Part shown: one piece after another, positions 1 through 64,000 of the stretch
Numbering within the stretch: the first letter of the stretch is position 1
How the letters are laid out: every line of letters starts with the position of its first letter
NCBI RefSeq assembly: GCF_000002985.6
Contig: NC_003280.10
Coordinates: 3,716,501-3,780,500 of the forward strand
DNA: 64,000 nucleotides
DNA from: Caenorhabditis elegans
Lineage: Eukaryota; Nematoda; Chromadorea; Rhabditida; Rhabditidae
Reading direction: 5' to 3'
Made by a program: the position numbers and the translations under genes
The notes under the pieces: model-generated
Database searches by the model: none
Told to the model about the DNA's origin: nothing
The model's input: the letters and a program-made list of their open reading frames with translations, nothing else

Positions 1-766
1 TGAGATTACATTTAGAATAATTTGTGGAATAATAGTTATCTAAGGAAGACGTCATAATTAGAACTGTCTGATGACTAAATCGTTCTCCACGAATAGAATG
101 AAAATCAAATATCTAGATCTCCGAGTGATAATTTGATATTTTTGAGGTGTTAAATTATAGGGTTGGATTTTTTTTATATTTTCATAGTCTTTGAGTGTAG
201 TTTAAACATTGTTTTTTTAAAACAGAATTTCATATGTTTATTCAAAAAATTGTAGCTGGCACTACACGGGGCAGTTTTCAAGTCAAAGTTTGTTTGATTC
301 GTAGGAAGATGTCGGCTGCTGTAACTTTTTTCGTAATGAGATAGATGTTAACTTTTAACTATTGAATTATAGCAAATTTAATTCTGGCCATTATTGTACT
401 TAAACATTGTTTGCCAAAATCACTAATTTTCGAGTTATAGTTGTTTGAAGATTCTTAGTTAGAAAGTTTTGAAAATTCGTCTATCAGTTTCCTGGAATTG
501 TCTACTCTTCAACATTTGACTTATCGTTTGACCTTCCCACTTTATGCAACCATCTCACATCTAAAAACGTCATCTGTGAAGGTCGTAAATGAACTAAAGA
601 GGTGTCATATGTAAATGCCGCCTCATTCTCCTTCGTTTCCCCTTCTCTATCTGCGTCTAGAACTCTCCATAGTGGACGGAGCGTCGTTGTTGTTGCGTTG
701 GTTTCTGTTCATTTTCTGTTAATTCTTAGTTGCTGTATACTATTATTTCCTGATTTTCAGAGAAAA

Positions 767-3072
767 ATGGAGCAATCCCAGAGAACTCAACTATCCTATG
801 AAGGTGCCAAGTCGGTCATCAGGTTCATGAGCATTGAGAAACGGTGAGTTTTTTTTTTTGAATTTAAAATTGTTTAAAAAATTATAAAAACCTTTTTATA
901 ATTCAAAATTGTGTTTTTTTTAAAGCAAATCTGTAAGCAGAAATTCCTCCGGTGCAAATCAAAATTGTAGTTTCGAAAAAAAAATCTATAAACTGCTTGC
1001 GAAAATATTCGAATTAGAAGTTGTTTTTGCAAGTTTTCAAAAATAGTAGGACTATCAGAAAAATAAAAATGCTAACATTATTTTTTACATAAATCTCAAT
1101 TTGAAAAAATTGAACAGAAATGCGAAAAATTGGAATTTGTAAGTTTCCGAAAATTTTCGAAAAATTCTCACACAACTTTCAAAACGTTATAGCTCAAAAA
1201 CCAAGTATTTCTGCAAAAATTTCCAAACTGCAAAAATTTTCAATTGGAAATTGTCTACACTTCAGCTGCAAAAAATATTTTCCCTAGTTATTCTAAAAAA
1301 AGTTACGGCTGCAACTTTTGTGTGGGAAATTTCATAAAGTCCCATTTTTTACACGGTTGGGACTAAATTTTCAACTCAAAATTTATATAACAATGTAGAA
1401 AAATATTTGGTCTTTCTAATAATAACTTAAAATTTTGTTGAAAATTTTGAAAAACTACTCAAAAACTTCCACAGAGTAGGTTTAAACCGAATGCGAGTCG
1501 AGGCAATTTTTGAGAGAATTTTCAAAGTTTGAAGAAAATTAGAAAATATGTATCATATACACCATGTATTCAATAAAATAATTAAATTTCCAGAATCCAA
1601 ATCCACTGCCGAATCCCCTACTACCGCAAAACCAATGCCCTGTTCCCATATGCTCACCGACAAATGACCCTTAGCAGCGACGGTATTTCCATTGGAAGCA
1701 ATCATTATACATTTGACATCCGACGTTCTAATTTTGGACGAAGATTCAGAGATGATTTTGGCGGCGAGTCCGATGAAGAACCAGAAGCTGCGCCGTTGGA
1801 GCCTGCACTGGCAGAGCTGAACTTGAGAGATCGCGCACGTCGAGAAAGGGAAATTCTACGAGAGGAACATTATCAGCGAGAAGATGATGAGCGTCTGAGA
1901 GCACAGCAGAATCAAGTGCACATCCGATACGGGGAGACGCAGTACGAAGTTCGACGAAACTTCGGACAGCGGAGAAATCCCGAGGAGGCATTCATCAAGC
2001 TCTTTGATGCTTATATCAGCACTGGAACAACCATTGAGAAGTTACTTTTTACTGGATTTCCAAAATTTCTCAAGAAGAGGGACCCGTCAAAGTTGCAATT
2101 CAAAGTTCGAGAGCTGAAACTCTCAAGTTTGCGCGATCGGACTCTAGAGAAAATCGTTCCATTTATTGGGGCTAGTAAGCTGAAGAAAATGAACTTGGAT
2201 GTTGGGCCGGATACGATTAGCTATCTGGATCTACCAATGGTGAGACTACTTGAATTTGAGGTTTAGGCTGAGGCTCAGGCTTAGGCTTAGTGTCAGGCTT
2301 AGGCCTAGGTCTAGGCATAGGTTTAGGCTTAAGCTTCGGCTTATGTTTATGCTGAAGACTTGGCGTCAGTGGGGGAGCGTTAGCTACTTAGGGTTATTAG
2401 GCTTGGGCTTAGGCTTAGACGTAGTCTTAGGCTTAGGCCTAGTCTCATGCTTAAACTTAGGCTCAGAATCGTTTGCTCAAAATGAACACAATTCCAAATT
2501 TCAGATCAAAAATTGCGAGGTCTTGAATCTGAACATTTCAATGTGGAACGAAAGAAATCGACAAAGAAACGAAAACAACAATTTTTCAAAGTTGAGCAAC
2601 CTTCGGAACATGAAGCTCAATTTGATCCTTGAGAGGTTCACCATTGATGATTTGCAGCGGTTGGCTTTGGTAGGTTGTTTTTAAGAAAAATTAATGACTG
2701 CAAGGTGTCTGCTTTATAGAACTGGATCTTCACGCGCCGACCAATTGGGACCTATTTCAAAACCGGGGTCAACCAGCAATACGATCACATTCTCGATATC
2801 TTTGACCGTTTAATCGAGGAAAATCGTGCTTCCCGCTGTAGAATTACAAAATTGGGGTTAGTTTTTTAAAATTTATTTTAAATTATCTCTTGTAAACTTT
2901 CACCTTTTACAGAACTGTCTATTTCGCAAACGGAGTCAAACTGTCAATCGACGGGAAGTCGGAGTTGGTGGTTTATGGTGGTCCGAAATGGAAAACACGT
3001 GCTGGCATCGACGGTCAGTGGACGATTCACATGGAAGTGATGGCAGTTGGTGATACCACTCCTTCGGCATAA
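767..3072 (+). CDS. DUF3557-like nematode protein, five exons
   Basis: The start ATG follows a gattttcag acceptor that could be a trans-splice site. The spliced frame runs through exons at about 767-843, 1594-2238, 2506-2670, 2720-2856 and 2913-3072; every junction joins GT to AG and keeps phase. The N-terminus (LSYEGAKSVIRFMSIEKR) leads into RIQIHCRIPYYRKTN, and the C-terminus has a conserved WTIHMEVMAVGDT block. This arrangement resembles the Caenorhabditis family with the DUF3557 domain, whose function is unknown. A charged Arg/Glu-rich stretch (residues about 75-130) is probably helical. There is no signal peptide or membrane segment. Intron 3 holds a telomere-like repeat, and a partial copy of the gene lies just downstream. 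The gene model is well supported; the family name comes from memory of the domain pattern. Confidence 0.7.
844..1593 (+). other. Long AT-rich first intron of the DUF3557-like gene
   Basis: About 750 bases between a GTGAG donor and a TTTCCAG acceptor. It is AT-rich with many AAAATT/TTTTCAAA words and no conserved reading frame. I see no embedded gene or transposon end in it. Confidence 0.6.
2262..2475. repeat. Interstitial degenerate telomeric repeat (TTAGGC)n in an intron
   Basis: The intron between exons 2 and 3 of the DUF3557-like gene consists mostly of TTAGGC, CTAGGC, TCAGGC and related hexamers in the same orientation, in two blocks (about 2262-2340 and 2393-2475). TTAGGC is the telomere repeat of Caenorhabditis. 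The many substitutions show an old array. An ORF that runs through it (Arg/Leu repeats) is an artefact of the hexamer period. Confidence 0.9.
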
Positions 3073-3544
3073 TTTTTTTAAATTTATTTGTTTCCAATTT
3101 CCTATGTTATTTTATTTTATTCCATCTCATTTTCCCTGGGTTCCGCTTACATCTCTTTGACTCTTTGCCTTAAACGTTCCATTTTTTGTGTATTCCCCAC
3201 AGTTTTAAACATTAAATTTGATTGTTTTATTCACTAAATTTGACATACAATAAACAATGTGCGTTTTACTAATTGAACTGTAAGTGCTAATTACTCCAAT
3301 CCCACGGTTACTTACAAAGCGCGCCTGGGAACTGTCTGCTGCTTACTTTTGCATTTTCAAAAAATTCAAACAAACATTTTTCAAGCGAAGGCTAAAGATT
3401 CAATGACAGATACGTAAATTTCAAGTTTCAACTCAAACAACTTTTACCACATTTTGAACAAAATTTTTCAAATATTTAAATGTAGGCAATTTGATAATAA
3501 CTGGTACAGTCGGTTTAGGGTTTTTAAAGCCTGAATTATCAATG

Positions 3545-4268
3545 TTTTCAAATTTTATCACCTACGGAAGTTACCCTAAACAAGCTATATAGTTATAACA
3601 AGCGGCTCAACCTGGAGCACAACAATTTTCAAACGGAGGATGTTCAGCGGTTGGCCATGGTATGTTTTTTTGAGATACTGATTAGTGACCTCCTTATCAA
3701 GAAAGTTTACCTTATCAAGAACTTGTACATTTTGGAGTATTTCAAAAATTAAAGAAGTTCCGGACTTTTTCAAAAAAAAAATTTCTCGCTGAAAACTTCA
3801 GATTTTTTCTTTCAAATAAAGTCAACTTTTCCTGTCAAGAAATTTTTAAAGGACGCAATTTTTTTCAAATGATTACTTACGACAATTCAGGCTTGGATCT
3901 CCGCTCATCGTCCAATCGGAACCTCCTTCAAAACTGGAATTAACCGCACCTACGACTCCATCACAGAAATTTTTGACAGACTGATTCAGGAGAACGGGGC
4001 ACGCCGCTGTAAAATTAAAAAGTTGGGGTAAGCTGTTTATTTATTTTTACCTGCCTGTTTTTTAAATTCCAACTTTTGCAGAGATATCGATTTCGCAAAC
4101 GCGGTCGCACTGAAAATGAATGAGAATTCTGATGTGTTGGTTTCTGGTGGTCCGAAATGGGAGATACAAGATCCGAGAAGAAGATGGAGAATGGGCGCGG
4201 AATGGAACACTGAATGGTCGCTAAGAATGGAGGTGATGGCGGTTGAGGACACAACAATTTCCGAATAA
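3545..4268 (+). pseudogene. 5'-truncated tandem copy of the DUF3557-like gene
   Basis: Three coding blocks match exons 3 to 5 of the upstream gene in order: about 3564-3659 (ends DVQRLAM, compare DDLQRLAL), 3890-4027 (RPIGTSFKTGINRTYDS, compare RPIGTYFKTGVNQQYDH) and 4082-4268 (VSGGPKWEI and LRMEVMAVEDT near the end). The splice sites between blocks look usable and the blocks are open. No counterpart of exons 1 and 2 is visible in the 480 bases after the first gene, so this is probably a truncated duplicate. It could instead be an alternative 3' end of the upstream gene, and transcript data would decide. Confidence 0.7.
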
Positions 4269-4790
4269 TTCTTTCGAACTGTTATTTCAACTTTGTTTTC
4301 AACTTTATTTCTTTGGGTTTCTATTAGGTATATCTCTTTAAATTGTCGACCTTTCACTTTCCAAATTCTTACCTGTAATTTTTTTCACAAAAAAGTTTAA
4401 TCACAATAAATATGGTGCACTGTACTTGTTGAAAATATCTTTTTAGACCCGTGAATTGTCGGCGACAAGGATATGTCGGCTGCTGATTGAACTTGCTGTA
4501 TCTTTCTTTTCGACTGTGTTCTAAAAAATATTTTATACAGCGAAAACCTCGTCTTTTCCGCTTTCCGCACAACGCCAACAATTGCCAAATTCCCATGTTT
4601 GGTTCCCAAAAATTTCCATAAAAAGAGACCGTTTCCCCCTCTTTTTCCCCGTATTTTATCAGCCACCAACCGATCACGAATGCATATTTCGCGTCGACTA
4701 GATAACGTGGTTCCCACACATTTATTTTGTACGGTTCTCGTGTCAAACCGATTGCGATTTTTGTTTTCCGTTTTATTTTGTTTCTTTTTT
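4269..4790. other. Intergenic, no gene seen
   Basis: ORFs on the minus strand here are antisense or random. Near 4742-4801 the sequence is T-rich and ends in a tttttgcag acceptor just before the start of the next gene, which may be an SL trans-splice site. Confidence 0.5.
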
Positions 4791-4815
4791 GCTTTTTGCA
4801 GAGACTCTTATCGAA

Positions 4816-6584
4816 ATGAAAGATTATTCCGGAGCAAGCTTAGAGGGTAAGCGTACTTTAAGTCTGAATTTTAGAAATGTTAGTTTAGAAGTTCTGAAGC
4901 TAGCGGAGAGCATCCCTGACGTAGAGCTTCGCGGGGAGCCAGCTGGTATAGCAGTTCAAGTTGCACGAGAACCAAGCGCAGAGCCACTGCCAAAGCTTCC
5001 ACGAGTCATAAAAGAAGAGCCTTACTTTCCAGGTTTGTTTCGCTTATAAGAGAAGCTGTGCAGTGGGCTCTGAGCAAAAATGAATTTCAGAGAATTCGGA
5101 GCAGGCCAGCAGCTCCCCTCCTGTCCCACAAATTTTGTGCGCTTCCCCAAACGGACCAGTGATCCATGGGAAGTCGCTAGTCGCCGGGTATCGACCAGGT
5201 ATGAGTTCTAGAGAGCTCCATAGTGTATCTTGAACCACCGTTAAAAATTATTTCAGATGATCGGACACCTGCCAACACCCCACCTCGTTTATATATTCCA
5301 CCGAATATTTATACACCCGCCAACGGACCCCTGTTCCAAGCAGAGCCGCGAGACTTAGAACGAGAGGATTTGCTCCGGCAAATTGATGTCTTTCGTCAAC
5401 GTATGCCAATTTCGTCAGTTTCGACTATTTCTTTTTTTTGCAGAAAGCTTCCAAACTGCTCAAAACTATCAGCTCGTCTTAACAGACAATCGGACGTTAC
5501 TATCCAGAACGGACCAGTTGGAGCAGGCAAACACACGGCTCACATCTCAAGTGAAGAGCCTCAGCAGTGAAAATGAGGCTGTCAAGGAGCAAAGGGATAG
5601 AGCAACAAGGAGAGCTCAGAGCCTAAAAAAAGAGAATCAGCGTCTTCGTGAGCTCTTTCCAAGCGCCGTTGAGATGGTGAATGGCAGACCAGGTAGGTGG
5701 ACAGTTATACATTCACGGAGGCAGTGCCCCCACGCGCCTAGATCACTGGTCCGGGCTCCTGCCACAGGCTCTTTTCGGGATCCTTTTGGGCTCGGATCGT
5801 GCTGAACAGCGCGAGTAGGCCATTTTCCGATCTTTAAAGTTTACCGAAGCTGGGTGTGATTTCTTTGGGGACCAACAGGTCACAATACCTGAAGCTTACC
5901 GCTCTAGACTTCTTCCCTAGTATTTTCCAGAACCGTTTCCCCAATGCTCCGTCATCAACTTCGTCCCCTCCCTGGCCATCTCGTCACTACCTTCAACAAG
6001 CATCCCAGCAACCATCCTGCCGAAAATTGACAACCTAGCAAAAGTTCCGAGTTTTGCGCCATTTCAAATTTCGTCGCTGCCCCTCTCCGAACCTTTCCTA
6101 CGCTCACCGAGCCTGCAGGACGATTTGAAGCTGGCTGGAATCAAGAATATGCAGGACAAGCAAAATCTGTACGTCTATGAGAAACTCGGTGAGATTGAGA
6201 AACTGTAGGCTGGCTTGTAAATAGGCAGACAATAGGCACGTAGGCGCAAATGCCTAGCCTAGCTTCTAGTTAATATATCATATTTCAGTCAAAAAATGTC
6301 TGTTCCATCCATCAAAAGGTGATTGCCCTCAGGATTCCTATGATCTTCCGCGTTTTTCGACAGTTCTGAAAGCTTTGTATGGTTAGTGATGTGCCCAGAC
6401 TTCCAGTTTAACACGTTTCTACTTTATTTTAGGATGCACAGTTGGCAACTCAGATATGGAAGAAGCAACTGACCGTCTGACACGGCAAATCGCCGACGAG
6501 CAGCGATTTCAGGTCGCCATGAACTGGATCACAAAGATCGTACGGAAAAGGAGACAGATCAAAGAACTACAGGCGCCTTATTAG
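4816..6584 (+). CDS. Coiled-coil protein, unrecognised family
   Basis: The start ATG lies 14 bases after a tgctttttgcag acceptor. I read exons at about 4816-5032, 5092-5201, 5257-5400, 5444-5691, 5931-6190, 6289-6381 and 6433-6584, all with compatible phases. The N-terminal third is Pro-rich and low complexity. The middle exon encodes a heptad-rich helix (TDNRTLLSRTDQLEQ, then RAQSLKKENQRLRELF) with a basic start, like a coiled coil or a weak basic leucine zipper. The C-terminal exons hold two cysteine-containing segments (KKCLFHPSKGDC) and a charged helix ending QIKELQAPY. I cannot name the family. The coiled coil implies dimerisation; DNA binding is only a possibility. Confidence 0.65.
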
Positions 6585-6877
6585 AATATTTTGCAATTGG
6601 GAATAGGTCAGAATTTTTGCAACACTTTGGAATATGTTTCTTTAATTTGATGTTTTTTTAATTTGTTCTTACTGATAAATATTCAGCAAAAGTTTAGAAG
6701 AGCTTCACCGCTTTCTGATAATAGAACACATATAACATGCAATTATAAGTTCAAAACTTCAGATTTTCCAACGAAAAAGTGCGAACAAGAACTCGATTAC
6801 TAATAAGAGAGTTGAAAAAAAAAATCAAATTATCATGTTTCTTTGCGTGCTCACAACTGAGAAACCTTTCACTTCCA

Positions 6878-7366
6878 ATGTGCTCCGACTCGAATTGCTA
6901 CGTACCCTTTTTCAATATTTATTGGAGTTTCTACGCAATTTTCGGATTCACATTTCAGCTAACTTTGATATTTTTAATTTTTCAAAAACTACCAGTATTT
7001 CTCAGCAATTTTAAATATTTTTTGGTTAACAACGCGTTTTCTCAATTGGCACTTGTCGTATTTGCATTTACACACTCAGTCGGTTTCTCACAAACAGTAC
7101 TTCGCTGGCTATACTATCACCTGGACCATGCCTTTTTTTCGGATTAGAAGCTTGTTTTGCGAACTATATTTTTTATATGGTGAAGGGCCTTAACACATTT
7201 TATTAAAATTTTGACAATTTTGCAGGCAGTTGTACAAGGTTCTGGGATGGCAATATTGGTGACGATAGTGTTTCGTTTTATTCATTTGATAGGAAATCGA
7301 ATCTCTAAAAAACAATCAACTTTATTAATTATTCTATCGTATATTTTTCCAGTATATAACTTGGTA
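6878..7366 (+). pseudogene. Broken seven-TM chemoreceptor, Srd-like
   Basis: The first block encodes a hydrophobic N-terminal half: FNIYWSFYAIFGF, then LIFLIFQKLPVFLSNFKYFL and VNNAFSQLALVVFAF, the usual TM1-TM2 pattern of Srd/Str-class nematode receptors. It runs into a stop near 7145 with no convincing donor. A second block from 7226 (after ttttgcag) encodes a TM segment with FRFIHLIGNRISKKQ and ILSYIFPVYN, ending at a GTAAGG donor, after which no continuation is found. TM3-TM4 and TM6-TM7 are missing. Expected length is about 330 residues; only about 130 are present. It is probably a decayed receptor gene. Confidence 0.6.
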
Positions 7367-7392
7367 AGGTTTTTGTTTAAGGCGAGCTACTT

Positions 7393-7555
7393 TTAGACAA
7401 CCTAGGCCTGCCTACCAGACTACCCATGCCCGCATTCAAAGCTACCTGAGATTGCCTAGAATGTTATCTAATTGTGAACCTACCCGCAAAACATATTACG
7501 AGAGTATGCCTACCGAATTGCCTACCGCCTTGCCTACCACTTTTATCGCAGTTTC
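7393..7555. repeat. Degenerate TAGGC/GCCTACC repeat
   Basis: A run of CCTAGGCCTGCCTACC-type words. The same vocabulary returns in introns and spacers across the window. It may have been the next intron of the decayed receptor. Confidence 0.6.
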
Positions 7556-7759
7556 GGAAAAAAATTCAAAAAAATTATATTAGCAGAAAAATCACGTAAT
7601 TAATTTTTCAGCATTAAGTTTTTTGAAACAATTGATAACAGGCAAGAAAAATTGAGGCAAAAAATAGACGTGAACTTTCTAAAAAAAACCACATAAACAT
7701 TTGTCTAATCAAATCTTTGTAATCATATTTCAAAAAACCTATCATTTCAATTTTCCGAA

Positions 7760-9349
7760 ATGCTCGCGATGAGTAAACTTATATGTGCTCTACTGTTGCT
7801 CCCAGCAATCGCTTGCCTCGATTCAGGCTTCCAAAAGCTGACTGCCGAGGAAAATGAGGAGAGGAAGAAGATTTGTGGGTGAGTATTATTTGTTTTTACT
7901 GAAAATTTTTAAATCAAGATTTTCAGAGGAGACGGTGCCTGGGTGTACTATGGAGACAATAATGAGCACGTCATCGATTTGATTTCCGAAAATCACTTCC
8001 TCGCGGATGCCAAGATAATTGAGTCGAAATACGATCAGGCAGCGTGTATTGAGAAGTGAGAGAAGTAGAGAAATTTGGTGTAGGCACGCAAGTAGGCACG
8101 TAAGCACAAGGCAGGTCTAGGTTTCCGTGTAGGTCCGCGTGCTGAAAGGGAGCAGGCGTAGGCACAAGGCATAAGCAGGCACGTGTTTGATCATTATACC
8201 GCGCATATAAAATAGGAGTGGGTATACCAGGCAAGATTAGGCACGTGGGAAGGCGTATGTTTCCGAGTAGGCTCATGTGGCATTTTTGTAGGCATGAGAC
8301 AGACGTAGGCACGCATTAGCCAATACTCACATATACAAGTGTATAGGTAGATTAGTAAGGAGAGAGGCAAGAAGCAGGCATAGTCACGTCTGTAGGCATC
8401 AGGTAGGCATAGACACAAGACAGCCTTTCTGTACCTACATGTTCCTCTCTCAATCAAATTTTTGCAGTGAGAATATTGTGACTTCAATGCTGGACACTAC
8501 TGAAAACATTTCAGCAGTTCTCCTGGGAGAATGCCTAGAAAAACCGACTGGATTAGTTCTTGCAGACTTCCATTTGACCAACTGGGTATACGAGAATTAT
8601 GCGTGTATTTTGGGTATGCCTCAGTGCTAGGTTCAAGCCGAAAACTATCTTTATTTTTTTCAGATGAATTCCTGTACAAAGGCGACAAGTTGTACGCGAG
8701 CAAGGATGATCGTGAGACACTGTTGTCTGGATTTGTAAGCTGAAACTTTTTTTCATGGAAATCGTCATAACTTGCAGATTACCAACTGCTCCTCACCAGT
8801 GGACAAGTCTACGTTCTGCTATGCCGGTGTTCCTGAAGTAACCGGAAATATTCACTACCACGAGACGAACAAATCCGTTATAGCCGGGGTGATTAGTAGA
8901 AGCATTGAGAATCGCCCCGAATCTAGTGAGAAATTGGTTTAATCCGTCTACAAGAAAGCATCTTTCAAATTTCAGATATGGAGGTGGTGGAGGTCACGTA
9001 TTTGCACAAGTACATCAAAATTCTGTGTGAAATCGCAGGAATTTGTGAAAAGTGAGCAGTTGCTGGTGAACTTTTCAAATTTAAAATCCATATTTTCAGA
9101 CAACCAACACCGGTGAAAGAATACGCGGCCGACGAAACAACTACCACAACTCCTGAGCCAACAACGACAGTAGCAGAAACCACCCCAGCTCCAATACCAC
9201 CACAAAAGCCGACACCTGCTGCTCTCGGCCAGAAAGAGGATTTGACAGGATGTGGGACGGATCGTTTGTGCTTTGATGAGGAGATGAATGCATCGGCTAG
9301 TTTCAAGAAGGTTGTGCTCATTTTTGTACTTTTGATGCTTTTCCGGTAG
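7760..9349 (+). CDS. Secreted or surface protein with hydrophobic C-terminal tail
   Basis: The start codon opens a clear signal peptide (MSKLICALLLLPAIACLD). Seven exons follow at about 7760-7879, 7927-8055, 8468-8610, 8664-8733, 8778-8927, 8976-9050 and 9101-9349. The extracellular part has scattered cysteines. The last exon has a Thr/Pro-rich stalk (ETTTTTPEPTTTVAETT), a cysteine pair, and a C-terminal hydrophobic segment (VVLIFVLLMLF) ending in one Arg. That layout suggests a GPI-type tail or a single membrane anchor after an O-glycosylated stalk. I do not recognise the family. The donor of exon 5 is the least certain junction. Confidence 0.65.
8070..8435. repeat. Degenerate GTAGGCACG repeat inside an intron
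   Basis: The 410-base intron 2 of the secreted-protein gene is mostly GTAGGCACG, GCACAAGGC and GTAGGCAT words. ORFs on the minus strand here reflect the repeat. Confidence 0.8.
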
Positions 9350-9453
9350 ATTCGATTTATTCGATTTTAATTCAAACTTCTGGACACGAATGAAAATGAT
9401 TATTTTTTTACATGCTTAATTATAGCAATATAAAACAGGGAGCAAGACAAAAA

Positions 9454-10934
9454 CTAATTGTGACTGGATTGGACAAGATGCATGTTGAAGGCGTACTCAT
9501 TGTAGCATTGTGCTCCACAAAGTGAGCACTGAAATGGGTTGCCGATCGTGTGGAAACTGGTGTGGAGCTGGCCCAGCACAGCGTCTTTGAACTCAATTTC
9601 ACAATGCTCGCATTCCTGAAAACAAGTGTTTAGAGCAAAATTTCAGGTCTAGGCCTACGTGGCTAGGTACCTAGGTACCCAGATACACAGGTGCCTACGT
9701 GCCTAGATGCCTAGGCAGCCAGATGCATAGGTGTATACGTGCCTATGTGGCAAAAGTACACCTTCTCAAAGATAGGAAGGTGTTTTTCTGCCCTCATGAA
9801 ATGCGAGCTTTGACAACTTACAAATTTTGGCTGCTGAGGTTTCTGTGCTCCATGGAACATCGAGGTAGATTCGCCAAGTAACTGATCTGCATTGAAAGTT
9901 GGGGATCCCATTGAGCTCATCGATTCGCCCCGTTCACAGAGCTTGCTGTTTGTTGGCAGAGCGCGTGGGGTTTGAAACTTCCAAAAAATAGTCAGCCTAA
10001 GTTGAACGCCAAAACTTCAAATAACTCACAGAGGTTTGACCATCTGGGGTGACTTCTCCGAGCTCTGATAATCCAGAGCTTTTCTGCAAATCTGCCTGCT
10101 CGCCGAGCTTTTGGCTTGACGCGCCGAATCCATCATTGCTTTTTGACGACAAGGATGCTTCTATCGCTCTCAACATCTCTCCAGATGATTGTGCTGCGAA
10201 GCTGCTTGATCACTTTGAATGGAGCTGAGCAATTGAGATGGCGGAGAAATCTGAAAATCCAAGCTTTTCCATACCACAATAATGAATTCTTACCATTGGC
10301 GCGAAGCACGAAAAAGAGGCGAGAACACGTGTGTCCCCGAGCTGTGGAGATCCAGAAGAAATAGCGCTGAGCAACGGAGCTGGTGGAACGATCTAAAACC
10401 CAAATAGTTTGCTCAACACAATTCAAAGCTCTTACCATAGTTGCAAAGCCTGAAGAAGAAGGAGCAGGTGAGCCCAGACTGGGAATTGCATGAGCTCCAG
10501 AATCAGCAGTTTCCAGATGCTTTTTCATATGGCGGTTCAAGTATATTTTACTTGAGTAATGGGCTCCGCAGATTTCGCATGTATGCTTCTGGAAAAAGGT
10601 AGAGTTTCAACACAAAGGGATTTTCTGTTCAGTAAAAAAAACTAAACTCACACTTTTGTATCCAGCGACTTCCCGAGCATATTTGTAGCTCTTCAGGTGG
10701 GACTTCAGAGATTTCTGAAATTGTGATAATTGGAACTATAATTGGAGCAAAGTTTTCTCTTACCCTGCTCGCGTAAATTCTGCTACACGCTTTGCATTGG
10801 TAGACAAACTTGCCCAACTCCTGAATATTTTAATTGAATCTTTTGAAAACAAACGTGGAAAAAGTTACCTGAGAATGAACTGGGTCAAGCAACTGAGCAA
10901 AATTGGGAGCACCTGGGGTTACAGGCAGGTCCAT
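9454..10934 (-). pseudogene. C2H2 zinc-finger gene copy A, with one apparent frameshift
   Basis: Spliced exons on the minus strand start MDLPVTPGAPNFAQLL. They give a degenerate finger (YQCKACSRIYASR plus SLKSHLKSYKY), a good finger (HTCEICGAHYSSKIYLNRHMKKH), Ser/Pro/Gln-rich linkers, and a terminal finger pair CEHCEIEFKDAVLGQLH and PFQCSLCGAQCYNEYAF. That end pair resembles the Hunchback/Ikaros-type C-terminal dimerisation fingers. Around 10180-10215 the PPSQLLSSIQ part and the IEASLSSKSNDGF part, both matched in copy B, lie in different frames. So this is a one- or two-base indel, an unseen intron or a sequence error. If expressed it would be a nuclear DNA-binding protein. It is called a pseudogene only because of this lesion. 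Confidence 0.6.
9650..9765. repeat. Degenerate CTAGGTACCTAGGC-type repeat in the last intron of copy A
   Basis: The intron holds a run of CCTAGG, GTGCCTACGTG and TAGGTACC words. It belongs to the same low-complexity family as the other TAGGC tracts. Confidence 0.7.
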
Positions 10935-11244
10935 TGATAGAAGAAAAAAGTATTTAAATGGTTATGAATGCCCCTTTACGGAATGGAGTGTTGGAGGCAA
11001 ATATCGATTGAGCGCGCGGTATTGGCGGAGGGCAAATGGGAGGTCAGAAAGAGAGACGCAGAGAAAGAAAGAAAATATGTGTAGTTTCTAATAAGCTTCA
11101 AAAAAAGACTATTCGGCAGTTTTTGGGCGCCCGAAAAACCTTTTTTCATATTATATATCAATTTTAAGTTTCACTCGAGAACTAAAACTAGATTTATTGA
11201 ATGGCGTTACGAAAAATAACTATTTAACAGTACGAAATTATCAA

Positions 11245-13308
11245 TTAAAGTCCACTAAAATTATGATTGGCAGTAACAATATGAATTGTAAACGCCAGAT
11301 TATCTTCACACTCAGCTCCACAAAATGAGCATTTGAATGGGCTTCCTGGAGCGTGAAGGGCATTGTGCAACAGGCTCATTGGGGCATCGTCGAATTGGAT
11401 CTTGCAGTGTTGGCATTCCTGAGCTGGATTCTGAAGTTGAGCTGGATTCTGAAGTTGATACGGTCATAGGTGACCATCTGGTTGAGCAAGTTGACGCTGG
11501 AGCCGAAGAGGTCAGATCCTGAGAAGATGTATTAGTTTTGAAGCATTATATAGTTTTTTCTCACCGTAGAATGATAATAATAGTGATGAATCAGGAAATA
11601 CTTGGCAGTTCCAAAGTGCTTGCGACATTTCCTACACGGAGCCAAATTGTGTGGTGAAACGAGGTGGTGGTGCTCGAGATGACGTTGAATTTCCAAATGA
11701 GACCGAAATTGCGTAAAACAGTTCAGCATGGGGCAGTCGAAATGAGATCGTTCTTTGAGATGTGTGTACAGATGCTCTTGTAGCTGAAAATTCTGAAAAG
11801 TATATAAAAATGAAATTAGTTAGCATACCCTATTCTCTCTGTGAAGCGTTTGTTGACAAATGTTGCACTTCTTGGATTTTGTTCCAGAATGAATTTTTCG
11901 ATGGCGGTTTAAGTTTGGCTTGTTGGCGAATTGTTTCTCACAGATTTCACATTTGAATTGGCGATTAACCTGGAAAAAGTTTGTTGTAGAGGGAGAAGCT
12001 CTTTACATGAAGTTAAACTTACTGGCCTTACCCCATTAGAACCGGTGAGAGTTTGGTGCCTCGTCGAGCTCAATGAGTTGGCTGGCTCACAAACATTACT
12101 GCTTGTCGGAAGATCACTTGCGTACTTGAGCTTTCTCTCACTGAGCCTTGAACTCACTGAGCCTTGACCATCAAGGGTGGCACCGCTGAGCTGTGGTGAT
12201 CCATAGTTTTTCTGAGAATCCGCTTGCTTTTCGAACTCCTGGTTTGGCATTCCATCATTGATCTTCAACGGCAAAGAAGCTTCCAAGGAATTCCACAACT
12301 TTCCTTCACAGTTTTCAAAAAAAGCTTCTGGCGTTGTCGCAACACCGGGAAAAGAGCTGAGCAACTGAGCTGGAGTAGATACCTGAAAACCAAAGATTTT
12401 GCTCAATATACAATTTAAACTCTTACCATAGTTGTGAGGCTAAAAGACGAGGGAAGAGAATCAATGTTGATATAGGTCAATGGTTTTTCTTCGAAGAGCC
12501 TGCTTCTCGTTGGGAAACCACTGGTGCCCGAACTTTGACTATCAACGGAAAGCTGTGGCCATCCATTGGCTGAAGCTAAAGCTGAAGACTCTATGAACAA
12601 GCTTTCCTGCAAATCCGTTTCCTTGCTGAGCTCCTGACTTGGCCCACCATCTATTCTTTCTGCTGACAAAGAAGCTCCCATCGCATTCAATAACTCCCCT
12701 AAAGTGTTCTGCGCGGCGTCTGCTGACGTTGTCGCTGATTCTACCTTCAGTCCACAATGTTTCTCTTTGAAATGAGCAAGGAGTCCTTGAACACTGGCGA
12801 ACGGAGCTTTACACTTCTTGCACCTGGCCTATGTGGCGACAGAAAAGATGTTCGAGAAGTATCTTTTGCGAACTGAACTTCATCTCGCACTGACCAATAG
12901 GACACGTGAGATAGTTGGTCTGCATAGGAGCTGGAGAAGCGGCAGTTTCAGTTTCCAGATGACTTTTCATATGACTGACCAGGCTTCTTTGGTAATTGTA
13001 TTTCGATCCGCAGAATTCGCAGGTGTACCTCTGAAATAGATAAGTTAGATAGAGTTAGATAGAGATAGATAGATTATGATGCCAAACGCTATCTATTAAG
13101 CACTAACGTCTTCGTAAGAAGACAGCCCAAGTCCACATTTGGTGTTCCGTATGTGATTGCTCAGAGATTTCTGAGAATGTAATTACTTGAACTGTTGCAC
13201 CTTGCGCAATTCCTGAAAAAAAATGGATCCTTTATTAATTAATTTGTGAAAATTTTACAGTACCTGAGAATAAACTGGCACAAGAGCTTGAGCTTCAGGC
13301 AGGTCCAT
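11245..13308 (-). pseudogene. C2H2 zinc-finger gene copy B, composite and probably damaged
   Basis: The 5' half resembles copy A: it starts MDLPEAQALV, has finger YTCEFCGSKYNYQRSLVSHMKSH and Ser-rich linkers. The 3' half resembles copy C: FKCEICEKQFANKPNLNRH, KKCNICQQT, a finger block from LQEHLYTHLKERSH, and the terminal pair CQHCKIQFDDA and PFKCSFCGAEC. Two lesions are seen. The second exon lacks the finger found in copy A and meets a stop. Near 12820-12835 the frame shifts between LFCRH and RCKKCKAPFA. The 3' half (11245 to about 12420) is open and may still be expressed from an internal start such as MSKIFGFQ. An 18-base duplication sits at the last acceptor (about 11424-11460). Confidence 0.6.
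13038..13078. repeat. TAGA microsatellite in an intron of copy B
   Basis: A short imperfect run of (TAGA)n and TAGATAGAGT just upstream (minus strand) of a finger exon. Confidence 0.7.
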
Positions 13309-13651
13309 TGATAAGAGAGTAGAGGTGAAGGAATAAATGAACCCGCGCAGAGTGTTTTGGTGGGGCGCAATTATCGATTTGGCGCGCGGTATTGGCAGAG
13401 AGCAAATGGGAAGGAGAGTGAAGAAGATGTAGATAGAAAAAGAAACTATGCGTAGTTTGATCTACCAGTCCTGTATTCTGAAGACCAACTAATTGTTTGA
13501 TTACTCCATAAAATCAGTGATCACGATAGAATAGGGTACTGTAGGTTACCGTAGTTATCAACAATTATCAGTTTCCTTCAAGGGCGAGAACGAGATTCAT
13601 TGAGTACTTTTAACAAGAAAAAATATTAATTAAGCAGTAGAATCTTATCAA

Positions 13652-15048
13652 TTAAGTTCCTATGCCACCAAAATCATGACTCGCAGTGATGATGTGCATG
13701 GTGAACACGATCTTATTTCCACATTCTGCTCCACAAATTGCACATTTGAATGGGCTTCCTGGCGCGTGAAGGGCGTTATGCATGATGCTCATTGTGGCAT
13801 CGTGGAACTTGATCGTGCAGTGCTTGCATTCCTGAAGAGCTTTTGAGTTGATGAAAGTGTACTTTGAAACTTAAGAACTTACAAAGCTTGGGGTTGGCTC
13901 ACTGGTAATTAGATTTCTAAACCTTGGCTCATTGGGGCTTAGAGTTGGTGAGAGCTGTTGATCAGTGTTTGGAAGAGTTGCCTGAAAATTTCAAGTCTAA
14001 TGGTTTCAAAGAACGGCACCAAAACCAATATTGAAAATGAAAACATACCGAGTTCTGTTCACAGAATTCTTCGATCATCGGGGAAGTTCCTAGATTTATG
14101 CTCAATTTTTGAGGCGGCTTCTCTTGTGGCGAGATTGCCAACTGAGCTCTGGGACTTCCTGAAGTTGATACGGTGATAGGTGACAGTCTGGCGGAGCTTG
14201 TGGGAGCAGGAGCCGAAGAGCGCAGAGCCTGAAAGGATTGTTAAGTCTTAAAGAATTATAAAGCTTTTCACCTCTTTATGATCAAAATGGTAGTGTACCA
14301 GGAGATGCCTAGGACTCCCGAATAACTTGTGGCATTTTCCACACGGAGCCGATTCGCTGTATGAAAAGTGGTGATGGTTTACGAGATGATTTTCAACGCC
14401 CTCATAGAATACGAACTGCATTGAACAGTTCAACACGGGACAGTCGAAATGTGATCTTTCCTTGAGATGGTTGTGCAGGTGCCTTTGAAGCTGAAAATTA
14501 CAAATTGCTGGAATTGAACAGGAAAAATGGAATAAAATCTGCTTGCCTGATCTTCCCTGAAGAATGTTCTCTGGCAAGTGCTGCACTTCTTGGATTTTGA
14601 ACCAGAGTGAGTTATTTGATGACGCTTCAAGTTTGGCTTGTTGGTGAATTGTTTCTCACAATTTTCACATCTGAATTTGTGATTGACCTGAAAAAACGTA
14701 TAGTTGGAGGAGGAGAAGCTCAGTGGCTTAAACATTTTCTCAAAAACTCACCACATTGGAACGTCCAGGCCTACACGTAATGTGCTTCATGTGCGTTCTC
14801 AGCGTTTTCTGAAAAATGGTAGTGAGCTCTATATACTAACTAGCAAAAAAAGGAAGATTATCTGCTGTACAGTAAATTTTGTAAAATTAAGATAAATTAA
14901 CAACACTTTTTTGCTCACTTCAAAAACTAACCTGATTCGCGAACTTTCTTTTGCAAACTTGACACTGGGGCACCTTAGCAGAATCCTGATCCAAAGTGGA
15001 AGAGGTTGCAATAAGCGACAATACGGCGTCTAGTGATGACAAACTCAT
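13652..15048 (-). CDS. C2H2 zinc-finger protein, copy C (intact)
   Basis: Starts MSLSSLDAVLSLIATSS. Exons join in phase 0 throughout. In order they give finger CQVCKRKFAN plus THMKHITC; CENCEKQFTNKPNLKRH; a KKCSTCQRTFF block; a block HLHNHLKERSHFDCPVLNC with a following H-rich finger; CGKCHKLFGSPRHLLVHYHF; Ser/Pro-rich linkers; and the terminal pair CKHCTIKFHDATMSIMH and PFKCAICGAECGNK. No frame lesion was found, so this is the functional member of the tandem trio. The terminal pair with CxxC, F at the core and PFxCxxCG resembles Hunchback/Ikaros end fingers that mediate protein contacts. Expected role: nuclear transcription factor; targets unknown. One intron appears to use a GC donor (14541-14546). 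Confidence 0.75.
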
Positions 15049-15525
15049 TTTCACAGAAGAAATCTCTGCGGATTGTCCGAGGGCAGGGAGGAAGGGGAGT
15101 GAGAAATGTTTTTGCGTAGTTGCAAAAAGAGGTACATAAGTTCAAAGACTGTGTCCTCGAAAGCTGTGAGAAGTTGCGTCACATATGACGTTGGGGCTTT
15201 TGGAGAAGCGGGGCCGACGAATTTATGAAATGTGTGTAATTGCACATTGTAGAGCTGATTGAGTTTTTCAGTATCTCAGTTTTTTCAGTAATTTCTCCAT
15301 TGACGATGCACCTTCTTTGGGGGGAATATTGTAATCTTTAACAAAATTCACAACATTTTTGGAAGACCAGCTGCCAACTGTGCCAAATTTGCCGGGAAAC
15401 GAGACGCTGCATTATGCATTATTTTATCGATCCACTAAGATTATCTCCTAGCGTTATTCACTCATAATCTGCCTCTACAAGTCTTCCTATTCGTCATTTT
15501 TCTGCAATTTAGTAGGTTAGTAGAC
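15049..15525. other. Divergent intergenic region
   Basis: Lies between the starts of zinc-finger copy C (minus) and the BATH gene (plus), so it should hold both promoters. I see no specific motif that I can name. The minus-strand ORF here has no support. Confidence 0.5.
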
Positions 15526-16577
15526 ATGCTCGTTATAACAAAGGAATTTGTGTCAACTTACACTATTAAAGCAATCTCCAACTTCAAGCCGGATACCACT
15601 TATTGCAGCGAGGTTAAAGAATATTACTATATTCCATGGTATTTTTAACTTTCCTTTTTTTATTTAAATTTTTATATTTCCAGGAAACTCCATGTCAATC
15701 GAAGAACTGATCAACTTGAGGTGTATCTTAGTTGCGACCAACTTGGCACAATTTGGTCAGTTCAGGCGAATGTTGAAGTGAAGCTTAGATCTCCCAATGA
15801 ATCTCCCCACTGCAAAACAGCCACTGTAAATTTCAATAGTGAGAAGCCGAAGGAAAACTCATGGGGATGGAAGCAGTTTGCCGATTGGGAGAAAGTCGCA
15901 AAAAACTTTGTGATTGAAGATGCGCTACACTTTAAAGTTCATGTTCAAATATTGAACGCTTCTGGGTTCAAGGGAAGAGATCCGGTTTTGAAGTTCGACA
16001 ATGAGTCTATGGGAGAGCTGTCCGATGTGGTTTTGGTAGTGGATGAGCAGAGATTTCATGTTCTGAGAAAGCATCTCGCTCTGCAGTGCTCCTACTTCAA
16101 ATCCTTGTTCTTTGGCAGTTTCGGCGAGTCGAAGAAATCAGAGGTTACCCTCTCTGGGATAGACCCGGAAGCCTTCCAGGCATTTTTGGAAGTTCTCTAT
16201 TTGGAGGACTCGATTGATGGTTAGTTTTTAGTGCTCACATTGGTAATAATTTAAAAATTTCAGACAATACCGTCGAAGGAATCCTTCAACTTGCTGACAT
16301 GTACGATTCTAGAGCGGTTATTGGGAAATGCGAGAAATTTCTTTACAAGGAGTCCGAGAAGTCCGGGAAAAAGAAATTGGAATTGGCAATTAGATACAAG
16401 TTGGAGAAACTAGAGGTAAGTGCGTGCACCTGAATATAACCTTATTTTATCTTCCAGATTCACTGCTGCAACACCATCAAAACCATCCAAGATGTCCGCT
16501 CAATTATCGCTGGAAACATTGATGAAATGAGCCCATTCCTGATGAAGCGGGTCTTGAAGCGAGTTCTTGAAGTTTAA
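15526..16577 (+). CDS. BATH protein (MATH plus BTB domains)
   Basis: Four exons: about 15526-15639, 15683-16218, 16263-16415 and 16458-16577, phases compatible. The N-terminal half (residues about 8-130) is a MATH domain: YTIKAISNFKP, then YYYIPWKLHVNRRTDQLEVYL and a Trp-rich GWKQFADW strand. The second half is a BTB domain: LSDVVLVVDEQRFHVLRKHLA, CSYFKSLFFG, and LSGIDPEAFQAFLEVLY. Known family role: MATH binds substrate and BTB binds Cullin-3, forming a ubiquitin ligase adaptor. It is intact and of normal length, about 305 residues. It belongs to a large Caenorhabditis family; I do not assign a member name. Confidence 0.88.
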
Positions 16578-17073
16578 AAATTGTTCGTTTTCAAATATGA
16601 ATTGCATTTTTCTAATAACTGATTTTTGGCCACTATTTTTTCTCTGTTTTCAATTGTAAAGTTTTATTTGCCAGTACAAAAAATAAATTTACGTTTTCTT
16701 TATATTATATTGATGAGAAAATTTGAAGACTTACAGAAGAAATTCAAATCATGAACCAGACCAAACCAGAAAAAGTCAAGTCAAGAATTCAAGAAACTTT
16801 TATCTAGCATTTCATAAAGTATTTTGATAAGACATATACATAGTTATATTTTGTGGAGTTTAAAAATATAGTTTTGAAAAGTGAAGTTCAAAAACATAGA
16901 AAAATAAGAAGTTAGAGGTTTCGAAAATAAGCTTAATTCGAAAGACTCGAAAAAAATCTCAAAAACTGGAAAAAATTGAAGATTTCAATCGTCGGACGGT
17001 GTTTGACAGTAACTCGTCGTCGTCGTCGTAAATAGAAGTAGTGTTGATTAGAAAAAACGATGGAATAAAGAAA

Positions 17074-17566
17074 TCAGAACCTCCAAATAGAAAAAGTTCC
17101 ATGAATGTTTTTAATTCGATAGGCACGCATGCCATGAACATCAGATTCCTCGGCTGAATTAGGCATTAGTAGCTCTGGGCTAGAGTGGGGATAATCATTG
17201 TAAATGTAGAAAATGAAAAGTTCAAGGTCTGGATTCAAAGCCTTTAACCCAGAGCTTGATCAATAATTTCAAATTGGAATTGGATAACGGGGTAGCATGG
17301 AGTGAAATCACTGGATTGTTCATCAATAGTAGGTCGTTAAGAGTCACAGAGAAGAAGATCGCAAGGTTAGAAACGTTGTGAAATGTTGTCCAATCATTTT
17401 TCGATTCAGACTTTCCGCCAACTATACTGATTTTTTCCACACATGGCAGGTATTTAGCCAGATTATTGTTCCCAGTGAACTCCCTATTCAAGACCTTTTC
17501 AACTTTCAATCCATCGAGATTTGTCTGAGAAAACTGAGATCTCGAGTTTCTGCAGACAGACGTCAC
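17074..17566 (-). pseudogene. F-box-associated (FBA_2) gene remnant with frameshift
   Basis: The minus strand encodes NDLLLMNNPVISLHATPLS followed by LLIKLWVKGF, the same block as NDLLLNNSSDIQ / FLKSWMIGSNPRLE in the intact cluster at 30-35.8 kb. Just after GF the homologous frame continues as NPDLELFIFYIYND but in the next frame, so one base is extra near 17228-17240. The tail ends with a recognisable IHGTFSIWRF stop. No F-box exon is seen upstream. It is a decayed member of the fbxb-type family, 12 kb away from the live cluster. Confidence 0.7.
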
Positions 17567-17614
17567 AAAATATCGACTGAAAACAGACAGACGTCACAAA
17601 ATATCAACTGAAAA
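17553..17614. repeat. Tandem duplication, 31-base unit, two copies
   Basis: The unit beginning CAGACAGACGTCACAAAATA occurs at 17553 and again at 17584, differing at one base. It lies at the 5' edge of the FBA_2 remnant. Confidence 0.9.
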
Positions 17615-17949
17615 CGGCTGCACAGCTGTTATAGAGCAGATCAATATGAGCGTAATGGATTTACAGGACTGTTGGAAGTTTTTGGCTGCTGAGTTTTCAA
17701 ATAGGTGTAACTCGAGAACTATTGCGCTCAGGAAAATGTTGTAAACTAACAAAGTGGTGCTCTTGATCTACTCTACAGTTTTGCAGTTATCAAGTTTTTA
17801 CCAGCTTCACCCTGGAAAAAGTTAGAGCGGCCGACAACTTGCTGGACCAAATAATTATTTTAATTGAAATCTCAGTTGCTAACAAAACATGTTATTAATA
17901 ATTTATTAATAAAATAAATTATCAGGGCCACCAAATAATTATAATTATA

Positions 17950-19392
17950 CAGTGCGTCCAACTTCTATAGCACCCCCCTCCAATTTGGCGGTTTGGAGCT
18001 TCTCAAAATATTTTTTGAAAAAGTGCTAGTGCAGTTCGATAGCAAATGTTGAAAAACCTATGCTCCCCAATTTTTATTATGATATCTCAAAAATCACAGG
18101 AATCAGGTCAAAATATCGGAAAAATGGCCGTCCAACTTCTATAGCACCCCCTCTGATTTTTGGCAATTTTCGGTAAAATCGGGGTTTTCTTCTTAATTAA
18201 TAAATTTATTTTGTGAATAACTTTACACCAAAATGTTCAGACGGTTTCATTTTCACATTTAAAAAATAAATATAACCCCTGAAAACACGTGGAACGCCTA
18301 GGATTGTCCTGGAACGTTCGTATTTGCTTCAGAGGCCATTTCTCGGCTCCCAATGATTTTCGCAGCACCAAACTTGACCAAAATGATCTTCCCCACCTAT
18401 GTATTACTATTCAAATAATTGTTGAGAACATTTATTCATATGAACCAAATGGTAAAGAGAGCAACTGCAGTGATTTTCAAAAGGCTTGATTTAACTATGA
18501 AAACTAGCGTTTGGAAGCGCAGAGCTGATGGTTTTGACTTCCTATTGTACAGAATTTTAGCTCATCCGGTTCAAATATCCTTGAAGCTTTGATTTTGATT
18601 AGAAGTCTTCGAAAATTTATTCGGAAAAGTTCATGAGGCCGCAAGTATTTTTCTCAAGCTAACACGCGAAAATTTTAAAGACGAAAGTAAGATATAACTT
18701 TCTGAATGACGATTTTTCTAGCTGTATTTATAACTCAACTGAAATTTAGCGAATTTGCTCATTGAATATTTCTATGATCAAAGAACCTAAAGGCTAACAG
18801 ACAAAACCTGAATCGGTGATTGTAGATGTCTAGCATTTGATGTATCCATGGATTTCCACAGATTTGATGTTCACATAATATAATTTTTATTTTTTTGCTT
18901 TAATTTAGTAATTTTTAGTCGAAAATGTATTACCAACCTTCAGCTCTGCTCCTCCAAACGCTAGTTTTCATAGTTAAATCAAGCCTTTTGAAAATCACTG
19001 CAGTTGCTCCCTTTACCATTTGGTTCATATGAATAAATGTTTTCAACAATTATTTGAATAGTAATACATAGGTGGGGAAGATCATTTTGGTCAAGTTTGG
19101 TGCTGCGAAAGTCATTGGGAGCCGAGAAATGGCTTATGAAGCAAATACGAACGTTCCAGGACAATCCTAGGCGTTCCACGTGTTTTCAGGGGTTATATTT
19201 ATTTTTTAAATGTGAAAATGAAACCGTCTGAACATTTTGGTGTTTTTGTGTTTGAGATATCATAATAAAAATTGGGGAGCATAGGTTTTCCAACATTTGC
19301 TATCAAACTGCACTAGCACTTTTTCAAAAAATATTTTGAGAAGCTCCAAACCGCCAAATTGGAGGGGGGTGCTATAGAAGTTGGACGCACTG
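17950..19392. mobile_element. Tc3-like palindromic DNA transposon, non-autonomous
   Basis: The left end CAGTGCGTCCAACTTCTATA and the right end are inverted copies, flanked by TA on both sides (17948-17949 and 19393-19394), the target site of Tc1/mariner elements. The arms (about 17950-18514 and 18956-19392) pair over most of their length around a spacer of about 440 bases. The left arm has about 125 extra bases that contain a second copy of the terminal block (near 18127). No transposase is visible; a 66-codon ORF mirrored in both arms is a by-product of the palindrome. The terminal block CTATAGCACCCC is Tc3-like. Length is 1443 bases. Confidence 0.85.
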
Positions 19393-19462
19393 TAGTATAT
19401 TTTAATAATTATAATTATATTAAATAATTATAGTATGCAAAAAAAAAAAATCTTCCGAACAA

Positions 19463-20433
19463 CTAACAAAATTTGAGATTCAAGTCCTCGTTCTGCTTGG
19501 CTTCCTGAGCTCTCTTGAGCTTTCGATTCAGCCTTCTCATTTCGGATCTCATCTCTTCCTTGTGCTTCATGCATTTGTCCAGGTCGGACTCTGAAAAATC
19601 AATAATCAATAATATGCGTGTACTTAAGGTCAACTAACGTGTTCTGTTCAAGACTCGAGTCTTCAGAAGCAAGGAATGATGGAGCTCCGCTTGTGTCTGG
19701 ATTATGCTCATCGTCTTACTATGGATGAACTCCTTCATTTGCTCTCGGAGCTGTTGGTTTTCGTTCTCTGAAAATTAATAAATGAGAAACTTGAAGCTTC
19801 AAGAGGGTGCTGATTTACTTAGAACCTGAGCAGCATGACGCATCTCATCACTATCGAGCTTGAGCTGTTCTGAAATTGAAAAATATTAGTCTAGTTCGCC
19901 TATTTTTAATGTAATGTATGCTTGCCTGCCTCTTTGCCTTGCCACAGGCGTACCTGCCACTTACAATAAGACACAGGAGTATGTGCCCTCTTTGTGCCTG
20001 AGTTTACGTCAAAATGCAGAGAGTAGGTTTTTGTAGGCACAAGGTAAGGTAGGTAGGTAGGAAGGTATGTACGTAGGTAAGTAGTAGGTAGGTAGACAGG
20101 TAGGTAGGGAGATAGGCAGGTAGACAATTAGGTAAGAAAGTATCCAAAATTCAAAAACTTACCATTTTCATTCTGCAATTCCTTGATTTTCCGTTGGTTG
20201 TCACTTTCCGCTTTACGACGACGTTCGTGGTGCAATTTCTCTGAAAATTTGAGGTATTTTTGATTTAAATTTTATTGATTTCTAAGTTACTCTTGAGTGT
20301 GTGACACTTTTCTCATTCCTGAACTGCCTTCGAGACTTTGCTCACTTCATCTGAAAATTTAAAGTTTTTCAAAAAAATTCCGGTGTGGTAACTTACGGAG
20401 TTGGCTGGAGGAAGAACTTGGCGCTGGAGTCAT
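19463..20433 (-). CDS. Small coiled-coil protein
   Basis: Starts MTPAPSSSSSQL after a tttctg-type acceptor. Short exons then encode long charged helices: EKLHHERRRKAESDNQRK, ENENQQLREQMKEFIHSK, and a last exon ESDLDKCMKHKEEMRSEM ending NLKFC at a TAG. Heptads are clear, so the product is a coiled coil of about 165 residues. The exon near 20285-20345 is uncertain, because one choice of acceptor meets a stop and a later one (after GCAGTTCAG) stays open. No known domain is recognised. An intron holds a GTAGGCAG tract (20025-20135). Confidence 0.6.
20025..20135. repeat. GTAGGTAGGCAGG tract in an intron
   Basis: A dense run of TAGGTAGG and TAGGCAGG words inside an intron of the coiled-coil gene. 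It creates a spurious Thr/Tyr/Pro-rich ORF on the other strand. Confidence 0.85.
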
Positions 20434-20573
20434 ACTGTGCGAAGTTTCTGAAAATTCAGAGTACGGTAGAGTAAACTTGGATTTTAAAAGAAAAAAAAAC
20501 AAAAGAAGGCTGCCACAAGAGTCGGATATGATAAAGTGACACCCAGCTAACACGCGGTATTATGCCTGTGAGC

Positions 20574-20612
20574 GGAGAGAGAGAGAGAGAGTGTGTGTGT
20601 GTGTGAAAGTGA
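20574..20612. repeat. (GA)n(GT)n microsatellite
   Basis: A run of GAGAGAGAGA directly followed by GTGTGTGTGT, about 40 bases, in the spacer between two divergent genes. Confidence 0.9.
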
Positions 20613-20833
20613 GAGGACGCTAGACGAGAAATACATAAACACATGAACACGAACACCTTCTATTATGCCGCCACCGCCAAAATAAGACGCGATCTGTACG
20701 CCTTCCGGCTGTCCGCGGGGCGAATTTACAACAACATTTCTGAGTAGTTTTTCTTTTCTTAAAATTGTTGTCAATCTAGAAAGTCTTCTAACTTTAATTC
20801 TTTCAGGAATTATAACTTGCGATCAAAAGCACG

Positions 20834-21782
20834 ATGCCTGCAGCTCCAAACTACAGAATTATGGTAAGCAGCTCCTACCTATCAAAATTTCCAACTTTAA
20901 ATCTTTCCAGACCCTTGCCGACTTGAAGAAAGCCACTCAAAAGCTTGATATCACCATTTTCGACCGCAATAACTTTTTTCATGGAAGAGCCGGCCGTAAA
21001 TACGTAAAAATCCCAATGTCTGCATAAGAAAAACGGAGAAGGAATTGCCAAGATACTGCAAATTACGTTCGACGGAATCACAACGAGAAGGCAGCTTTCG
21101 AAGGATTTCTTGTCGAAACAAGTGCGATCAAAGATCGTCTGGAGCAATTGAATCAAGAAATTGTGCCTGAAAGTGTGGAAGACTTTGTGAAGAAAGCGGT
21201 GGCAGTTATGGAGGCAATCCTGCAAAAGTCTCCAGGCATCGAGGTGGATGTGAGATTGCAATTTGAAATCCAAGATGATCATCAGATCTACGAAAACTTC
21301 AAGGACAAGCATCAAGAAGCCATGAACTACAAGTCTTGGAAGCACCAGCTTGACATTGTAATAGCCCAGCAGACGCTGGATAATCTCTTGGCTACCCAGG
21401 GAAGAAGCTCAAAGAGTTGTATATGGGAAATAATTGCAAAGCAACAGCTGAAAAGGGACTGCTACAAGAATTTGGAGAAAATTGAAACTTTGATTGGGAA
21501 GCTGGACCTGCTTCAGGATTGTGTGGCTCAGTTGAAGCATAGTGTGAGTTAATTTTTTAAGGTTTTTTTTTCAAACGCCCGAACTCTTCTTTCCAATTTC
21601 TTGTCTTTCAGATCTGGAGAAACAAGCTCGAAATCTACAGCATCTTCTTCAAGCTCTTTTGTCGAACTGCGGAGCCCGCCGACACTGAGCTAGTCAACAG
21701 AATCGTCGAGCATTTTTCTAACAACTTTCCGCAACCAGAGAGTCCTTCCGAACTTCCAACACTTTCCAATGTAACACAATGA
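20834..21782 (+). pseudogene. Unrecognised helical protein gene with an in-frame stop
   Basis: A first exon MPAAPNYRIM (20834-20863) splices to TLADLKKATQKLDITIFDRN. The frame then meets TAA at 21025-21027, after KIPMSA. The same frame continues open beyond the stop through NYVRRNHNEKAAFEGFL to NQEIVPESVEDFVKKAV and the final exon from 21612, ending SELPTLSNVTQ. It is thus either a nonsense allele, a gene with a very short unrecognised intron across the stop, or a gene that starts at the internal ATG at 21148. The product would be mostly helical, about 270 residues; no known domain is seen. Confidence 0.5.
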
Positions 21783-23230
21783 TAGTGAATACGGGGATGC
21801 ATTTACGTCTGGCTAAAGACTTGAAAGCCCGGAACTAGCAGCAAAAGTCGTGAAGAAAAAGTGGTGAGTTGGAAAAGTTCAAAATCTAAAATAATACAAG
21901 AAAATGTTTTTTTAGAACTCTTCTGGCTCACCACTCCACCTCCAAAATCCGCGCATGCCATAGTTTTATAATTTATAGGTGTTTAGTTATTGTTTTATTC
22001 AAATTTTGTTCAAATTTTATGTAAAATAAAGCTCTAGAGAAATTGAGTTATTGTAGAACTGATTTCTCATACATACTGAACTCTATTTCTTTTTGAAGCT
22101 TCAATTTCTCATTTTCCCTCTTGGCAGAGATGAGTTCAGTACGCGTCTGGCACGGAGTGCAGGTGCGCGTGACTCATGACGGAAAGTCATCGAGCATGGG
22201 GTACTGTAGCTGATTGAAAGCATACAACGGATGATCAATTCAACCTATGATTGGGTGATGAATATACTGTGCAAATAGATGTTAACTATTGCCCTGACTA
22301 TGTATGTACTAAGTCCAATTGATTAGGAAAATTGTTGTGAAAAATCTTCCAGCTACCGGCGGTCCCTTTTGTCAACTTATATCTCAGTTAATTTTGAAGG
22401 AGTCAAAAAACTTATCACTACAAAATTACAGACAATCTAATAGCAAATATTTCATTAGTTAAATTTTTTTTTTGATAAGACCAAAAGTTTCCGAGTTATC
22501 CACTGTCAAAGTTCGGATAGAAAAATAACGACTTTTGTAGAATCTTAAGCTTTCAAAAATTCAAACCCACAACTTGTCGGCTCTTGCAACGCTTTGTAAA
22601 GGAAACCGATATTCGAAAAAAAATTTTGAAGTCATGCTGTAATGAAAATTTTGTATTGCGCAACTTAACTGTGGACAACTGGTAGGTATCATGTTGGCTG
22701 AAGAGAGCCAGATGACTTGTGACCTTCACAACTTAAAACATTATTTTTATGCGTTTGAAAGTTTAGCGTTCAGAAAAATCTACGATATTTATTCATTCAT
22801 CACAAAGAAATAAGTCGAATTTTCTTTCTCTGCAATTTTTTGCTCAACTTTGAAAGCTCATATCTTGGATGTCTTTAGCTTCAACAAAAATTCGTTCACT
22901 AACAAAATATGTGTCAACTATTTTTATTTTTATTTTTGTATTGAAAATTTTTTGATATCTCAAAAAGTGACAGAGATATGAGCTCCAAAGGTAAAGTTAT
23001 TTTTGAGATTAGAGGAATTCAGTACGATTTTCATTAAATTAATAAAGGGATCTGAATAGGTGGGGATCTGAATAGGACGGCTTGGAGGCAGTTTTTAAGT
23101 TATCTTCCAAAAACGTTAAGGTACTGTATTGATGCTGTAGAGGTACTGTAAGAATACTGTAGGAATATTGTATGGGTACTGTAGGATTACTGTATCTCCT
23201 CTGACCGGCCCTATCTAGGTGCAAAACTGA
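21783..23230. other. Intergenic, no gene seen
   Basis: AT-rich spacer. It contains a stretch of words such as TATCTCAG/TTGATATCTCAAAAA near 22900-22990 that recurs elsewhere in the window, and a TACTGTAG repeat at its right end. No supported coding frame. Confidence 0.5.
23105..23205. repeat. TACTGTAG interspersed short repeat
   Basis: Six or more copies of TACTGTA(G/T) spaced by 10-16 bases (GGTACTGTA, ATACTGTAGG and so on). The complementary form appears at 24600-24970. Confidence 0.8.
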
Positions 23231-23356
23231 TAGTAGAACGTGATTTTCGACAAAAATTGCCCAACCTCGAGATTATTCCGATCATTTATTCCCCTGCTTT
23301 TGCATTCCTCACTGACTACCTCCTCCTTCCAAATCACTCTCTTCAGGGGACACGAT

Positions 23357-24337
23357 ATGATTCATCTGAAAGAGGGGCACTCGTTGTCACTCTTCCCAGT
23401 CTTCCTTCCACTGATAGAACGAGAAGTCTATTTTCAACTGTGCCAAATGAGTATTTCCGCAATCTCTCTACTTTCCCAACCTGCCTGGGAGGTCATGGTG
23501 CAAGATTTCTGGAAAAGAGCTTTTGGAGACCTGGTGCCGATGACTTTGCTTGAGCAGAGTAAGCTTTTTGATATAATTTTTAGTGGAAAAATGTTATTTT
23601 TTAGAAGTCGCGTACTTCACAATATGCAGATATGCGTGTGGAGATTCCAGTGCTATACTTACGGTTCCTTTTTTCCCAACGGTTCCTGTAATGAAAGTTG
23701 GAGGTAAGTTCTTATTGAAGTATGTCATACTAAAATGACACTAAAATACCAAAAACAGTCTTGATGTGCTTTTTTCATTTCCAATAGCTTTTTATTGATT
23801 TTTTTCAGATCCGCGTGTAATAATATGGCATAGTAAATCCTATTGCACTATTTTCAGACGACCTGCCCGAAATTGATGTTCCAAGTTCGGCATTCATCTA
23901 CTTCAAAAGTGAATATGCCAAGCGCAGTCCTCCCAACCCGATTAATAGAATAAGAAATGGACAACAGAGAGCTGGTGATCCACACAGTGTGTTTTTTTTT
24001 TGGGAAATCGGGCTGTTCTGGGCTTCAGGCTTTTAAAGCGCTAAGTTTTAAAATCCGGCGTCATATTTTCCGAATTATAACTTTCATAACGGAAATATAT
24101 TTGTAAATGCTTCAGGCCTACGGTGTAGGCCCACATGATTGCCGGACTCAATAAATAACTTTTTCAGCTCTCGCCTGGCAGGCACTACTCCCGGTTCAAA
24201 AGGAAATGTGGATCACGTGCTTCCAGAAACGCAAGAAACAAGCCGAGACACTCATTCTTGCTGGGTGGTACAAGAAGAAGCCGAGCGGGTATCAACTGAG
24301 ACGGGAGCGGAGAATGGCGGCGTATAGAAGATTTTAG
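23357..24337 (+). CDS. HMG-box-like protein
   Basis: Exons about 23357-23558, 23606-23703, 23858-23991 and 24170-24337 join in phase. The second half has DVPSSAFIYFKSEYAKRS, then LAWQALLPVQKEMW, then KKKPSGYQLRRERRMAAYRR. The order P-x-SAF-x-xF, a buried Trp in the second helix and a basic tail follows the HMG-box pattern, though the loop between helices 1 and 2 is long and the match is weak. If correct, it is a nuclear DNA-bending protein. The start is uncertain: ATG at 23240 or 23357, and a competing frame overlaps the first exon. The upstream part has WEVMVQDFWKRAFGD and no domain I know. Confidence 0.5.
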
Positions 24338-24599
24338 ATACATTTTTTGATGTCGAGCTTAATGTTTGTTTAATCAATTATTTGTGTGTATAGGATTCAC
24401 CGGCTTAAAATATATTACAGCTCCCCTTTCCCATTCTACTTACCCCTGTTCTTTTTCCCGTTGCAATTGTCACCTGTTCCTCTGGCCACCCAGTTAACGA
24501 CCTTGACCACACACTAAACAAACATACATTTTTTTGCACTCTTGTTTTCCGATAAAAATGAGATAAATACAGCTAGAGAGAAGTTGGCACTGTGCCAAA

Positions 24600-24970
24600 A
24601 ACTCAGGTATAAAATTACAGTAGACCTAATGCACTTTTAGAGTGCCCCCACCTACAGTATCCCTATAATACAGCGCTCACTATCAGACAACATCCCTCCA
24701 TTTCCCACAACCAAACGCACATATGTCCAACACTACAGTAAGCCAACCTACAGTATTTATAGTAAGTCTACAGTCAGCCTACAGTAATCCTAGAGTACCT
24801 ATAGTACTTGTGCATTATCCCTTCAATTACCCCATCCTGATTTCTCTTCAAAGGACAATACTTTCTAAAATTACAGTAATCCTACAGTACCACTTCAGTA
24901 TTCCTACCGTACACCTACAATATCTCTACAAAACCACCACAGTATCTCTTCGGTACTCAAACATTATCAC
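24600..24970. repeat. CTACAGTA interspersed short repeat
   Basis: About a dozen CTACAGTA or TACAGTAA words at irregular 10-20 base spacing. It is the reverse-complement form of the tract at 23105-23205, flanking the HMG-like gene on the other side. ORFs here are not supported. Confidence 0.75.
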
Positions 24971-25395
24971 TAAATGTACATTAGTTTTGAAAAGATCTAT
25001 CTTGTGGGAAGTACACCTGCAACCTTTTTCCCACTTGGTAGATCAAACGGATCGCCACACCGCGCACTATCTAACTTCCTGCGTCTCTCCTCTCGCATGG
25101 TATTTTCAGAGGTGGCGTTCACCATTCTTTGTTCCACCCAGATTGGTGCTGTAGCGTTTGCTCTTCATCATTTTTTTCTCCGGCCTAATTACATTTTCCT
25201 TACACCCTTACACCCTTTTTGCTCAACTTTTATCTCGCCCGTGTTTTGTTTTATTGAAAATTTGTTAACTAAAAAACTTGCGTTCATATCTTTTTTCGTA
25301 ATTTTTTAGTTAACCATTTTTCGATATCTGTAAAATGAACTCAGATATAGGTTGTCAAAGTCAATACATAAATTTACTTTCAGTTTGACTCTTCT
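24971..25395. other. Intergenic, no gene seen
   Basis: Two overlapping ORFs cross this stretch but have no splice context and no recognisable product. The right end is the promoter side of the next gene. Confidence 0.45.
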
Positions 25396-25406
25396 CAAGA
25401 TCAGCC

Positions 25407-25882
25407 ATGCCAAAGTTGACGATGAAGAAGCGGCATACAGCTCAAAAAGATGAGGTAGAGAACTGTTTGAATTTATAATTTTAGGCTAAAATTTCGGTTT
25501 TCAGACGTCTCCAGTGCAAATTCGGAGCCGCAGAATCTACCCGAAAGGCTGGAAGCCACACGTTTCCCCTGTCAAGGCACAAGGTGAGTTCTCTTTAAAA
25601 AAAATTAAGTTGCACAGTCTCTAAATCTTCAATTTTCCAGTCCCACCACCACGCGTCTACCCGAAAGCCCAACCGTGCAGAATCTCCTACTTGATGTGCA
25701 GAGAGCTGGCCCAGTCCCACCTTCAGCCCGGCGGAGAGGTTATGGAAAACGGGAGAAATGGACTTTGGGATGCTCTGGAGCTCATCGAAAAGTCGTTGAA
25801 AAAGTCGTATGAGATGAAGGAAAGCAAAAGGAAGAGCGAAGAAACCGCCGCCGATGAAGAGAAAACTCAAAAAAGTTATTGA
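25407..25882 (+). CDS. Small basic protein, unrecognised
   Basis: Three exons (about 25407-25454, 25506-25585, 25640-25882) give about 121 residues starting MPKLTMKKRHTAQKDE. Two short repeats read RRIYPKGWKP and PRVYPKAQP. The C-terminus is a charged helix (ALELIEKSLKKSYEM to TQKSY). It is strongly basic at the N-terminus and may bind nucleic acid, but that is inference. A broken copy of its last exon lies at 27685-27815, next to the second dehydrogenase. Confidence 0.6.
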
Positions 25883-26022
25883 TCTAATTAGATTGTTCTA
25901 AATTTATTTTCAAATTTCTTGTGCTTTTTGAATATCTGTTTGATTGACTTTTTGAACTTCCAGTAGTATAAACCTGTTTTATTTTCAATATAAAGCAATT
26001 TTACAAAAATCTAATCAAATAA

Positions 26023-27276
26023 TCATGGCTGCTTCAAAATCTCCATCATATCATGAGCCTGCATTCCCATCAACAGCGAGGATCCTCCATCGGCGATGAT
26101 CGACTGTCCAATGATGTATGAAGACATGGTACGGTCCGCCAAAAACGCGATGACTTGGGCAATTTCTATGGGCTGAGCCATATGACCGCATGGGACACAT
26201 TCCTTGTGGGACTCGAAGTATTTCATGATCTGGAAATTCAAATAGTATTAAAAAAAATATCTGGAAGGTTTTTATTGACTGTTCGTGGGATTGTTTGAGA
26301 AAGTTGAAAAACTTTGAGAACCTTTTGGAAAATTGATTTTGGAAAGCAATGGTAATTTTTGAAAACTTTTTTTGAAAACAGGAGCAATTTTCGGAAGGTT
26401 CTAGAAGTTTCCAGATTATTTCAAAAAATTTTTAACCTTTCTTAAAAGTTCTAGAAACCTTTGGAACATGTTCCAGACACTCCCAAGACCAAAATCGCTC
26501 ACCTTCTCAAGAGCACCTGGTGGGAATCCCATAGCCTCTCCGAATCCTGTGTAGACTCCTCCCGGGCTCACCGAGTTCACACGGACTCCGTGTTGAATCA
26601 GCGTGATTGCAGTGCTTCTTGTGAACTGATCAAGAGCAGCTTTGGACATTCCGTAGTACATCATATCGGGTTGAGCGTGGGGTCCTCCACCAATACTAGA
26701 AACATTGATAATTTCCCCCTTGGTCTTGATCAAGTGCTCCTTGGCCTTCTGCACCAACGTCACCACACTTCGCATATTAATTTGGAAAGTCTTATCGAAA
26801 TCTTCAATTTGCTGATCAATGCCCATCCGTCCTTGAGGATCGTTTACAGCTGCTCCGGCATTATTCACAAGGATATCAAGACGTCCGAACTTCTGAAGAG
26901 TCCCATTGATCAAATCGGTTTGTCCCTGGTCTGTAGCCAGATCTGCGGCGATCGCAAGAACGTTTTCAGCAGGTACTCCAGATTTCAGAATGGCTTGTCG
27001 GGTTTCTTCAAGTCTCTCGGCGTTTCTCCCGGTGATGGTTACCTTTGCTCCTTGTTGAGCGAAGAGAAGAGCAGCGGCACGGCCGATTCCATTGGAAGAG
27101 CCTGAAATAAAATTATCGATAGTTTGTAAACACTAAATAATTTGTGAAAAAAGTCCCCGCTCATATCTTGACTAACTTGCGATGGAACATAAAATTCTAG
27201 TTTTGAAAATTGTTCATATAAAAATAGTATTCAATTTACCTGTGACAAGGGCGACTTTTCCCGAGAATCGAGCCAT
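26023..27276 (-). CDS. Short-chain dehydrogenase/reductase (SDR), intact copy
   Basis: Three exons on the minus strand. Exon 1 encodes MARFSGKVALVTG; exon 2 (about 26506-27101) the core; exon 3 (26023-26230) the C-terminus ending MMEILKQP. Classical SDR motifs are present: the TGxxxGIG cofactor loop across the first splice, DILVNNAG, INVSSIGGG with the catalytic Ser, and the YxxxK pair in YYGMSK. Length is about 280 residues, normal for the family. Known chemistry: NAD(P)-dependent oxidation or reduction of alcohol/ketone substrates. The substrate is unknown; nematode paralogues resemble tropinone-reductase-like SDRs. No peroxisomal or ER signal is visible. Confidence 0.9.
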
Positions 27277-27684
27277 CGAACTAGAGAATAGTTTTCGTTT
27301 ATTTTTTGAACGTTGACTTTTCCATTTCCCAAATTTCTGTTTATATACCCTTCCCCATGCTGTGTCGGTTTGTGTCCACTGGAGACGCAGACAGTTGGTG
27401 GAACACAAAACGTCTAGGTTTGTGATCTATGTTGTGCCTGGCGGAGGGGGAAATCACAAACAATTGTGCTGGGGGCATTTTTTGTTCGGAGATTTAAAAT
27501 CAAATGCATCATCATATTTTTAAAGTATGTAGAGAAAAGTATCTTTTAGAGTCAGGAGTTGGGCGTCAACTAACAAAATTTTGCTCATTTCTTTTTCCAT
27601 AGAAACGTAATGCAAATTTTTGTTGATATCTGTGAAATGAGCCAAGATGTAAGCCGTCAAAGTGGATCAGGAAATTTTTTTAGG

Positions 27685-27815
27685 ATCTCCCACTTGATGT
27701 GCAGGGAGCGGGCCCAGTCCCACCTTCAGCTCGATGGAAAACGATAGAAATGGACTTTATGATGCTCTGGAGCTCATCAAGAAGTCTCTGTAGAAGTCGA
27801 AGAGGGAAAGCCTCC
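27685..27815 (+). pseudogene. Fragment of the small basic-protein gene
   Basis: The stretch encoding ISHLMCRERAQSHLQL to ALELIKKSL matches the last exon of the gene at 25640-25882 (ISYLMCRELAQSHLQP, ALELIEKSL). It has an internal deletion and early stops. No upstream exons are present. It marks the left edge of a tandem duplication that also copied the SDR. Confidence 0.8.
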
Positions 27816-27976
27816 ACCGAAGGAGAACATGTTAAGGATAGTGACTGCACCAAGCGTATTTTAAATTTCTTGTGCATTTTGAATATCAGTTTGATTTTGT
27901 TTGACTGTTTGAACTTACAGTAGTATAAACCTGTTTTATTTACAAAAGACAAAACTATAAAAAATGCTATAAATAA

Positions 27977-29410
27977 TTATGACTGCTTCAAAATCTCTAT
28001 AATGTCATGAGCCTGCATTCCCATCACCAGTGAAGATCCTCCATCAGCAATAATGGACTGCCCAATGATATAGGAAGACATGGTACGGTCCGCCAAAAAT
28101 GCGATAACTTGAGCAATTTCTACGGGTTGAGCCATGTGACCGCATGGGACACATTCCTTGTGGGACTCGTAGAATTTCATGGTCTGGAAATTCTTATGGT
28201 TTAGCCTTTAAAAAACAAGCTGTTTGTACGCTGCAAGGACCATTTTTGAAGAGGAATTTTTAGATGTTTCCACAATCACAGAAAAATATCAAACGTTCCC
28301 AAATATTTAAGAAATTTTTCGAGCTTTCTGAGCTTGCTAAAAATTCTACAGAGTTTGTATAATAGAAGTTTCTCGAAGTTTTCAATTTCTAATTGTAAGA
28401 TCTTTTATTCTACTTGCAGATCTTTCCAGAATTGTCTAGACTTCTCTAAGCACTTGACAAACCTTCCAGATTTTTATCGAGCTAAGGTTTTCAAACTTTA
28501 CAGAACTTTTTCGAAACTTCGAGAACTCTCAGAAGTTTCCTAGAAGTTTTCAGAAGTCTTGTCAAAGTTTATTGCGCGTTCAAAAATGTTTTCGAGTGTT
28601 CTAGAAGAAATTTTTTAACTTCCAGAAAAACTTAAACATTTTCTGAAAAAATTTGAACCAAAATTGCTCACCTTCTCGAATGCACCTGGTGGGAATCCCA
28701 TGGCCTCTCCAATTCCCGTGTAGACTACTCCCGGGCTCACCGAGTTCACACGGACCCCGTGTTGAATCAGTGTGATTGCAGTGCTTCTTGTGAACTGGTC
28801 AAGTGCAGCTTTGGACATTCCGTAGTACATCATATCGGGATGCGCGTGAGGTCCGGCACCAATACTGGAAACATTAATAATCTCCCCTTGGTCTTGATCA
28901 AGTGCTCCTTGGCCTTCTGCACCAGCGTTACCACACTTCGCATATTAATTTGGAAAGTCCTATCGAAGTCCTCGATTTGCTGATCAATACTGATCCGTCC
29001 TTGAGGATCGGTCACAGATGTTCCGGCATTGTTGACAAGGATATCAAGACGTCCGAACTTCTGAAGAGTCCCATTGATTAGGTCGGTTTGTCCCTGGTCT
29101 GTAGCCAAGTCTGTGGCAATAGCAAGAACGTTTTCAGCAGGTACTCCAGATTTTAGAATGGCTTGTCGTGTCTCTTCAAGTCTCTCAGCGTTTCTTCCGG
29201 TGATGGTTACTTTGGCTCCTTGTTGAGCGAAGAGGAGAGCAGCGGCACGGCCGATTCCGTTGGAGGAGCCTGGAATAAAAAAACGACAGATTTTTGAACA
29301 TAGCTAATATGAGAGAAAACAGAAACCTCTAGTGTTTTTTCAAAAAATATCCAAAAATAAGTTCTCAAATTACCTGTGACAAGAGCGACTTTTCCCGAGA
29401 AACGAGCCAT
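27977..29410 (-). pseudogene. SDR, second copy, one-base frameshift
   Basis: Three exons match the SDR at 26023-27276 nearly throughout: MARFSGKVALVTG, DILVNNAGTS, a YYGMSK block, and an exon ending IIEILKQS. At 28884-28887 a run of four C replaces the five C of the intact copy (26716-26720). That single missing base shifts the frame just after HLIKTKG, before the catalytic Ser and the YxxxK motif, so the enzyme would be lost. All splice sites remain good and no other break is seen, so the lesion is recent or is a sequencing/assembly error in a homopolymer. Confidence 0.8.
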
Positions 29411-29960
29411 AGCTAGAAAATACTATTTTTTCAAACGTTGACTTTTCCATCTCCCAAATTTCTGTTTTTATACATTTTTCCAAGGCCGTTTTTGTATTAA
29501 TCTGTGTTCACCGGAGACGCAGACTGTTGGTTAGACACAAAATGCCTACGGTTGTATCTTGTGCCTGGAGGAGGAATAAGTCACAAAAATTGTGAGGGCC
29601 CTTTTTGTTCGGTACTTTGAAATCAAGTGCATTATCAGATTTTTGAATCAGAGATCAGTTTCTTTCAGAGCCAGGAATTGGGCTGGGCTTGTTCTGATTT
29701 TAATATTTTCTAAATAAACTTTGAATAAGTGTTGGAAGACTATGCACTAGAGATCGTATAAACTGATCTACTAAGATGATTTTAGGATCCATACTCACCT
29801 GGTAGGTAGGCAGGCAGCCAAGCAGCTTTTAAAGGTGCGCAAACACGTATTCTGATGTGCCTGCCTAACAAATTTATTTTGGTATGTTTTCCATTTGAAA
29901 AGAATTTTCGAGGACATTTGTTGCGAAAAAAACATTTATTTATTGAAATTATAATACTTA
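29411..29960. other. Spacer between SDR copy and F-box cluster
   Basis: The first part (to about 29600) is the duplicated upstream region of the SDR genes; the words GGAGACGCAGAC and TGTGCCTGG occur in both copies. The remainder has a short GTAGGCAGGCAG tract near 29800-29870 and no gene. Confidence 0.5.
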
Positions 29961-29973
29961 TTTCAAAAACCAA

Positions 29974-30959
29974 TTAATTGTTGAGTAAAAACATTTCAAA
30001 ATTTGCAAAAACTCCATCATTGTAGTTTATCCTTGCTTTTGTTCCATCATTCCTTTGAATAACCATTTGTCCTTGATCGTCTAATGTATGTTTTGAAAAA
30101 GGTTCAATTCCACTAAAAATAATATTGGAATCAAATTTTCGATCGTCTTGAAAATATATATAAACACGTTCAAGTCTTGGATTAGACCCAATCATCCAAC
30201 TTTTCAAAAAAACGTTGATATCGTTATCTGAGAGAATGGCTTTTCGAATTTGAATATCTGAACTATTGTTGAGCAATAGATCGTTTAATCCATTGTAGCT
30301 GCCCGAGTATAATTGATCCCAATTCTGAATCAGTAAACGATAGGAGTTTGATCTGTCGAAAGGAGCTTCAACCAAATGCAATATTTCTCTTTTCAAAAAA
30401 GGTTCAAGTGCTGTAACTTGTACAGGTGAAACTTTGTAGTTAATTCCCTGAGATTGAATTATCACTTTACGATACAAAAATCCATCTAGATTTTTTTTCA
30501 AAAACTGGCCATCCAATAGATCTACGTTAGTCCAGAAATTCAGCGCATCAATACGCAATCTTTTAGAAATCACCATGAAGTGCCCAATAAAACTTTTCAC
30601 TGAATATCCCTTCAAATTCCAAATTGTGCTAACATTTCCATATGTGATTTTAATTTGAACATCGTTTTCGGGGTATGTATTCAATACATAAAATGTGAAA
30701 AAAACGCCGTTTACATAAAATCCTATCCCCAACTGGTCCAAGACATAAATTTGGAAAAACTTGATCCGTATCAGGTTGAGCGATGTGACAAGATGTTTAG
30801 TTGATTTCGAGAGAAATGAATATTTTATCCTGAAACCGAACATTTTGCTATATAAATTTTAGTTAGAGTAACCTACATATCAAACGGCAAAAAATAACGG
30901 ATCACAGTCTCCATAGATTTTGTTGGAAGACGTAGAAGGGGAAACGACGATGCAACCAT
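29974..30959 (-). CDS. F-box protein with FBA_2 domain (fbxb-type), cluster copy 1
   Basis: Exon 1 (30877-30959) encodes the start of an F-box, MVASSFPLLRLPTKSMETVI to LPFD; exon 2 (29974-29829+1000, i.e. to 30829) continues IKYSFLSKSTKHLV and the FBA_2 region with NDLLLNNSSDIQ and FLKSWMIGSNPRLE. The two exons sum to 939 bases, 312 residues. Known role: the F-box binds SKP1 in an SCF ubiquitin ligase and FBA_2 is thought to bind substrate. The four copies at 30-35.8 kb share this two-exon plan and related upstream DNA, so they arose by tandem duplication. It is open and of normal length. Confidence 0.88.
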
Positions 30960-31280
30960 TGCAGAAGACAAGAATGGATATTAATGAGAGTGAACAAAGA
31001 TCTAATGTCTCACTAGATCTGCTCCAAATTCATCGGGAAAGGTCACTGGACCTGTGGGAAGTTTGCCGATACAGTTCCAAGAAAAAGGGTGGCAACCATA
31101 TGTGCTCTAAAAATAAATGAAAAGGTCATTGGAACTGGGAAGTTTGAGGTTGCAGTTCCAGACCTAAGAGTTTTCTAGCTACATTTCTAGAAAATTGAGA
31201 AAAAAATTGTCGAATTATTTTTTTTCGGGTAGAACATTTTTTATAGAGGTTTATCATTGACTTCATTCAATTAAACGATA
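30960..31280. repeat. Upstream region shared by the four F-box genes
   Basis: The DNA upstream of copy 1 contains AATGAGAGTGAACAAAG and GGTCACTGGACCTGTGGGAAG-like blocks. Variants of these blocks lie at about 32297-32540 (copy 2), 34220-34460 (copy 3) and 35779-35905 (copy 4), so the duplication units carried their 5' flank and probably the promoter. No specific regulatory motif is claimed. Confidence 0.7.
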
Positions 31281-31283
31281 AAA

Positions 31284-32296
31284 TTATAGAGGGTAATATC
31301 CAAACACAACCATTTGAAATTGTGATCTATGGAATTTGATTGCAGCCATTGTTCCATCAGGTTTTCGAATAGCAATTTGTGCAAGGAATGGCAACTCTCG
31401 ACGACGGGCCAATTCATCATTTGATACAGGATGACACTCAATTTCTTTCAAAATTACACTGCGATCGAGATCTCGTTCGATTGAAAACCATATCTGTACA
31501 AATTCAAGTCTAGGATTTGATCCGTTTCTCCAGTTTTTCAGAAATATGTTGATATCGGTATTTGAGAGCATGCTTCGTTGGACTTGGATATCAGAACCAT
31601 TATTAAGTAGTAACTCGTTTAAATCGTTTGAGCTTCTAAGATATATTTTATCCCAATTCGGAGCCAAAATACAACGAGTAGTTGGTGCATCAAATGTAGC
31701 TCTCCTTAAATCTAACTGCTCACTTTGTAAAAATGGTGCTAGATATTTCAGATGCTCTGGTGAAACTGATCTTCCTTGGAAGTCAATTATTACTTTATGA
31801 TATGAAAATCCACTTAAATGGTCTCTCAAAAATCGATCATCTAATAAATCCAAATCGCAAAGGAAGTGTATGCGTTCAATTTGTCTTCCGTTAGTAGCTT
31901 GCATAAAATGATCAATAAAACTTCGCACGGAATAACCATTTAGATAAAACTTTTTTCTAAGGCTGTGATGCCAAATTCGAACTTGTTGAGGATTGTTTAA
32001 ACCATTGAGAGGAATACGACAGTTAAAAGATTCGCCATGTAAGGCTATAATCACCACCAAACGGTTGGAAATCTCAATGTCCAAAATTTTTGCCTGAAAT
32101 AGTCTGCCAGACGTTTTGACCAGATTTTTGGCTTTATTGGAAATGAATGAATACGGTATTCTGAAAAATAATTAATTTTGATAATTGGTTTTTGTTTGAA
32201 GAATGCAACTTACATACTACAGTGCGTGAAAGATTGAAGAACTATTTTCAAAGGTTTTGTTGGAAGACTGTGAATGGGAAAAGACGGAGCAACCAT
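31284..32296 (-). CDS. F-box protein with FBA_2 domain (fbxb-type), cluster copy 2
   Basis: Exon 1 encodes MVAPSFPIHSLPTKPLKIVL to FTHCS; after the intron the frame reads IRYSFISNKAKNLVKTSG, completing the F-box. FBA_2 follows with GYSVRSFIDHFM, LNELLLNNGSDIQV, FLKNWRNGSNPRLE and IAIRKPDGTMAAI. No stop or frame break is seen. It is closest in sequence to copy 4 (IRKPDGTIALI, ELDRRGEL) rather than to its neighbours, so copies alternate along the cluster: 1 with 3, 2 with 4. That suggests duplication of a two-gene unit. Confidence 0.88.
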
Positions 32297-32649
32297 GACA
32301 GCGGAGAAGAGAATGAATGAGAGCAAAGAAGAATTAACAGGGATGCGGTGGTAGTATGACGTTCTGCAAAAAGTGGGAAAAAGGGTCACTGTACCTATGG
32401 GATGTTTGCGGTGACTAGAAGGCAACCATAGCAGAAAAAAAAACGAATAAGAGCCAGGTGTGCTCCAAAAATATTGGAAAAGGTCATTGGAACTGTGGGA
32501 AGTTTGTGGTCTCAGTTCCAGATCTAAGAATGTCTAACTATTGTTCTAGAAAATTAAAAATTGACTGTCGAATTATTTATTTTCGGATAGAAAGTTTTTA
32601 AATAGAGTTTTAACATTAACTTCATTAAATTAAAAAAAAAGAACGAAAA

Positions 32650-34219
32650 TCATAGAAGAATTACTTCAAAGTTTGCATATATGCCTTCTTTATATTTGAT
32701 CATTGCTTTTGTTCCATTATTTTTTTGAACGGCGATTTGTCTTTGATGAGTCCATTCATCATCTGGATGAGGTTGATATTCAATTCCATCCAAAATTATA
32801 TCGAAATCAAATTCTCGAAGATGTCGAAAATCAATTTGTGCATGCTCAAGTCTAGGATTAGATCCGTTTCTCCAGTTTTTCAGAAAAATGTTCAGGTCAT
32901 TATCTGAAAGTGTGGCTTCTTGAATTTCAATGTATGAACTATTGCTAAGCAATAAATCGTTTAATCCATTGTAGCTGCCAGAGAATAATTGACCCCAATT
33001 TTGAATCAGTAAACGATAGGAGTTTGGTCTGTCGAAAGGAGCTTCAACCAAATACAATCTTTCACTTTTCAAAAAAGGCTCAAGAGCTTTGACTTGTCCG
33101 GACGAAACTTTGTAGCCTGTTCTTTCGCAGATAATCAGTACTGAGTTGTATGAAAATCCATTCAGATTATTTTTTAAAAACTGGCCGTCCAATAAATTTG
33201 CATCAGGGCAGATCATTAGCGTATCAACTTGTACTCTATCGAAAATTGCCATGAAATGTTCAATAACACTCCTTACTGAATATCCTTCCAAATTCCGAAT
33301 TGTTCTTTTGACATTCTCATATGTGATTTCAATATGTAGTGTACCGTTAGGATCAGTATGGAGTATATCAACAGTGAAAATAACGTTTTCTACGTTAAAT
33401 CGTAAATGCACGCGATTGATAACATTAATTGCTAGAAGAGTAAGCGGTAAGTTGAACGATCTGACAACTTTCTTAGTAACTTTGGAGATAAACGAGTATT
33501 TTATCCTGAAAATGCAAATGTTGATGTACAGTGCGTGCATGTTCTATATGCCACCCCCCAAAATACGGCCTATGGCCACTCCTGTGATTTTTCGTGAAAA
33601 TTTGCTAATGCCATTCGATTCTAGACCCAAAAAAACCTATAGACATTTTTTTTCGTGATGATAGCACAAAAACTAAACTTTTTAGGTCAAAAAAACGCAA
33701 AAAAGGCCGTGCAACTTCTATATGCCACCCTGCGATTTTTGATAAAAATTCTTTGATTTTCACATTTTTCATGTTTTTAAGGCTCATGTTTTTTACAAGT
33801 TTTTTGAAATTTTTTGTTTTGGGTACTATTCATCTATTTTCAGTCGATTCATGAGCCTTAAAAACATGAAAAATGTGCAAATCAAAGAATTTTTATCAAA
33901 AATCGCAGGGTGGCATATAGAAGTTGCACGGCCTTTTTTGCGTTTTTTTGACCTAAAAAGTTTAGTTTTTGTGCTATCATCACGAAAAAAAATGTCTATA
34001 GGTTTTCTTGGGTCTAGAATCGAATGGCATTAGCAAATTTTCACGAAAAATCACAGGAGTGGCCATAGGCCGTATTTTGGGGGGTGGCATATAGAACATG
34101 CACGCACTGTATTTTTTAATAAAAAAGAAAACCTACATATCAAAATACGTGAAGGATTGAAGAACTGTTTCCAAAGGTCTCGTTGGAAGACTGTGAATGG
34201 GAAAAGACGGAACAACCAT
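32650..34219 (-). CDS. F-box protein with FBA_2 domain (fbxb-type), cluster copy 3
   Basis: The F-box exon lies at about 34134-34219 (MVVPSFPIHSLPTRPLETVL to FTYFD). The rest starts at about 33507 with IKYSFISKVTKKVV and runs to the stop at 32650. FBA_2 blocks: GYSVRSVIEHFM, FDRPNSYRLLIQNWGQL, NDLLLSNSSYIEI, FLKNWRNGSNPRLE. The intron is about 630 bases rather than about 50 because a 581-base palindromic transposon sits in it. Splice sites flank the insert and appear unharmed, so the gene may still work if the hairpin does not block splicing. Confidence 0.82.
33529..34109. mobile_element. Palindromic Tc1/mariner-type MITE in an F-box gene intron
   Basis: The ends CAGTGCGTGCATGTTCTATA are perfect inverted copies flanked by TA (33527-33528 and 34110-34111). 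The two arms pair almost completely around a short loop near 33790-33850. It has no transposase; the mirrored 60-codon ORFs are by-products. The first eight bases CAGTGCGT are shared with the larger palindrome at 17950, so both may use the same transposase. Length is 581 bases. Confidence 0.9.
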
Positions 34220-34489
34220 GGCAACGGAGATGAGAATGAATGAGAGCGAAGAAGAATTAGCAGAGATGCGGTGTAGTATGACGTTCTGCAAAAAATGGGA
34301 AAAAGGGTCACTGTACCTATGGGATGTTTGCGGTCACATCTGGATAAAAGAATGGCACTCACAGCAGAAAACAATGAATAAGAGCTATTGTCTCACCAGG
34401 TGTGCTCCAAAAATATTGGGAAAGGTCAGTGGGCATGTGGGAAGTTTGTGGTTACATCTCAGTTTTAAAGGTTTGAAGCTAGTTGGTCA

Positions 34490-34565
34490 TCTCATTGCTT
34501 GCCTACTTTACATGCCTACACCATGCCTGCCTACATGTCCTTCCTTTGCCTGCCTACCTATAGTG
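34490..34565. repeat. TGCCTACCT tract
   Basis: Short run of TTGCCTACTT, ATGCCTAC and GCCTACC words in the flank upstream of F-box copy 3. Confidence 0.65.
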
Positions 34566-34788
34566 TAGCTAATAAAACGGACATCTAAAAGTGAGAAAAT
34601 AAACGGCACAGTAATGTATTATATTTTTGACCACTGCAAAAATATTTTTATTTTAATCCTTCGTCAATTAGAGCACCATCTGATTGAGGGCTCTTGTTTG
34701 AACGACTCAAATCAGACCAATAATTCATATGTAGTCTAAAAGCAAAAAAACACTTTTTCAATACAAACTTTATTTAATTAAAAATTGT

Positions 34789-35778
34789 TCAATATCCAAT
34801 AACATTCATTTCAAATTGTGCTCTACTGAATTTTATTAGAGCTATTGTTCCATCAGGTTTTCGAATAGAAATGTGTGCAAGGAATGTCAACTCTCCGCGA
34901 CGGTCTAATTCATCACTTGATACAGGTTGGTACTCAATTTCTTTCAAGATTATATTGAGATCAAAATCTCGATGAACTGGAAAACAAACATGTCCATGCT
35001 TAAGCCTAGGGTTTGATCCATTCGTCCAACTTTTCAGAAATATGTTCATATCGAGATTTGAGAGCATGGCTTGTTGGATACGAATATGTGCACTATTATT
35101 GAGTAGCAGTTGGTTTAATCTGTTGAAGCTGCCGCCATTCATTTGACCCCAATTTCTTGCCAAAACGCATTGGGTATAAAATGTATCAAATAGAGTGACT
35201 AGCAAATCTAACTGCTCGCCTTGTAAAAATGGTATCAGAAATGTCAATGGTTCAGCTGAAACTGTTATTCCGCCAGTTTCAAACACTACTTCACGATACG
35301 AAAATTCGCTCAAATAACTTTCCAAAAACTGTCCATAGAATAGACGTCCAGGGCAATGGAAACGTATAAGTTCAACATGTTTTGTGTTGGTAATTACCAT
35401 AAGATGATCTATAAAATCTTTCACCGAATATGAAGTTAAGTACCATTGAGTATGCTGAGTTTGAACTTCTAGTCTACTGCTTGAATAACCAGGTGACAGA
35501 ACGTAGTCAAAAGGCCGGCCGAGTACTTCAATATCTATTTTCAATTGGTTGGAAACATCAATTTCAGAAAGTTTGGCCTGAAATAGTAGGCCAGACGATG
35601 TGACAAGATTCTTAGCTTTCTTGGAGAGAAGTGAGTATTCTATTCTGAAAATAACCTTTTATTTTATTTACATACATACAAATAATGTAACTTACGTATT
35701 ACAGAACGCGAAAGATTGAAGAACTATTTCCATAGGTCTTGCTGGAAGACGGTGAAGGGGAAAAGACGATGCAACCAT
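34789..35778 (-). CDS. F-box protein with FBA_2 domain (fbxb-type), cluster copy 4
   Basis: Exon 1 encodes MVASSFPLHRLPARPMEIVL to FAFCN; exon 2 continues IEYSLLSKKAKNLVTSSG. FBA_2 blocks are SYSVKDFIDHLM, LNQLLLNNSAHIRI, FLKSWTNGSNPRLK and ISIRKPDGTIALI, ending at a stop at 34789. It is open and of normal length (about 305 residues). It lies at the upstream end of the tandem cluster and should have the least disturbed promoter. Role as for copy 1. Confidence 0.87.
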
Positions 35779-35905
35779 GGCAGAAGACAAGAATGAATAT
35801 TAATGAGAGTGAAGGAGAACTAGCAGGACACCTGTGTTGTCTGTTATTCTACGAAAATATAGGAAAAAGGTCACAGGATCTGTGGAATGTTTGCGGTCCT
35901 TGTTC

Positions 35906-37405
35906 CTAATAAAATCATATAGTTTTGTAGATTTTGGAACTTGTATTCAAGAATTGCGGATTCATATGTTCCACCAATGTCTACTGTCTGTTGTGTTCCA
36001 AAGTCACATGCAAACAAAGTTTCAGTGTTGCTTTGAACATTTTAAATACACGTAAAAGCTTATTAAACGCGAAACCAGACGAAAAAGTTATGATCACGCT
36101 TTCTGCAGTATTAACAGTTTGTGCTTTCGATCGAAAACTTTCAAATAAAGCCAAACATTCCAATGACCTTTCATGTGTTTAATTGTGACTTGCTATCAGT
36201 GAAGTTGTTCACTGAACTGTATTGAGAATTGAAGTAAATGTCAATGTGCTTTTGTGTCACTCTATGTTTACTTTTCAAACCCTTTTATTAATATTTTGAA
36301 ACCAAAGTACATAAAAATTTCAAAACTGGTGAATAAAAAGAGTTCCGCCAATGGGGAAATTGTTAAAACACATGCCCCTAACACAAAAACTAGCATATAC
36401 CCATTATAGTAAACAATTCAACAAATCTTCTAAATTTTATATGATTTTTTGAAATATTAGAAAATCTCGGGTTTTCGCCACTTTTTAAGAATTCAAGGTT
36501 TCTATTGACTAGTCTCACTAGAAATACAGTAATCTAACAGTATTCCTACATCACCATACAACTCCGGTTTTAAAAGTTTAATATTTCGAAATATTTGTTG
36601 ATATCAGAAACATTTTAAAAATCTTCCTGAGAAAATATAAGAGTGAGGAAGTGACATCAATTCCAAAGATCGACATCATAACTGATAACGAGTCACAATA
36701 AAACGCAACAATTTTCATTTTAATACGCTCACTTTCCTTTCCCGTTTCAGTAACCGCGAAATATTTCTGAACCACTGAAAATTGCATATTTTCAATTTTT
36801 AAGCTTTTGAAAATAGGTTTTGAAGATTTAAAAAAATCAGCGGGAGTCTTCTCATTTTCAAGAAAAGTTCAAATTGAAAACTGTTAAAAAAATCTTAACT
36901 GTTGGTGAAACAGTTTGTTTATACCTGATGCAATGCCCGGCTTTCTCCCTCTTTTCTTTTTTTACACCAAGAAAAATCGTTTTTTTCTCATTTTTTTTCT
37001 TTTTTGTCTTTTTTCTTTGTTGATGTTTTTATCTGATATATCTGATACAAAATGTGTTTTTCATGTTTCTTTTTTATGACTTCCTTGGAAATGCTGTGTC
37101 AACTTTGATAACTATAATTATTGAAGTTGATAAAACAAATTGAAAAAATACCAAACTGAAATTTGGCTGAAATAAAACAGCGAATTTCAATTAAAAAAAA
37201 AAAACAAAAAATTCAACTTTTCACGCTATTAAAAATATTGGAACTTGTTTTGCTTTGTTTTTAGTTTTAAAATCCACACCATGTAAATATGTAGAGGCTG
37301 AAAATTGAGTAAAGTGATTTTCAGTGGGAATAACATCCAGCATTTTTTTCCGGAAAACGCGGAGAGGTCATCAAGCGCACTCTAATAAATATACTCATTT
37401 CAGGA
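35906..37405. other. Intergenic, no gene seen
   Basis: About 1.5 kb, AT-rich, with T-rich stretches near 36950-37030. The several ORFs of 60-80 codons overlap one another on both strands, lack splice context and encode nothing recognisable. The right end has an atttcag acceptor 18 bases before the next start codon. Confidence 0.5.
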
Positions 37406-37420
37406 GAGCCTGAATAACGA

Positions 37421-40400
37421 ATGGCTACATGTGTTTTAACTATAGCTCCCCCTGTGATTGAAGCTGTTGCTGCATCAGCCGTTGGACTTTCCGCTGCATC
37501 TGCCACAGGAGCTGGCGTTGCATCTGCCGCTGGAGTTGTTGCTGCATCTGCCGCTGGAACTGGCGCTGCATCTACCGCTGGAGTTGTTGCTGCATCTGCC
37601 GCTGGAGTTGGGGCTGGAGCTGTTGGGCTTACTCTCGTGCTCCCAGCTGTTTTGATGGGCGTGGGAGCTGGTTTGATAGTAGGTTCAATTGGTCTTTTAG
37701 TTTTGGGCCCACCTAAAAGGAGAACATCAAACAATCAAACAGCGAGGCGCACTCCATGTAGCTCCACAAATTCTCCTCGAAAATCTGAATCATGTTGGTA
37801 TGAACCCGAAAAAGACCATTTCTACGTTTCCCAAAAAGCACGTAATTCGGAATCAATTCGACTAACCGCCAATGTCATTCCCGGAGAAACATTGAAAACA
37901 TATGCTGAACTCAATGAAATACTGTGAGTTGTTGTTGTGACTTCGTTCCAAAAATGATTACTATTTGTGAATCCCCAGTGTGGTTCTGAAACAATTGCAT
38001 ATACATTTCACCGATCGACACAAAATGATTAAACGATGATTTTCATTTTTAAGATTTAATCAACTTAATGAAAATCGGACTGGATCCCCTGTGTTTCGAA
38101 AATCTGACTCTTATTGGTATGAACCTGAAAAAGACCATTTCTACGTTTCCAAAGAAGCACGTAATTCGGAATCAATTCGACTAACCGCCAATGTCATTCC
38201 CGGAGAAACATTGAAAACATATGCTGAACTCAATGAAATACTGTGAGTTGTTGTTGTGACTTCGTTCCAAAAATGATTACTATTTGTGAATCCCCAGTGT
38301 GGTTCTGAAACAATTGCATATACATTTCACCGATCGACACAAAATGATTAAACGATGATTTTCATTTTTAAGATTTAATCAACTTAATGAAAATCGGACT
38401 GGATCCCCTGTGTTTCGAAAATCTGACTCTTATTGGTATGAACCTGAAAAAGACCATTTCTACGTTTCCAAAGAAGCACGTAATTCGGAATCAATTCGAC
38501 TAACCGCCAATGTCATTCCCGGAGAAACATTGAAAACATATGCTGAACTCAATGAAATACTGTGAGTTGTTGTTGTGACTTCGTTCCAAAAATGATTACT
38601 ATTTGTGAATCCCCAGTGTGGTTCTGAAACAATTGCATATACATTTCACCGATCGACACAAAATGATTAAACGATGATTTTCATTTTTAAGATTTAATCA
38701 ACTTAATGAAAATCGGACTGGATCCCCTGTGCTTCGAATATTTGACTCTTATTGGTATGAACCTGAAAAAGACCATTTCTACGTTTCCAAAAAAGCACGT
38801 ACTTCGGAATCAATTCGACTAACCGCCAATGTCATTCCCGGAGAAACATTGAAAACATATGCTGAACTCAATGAAATACTGTGAGTTGTTGTTGTGACTT
38901 CGTTCCAAAAATGATTACTATTTGTGAATCCCCAGTGTGGTTCTGAAACAATTGCATATACATTTCACCGATTGACATAAAATGATTAAACGATGTTTTT
39001 CATTTTTCAGATTTAATAAACTCAATGAAAATCGGACTGGATCCCCTGTGCTTCGAATATCTGACTCTTATTGGTATGAACCTGAAAAAGACCATTTCTA
39101 CGTTTCCAAGAAAGCACGTACTTCGGAATCAATTCGACTAACCGCCAATGTCGTTTCCGGAGAAAAATGGAAAACATTTGCTGAACTCAAGGAATTACTA
39201 GGAAAGTAAGTTGTTGGGGTATCATTCCAAAAAGTGTCACTGTTTGCGATTATGAAATATTTATATTTGATTGAAATATAATAATTGACGTAAAATGATA
39301 AAACGTTGTCTTTCATTCACAAAGTCTTAACTGCTGCAATTTCCCAGAAAAATAATGTTTCGAATATGTTTTCAGAGTAAAACAGTGTTTTCTTCAAATT
39401 AATCACTTTCCTCCTTTTTTCTCTATACCTATGAAATTACTGTTTTCAACAGGAACCAAGACATGAATTTGGTTTTAATGAATTCTGAAATTGTGTTTTG
39501 AGTTTGAAATTTGAAAAAGCGGTTAAAAATAATTCAGGCAAATTACTTTTTTTTTACTAATTCCAATACTTAAGAACGGATTTGCAATAAATACAGAAAA
39601 GGAAAATAAGTGCCTAAAACTACTTTAAAAGTGTATCACGATGTTTTGATGTACGAATTTAAACCTAAAATCTAAACCTCAAAGTTGATTGCACTACGTG
39701 TCTTAATAAAATCTTAAAAAAACATTTTTATAGCCAACTTCGTGACGCTAACCAATCGAAACAAGATTCCTATCCAAGAGGAGAATGTAACACCCCAGAG
39801 AAAAGAAATGAAAAAAACAATAATTTCGAGAGACAACAACCACGAAAATCGTTGCAAGATCAGCATTGGAATGTTCCTTTTGAATTCGAGAGAGACCCGA
39901 ACAACCAAACAGGCCGAGAAAGAGAAGATTCATCCACTGACCAGTTTTGGATGAGCGTTACAACTCCAAAAAACTTTACATACACCGTAAGCTTCTTTCA
40001 AAAATATAGTCACCGGAGGGTTCAAGAGCTTATTTAAGAATTGACAGGTAAGCGCGCTAGCCCAACTTGAGCAAAGGCTTGCAGCACTAATAGAGAATAT
40101 ACGGTAACTAACCGACAATGTTTGGACGTCAGTTTATTTGCAAAAATCAAAAATGTTTCGTACATACATATAAACCATTGTTTTATGAAAAAAAGTTTTC
40201 AGAAATTACAAGATTGTTTTGAGCATTATCCATGAAAATTCATTATGTTTGAATCTAGGGATATAACGAACGTAAAGTTTGCAGATGGTAGGTCTTGCCA
40301 ACAATGGACGCGAAGGTTTCCTGCATTCGTTAATCAGACACGGAAGAGAGTTCACGGGCTTTCCATCGAATCGTTTTCACAGAGATATTCTGGATGTAGT

Positions 40401-40847
40401 TCCACCATCCATACGCCAATTGATAAAAGAAATTCGGAATTACAGCAACAGAGACAGGAGTAATGAGATAGAAAAAGAGTTACTTTCGGATAGGTCATAT
40501 CCTGGTAAACACATGTAGTTAGACCGAACTAATTTTTAATATTTCCAGCTACACTGCAACTCCAGAAAAAGTTTCGAGATTACATCCAGAAAATTGTAAA
40601 CGATGAGAGCAACTTTTTGTACAGACGCCCTAATACAAACGGACAAACTCAAGTATTTTGGAAAATAAACAACGAGAAGGTTCTTGTGATTTGTTTATCA
40701 GAAGACCCATATTTTCCTGAAGCTGGCAGGGATTCTGTTTCACCGGAAAGAAATATCAGAAAAATTATTACTATGTTTGTGAAAAGCAGGATAAGTGTGG
40801 ACTCGATGATAAGAGCAGACTCTCCGTTCAATACCCATGGTCCCTAA
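37421..40847 (+). CDS. Modular protein with five copies of a 63-residue unit; unrecognised
   Basis: Exons: 37421-37923, 38054-38242, 38373-38561, 38692-38880, 39011-39205, 39734-39986, 40285-40504, 40549-40847. All phases fit; total 2037 bases, 678 residues. The N-terminus has an Ala/Gly/Val-rich eight-residue repeat and a long hydrophobic stretch (AVGLTLVLPAVLMGVGAGLI), perhaps membrane-associated. The first unit ends exon 1; four more are carried on exons 2-5, each with WYEPEKDHFYVS and ESIRLTANV. The C-terminus is charged (QQPRKSLQDQHW, REFTGFPSNRFH) and has no domain I know. Exons 2-4 have TTTTTAAG acceptors, exon 5 has TTTTTCAG. Exon 1 follows a possible trans-splice acceptor (atttcag). 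Confidence 0.7.
37493..37612. repeat. 24-base coding repeat, five copies
   Basis: The unit GTTGCTGCATCTGCCGCTGG recurs with a period of 24 bases and encodes the eight-residue motif AASAAGVV with variants. It lies in exon 1 of the modular gene. Confidence 0.85.
37793..39209. repeat. 319-base tandem array of exon plus intron
   Basis: The word TTGGTATGAACC falls at intervals of exactly 319 bases (about 37795, 38114, 38433, 38752, 39071). Each full period contains a 189-base exon and a 130-base intron. The units starting 38054 and 38373 look identical by eye. The last units carry a few substitutions. This is a young exon amplification. Confidence 0.93.
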
Positions 40848-41298
40848 ACAAATATCAAATTCTACCACAAATTCTGTAAACTATTAGTGAACCTGACGAC
40901 AACTGAATGAATTTTTATCTTTTCCCTGTTTCCGTATGTTAGGAACATTTGACACATCTGCAGATGCGGCAAATATTAATGGCATAATACCAGTTTCAAA
41001 AAAAATGATTGTTGAAACTACTATAACTTTAGTTAATAAAACAATTAATTTTGGGTTGAATAATCTGCAAAGCAATTTTTCAATCTTTTGATTTTTATTC
41101 AATCAGAGAACAACTGAGATGTTACAAACTGGCTCTCTTGAGTATTGCTCCAGTAATCCAAAGTCTAAAAGCCAAAAAATTATTGAATAAGTCATCAGAA
41201 AACGTGAATAACAATGTGACTCGTTAACAGGCTAACCTATTTATCCCCACGGAACGAGGTATGAAAAATCTTGAGCTCACACATTTTGGAATTGAAAA

Positions 41299-42752
41299 AT
41301 GTCAACGGTTGACCAGTTTTCTGCTCAAATTGGAGGAGCCTCAATGATAATTGTAAGTTTGCAGGCACAAAAACGCCTACTCACCTGCCTACCGTTAGGC
41401 AATATAGGCATCCTTGTGCATTCAATTAAAATTAGTACGTTTTGAATTTTACACTAATTTAGGCCTCCATAATCGGACTATTCTTCAATTTATCCGCATT
41501 TCGAAAATATTTATCACTTGAAAAAACCAGCTTCCATGTGATGTGCATTTCGAAAACTGTTTCAAATTCTCTACATATTTTGGTTTATTTATTGTACAAT
41601 GGCCCATCAGCATTGTTGTGAGTTTAAGAAAAAGTTGGAACAAAATTTCATTTTGCTTTTAAAGATATGCCCAACTGGGACCCGAATTGCTGAATAGGTA
41701 TCTTAACCAGGCAATTGCTTATGGTCTATATTGTCAAGGTGAGTTTTGGGGCAAAATTTCTGCCTGCCTACGCCTGCCTACCTTGTGCCTACTACCCTGT
41801 GAACCTCTTAAAAAAACTTGGGCATTGTGAAACACTTGGCAATCGTTGACCAAACTTCGCGCCAAAAACCAATCATAAATATGGTAGGCATGCACATAGG
41901 CAGTCAGGTAGGCAGAAAGGCAGGAATGATGTAGGCACCTACTCCTAACACCATCTACCCTTTAGGACCCTTAACCCAGGCGCTTATTACTATCAATCGC
42001 TTCCTGATTGTCTACTTCGCCCCAATTGTCATCCCCTGGTATAGTAAATGGATCACTTTTGGCTCACTTTCGGCTTGTTGGATTATTGCCGCATACTTTT
42101 CTACATTGATAGGGTTTCCAGGTACCCAGCTTCATCTTTTTCTCATTTTCCTAACTCTCAAAATTTTCAGAATCCTGCCTTATCCGATTCAGCCATCAAA
42201 GCCTTACCTGGATGCACGATGAATGCCCATATTTTATACATTACATCTTGCAAAGTGATTTTCTATTCCTAGTACTTCCACTAGCAGTATTTTCAAATGT
42301 TATGAATGTTTTCATAGCTATCAAGCTTTTCCTATCGTCGGTGGGTTACTTCTATCAGACTTTAAGCTAATTTAATTTGTTTCAGAAAACCCAAAACCTC
42401 TCCACCGAATCATGCCGTCACAGACAAAAAACCTTGATTCGATTATTTATCCAAAATTGCTTTGAAGACTGGGTCTACGTACTAGACACAGTTAATAGCT
42501 TATTCTTTCGGAATACTGCAAACCATCCTTTCCTGATCTTTATAGTCACCCTTGGCTCTAATTTGTTCACGCAGCTTGCTGATGGGTAACTTTTTATTGC
42601 AATTTTAATATGGTAAATAAGAAAATGTACATGATTCCAGATTAGTCATGTATGTATCAAATTATCAGAGAAATGGAAAGCGGCGAGTCAATTCTGCGAA
42701 AGTTCAAAACACGAATCGAGTGGCTGGGAGCAAGCAGTACTTGTCTAATTGA
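41299..42752 (+). CDS. Chemoreceptor, Srx class (7-TM GPCR)
   Basis: Start MSTVDQFSAQIGGASMII; seven exons all in phase to the stop TGA at 42750. Membrane segments are visible in order: IIGLFFNLSAF, SLHILVYLLYNGPSALL, a short exon YAQLGPELLNRY, then ITINRFLIVYFAPIVIP (the IxxNRF motif typical of the Srx class), WIIAAYFSTLIGF, FLFLVLPLAVFSNVMNVFIA, and the C-terminal FLIFIVTLGSNLFTQLADGLVM. Length is about 320 residues and no lesion was seen. Known family role: sensory receptor in amphid or other neurons; ligand unknown. Introns carry TAGGCA tracts (41365-41410, 41755-41945). Confidence 0.82.
41755..41945. repeat. TGCCTACC / GTAGGCA tract in an Srx intron
   Basis: Contains TGCCTGCCTACGCCTGCC on its left half and GTAGGCAT/CAGGTAGGCAG on its right half. 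The two halves are opposite in orientation and could form a hairpin in the pre-mRNA. A smaller tract lies at 41365-41410. Confidence 0.75.
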
Positions 42753-43208
42753 GTTTTTTCGTATTCTTGATATTAATGCACATGTGTATATAATTGTATA
42801 ATATTTGAGAAAAATTCGCAAAACTTGGAAACTTTTCGACTATGTATAATTATAGGCTTTTTTGAACCAAAATTTAAGAATAAAAACTGGAAAAAAAAAT
42901 CAGAAAATTGTTTTAAAGCATTTCAAAAATATTTTATACAATAAATAAACTTACAAACCCAGTTAAAAATAAGAAAAACCTTTAAATCGTCATTTGAATA
43001 TACCGAGGTGCCTTTTTTTTCCTGTCAAATTTTCCCTACAAAATGATCGGCTCGTATAATTTTTTATGTGTTCTCCTATTGTTTCCCCCCATATGCTGAC
43101 TAGAGATCAAACCAGGAATGGTTCCATTTTCCTATGACTAATCCACAATTTCATCACAAATTTCTGACAATTGATTTTCTCATTTCTTCAAATATCTCCT
43201 CGTTAAAA

Positions 43209-43536
43209 ATGCTGACTTGGGAGTTCGAGCTGATGACGATCTATGAGGATGACGACGAGGATCAAGGTAGTTTATTTTTATCAATAAAATTATGTAAATT
43301 TTTTGAAAATTGCAGTTCCAACAAATGTTACTTTCGAGATTCTCATTCTGAAGCTGAAAATGGAGAACAAACGCTATTTCATGTTCAACCGCTGGTGAGT
43401 CTGCCAGGCCTTAATCTGCCTTCCTGAGTGCCTGCAAAGAAGGCATTAGCCAGGTCCTGTAGGCACATAGGCAGACATTTTGGGACATGATAAATGAGAA
43501 ACATTTTTCAGGGTGGATCGTCTCGCTGAGTTGTGA
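43209..43536 (+). CDS. Possible very small gene, unrecognised
   Basis: Three small blocks join in phase: MLTWEFELMTIYEDDDEDQ (43209-43266), then VPTNVTFEILILKLKMENK (43316-43394) and VDRLAEL ending TGA (43512-43536). The donors and acceptors are ordinary. The product would be about 53 residues, acidic then hydrophobic/basic. No family is recognised, and an upstream in-frame ATG exists at 43134. This may be a real small gene or a decayed 3' piece of a larger one. Confidence 0.35.
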
Positions 43537-43800
43537 TATTTTCGACGTCTCGAGAAGAAATAATATTTTCATTGCAAATTCTAATCAATACATTCACCAC
43601 CAATAAATTGTTCACTTTTACAACAATTTGGCAATTCTTGACAATTTTCACATTTCTCTATGCTCCTATAGCACCCCCGTGACCGAGAATTTTCTCGAGA
43701 CATTTGCATTTTTTGATATGATTCGGTTTTTTTTTTAAATATGAAACGTTTGATTCTTAAAAGCAAATTATTTAATTAAAAAACAACTGAAAGAAAATCA

Positions 43801-45199
43801 CTAATTCTTCTTCAGTGGTTCTTCTCGATTTGCCGGCAACTGAGATCTTTTTCGGCTGAAATTGTAAGAATTTCTTAGCGAAAAAAACTGAAAATACTCA
43901 CCAAAAGTAGTGCTCCTTTCTCCGAATAGTGCTCCGCATTTTCTCAAATTTTTCTCGTAACACTGCCTTTTCCGTGTCCAACAAATAGCGAAAGACGTCT
44001 GAAAGGAGCAAGCGGGCTTCAACTCAAAAAATCTATGAAAAAGTTACCATTCTTTTTCTTCTGATAATCTGCGTAAAACATCCTATCGTCTTTTGACAGA
44101 ACAGGCACTCCCGAGCCTGAAAATCGAGATTTTGGTGGCCTATGCCTACGTAGGCCGTCTTCAAAGCAAGCCAGGCTAAAATAAAACATTCTCACTTTCA
44201 ACGATTTCCTCACACTTCATGATTCTCTCTATATGCTGTCCAGATTGCAGATACTTGAAGAAATAATCTTTCTGAATTTTTTTCTGATTTTTAACGTGAA
44301 ATTTAATTACCTCAAGAAGTCTCCGATGGATCCGTTTCTTGATGTTCACTGCGTTTTGGTCGTACGTCATTTTTGCATCTCTCTAAAAAAATTTATAGTT
44401 TTCAGCGGCGAGCAACAAAGTCCTACTAACCTGCTCGAACTTCTTATAGATCGCCTCCACTCGATCCTCAGATCTTTTGTAATGATCATTCATAGCATTC
44501 GTAAAAATTATGCTCCGTTTCATAACTGGATCACAATCCGGGAGCAAAAAACCTTCTCCTGAGAACACGAAATTTTGGACAATTTTCTAAAATTTTCAGT
44601 ATATATCTTTTCAAATTTTAGACATTTGTTAAAAATACCAGCTGCTCAAACTCCTCGTGTGATGGCTCCAAGTTAAAATAGTGAACCTTGTTTTGTCCAA
44701 AGTCAGAAGCTTTCGGTTGGGGCTCGGCGAGCTCGAAATTTGGGCATCGAACTTTGCTCGGCGGCTCTCTGGCTTCTAGGTCAGTTGGCACTAATTCTGG
44801 AACTAGTTGGAGAGGTAGAGACTGGAAAAAAAATGAATTTTATCAGGAAAAAACTATATACTCACCGGAAAAATTGAGTTGGGTGGGTAGGTGAGCAGGA
44901 TTTGCGGGTTCGGATGAGCCGGCAAATTTAAGAATTGTGTGGGCGGGTGATTGTTGACCAGGTAGGAGTAAGTGGTGTTGAAGTCGGGGAGCTGGAAGTT
45001 ATGAACTTTGTTTTGGAATAAAAGAAATGAAACTCACCGTCGGATCTAAGTTTGGGAGAATGGAAGATATTTCCGGGAGAATCGGATTTTCTAGGAGTGG
45101 GTTGCTACCTGGAGTTGGAGATGGATCTACAGATGCTTTCTGAAAGAGGAGTTTGGAATTTTGACGTGAGCTACAGGATGGTTGAGCTACTGAGGGCAT
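43801..45199 (-). CDS. Charged helical protein, unrecognised; 5' end may continue beyond a mariner relic
   Basis: From an ATG at 45199 the frame reads MPSVAQPSCSSRQNSKLL, a Pro/Asn-rich N-terminal third (LPDFNTTYSYLVNNHPP), then long charged helices: EGFLLPDCDPVMKRSIIF, HYKRSEDRVEAIYKKFEQ, KDYFFKYLQSGQHIERIM, YLLDTEKAVLREKFEKM, ending EEPLKKN at a TAG. Eight or nine exons join without a break. An exon-like block at about 46583-46697 (QFSSVDINRNQWVSSKK, ending at a GTAAGTGC donor) lies beyond the mariner relic. It could be an upstream exon, which would put the relic inside an intron. No known domain; role unknown. Confidence 0.6.
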
Positions 45200-45266
45200 G
45201 GTGGGAACTTCGTAGTACTGGATTACTGTAGAATTACTGTGGTGGTATGGTAGGGTTATTGTATTA

Positions 45267-46499
45267 GGTTGAACCGGAAGTCTTTGTGACTTTTTCAATC
45301 GTTTATTTCTCGAAGCAAAAGAAACTTCAGGATAAATTTTATTTGCTATCATTATCAACAATATACTACCAACGTGTGCGCAACTTATGAATGCCCTGCT
45401 TATAGAACCCTTCCAGGCGCAAGTCGAAATATTGCTTGAGTGCCATTTCGACACTTCCATGGGTATTGAAGGTTCTTTCCCATAGGTCACGAGTTATATC
45501 TGAAAAAGACCAGTATTCAGATGGAGCAGTGTCTTGAGAATACGGAGGGTAAAGGAGAACCATCCATCCACGCCTGACCAGTTCCTGCAATACTTGTTTC
45601 AAACCGTAGGGCCAAGAGTTGTTTTGTTGAAAATGGATTTGCTTGTCCATCAGGGGTGAACGATTGAAGACTTTCTTCAGGTTCCGTGGTTAGATAATGT
45701 AGAGGCCCCCAGTAATTATTTTGCTATCAGGTAGCAATTCCCAGTAGATGGGGCCGTACACTCCTCACCACATTGAGGTCATGACTTTTTTAGGGGGATA
45801 GTCGGGTTTAGCGGCATCCTGTGGGGTCTCTCCTTCTTCAATCCATTGGGCATGCCTGTGGTTGTTATTGTAGAGGACCCACTTCTCGTCTCCAGTGAAA
45901 AGTGGGTCCAACCATCAATCGCCCCCGTGGAGAATGAGGAGGGAAAGGGAACCATCCATTCAAAACTCAAGGTTGGCTTGTGTCAAGGTGTGAGGTATGA
46001 ATCCACCCCTAATTGTCTTTATTCCGGGAGCTACCAAGCCCTGTACGATGTTGGTTTGATAAGACCCAAGTGCGGTTGACAGCTCACGGGTTGTTTGGAA
46101 AGGATTCGTTTACACGGCTTTCTTCAACGCATCCAAATCCAATTTATGGGGTCTCTTGGTCCTCAAGAGAAAAGTCGTCCTTGTCGAAGCGGTGGAACCA
46201 ATTGTGTATGATATTATAGTGATGGACATGTGTATGATGAACATTCTCAAGGAGACTCTCGAAATCCTTCATCGTGGTATGAAATAGGAAGAAGTACATC
46301 AAACTATGTCGGATGTGGATGTCACTATTTACATACATCGTCGGCTAACTAAACTCAGGTCAGAGGGAAGGGAATGGGGTGTTTTTTAAAATTAAGTTCC
46401 TTTACTCGTTGTTATACCCTAGCAACAAGGGAACACCAAAGTGCAACTGCGGCTAGCGGTGGATAAGCAAACCCAGTCACAAAGACTTCCGGTTCAACC
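45267..46499 (-). mobile_element. Mariner-like transposon relic
   Basis: Perfect 24-base or longer inverted ends (GGTTGAACCGGAAGTCTTTG on the left, its complement on the right) are flanked by TA. Inside, the minus strand encodes pieces of a mariner transposase: FHRFDKDDFSLEDQETP near 46150, and YPPYSQDTAPSEYW near 45530, the conserved HPPYSPDLAPSDY-type block that contains the third catalytic Asp. Several frame changes separate them, so the element is dead. Length is 1233 bases. It lies immediately upstream of the helical-protein gene at 43801-45199. Confidence 0.88.
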
Positions 46500-46946
46500 T
46501 AATAGAACTACACTATAACATGTTCTAAACTTTTGACGATCCATTTCCAACTGCTTCCTTGCAGTGCACTTACCACCATATCCTCGTTTTCCACAAAGTC
46601 TTTTAGCTGCTTTTTCTCAAGTTTTTCTTCTATTTTCTTTGAGGAAACCCACTGATTTCTATTAATATCCACAGAAGAAAATTGAAATTCAATATTTAAC
46701 TGAAAGTTTAAAATAAAAAAGTATAGTTTTGATACTGCTAAACACTAAACAGAAACTTTGAACGCAAAAGTGTAAAAATGCGAGTTGTTGCCATGCGGAG
46801 TTTGGAGGTGGACGGGGGCTAATTATATGCTCCAAATGTGCACTAATCACACCTCTTTTACGAGTTGTCTGATTATATATATTTTGGGTGAATATAAGAA
46901 AGTAGGAGAAAATTCATTCATTTTGGGAATTCGGTGAAGTTTTAAG

Positions 46947-48086
46947 TTAATTGAGACGTTTTGCTGATACAACATTTAAATTTACGCCCGCTGGTTGTAT
47001 TTTCAAATGTTTGTAGTTGAACCAATATAAGACAAATCTGAAAAAAAAATGTTGGTAGGGCGCAAGAAAAGCGTCTGAAATAGCCCCCAACTTACCCATC
47101 AACTCCAAAAACTACTACATCTACACTCATCGAGATGAGCATTATACAAGACTGATTTTCGCAATATTTAGTGGAAGCCGCATTATTTGCAGCGTCAACT
47201 GCTGAAATCCAATCTTGAATACACGATTGAAAGAAAAACTTGATAGATCTCTTGCGTCTTCTTTGGTAAGCGACGGAGGAAATAGATTTTTGAGTTCTCT
47301 GCAAACTTTTTTTGCATTTTTTTTGTATTCTCAAAATTCAGTTGAAATCACCGATACCACTACCAACTTGACAGCCATCATTAGATTCAAAAAATTTGTC
47401 ACTGCCGCTAAACTGAAGACCACATAATTTTTTATCCAAAACATAGTTGTACTACAGGAAGCGGTGGTGTAAAACGTGTGCTCAAAAAATGCGAATGGTG
47501 ATTTGCAGTCCTCGGGGAGCCCGAATAACGTGGATTGCCAGCCGACAAATATCCAGGTTAAAATTATTATAACAGTTGTCAGATATCGACTAGATTTTGG
47601 AATTTGTAAAGGTAAAAACCATAGCACCAAAACGCGATTGATAGTTATTATTAGTTGGGTTATTGGACCTGAAATAAATACTTTAATGCAAAGCCTACGT
47701 GCCTACGTGCCTACCTTGAAGCATAAGCCCGTACATTGCGAAATGGTGAAGAAGAATATTCAGCTCAATAGATCCAATTTGAGTATACCTGTAAGAAAAA
47801 TTACGAAAATAAAAAAAAACGTTTTACAACTTACAATAAATGAACTGGTCCGGTATAAACTAAATAAACCAGCAAAATTAACGAATTCGATAATGTTTTC
47901 GAAACGCAAAGCAGATGGAAACTAGTCTTTTCCAGTGTTAAAAAATGGAAAAGCATGAAGAAATTTATCAGAAACCCGACGAATGATACCTGAGAGTTAA
48001 TTTGAACTTTTAGAGCCATAAGTTTAAAACCTTACAAAAATCATCTCGGCTCCAACAATTCGGGTGGAAAATTCCGTGGAATTCAT
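46947..48086 (-). CDS. Chemoreceptor, Srx class (7-TM GPCR)
   Basis: Start MNSTEFSTRIVGAEMIF; six or seven exons in phase to a TAA at 46947-46949. Blocks match the Srx gene at 41299 exon by exon: FHLLCVSKTLSNSLILLVYLV (compare FHVMCISKTVSNSLHILVYL), IGSIELNILLHHFAMYGL, ITQLIITINRVLVLWFLPL, FSLAAVTNFLNLMMAVKLVV, FFQSCIQDWISAVDAANN, and a C-terminal FVLYWFNYKHLK. No lesion was seen; about 300 residues. Sensory receptor by family; ligand unknown. A small GTGCCTACGTGCC tract is at 47690-47715. The donor of the exon around 47340 is the least certain. Confidence 0.8.
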
Positions 48087-48780
48087 TTTGTTGAATGAAA
48101 AAAAACAACAAAAATTAATTATAACAAGAATGTTTTTTCTGAAAAACGACTGCCTGGGAAAGTGTAGACTTTGACAAAAAAAAATGGCGTAGACTGAATA
48201 ATTACTTGGTTTTTGCTGAATAGGAATTACACATTTTAGTATATAGAATCGTTTAAGCTTCTACACTTTCTGCTCTTGAAGACCTTTCGTGACGTCGCAT
48301 GAGCTGTAAAAATGAATTGAAAGCTAAAGTTCTGCAAAATGAAGGCTTCGCCGACGAATTTATATTGCATAGATCGGATGTAGGTGGTATCAGCTTGGGA
48401 TATATTTTCCAGCCGAATTTTGTTTTCTGACTTATAGAGGCTGTCTAGGCTATACTTGATGGAATAGCCTGGGGACTATTATCACATGTTTTTATACCAA
48501 TATAAAGTAATTACTCATTGCCAGCTATCACCCGCTGTGAAAACTAGAGCTTTAAAACAAAAATCAGTTTATTAAAAATGTTTTAATAAAAACGATCTAA
48601 ACTATAATACAATTCAGATAGAAAAAGTAAAAGTAAAAAGTATAAACAAAAAAACAAAAACATTCTCTAAAAAATAGAGGTAGTTCAGCGGGGAATTTTC
48701 TTTGTTTTGAACCCGTTATTTAGAAGAAAAAAAAACAGAAAAACAAACAGAAAAACAAATACAAAACAAACAAACATAAT
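48087..48780. other. Intergenic, no gene seen
   Basis: Between the start of the Srx gene and the 3' end of the next minus-strand gene. AT-rich; no supported frame. Confidence 0.5.
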
Positions 48781-48790
48781 CAATTACTAT

Positions 48791-51700
48791 TTAATTTTTT
48801 TTTTTGCCACCCGGTTGCTGGTGCTTCTCTTCATCAATTCTTACATAACCCTTTTTAATTTGACTCATAAACTCTTCATTTAAAATTTCTCGCATACGAT
48901 TCCAAGCCTTGAATTTAGCGCCATTTTCCCTTTTGATCGCGTCCCATTCAGGTACTGGAAATTGAAATTTGAAAAATTTGGCGGAAAATTTCAATTTTAA
49001 TTTTTGAAATATTCTTACCAGAAATTATTTTTTGAAAAAAATTTTGATTTGTACAAATACTTCACTAAATTTAACTTTCCCTAAATAAAATCAAATTTTC
49101 CACTTACTCTGCTCCCCCTCCACAAATCGTTTTTTACTAATGTAACTAGTAAAAAGAGTGAACGCATTACAGGGGCACCTAACCAATTGCGGAAGCGGCT
49201 GTTCTGACGTGGGACTGAAGAGGCAAGTATGGATGGCTGAAAATATTATTTTATCGACTACAAGTTCTATGAAATCTTACTAATAAACGGGTTGTTGTTG
49301 GCATCACAGGTGGCGTGATTGGCCAACGCTTCAGCATATCTTTGGTTATACTCCAGAGTCCCTGGAGTCAATGGATGTGGTCCGTTTGGAAGGTTCTTCT
49401 TTCTTTTAGCTTTGACAGGTGAAGTTTTGCTTTGACCTGAACCAAAAGTTTATAATAGGTGTTCAGAAGCTTAACAACTAACGCTTGAGAGTGGATGGGC
49501 CAGGAGCATCAGGTCTGCCAAACTTGTGACAGTAACGAGAACTCGTGGCATGATCTGGAGCACTAGAGACCCCTCGACGTGGTTCTTAAAATTGTATTTA
49601 ATGTTTCAAATGAAATACTGAGAAGCAGCTTCAAATAACTCACCGAAAGAGCTGCTTCCTTGTGTTGAAAACTGACTCAGGAGCAAAGGTATAGTCTGGA
49701 TTTTATGATCAAATGGTGTGGACTCTGGCGGGAAGGCTGCGTCTGAGAGCATTTCGTAGATCCTAACGTTTTGTGATAACTCCCAAATCTTACCGGCGGG
49801 GCTCACTGAGCTGGTTGAGCCTTCAGAGCTCGTCGCGCTGTTGGGAATGAGCTGAGCTTCATTTCCATCGCTTGAAATTGTGGGACCGGAAGATTGCTCT
49901 CCTGAAATTTTTTTCATCAGGTAAAAATGTTTTGTCTCTCTCAAAATCCTTACCCTGCTCCTCAGGTGTCGTGGACCGATTTCCAGCAATTTGGCATTCA
50001 GGGAAAATGTACGTAAATTCTTTTTGAAAATTATAAATCATATCTTTTGTTATTCGAATCGTGTGGTATCCTGTTTTAGGAAAAGCTGGTCCTGGAAAAA
50101 TGTATAACATTGACTGAGATACTTTTGTTATACTATAGAGCTGAAAATTCTAATCATTTCTGCAATTGGAACTTTTTTGAAAAATCAACCCAATGCAGAG
50201 ATATGCATTTTTTAATTTGCAACGAGGAGAGCGGAGGGGAGACGCCTCACCGGAATGGCTTCAAACGGGCTCAATTCATCAACTATTAGAGATATCAAAA
50301 AATTTTCAACTGACCAAAAAATCAGTATTGAATTTTGCATGGAAAAATGACAATTACTTACCCATAAAATTAATTGTATCGCAAGTGTGAAGGCTGATCT
50401 GGGCACCACGCCCACTACTATCAACTTTCCATCGGTCAAACCGCCAGTTTAATGGTTGGAGTTCCACTGAAAACATTTCATTTCTTCCGTTTCTTCCCAT
50501 TTTACTGGTTACCGTCAAAACAAAAAAGGATGCGCTGTCCGGCTATAAAAAAGTATTGGGTCCGATATTCTTGACAACTCGAAGCCGTGTTAAATTCACG
50601 ATGCATATAAACAACTGAAAACACTTTTTTTTAAATAAATAAGCTTAAAGTTACTTACAAACTGAGCTATTGGGGATGTAAGGTACTTGAGACGGAGGTG
50701 AGCTTCTTGTTTGACCTGAAATTAGTATGCAATTCGGTGGAAATTCAGTAAAGACTTACCGAATTCCAGAATAAGCTGAAAATTTTCTTTTCGGCTTTCT
50801 GATGTTTCAATCTTGACAAAGAACTTTTTCACAAAAGATAGGCTTGCTGATCCCGGGTCAAAATGTTCAACTGGAATTTGTCTTATAGACAAAAAAATGT
50901 TGAAGGCCTGGCTTACCCGCAACTTGTAACAACTTCGGAAAATTGGGCAGATTGACGATTTGTTGATTAATCAGTGTTTGATCATTATTTAGAGGTTGAA
51001 AGGGTTTAAACAACAAGTTTTGGGCTGAAAAATTGAATTGTTCGGGATGTTTTTTTTAATTAGCAAATTCACTTTCAATGGTATCAACTTACTGGAAAGA
51101 ATAACTGGGCGGACTAATTGTTGTTCAAGATTTTGATACTTTTGAGGAGGTTGCTCCAAGAGTGCATAGGGATGGGAAAATAAATTTTGTTGAGCTGAAA
51201 ATCGTATCTTCGTTGGCATCTCAAGAGTTGCAATTTAAAATTAATATTATGACTAACCGGCAGGTTGATTCTCAGGCATGGCATCATTTGCAGTTGCAGA
51301 GAAAGGTGGTCCGACTGAAAATATAATTTTATTATATTATAGATTATCTCAAATTAATTACAGGCTTACCAAGTGGACCAACTAGACTTCCTGAGATTTG
51401 ATGAGTATTCTGCTGAGCCAGCTGATGCTCCAAAAATATATTATTATTAGCGGTTGCATAGGAAGACGGTTTGGCTGTAATATTATTTTGTTGCCTGTTA
51501 CATTCTAAGAATCTCGAAAAAAAAAAGACTACATTGCAAGTGAATGACTTACCAACGGGAGCACCTGAGTATCCCGGGATATTATTAATTGCCAGATTTT
51601 TGAATTGAGTCATCTGTTGTGCATAGATATTATAAACAAATGCAGAAATTGCCGGTTCGGCTGGAAATTTGGCTATTAGAAGATGAGCATGTTGCTTATT

Positions 51701-54700
51701 TAAATTTAAGAATCAGTGAGTTGGCTTACCAACTGGATGGGCGAAAAATTGGTGACCGGATTGAGATCCTTGAACTTCAGCTGACGATGGCATTTCAGGA
51801 ACTGCTTGGAAAGAGAAATTTTGCTTTTCGACTTGATTTTCTGGTTGTCCAGCACAAGTATTTAATAACGCTTCATGGAAAGTTGTCGGGAATATTGAAT
51901 GGACTGGAAAATTCAATGGAATTCCTTGTTGCCTCAAAAGTGTTTCAGTGGAAAGTTTAACGGGAATTGGTTTGGCTGAAAAATTTTGTAACCGCCTGAA
52001 AATAATTCGATGGTTTACCGATTGGGATATCTGAAACTGTTGATAGTTGTTGAGCAGCTCGACCTTCAACTACCGGCGCCATTTTCAGTGACTCAGACAA
52101 TGGAGGTTCGGCTGAAAATGTGTATTTTTAAATTAAAAAAAAAACGTTACTAATTTAGAGAGCGAATGTTCCAAAAAAAAAACTACACTAGAAAATTTCC
52201 ATTATAACCTGAGTCTGCAGAATATTGTTGTTCAATTTCAGCTTGACCATTTTGAACGTCTGGTGAAGGTGACGGTTCCGGTGACTCCACTTGGTGATTG
52301 TCATGAACTTCCGCAGATATCTCATGTGGTGTTTCGTCATTTGCAAGAAACGCTTTAACGGGAGCAACTGATTGAGTTGAGAGGTGGTGAGCTTCTTCAT
52401 CTATATCATATTGATTTTCTGGTGACTGAGAGGTTTCCTGCTGCTCTATTGGCGCATCATGGCTAGCTGGAGAAGATGAGAATTGGCGATCTTCTTGAAC
52501 TTCCACAACAATCTCACAAAGTGCTTCGTCACTTGCAAGAGATGCTTCATCTGAATTTACTTTAATAATTTTAATTATAAATTTTTCAAATATTTGTTAT
52601 TAATCTTCTAACTACAGTGCTCCACATAATGATACGGCCACCCCCAAATTTTGGTATAACTCAAAACTGGGTTGAGATAGCAAAACATAGTTTCTTGTGA
52701 AAATGTTCGCTATACTAACTTGCTTTCAGATAAATATTGGAAATATACCTGAACCGTTCGTAAAAAAGATAAACCATTTTTTCATGAAAAACCATATTAA
52801 AAAATCCACAAAATGATACGGCCACCCTTGGTTTTTGTTTTCTTTTTTCGTTTTCTTTGCAATTTTTTTTGCTAAACGTTAAGTTTCATGTTCGTTTGTG
52901 TTTTTACAGCTATGTGGTCGTGGAATAACTTCAACTGACTACGAAAAAGGACAAATTGTGCCAAATTATCTCAAGGCTTCTCGAATCGTCAGATTTTTCG
53001 TGATTTGAAACTTTCGAGAGATATGATCACTCGATATGCTTCCAATCCTGCCGCTTATTGCACAAAAAAGTCTTCTGGTCGCACACCTTTTCTTTCTGTC
53101 AGACCCAAGCGAAAAATCGTTCGTCGTACATCCAATTGAACAGTGACTTGCTCGAAAAGTAGGAGCGAGATGAACCTGGCAGTGTCTGTTGAGGCCGTAC
53201 GACATGTTCTTTTGAAGTCTCAGTTTAACAAAAGACGAAAATTAAGAAAGGCTCCATTCATTACCAAAAAAACCGCCAAAACCGTATTCAGTTTGCTAAA
53301 ATCAGTCAGGGAACTAACTGAAGACAAGAGAGGATTACGGTATAATCATTCAAGCCCAGTTTTTGGTTTCAGTTCATCTTCAGTGACGAGAAAAAGTTCA
53401 ACTGTGATGAACCAGATCACTACCGTGATTAGTGGCACGATTTGAGAAAAGAAAAGATGAACTGAAACCAAAAACTGGGCTTGAATGATTATACCGTAAT
53501 CCTCTCTTGTCTTCAGTTAGTTCCCTGACTGATTTTAGCAAACTGAATACGGTTTTGGCGGTTTTTTTGGTAATGAATGGAGCCTTTCTTAATTTTCGTC
53601 TTTTGTTAAACTGAGACTTCAAAAGAACATGTCGTACGGCCTCAACAGACACTGCCAGGTTCATCTCGCTCCTACTTTTCGAGCAAGTCACTGTTCAATT
53701 GGATGTACGACGAACGATTTTTCGCTTGGGTCTGACAGAAAGAAAAGATGTGCGACCAGAAGACTTTTTTGTGCAATAAGCGGCAGGATTGGAAGCATAT
53801 CGAGTGATCATATCTCTCGAAAGTTTCAAATCACGAAAAATCTGACGATTCGAGAAGCCTTGAGATAATTTGGCACAATTTGTCCTTTTTCGTAGTCAGT
53901 TGAAGTTATTCCACGACCACATAGCTGTAAAAACACAAACGAACATGAAACTTAACGTTTAGCAAAAAAAATTGCAAAGAAAACGAAAAAAGAAAACAAA
54001 AACCAAGGGTGGCCGTATCATTTTGTGGATTTTTTAATATGGTTTTTCATGAAAAAATGGTTTATCTTTTTTACGAACGGTTCAGGTATATTTCCAATAT
54101 TTATCTGAAAGCAAGTTAGTATAGCGAACATTTTCACAAGAAACTATGTTTTGCTATCTCAACCCAGTTTTGAGTTATACCAAAATTTGGGGGTGGCCGT
54201 ATCATTATGTGGAGCACTGTATAAGCCATAAACGAATACATCAAAATAAACAATGTTGCTTACAATTAGGAGAAACTGATGGTGCAGCATCTTCAGCTTG
54301 AGCTTCTCGAACTTTTGTCGACTGTGACAGTTCCTTTGGCTTAATTAAGCTGTCACAGAAATCATGACCATCTTCATTTACATAATCTCGAACCTCTGGT
54401 GACTGAGAGGTTTCCAGCGGATCCATGAGTGAATTATAGCCGTCTGGGGAGAAAGATATTTCTTCTGAAAATGAGCGTTTTGATGGGAAAAGTTACAACA
54501 TTTCACAGTTGGGAGCTGGTTGTTTGGGCTTACCAAAGTTAGAAACCCAGTGGATGGAGAATTGGTGATCATCTGGAGCTTCCATAGACATCTCATCAGT
54601 TGCTTTATTATCAGACGTTTCGGCTAAATATATTTTCTTTCTTTACGGGTATTCAACATTTTACCACCTGAAATGAAAGTATGACTTACCAAAGGTGGCA

Positions 54701-56691
54701 ACGGAAACTGCTGGGAGTTGGTGAGCAGCATGATGCTCCTGAATTTCTACAATTTCCTGTGGCTCAGAGGTTGTTGCAGATGAAAACGATTCGGCTGAAA
54801 ATGTTATAATGGAAAGTACATATGTTATCGAAGTTTTGCTAGATATCCTTAATTTTAGAAAGTCAATGTCTTACCGACGGGTGCAACTGATTGGGCGGAC
54901 AGATCATTATCATCCTCAGCTTCATAATCTTGAACTTCTTGTGAGTTAACCGGTTCATGCGGCACAACTGAGTTGACACAGCTCACATGATCATGAAAAT
55001 CTTTAGCGAAATCAGCTTGAACTTCTGGCTCCATTGATTGAACTTCCGCAGACATCTCATGTTGGGAATCGTCTTTTCCAATAGACGGGGCTGAATTGTT
55101 TTTTGTTTGAAAGTAACAATTTGTTTGTTAAGTTTAATAATATTTGTCAATAATCCTAATTCATAAAATACCCAAAAATAGAAAAAGTTCTTACCGATAG
55201 GAACAGCCGAAGATACTGAGAATTGCTGAGCATCTTCTGTTTGATCATCTTGAACTTCTGGTGACGGTGAAGGTTCCTGCGGCACAACCGAGTTAACACA
55301 GAACTCATGATCATGGCCATCTTCAGCCTCACAACCTTGAACTTCCAGTGAAGTTGGCCCATTCTGTGGCTCAACTGAATCGTCAGGTAACAGATGATCA
55401 TGATCATCTTTCTCTAGATCACCTTGAACCTCTGGCAACGGAGACACTTCCTGCGGTTCCAATGATGCTTCATGGTTAGCTGAAGAGGATGATGGTTCGG
55501 CTGTAAAGAATCGGGTTTTGGACAAAAAATCTTGCTCGTTCTAATTTCAGGAACCAAATTGAAATGTTTAAAAATATGGCTCACCGATGGGGGCCACCAC
55601 ATCATCACAATTTTGAGCTAGCTCAAGTGGTGCCACAGATTCACCTGGCACGTCATCATCGAGATCACAATCCGACAGCGTGATCCAGTCTATGGGCTCT
55701 TGAATTCTAGTTGCTTCAGATGTCGAAGATACATCATTAGTTTGCCAAAGATTACGTTGGCTCTTCGTAGATCGCCTAGCAGACCCTGAACAAATATTTA
55801 AAATTATAAAAGCATCTAGGTAAACAAAACTTACGCGTATAAGTCGGAACTGGAATATTCTTTTTCTTCTTCTGAATTTTCCTCTTGGCTGAAAATTTTA
55901 TTAATTGATGCTTGCAATTTTTGTGCAAAATTAGGCAATTACTTACACTTATAATTCGGAACTCGGTTGGGTTTCTTCTTCTGTGGGGCTGGTTCTATAG
56001 CTGAAATGTTTTTTCCCAGTAAAACATACCCAAGGCATGCTCTAAAAAATAATGTGAAAAGCTTACGTGCATCTAAGATTCCGGACACCTTGAAAAGTTC
56101 ACCAATCTGAGAAAAATAGACATCGAGGCCAGGAAACGTCACCTTTTTGTGTTCCGATTCTGAAATTTACCAGATCTGGTGTACAGTGTAAAAGTACTAA
56201 ATTTTTGTGAGAATTGTTCTCACCAAGTTCCTCAATATCTGGTTGGTCTTTCAGAATTCAGTTTTTCATCTTAAAAACAACTCACCCAACGACCCTTGAT
56301 TTGCGTCTTGGCTCATTTCCTGATTTGGCTCTGCGCCTTGAACTTCAACTGGAGCTTCTGTATTCTGACCTGAAATATTCAGATTACTAATTTTTATTTT
56401 AAAATTGTATAGTTTAAAGTTATTTGTCGGCAAATCGGCAAACCAGCATTTTGCCGATTTTCCAAACGTGTCGACAAAAAATTTTCCCGAACTGTAACCT
56501 CAAAAATCAAAAAACAAACCATGTTCAAATAGTCGATTTTCCTGGGCTGTTCCTTGAACCAGATTGAGATTGAGGTCTCTAGCCGCTGCTGTCGCTGAAA
56601 ATTTGTCAATAAAAATTTGTAATTTTCCCATTAAAATAGGTTTACCCAGTTCCACCGGGTCCTGCTCTACCGGATTGTGATTTGGATCCAT
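48791..56691 (-). CDS. Large modular protein; every intron examined is phase 1; family not recognised
   Basis: Reading the minus strand from an ATG at 56691 (MDPNHNPVEQDPVELG), more than 20 short exons follow. The junctions I worked through split a codon after its first base, mostly within Gly or Ala codons, so exons can be duplicated or skipped without frame loss. The sequence moves through Lys-rich exons (IEPAPQKKKPNRVPNYK, IQKKKKNIPVPTYTR), a long acidic region of repeated PEVQ and EPQE motifs (for example SLEPQEVSPLPEVQGD), Gln/Asn/Pro-rich exons (51.0-52.1 kb), and a C-terminal part with WRFDRWKVDSSGRGAQ and FPKTGYHTIRITKDM. It ends PGGKKKN. Unity as one gene rests on continuous phase and absence of a visible terminal exon between; two genes cannot be excluded. 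Tc6 sits in one intron. Confidence 0.55.
52615..54219. mobile_element. Tc6-like palindromic transposon in an intron
   Basis: Two 766-base arms (52615-53380 and 53454-54219) are nearly perfect inverted copies around a 73-base spacer, and TA flanks both ends (52613-52614, 54220-54221). The end is CAGTGCTCCACATAATGATA. The size and arm length fit published C. elegans Tc6, a palindromic Tc1 relative. Each arm encodes an N-terminal transposase relic (FFVI stop and shifted IFRDLKLSRDMITRY-like and GRTPFLSV-like helix-turn-helix pieces). The left arm and spacer reach the FSDEKKFN block with the first catalytic Asp, then stop. The element is non-autonomous. It lies in an intron of the modular gene, between the exons ending VSPNC and starting DEASLAS. 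Confidence 0.93.
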
Positions 56692-59518
56692 GCCAAGATC
56701 TGAATTTACCAAGTTGGTATCAACTGTTCTGTAAAAAATAAGGATTTTAATTGAGAAAAAATCGAGGAAACGTCGAGAAAAGAAAATAAGAAAATATTTC
56801 AGAAAGTCAAAAACATTAGGTGAAACGATTTTCCCACGATAATGTAGAAAAAATCACGAAGAAACTTGCAATAACAAGGGGGTGACGTTAGGGGGAAAGG
56901 GTGGGAAATTGTAAGTGTTGAGGGGTGATGGTGGAAGAAAAAATGAATAAAAACAAATTTGCTGTAGCAGTTGAAAATTTTACAAAAAAAAACGGGGGTT
57001 TATTTTATTTTTTTTTTTATTTCAATACGATATGTTTTGAATCAATAATATGTAATGAGTCATCTAATTTTGGATAACATGTTTTCGATATTTTACTGTA
57101 AAAAAACATTTTGGAAATTGGAAAGTTTGAGAAAAATCACGTAGGCAATTTACATAGATTTGGAGAAAAAGTTTCTACGAAAAATGCGTAAAAACTGTAG
57201 CATAATGGCTCCTCGTTTCTACATTTTATGTCTTATTATTCAATTGTATAATGTGGGAAACTTGCGGGAAGAGTGGTAGCAAAGTGTGGGAGCGAATGAG
57301 GGGAACAAAGAAAAAAAAGTGTACAGTGTTATGGGGAAATTTTATATGGGTTATAACGGGACCATGAGATCATGAGAATGCCTATTTACTGGCGCGAAAA
57401 TATTGGCAGGCCATGGCAGCGAGAGAGCATAAGAGAGACGCAGGTCCCTTCGCTACGAGATATTTGTCGCCAGAAAAGTAGGCATTCTCATGATCTCATG
57501 TCCCGTAATATTTATTTGCTTTTACAAAATGTCTTTCTCATACCAAATCTGCCAAATATCCTGAAATAATATTATCACTATGTGCAACTAAAAAAATATA
57601 ATACATAGCGTGCAACAACACAGCCTCCCATGACAACAACAGCATGACAGAAAAGCGCTCGTAAAATAGTTTTTGTCATTTGCCGCACTTTTGTGTACGG
57701 CATATTTTTTTTTGGGTATTTTGGCAATGTGGTAAATAGGATAAGACATTTGTGCAAAAATTTGAGTGAGCTTGAAACTGGAAAATTCGGTATACTTATT
57801 TCAAAAAAAAATATATTGTCTTGGTACTTTTCAGGGAAAGAGATAAGAAACAAACAATTTTTTTTCGAATTCTCTGTTATTGCATACTATTTATAAAAAT
57901 ATTTTGGTTTCCGAAAAAAAGAAAACTTTCTTGGAGCTGTAGTAGAAGCGGCGGAGCAAAAGAAAAGGCAGCTGGTGGTCACTGTTTAATGGTCTGTCAG
58001 TCGAAGCAAAAGTATAAACAATTAGGGCCTCACAACGATACGGTACATTTCTCAAAAGTCTACTACTAGATGAAAATGTTTTTCGGAACTTTAATATTTT
58101 TTTTAATTGACAGGGTTTTTAGCTGTTTTGGTAATCATGAAAAAGGTATGGAATTGCAAAAAAATTAGAATTTGCAAAAAAAATTTAGTGAACAGTTTTG
58201 GAACATTGCCAAATTTTTTTTTGAAATGCAGGTTTGAAATTGAAATGGATTTTGCTAAAAGTTGTTATTTTTAATTTTTAAATGTAAAACCAAGTTAATT
58301 TCTTAAAACAAAACTAACAATTGCTCTTCAAATAGAGGTACTCCTTTGTCACCTAACAATTCGGAACCCTTTTTAAGTCCACCGCCAAAAAAAAACCATA
58401 CCACACATCTGCCAGCACTGCGTCCGTCCTTGTTGAATACGAGACAACAGACATGTTTTCAAACCATAACAATACTTGGCAGGGTGCCAAGTAACCTTGG
58501 ATTTAAGCTTTTTCGGAACTTGCTTCAACTTTTTAGATAAAAATACAGGAACCTACTGAATGGATTTGGATATCAAAAACTATTTCAAAAAAAATTTTGA
58601 GTTTGCAAGACCCTAAAGCTTTAAATTTCAGAAAACCTGGGTGCCGGATCTGTGAACTCCAGCTGTCAAATTTACCATATATGCCAATAGTGAACCAATA
58701 GTATATGCCAATATATTAGGTAGTTGACAATTTACTAGGTCTAGCAAGTTGTAAAGTAACGATCAAAAATTATTGTGGCCTGCAGAACCTCACTAAAAAT
58801 ATTAAAAATGTAGTGAATCTATTCTATGTGCTTCCGCCACTCTTACTCCACATTCTCCCGCAGCTACCGGCTGACTCCTCCCCCTGCCGCTTTCTTTCGG
58901 TGGCGAGAGTGTTGAGAGATAAAGGGAGAAGTTAGAGAAAGTGTCTGTGGCGACCCCCTAGTGCTTCTCACAGCAACAGTTCCCGGGCAGTTCGCATGTT
59001 TTTAAGGGTGCCAGGGGCTTGGACTTGTTTGAGGGACTTTTTCAATGTCTCACTCTGATTTTATGGTGCTTGTCGTGCAATTTGACATATTTCAGACTTT
59101 ATTAGAACTTAAGATTATTTCCAAAATTTCAAATTAATATGATCTATATAATATGATAGCTTGGCAGTTTTTGGCACCTAGAATCTAAAATCGTGATTTT
59201 ATCAATTTTTGTCTTTACACTTATATGCCGAACCTCCACATTTTCCCCAAAAAAGTTTTGCATTTTTAATAGCCTATATCTCAATTAATTTTCAAGAAAT
59301 TCCTCGAAAAAATCATAATCGAATTCAAATTTTCTTTTCCCTCTTTTCTTTTTGTTTGTTTGTTTTAGCAGCCCCTCATTTTGTATTTTCCTTTCTTGTT
59401 CTGTGAGGTAAAAAGAAGATATTTTCCTTCGACAAATCATGTAGTTTTCAGATAGCAAAACATTCAATAAAGATACATCTAGCCCGGTTAATTTTTTTTT
59501 TGGAATTCTCTTCAAAGA
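56692..59518. other. Divergent intergenic region, 2.8 kb
   Basis: Separates the starts of two genes on opposite strands. It holds a 150-base hairpin element (57357-57505) and a GC-richer stretch at 58850-59000. The ORFs here are short, mostly AT-rich, and overlap in both strands. I see no supported gene. Both promoters must lie here. Confidence 0.5.
57357..57505. mobile_element. Short hairpin MITE-like element
   Basis: The ends CGGGACCATGAGATCATGAG and its complement (right end missing one base) flank a 100-base middle that itself pairs loosely. TAA follows or precedes each end (possible target duplication). It has no coding capacity. Length is 149 bases. Confidence 0.7.
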
Positions 59519-60959
59519 ATGAATTCAGTTTTTGCTGAAAATTCCCCAGCTGATAAGGAGACTCTGGCCAAGTTTCACCAATGGTTCAAAAACCGTGAGT
59601 TGGTCTTCTTACTCAATAATTAAAAAAAAAATTTCAGACAAAAAGTTGGAGCTAATATCCACAATGTTCCCCATGGTCTGCGGCCTTCCCGTGAACATTT
59701 GTAGCGGTGAGCCATCTGCTTTTAAGCGGGTCAAGCCGAGCCGGAGCCTGGAGGAGACGGAGAGATTGGGTAAGAATTTTTTGAGTTTCGATTTACTAAA
59801 AACTGTGTACTCTATAGTAAGGGACTGGGAAATCGCAAGAAGGATGTTCAAGTTGGTTCCTTCGACTGATTCGAATTTTTCTCCGGTTCTTCAGGCTGAA
59901 GCTCTCCAAGAAGTTGCAGCAACTTCAACAGAAGCTTTGGATTGTGGTAAGAATTTATGATTTCTCTTAGAAAATTAACAAAACCCGCCAGCTCAAGAAG
60001 ACGGATAAAAATCCAGTCTTTTTGGCATTTTGAAAGTTCAAAATTCAGATTTTCACCAACACCAACCAGCTCAAACTTTTGATCAAATAAATGCGGAGTT
60101 ACAGAATTTTTACAGAATTCAGATTAAATTTTAAGCTTCTTCTAAAAACTGCAAATTTTAGCTTCTGCAATGTCGCAACCAGTTCAATCATTCAATGAGC
60201 AAACTAATTGGATTTCATGGAATTGGAACTCACAGTCAGGTGATCTTTTTGGCTTTAGACAAAATAGTGATGAGTTGGATTTATATACCTCTTATCAATC
60301 AATCTATAGATTTCCAGAATCTCGATTAAAGCCAGCTCCTGAACCTGAGCTCAGTCCGGCATATACAGAAGCTTCAGCAATTTCGGGTGCCTATTCAGAA
60401 ACCGCCCGGCTTCCCACTACTTCCACAACTATAAAAAGGTCCAGGAAAAGGAAAGATCCAAGAAAAATCGTTCCGGATTCCATTGTCAAAACTCAAAAAC
60501 GCTGTATGTAAATCAAAGTGATTAAAATTTCAAATTTTCATAACTTGAGTTAACTGACATAATTTCTTTTCAGCTCCCCGAAAAGCTCCCAGTTTCGATG
60601 TATGCGGGATGAGCTCATCGAAAATATTCGATTTATGGTGTGGTGAGGCTTTTTAACCTAGATTATTTTCGAAATATATTTACACGTTTGAAATGAAAAT
60701 CATTGAACGTTTTCCAGCTGGCCAAGGATTTGGTTCTATGCAGGAGACACTGCAGAAGTTTCTTAATAATCAGGAAAAACTTAATGAAGATCAAGAAAAA
60801 ATAAAAAATGACAAAGAGAGAGGTAGGAAAAGTGAAACAGTTTAAAATGAAATGTTCATATTTTCAGATAGCATTTCTCAAGTCGAGAATTCAGATGGGT
60901 CTAGTGAGAGTGGGCTGGCTGACTATTCACTTTTTCCACAGCTTCTCCTTCCTCAATAA
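59519..60959 (+). CDS. Unrecognised protein with basic patch; all introns phase 1
   Basis: Start MNSVFAENSPADKETLAKFHQWF; exons at about 59519-59592, 59638-59768, 59818-59945, 60162-60503, 60572-60640, 60718-60821 and 60867-60959. All junctions are phase 1, as in the large gene to the left and the small gene to the right. One acceptor (ctatag at 59817) is unusual but needed to avoid a stop. A central Tyr/Ser/Pro-rich region is followed by a bipartite-like basic patch KRSRKRKDPRK, a likely nuclear signal. The C-terminus has a helix QETLQKFLNNQEKLNEDQ and ends FPQLLLPQ. About 310 residues. I do not recognise the family. The basic patch implies a nuclear role, without further detail. Confidence 0.65.
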
Positions 60960-62050
60960 TATCTGTCACTCCTACTTTTAATGTTTCTTTTTCAACGGTG
61001 CTCCATCCAAAAGCTTCACTTCCTCCCACCCAACTCTTCCAAATACTCATCATTTAAAACGTTTTTTTTTTGCTAAAATTTATAAAACCTAGCGATATCC
61101 TCCGGCATTTCTGTTAATTATTTCATTTGTCCCTGATACTTCATATCAATTTGGGATGCGTTATATTATTGAAACTATGTATGAAATTATCCAATTTTCA
61201 ATTTGAAAGTAATACAGTGGACATAACAGTGGCTTCTGATTACAAATGTCTAATAATCAATACTTGCAAATCCCACAATTTAAGTAAGAAATAATTCCCC
61301 AAAAATTGCCAAAATATAAAAATAACATCTAAAATTAAAATATCTAGTAGATTCCCACAGGTGTTGTAATACGTCAATAGAAATACACGAGGTTAGACGT
61401 CACAGACTGGGTCCCAACAAAAGTAAAAATACCTGAGGTACGTGACAATTATTGTTATTCGAAAGCCTATAATTGATCACAAAAACATATTTGAGCACAA
61501 TTATTTTGTGACTTAAGTGATGATAAAATTGTTATTCAACTTTTTTGAAGACTCATTGTTGACTATTTGACTCATGATAGTTAATTAGTCAAATGAGTGT
61601 TTGGTTTCTGATAGTTCAGAACTTTAATCTCAACTTCTAGGAGATTCTAACTAGGAAAGGGACAAGGAAGTTGTGCAAAAAAATGGTGATGTTTCAAATT
61701 TTGAAAATTTAAATGATAAAATCAATATATAATATATCTATTGAAAAATTATTGTTCCAATGTGAACAAATTACTAGTAAAATTACCAAGTGGGTCCGAA
61801 ACTTGAAAGCCTGCGCGTCTAGAAAAACCAAATTCCAACATTTATTTAAAATTTTCAGATTAAATTAAATTCCACTGGCACCAAATTACGCCCACCTCAA
61901 CAATTATCATTATTACGGACCCGATTTATTTTCAAATTTCAATAACAAAAATCTTGATGCAATTCTCTAAAAACACAAAAAAGGGCAATTCTGGTGGAAG
62001 GTACAATAAGAAAATTTGGAAAAAAAAACATAGAAAAAGGAGAGAAGATG
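60960..62050. other. Intergenic, no gene seen
   Basis: Between the convergent 3' ends of two genes. AT-rich. ORFs near 61930-62276 are shadows of the terminal exon of the next gene. Confidence 0.5.
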
Positions 62051-62085
62051 CAAAAGTACAACACAACGAAACCCCTATCTCACTT

Positions 62086-63055
62086 TTACTGCAACTTCCT
62101 CTGCCCAGCCGCTCGGCTGTCCTTGAAGACTTGGACGCGCCGGACTTGTTCTTCTTTTGGCACGTCTTCCCAATCCTGAACTGGAAAAGAATCAAGAGTT
62201 TGCTGGAGCTGTGCGCCATATTCAATAACTTACATTCTTGATCGAATGGGATTCCGTTTTCGACGATCCTTTTCATTTGGGGAGCGTCATCAAAGACAAA
62301 ATCTTCGATGGTCTCCTCATATTTTGCGACAGCGGCTAGCAGGTCCAGTGGCGTGTAACCGGAGGTGTCTTCTGGAATTTTTAGTAGTTAGAGGACAGCT
62401 CAGTTGGTAGTGGTGAGCGCTAGCAATCATGAGCTCGAGTCCTGCATGGATTAGCAGCCACAGCCTTCGAAATTGGCTCAAACTAGGAGCACCACCAGAT
62501 GCCTAGCTCTTGAAGAAGGGATCCTCCAAGAACCTTTCAATTTTAAGACTCACTCACCATCAAACTTTTCATGCAGCTTAGCAAGAGCTTCCGATTGTTG
62601 TTGCTCCGGCACAGTAAATTCTTGTTGCTGCTCTGTCGTAGCAATCGAGGATTCTGTCGATTCCAAGCTGGTGTCAAATGCATCAGCATCCTCAACTGGA
62701 GTGGCACCTTAAATTGGTCTATGTATGTTACTTTTTCAAACGATGCAAACTTACAATACAGCGCAGAGCTCCCCAAGCTTGGCAACCCACTGTTCAATCC
62801 ATAATCCGGGCTCATGTTGAATAGCGCCTCTGGGATTGAGTATGGATCTGTAAATTGTACTATCAATGTTTAAAAAATTCCAAAATAACTTACGAGGTGT
62901 CATCGGAGCAGCTGGGAAGCCAAGTTGTTGCCCGTAGAACATTTGCACTGCTGAAAATTTTAGAAAATATTTAATCTGTGGAAAAATGTGAAGTATCAAC
63001 CTGCTTGCATATTAGCGTCATACGTTTCTTGGTGGAAAGCTGGGAACGAATCCAT
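62086..63055 (-). CDS. Small acidic protein with a short ankyrin-like helix; all introns phase 1
   Basis: Start MDSFPAFHQETYDANMQ; six exons, all phase 1: about 63003-63055, 62896-62950, 62757-62850, 62568-62709, 62232-62373 and 62086-62180. Domains by eye: a Pro/Gly/Ser-rich N-terminus (FYGQQLGFPAAP, SLGSSALYC), a Glu/Gln-rich middle (TTEQQQEFTVPEQQQ), then DTSGYTPLDLLAAVAKYEE, which resembles the first helices of one ankyrin repeat, and a charged C-terminus ending AAGQRKLQ. About 195 residues. One ankyrin-like unit alone cannot prove the fold. The family is not recognised. It shares LAKLHEKF-type wording with the start of the gene at 59519 (LAKFHQWF), and the same intron phase. Confidence 0.6.
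62391..62462 (+). other. tRNA-like sequence (A and B box) in an intron
   Basis: On the plus strand, CAGCTCAGTTGGTAG fits an internal A box and GAGCTCGAGTCCTGC a B box, 25 bases apart, as in tRNA genes. I cannot draw a full cloverleaf with an acceptor stem, so it is either a decayed tRNA gene or a tRNA-derived SINE fragment. It lies antisense inside an intron of the gene at 62086-63055. Confidence 0.5.
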
Positions 63056-64000
63056 TTGGTTATCTGAAATAAAGAACAGTTAAGGGAGAGCGTAGAATTA
63101 TTCTAGTAAATTTCCGGAAAAAATAGAGACAACTGAAAATAATATAGCCAATAATTAGAAGGTATCTGCCATAAAGAAACAAAAGGAGGTGAGCACAAGA
63201 GATGATATGCGGTAAAAAGTGCAAAAGAGGTGATCGATAAGTGAGACAACAAGAGGCGGCGTTTGTGTAGAAAAGGGAGGTCAACTCGCCGAAAACTGCA
63301 GGAGTCATGACACAAAATTTACTAAAAACTCGCGTGTAGTTTTCCCACGACTTTCGGAGATCAAACCACGAGTTTTTTAGCGATAACTTTTCAAAAACAA
63401 GAGAAAAAACTAGTTTCCAACATTGAAAAAAGAGCTGATCAGAAAAAGGAAAAGGCTCTAAATCGTGTGAAAATTGGTGTGTTTACAGCAACGTAGAGAG
63501 TGATCAGGCGACACCAGGAGAGTGTCATGAGCTAAATAAAAAGTTGCGTAATGCAGGCTAAAAGAGCAGCGATCGATTGTAATGAGGGTATAAGAAAGGT
63601 GAGAAAATGGGAAAATGGAAAGAGTTATTTAACCAAAAATAGGTTAGCGACAAAGAGATTAACGGGGTAGTTTAATGGATTGTGATAGTAAAAAAAGTGA
63701 AAAGTGGAGCAAAGCTTCACCTTTTCAATGGTACGTCAGCAACAAAAAGGACTTAAATAATATTAACTCGAGAAAGCAAATAGATCAGCTGGATAGTATA
63801 ATCATGTCAACTCACAAATTATCACAGAAAATATACTAGCACGCTGTCAAGTTTCGATAGCATGGAACCTTAAAAGTAAGAGGATCTAAGTGTGAAAAAA
63901 TTAGCATTTTACGACAAGAAGAGAGCAAGGTGTGAATGAGGAAAATGGCGAGAGAAAAAAGCTCGCGCTGCGGTTTTGTGATCAGAGAGGTGGTGGGACA
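63056..64000. other. Upstream region of the last gene, no gene seen
   Basis: Begins with the acceptor side of a possible 5' leader (atttcag before the start codon on the minus strand). Purine-rich on the plus strand (many AAAAG, GAGAAAA words). ORFs here are antisense to each other and have no recognisable product. A further 5' exon or another gene may lie beyond the window. Confidence 0.4.

Follow-up and report, generated by a model that had tools for sequence, protein, structure and literature searches.

A gene of Caenorhabditis elegans in which one coding module recurs in five successive exons raises two questions, namely how such an array arises and how many of its modules a transcript retains. 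The gene lies in the window (the whole stretch of DNA analyzed, 64,000 nucleotides), and we assign a probability of roughly 0.6 to the reading that a single module was duplicated across an exon-intron border, that unequal exchange followed, and that all five copies are included by default. Our confidence is held down because the modules of the paralogs rest on weak matches, one of which was found by eye.

Structure of the gene and of the array

The gene (37421-40847, plus strand, as are all its parts) has a complete open frame of 678 amino acids plus the stop in eight exons. Exon 1 (37421-37923) has an open frame, ends at the donor CT/GTGAGT, and encodes an Ala/Gly-rich hydrophobic N terminus with module copy 1 at its end (37777-37923), the place that the module also takes in the paralogs; homology with the later units begins at TCGAAAATCTGA. 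There follow intron 1 (37924-38053; 130 bases, ending in TTTTTAAG), exon 2 with module copy 2 (38054-38242; 189 bases), intron 2 (38243-38372; identical to intron 1), exon 3 with copy 3 (38373-38561; identical to exon 2), intron 3 (38562-38691; identical to introns 1 and 2), exon 4 with copy 4 (38692-38880; 189 bases, differing from exons 2 and 3 at five positions), intron 4 (38881-39010; 130 bases, ending in TTTTTCAG), and exon 5 with copy 5 (39011-39205). Beyond intron 5 (39206-39733), the first part of which is a diverged relative of the intron of the unit, exon 6 (39734-39986) encodes a polar linker common to paralogs B and C (tblastn E 4e-13 and 8e-13), exon 7 (40285-40504) begins a conserved C-terminal domain, and exon 8 (40549-40847) holds the remainder of that domain and the stop. 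Exons 6-8 of the model were positioned from splice signals and frame. A second tandem repeat lies inside exon 1 (37462-37616), where a 24-base unit, present in about six copies, encodes an alanine-rich repeat.

The five-copy tandem exon array is real. Tandem Repeats Finder placed it at 37777-39199 with a period of 319, 4.5 copies, 97% matches, 0% indels, and a score of 2650; the next best of the 22 rows scored 205 and 201, both being the short alanine repeat in exon 1. In a single repeat scan of 264 kb, comprising 20 stretches of 10 kb and the window, with a longest period of 500, the array scored highest of the three repeats with a period of at least 100. The initial annotation had described a 319-base unit made of a 189-base exon and a 130-base intron, with five module copies in all, and direct comparison reveals this same arrangement. 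The exon length applies to exons 2-4; exon 5 has 195 bases and the donor GTAAGT instead of GTGAGT. The module exon is symmetric, as proposed, with phase 2 on either side and a length that is a multiple of three (195 also), and the claim that any copy number keeps the frame agrees with our finding that 16 of 16 include/skip combinations of exons 2-5 are open, so that anything from one to five modules can be had in frame. Splicing is the only way to join the modules, because translation into intron 1 runs into a stop at codon 169, directly past exon 1, and the period of 319 is not divisible by three.

Two of the units had been called identical. This is true of exons 2 and 3, and the identity reaches further, as introns 1, 2, and 3 are all identical and 577 bases form a single perfect run at lag 319. 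Compared with exon 2, exon 5 differs at 14 of 189 positions and exon 4 at 5; of the 130 positions of intron 4, four depart from introns 1-3, one being A/C at -3. Between copies 1 and 2 there are 6 differences in the 59 sites of register 43-101, where the homology sets in, and no later ones, and between copies 4 and 5 there are 7 in the 47 sites at the 3' end (register 143-189). Unequal exchange within an array leaves a uniform interior and diverged edges. The interior of the present array is more alike than its edges, as a uniform array under unequal exchange requires.

Paralogs with a single module

When the C-terminal part was used as the query against the genome (100,286,401 bases in 7 contigs), three further genes were found on the minus strand of the same contig (15,279,421 bases) at 2706212-2710253 (10 candidates scored; two weak matches at E 0.1 were disregarded). 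Judged by these matches, the array gene belongs to a small gene family, of which four members are seen in the C. elegans genome. The C-terminal domain is 48% identical to that of paralog C and 50% identical to that of paralog A. In each of the three paralogs, exon 1 closes at its 3' end with a single module-like stretch, and the intron after it is in phase 2. With the module as the query, tblastn located two of these stretches (E 3e-4 and 7e-4; 16-kb target), and that of paralog A was recognized by reading and alignment; they share 19-28% identity with copy 5, and two alignment columns are invariant. These matches support one module in the paralogs. Paralog B was joined across exons 1-2 only, and of paralog A only exon 1 was used, its exons 2-3 as placed containing stops and giving no in-frame join. 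The later exons of paralog A may be misjudged or damaged.

A search with a single module had also been proposed as a way to other proteins that carry it. The genome search with one module (E <= 1, 6 candidates scored) returned the five array copies and no other place; it missed the paralog modules, and other diverged modules, inside the family or outside it, could escape it too. The array gene has more module copies than its inferred ancestor, given three paralogs in the same genome with one module-like stretch each, and the ancestral state was most likely one module.

Origin of the array

We propose that the ancestral gene would have had a single module ending exon 1, between a membrane-like N terminus and the conserved C-terminal domain. 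A tandem duplication would have linked a site within the first intron to one in exon 1 and, by crossing the border of exon 1 and intron 1, would have repeated the module, the donor, and the start of the intron. Within the copied intron, sequence would have become an acceptor, and the 42 bases from there up to the old exon homology would have turned coding (the linker FNQLNENRTGSPV). Unequal exchange would then have added units and kept the inner ones uniform, and such addition would have been free because the length of the new exon is divisible by three and both its borders are in phase 2.

Local alignment of intron 5 with the intron of the unit scored 54 against a shuffle maximum of 33 (n = 200), and alignment of 39206-39385 with the same intron scored 95.2 against a shuffle maximum of 69.8, a score reached by 0 of 2000 shuffles. 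Intron 5 is far more diverged from the intron of the unit than the array introns are, and the alignment has gaps. The first part of intron 5 is probably the original first intron. Intron 4 looks older because it agrees with intron 5 at three of the three other differing intron positions; but intron 5 has A at the position aligned with acceptor -3, so that the acceptor may have changed either from C to A or from A to C (both read by eye). As to the claim that the amplification is recent, recent homogenization is supported, and the pattern suggests that the first duplication took place before the units reached the uniformity they now show.

A short match marks the putative junction. TCGAAAATCTGA stands at 37777, TTTCGAATAT stands in intron 5 at 39358-39367 as the proposed partner of TCGAAAAT of exon 1 (from 37777), CTTCGAATAT or TTTCGAAAAT stands in the units, and TCGAA(A/T)AT is present at the junctions. 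When the stretch of intron 5 from 39318 was aligned with the 42 exonized bases, the score was reached by 444 of 2000 shuffles and is by itself not significant; an intronic origin of these bases is argued from their position and from 12 bases that match with one exception. These matches suggest that the first duplication joined intron to exon at a short match and that 42 intronic bases may thereby have become coding.

Features of the predicted protein

The most hydrophobic 19 residues of the predicted protein start at residue 77 (mean Kyte-Doolittle value 2.4), and exon 1 likely encodes one membrane segment. From position, we would guess that the modules act as a spacer, each adding 63 residues between the membrane segment and the C-terminal domain. 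A Pfam scan of the array protein and paralog C gave nothing above the curated cut-off. The best match below it, Aa-Ago_N (24.6 bits versus a cut-off of 26; E 1.9e-5), and NCH2 (19.6 bits versus 27; E 0.001) fall within the repeats and were taken as chance inflated by repetition. Paralog C matched 0 NCBIfam families, and a C-terminal profile of three sequences gave 8 rows against the PDB, the best at E 0.22. The predicted structure of the module, made from five near-identical rows, had a mean pLDDT of 52.6 and was too poor for a fold search.

Acceptors of the inner exons

The acceptors of introns 1-4 read AAG, AAG, AAG, and then CAG, exactly as first described, and the inner ones do depart from the nematode consensus TTTTCAG, by A at -3. 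Because they sit in three identical introns, the three AAG acceptors count as one copied sequence. The AAG acceptors retain the U tract, have a purine at +1, and are followed by the next AG downstream about 80 bases into the exon (by eye).

To obtain a background for A at -3, introns were picked annotation-free with hand-set splice weights based on the consensus, and the resulting frequencies are rough. Picks made with a coding model that had been trained on long open frames were noisy; in its first run, A stood at -3 in 1 of 15 picks (namely TTTTTAAG) and in 1 of 4 of the TTTT subset, and in its second run, at four settings, in 10/95, 7/61, 4/34, and 4/25 picks, with G at -3 in 16/95 and A in 2/24 of the TTTT subset at the loosest setting. 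A codon-usage table gave cleaner picks. Its first run had A at -3 in 2/42 at the loosest setting and in 0/28, 0/21, 0/12, 0/10, and 0/6 elsewhere; its second run, which covered introns of 42-75 bases in 24 stretches, had A in 4/89 (loosest), 3/52, 6/74, 2/51, 1/30, and 4/58 at six settings and in none of the corresponding TTTT subsets (n = 30, 21, 24, 19, 13, and 21). The reversed-sequence control of this second run yielded 7, 3, 4, 2, 0, and 1 picks, mostly with A. By this rough estimate, AAG acceptors look uncommon.

The available portions of four papers bear on what such acceptors would do. One gives the consensus as TTTTCAG, with about 26% of sites being exact matches (PMC12709185). According to the part of another, efficient splicing needs -3C kept beside AG/R, and this requirement favors a genuine weakness of the AAG acceptors (PMC11802449). 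In a C. elegans reporter, as described in the portion of the third, TTTTCAG was used exclusively and weak 3' splice sites were position-sensitive, so that skipping would be possible in the array (PMC2762039). Loss of METT-10, according to the fourth, makes strong sites downstream used at the expense of weak ones upstream, and donor +4A is critical (PMC11347140). The array donors GTGAGT carry +4A and the weak acceptors lie upstream of the strong one; by analogy, METT-10 loss would be predicted to shift splicing of the array downstream.

Inclusion of the modules and rival readings

In our judgement, it is likeliest that the 130-base introns are spliced out one after another and that the transcript retains every copy by default, which would give five modules with some skipping at AAG sites. 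Default inclusion is favored because every donor has its own acceptor 130 bases on and exon 5 is reached only past three acceptors.

The initial annotation had instead suggested that splicing could set the number of modules, with the weak AAG acceptors allowing exon 1 to be spliced to exon 5 or to inner exons and so producing one to five modules in varying mixture. We consider this unlikely, although several observations speak for it: every one of the 16 exon combinations is in frame, AAG looks uncommon (0/30 among the TTTT-tract picks), and YAG stands at every other acceptor that was modeled, four in paralogs B and C and three before exons 6-8. The position sensitivity of weak 3' sites (PMC2762039) and the shift of sites on METT-10 loss, with the shared +4A (PMC11347140), as far as the available parts of these sources go, point the same way. 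However, the AAG sites are one sequence copied, their U tract and +1 purine are intact, and each donor is paired with its own acceptor 130 bases off.

Comparison of the module copies bears on two further readings. The module copies vary at 20 coding sites, of which 16 change an amino acid and 4 are silent, and random change gives 76% (p = 1.0), so that in these 20 sites neither constraint nor diversification is detectable. The inner units could be passengers that are mostly skipped, with exon 1 joining exon 5 and exons 2-4 lying inside an effective long intron, and both this absence of detectable constraint and the presence of a consensus-like acceptor at exon 5 only would fit; we nevertheless regard it as quite improbable. 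The inner exons are all open and their donors are intact, which argues for use, but weakly because 20 random changes would create no stop with a probability of 0.32. Just as improbable, in our view, is that the gene is decaying or unexpressed and the array a neutral accident without a role. The lack of constraint among the copies would agree with this as well, but the frame is open over 678 residues and eight exons, and the gene itself is argued not to be dead because its C-terminal domain keeps 48-50% identity to two paralogs.

Inclusion of all five copies by default remains our preferred reading. A bolder conception, to which we give still less credence than to the rivals above, is that of a length-adjustable tether, in which the identical weak acceptors would create a graded mixture of one to five modules between the membrane anchor and the C-terminal domain, responsive to acceptor recognition (e.g. 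METT-10, U6 m6A), with the number of units varying among wild strains. Least probable of all is that the copy number is an assembly error in which identical units were collapsed or expanded, because, although the perfect 577-base run is hard to assemble from short sequences, copies 1, 4, and 5 are distinct from copies 2/3 and from each other, so that at least four units are distinguishable and only the count of the identical units 2 and 3 is exposed.

Comparison with known systems

As in tandem exon duplication, the array consists of neighboring homologous exons within a single gene, its phase is symmetric, and exon and intron were duplicated together. It differs in that its founding duplication seems to cross the exon-intron border and in the near identity of its copies, all of which may be included. 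Papers on tandem exon duplication, in their available parts, treat mainly mutually exclusive use (PMC9741552, PMC9013439), and one of them surveyed C. elegans WBcel235 for duplicated exons (PMC9013439). For mutually exclusive exons, diverged copies are expected, whereas exons 2 and 3 of the array are identical and exon 4 is five bases off; further, use of one copy is not enforced by the frame, given that all 16 combinations are open.

Coding repeat arrays are kept uniform by unequal exchange (concerted evolution). The array resembles them in its uniform interior, its diverged edges, and its long identity at the repeat period, but its unit contains an intron and its period of 319 is not a multiple of three. 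Caenorhabditis F-box paralogs, in the available part of the report on them, show exon gain, exonization, and boundary change (PMC8665587). The likeness is that paralogs there differ by new exons and former intron is used as coding; in contrast to what that part of the report describes, the new exon of the array was multiplied in tandem within one gene. The 319-base array was unmentioned among the literature matches listed, which were searched without a gene name and from which absence from the literature is not implied. The array would be a compact example of how a duplication over an exon-intron border makes a new exon that multiplies with the frame intact, and relatives with a single module can be compared with it. 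Should the number of modules prove to vary by splicing or between strains, the gene would offer a natural test of acceptor strength and distance in exon choice in C. elegans.

Other features in the window

A perfect inverted repeat at 52613-54221 has 768-base arms at 100% identity with 73 bases between them, and one arm with the spacer has 65 genome-wide matches, its own two included. By length and shape, it resembles the C. elegans fold-back element Tc6. An open frame on the minus strand at 45366-45689, for which Pfam gave nothing at E <= 0.01, resembles by eye the end of a mariner-type transposase. At 2259-2463, degenerate six-base repeats AGGCTT and TTAGGC occur in a chromosome-internal position, TTAGGC being the nematode telomere unit. 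On the minus strand at 26416-29303 lie adjoining open frames of short-chain dehydrogenase type that closely resemble each other, the first of which (the one scanned) matches adh_short at 1.8e-43. Also on the minus strand, at 29974-35658, four open frames stand in tandem, each 289-297 residues long when counted from stop to stop, and by look form one family.
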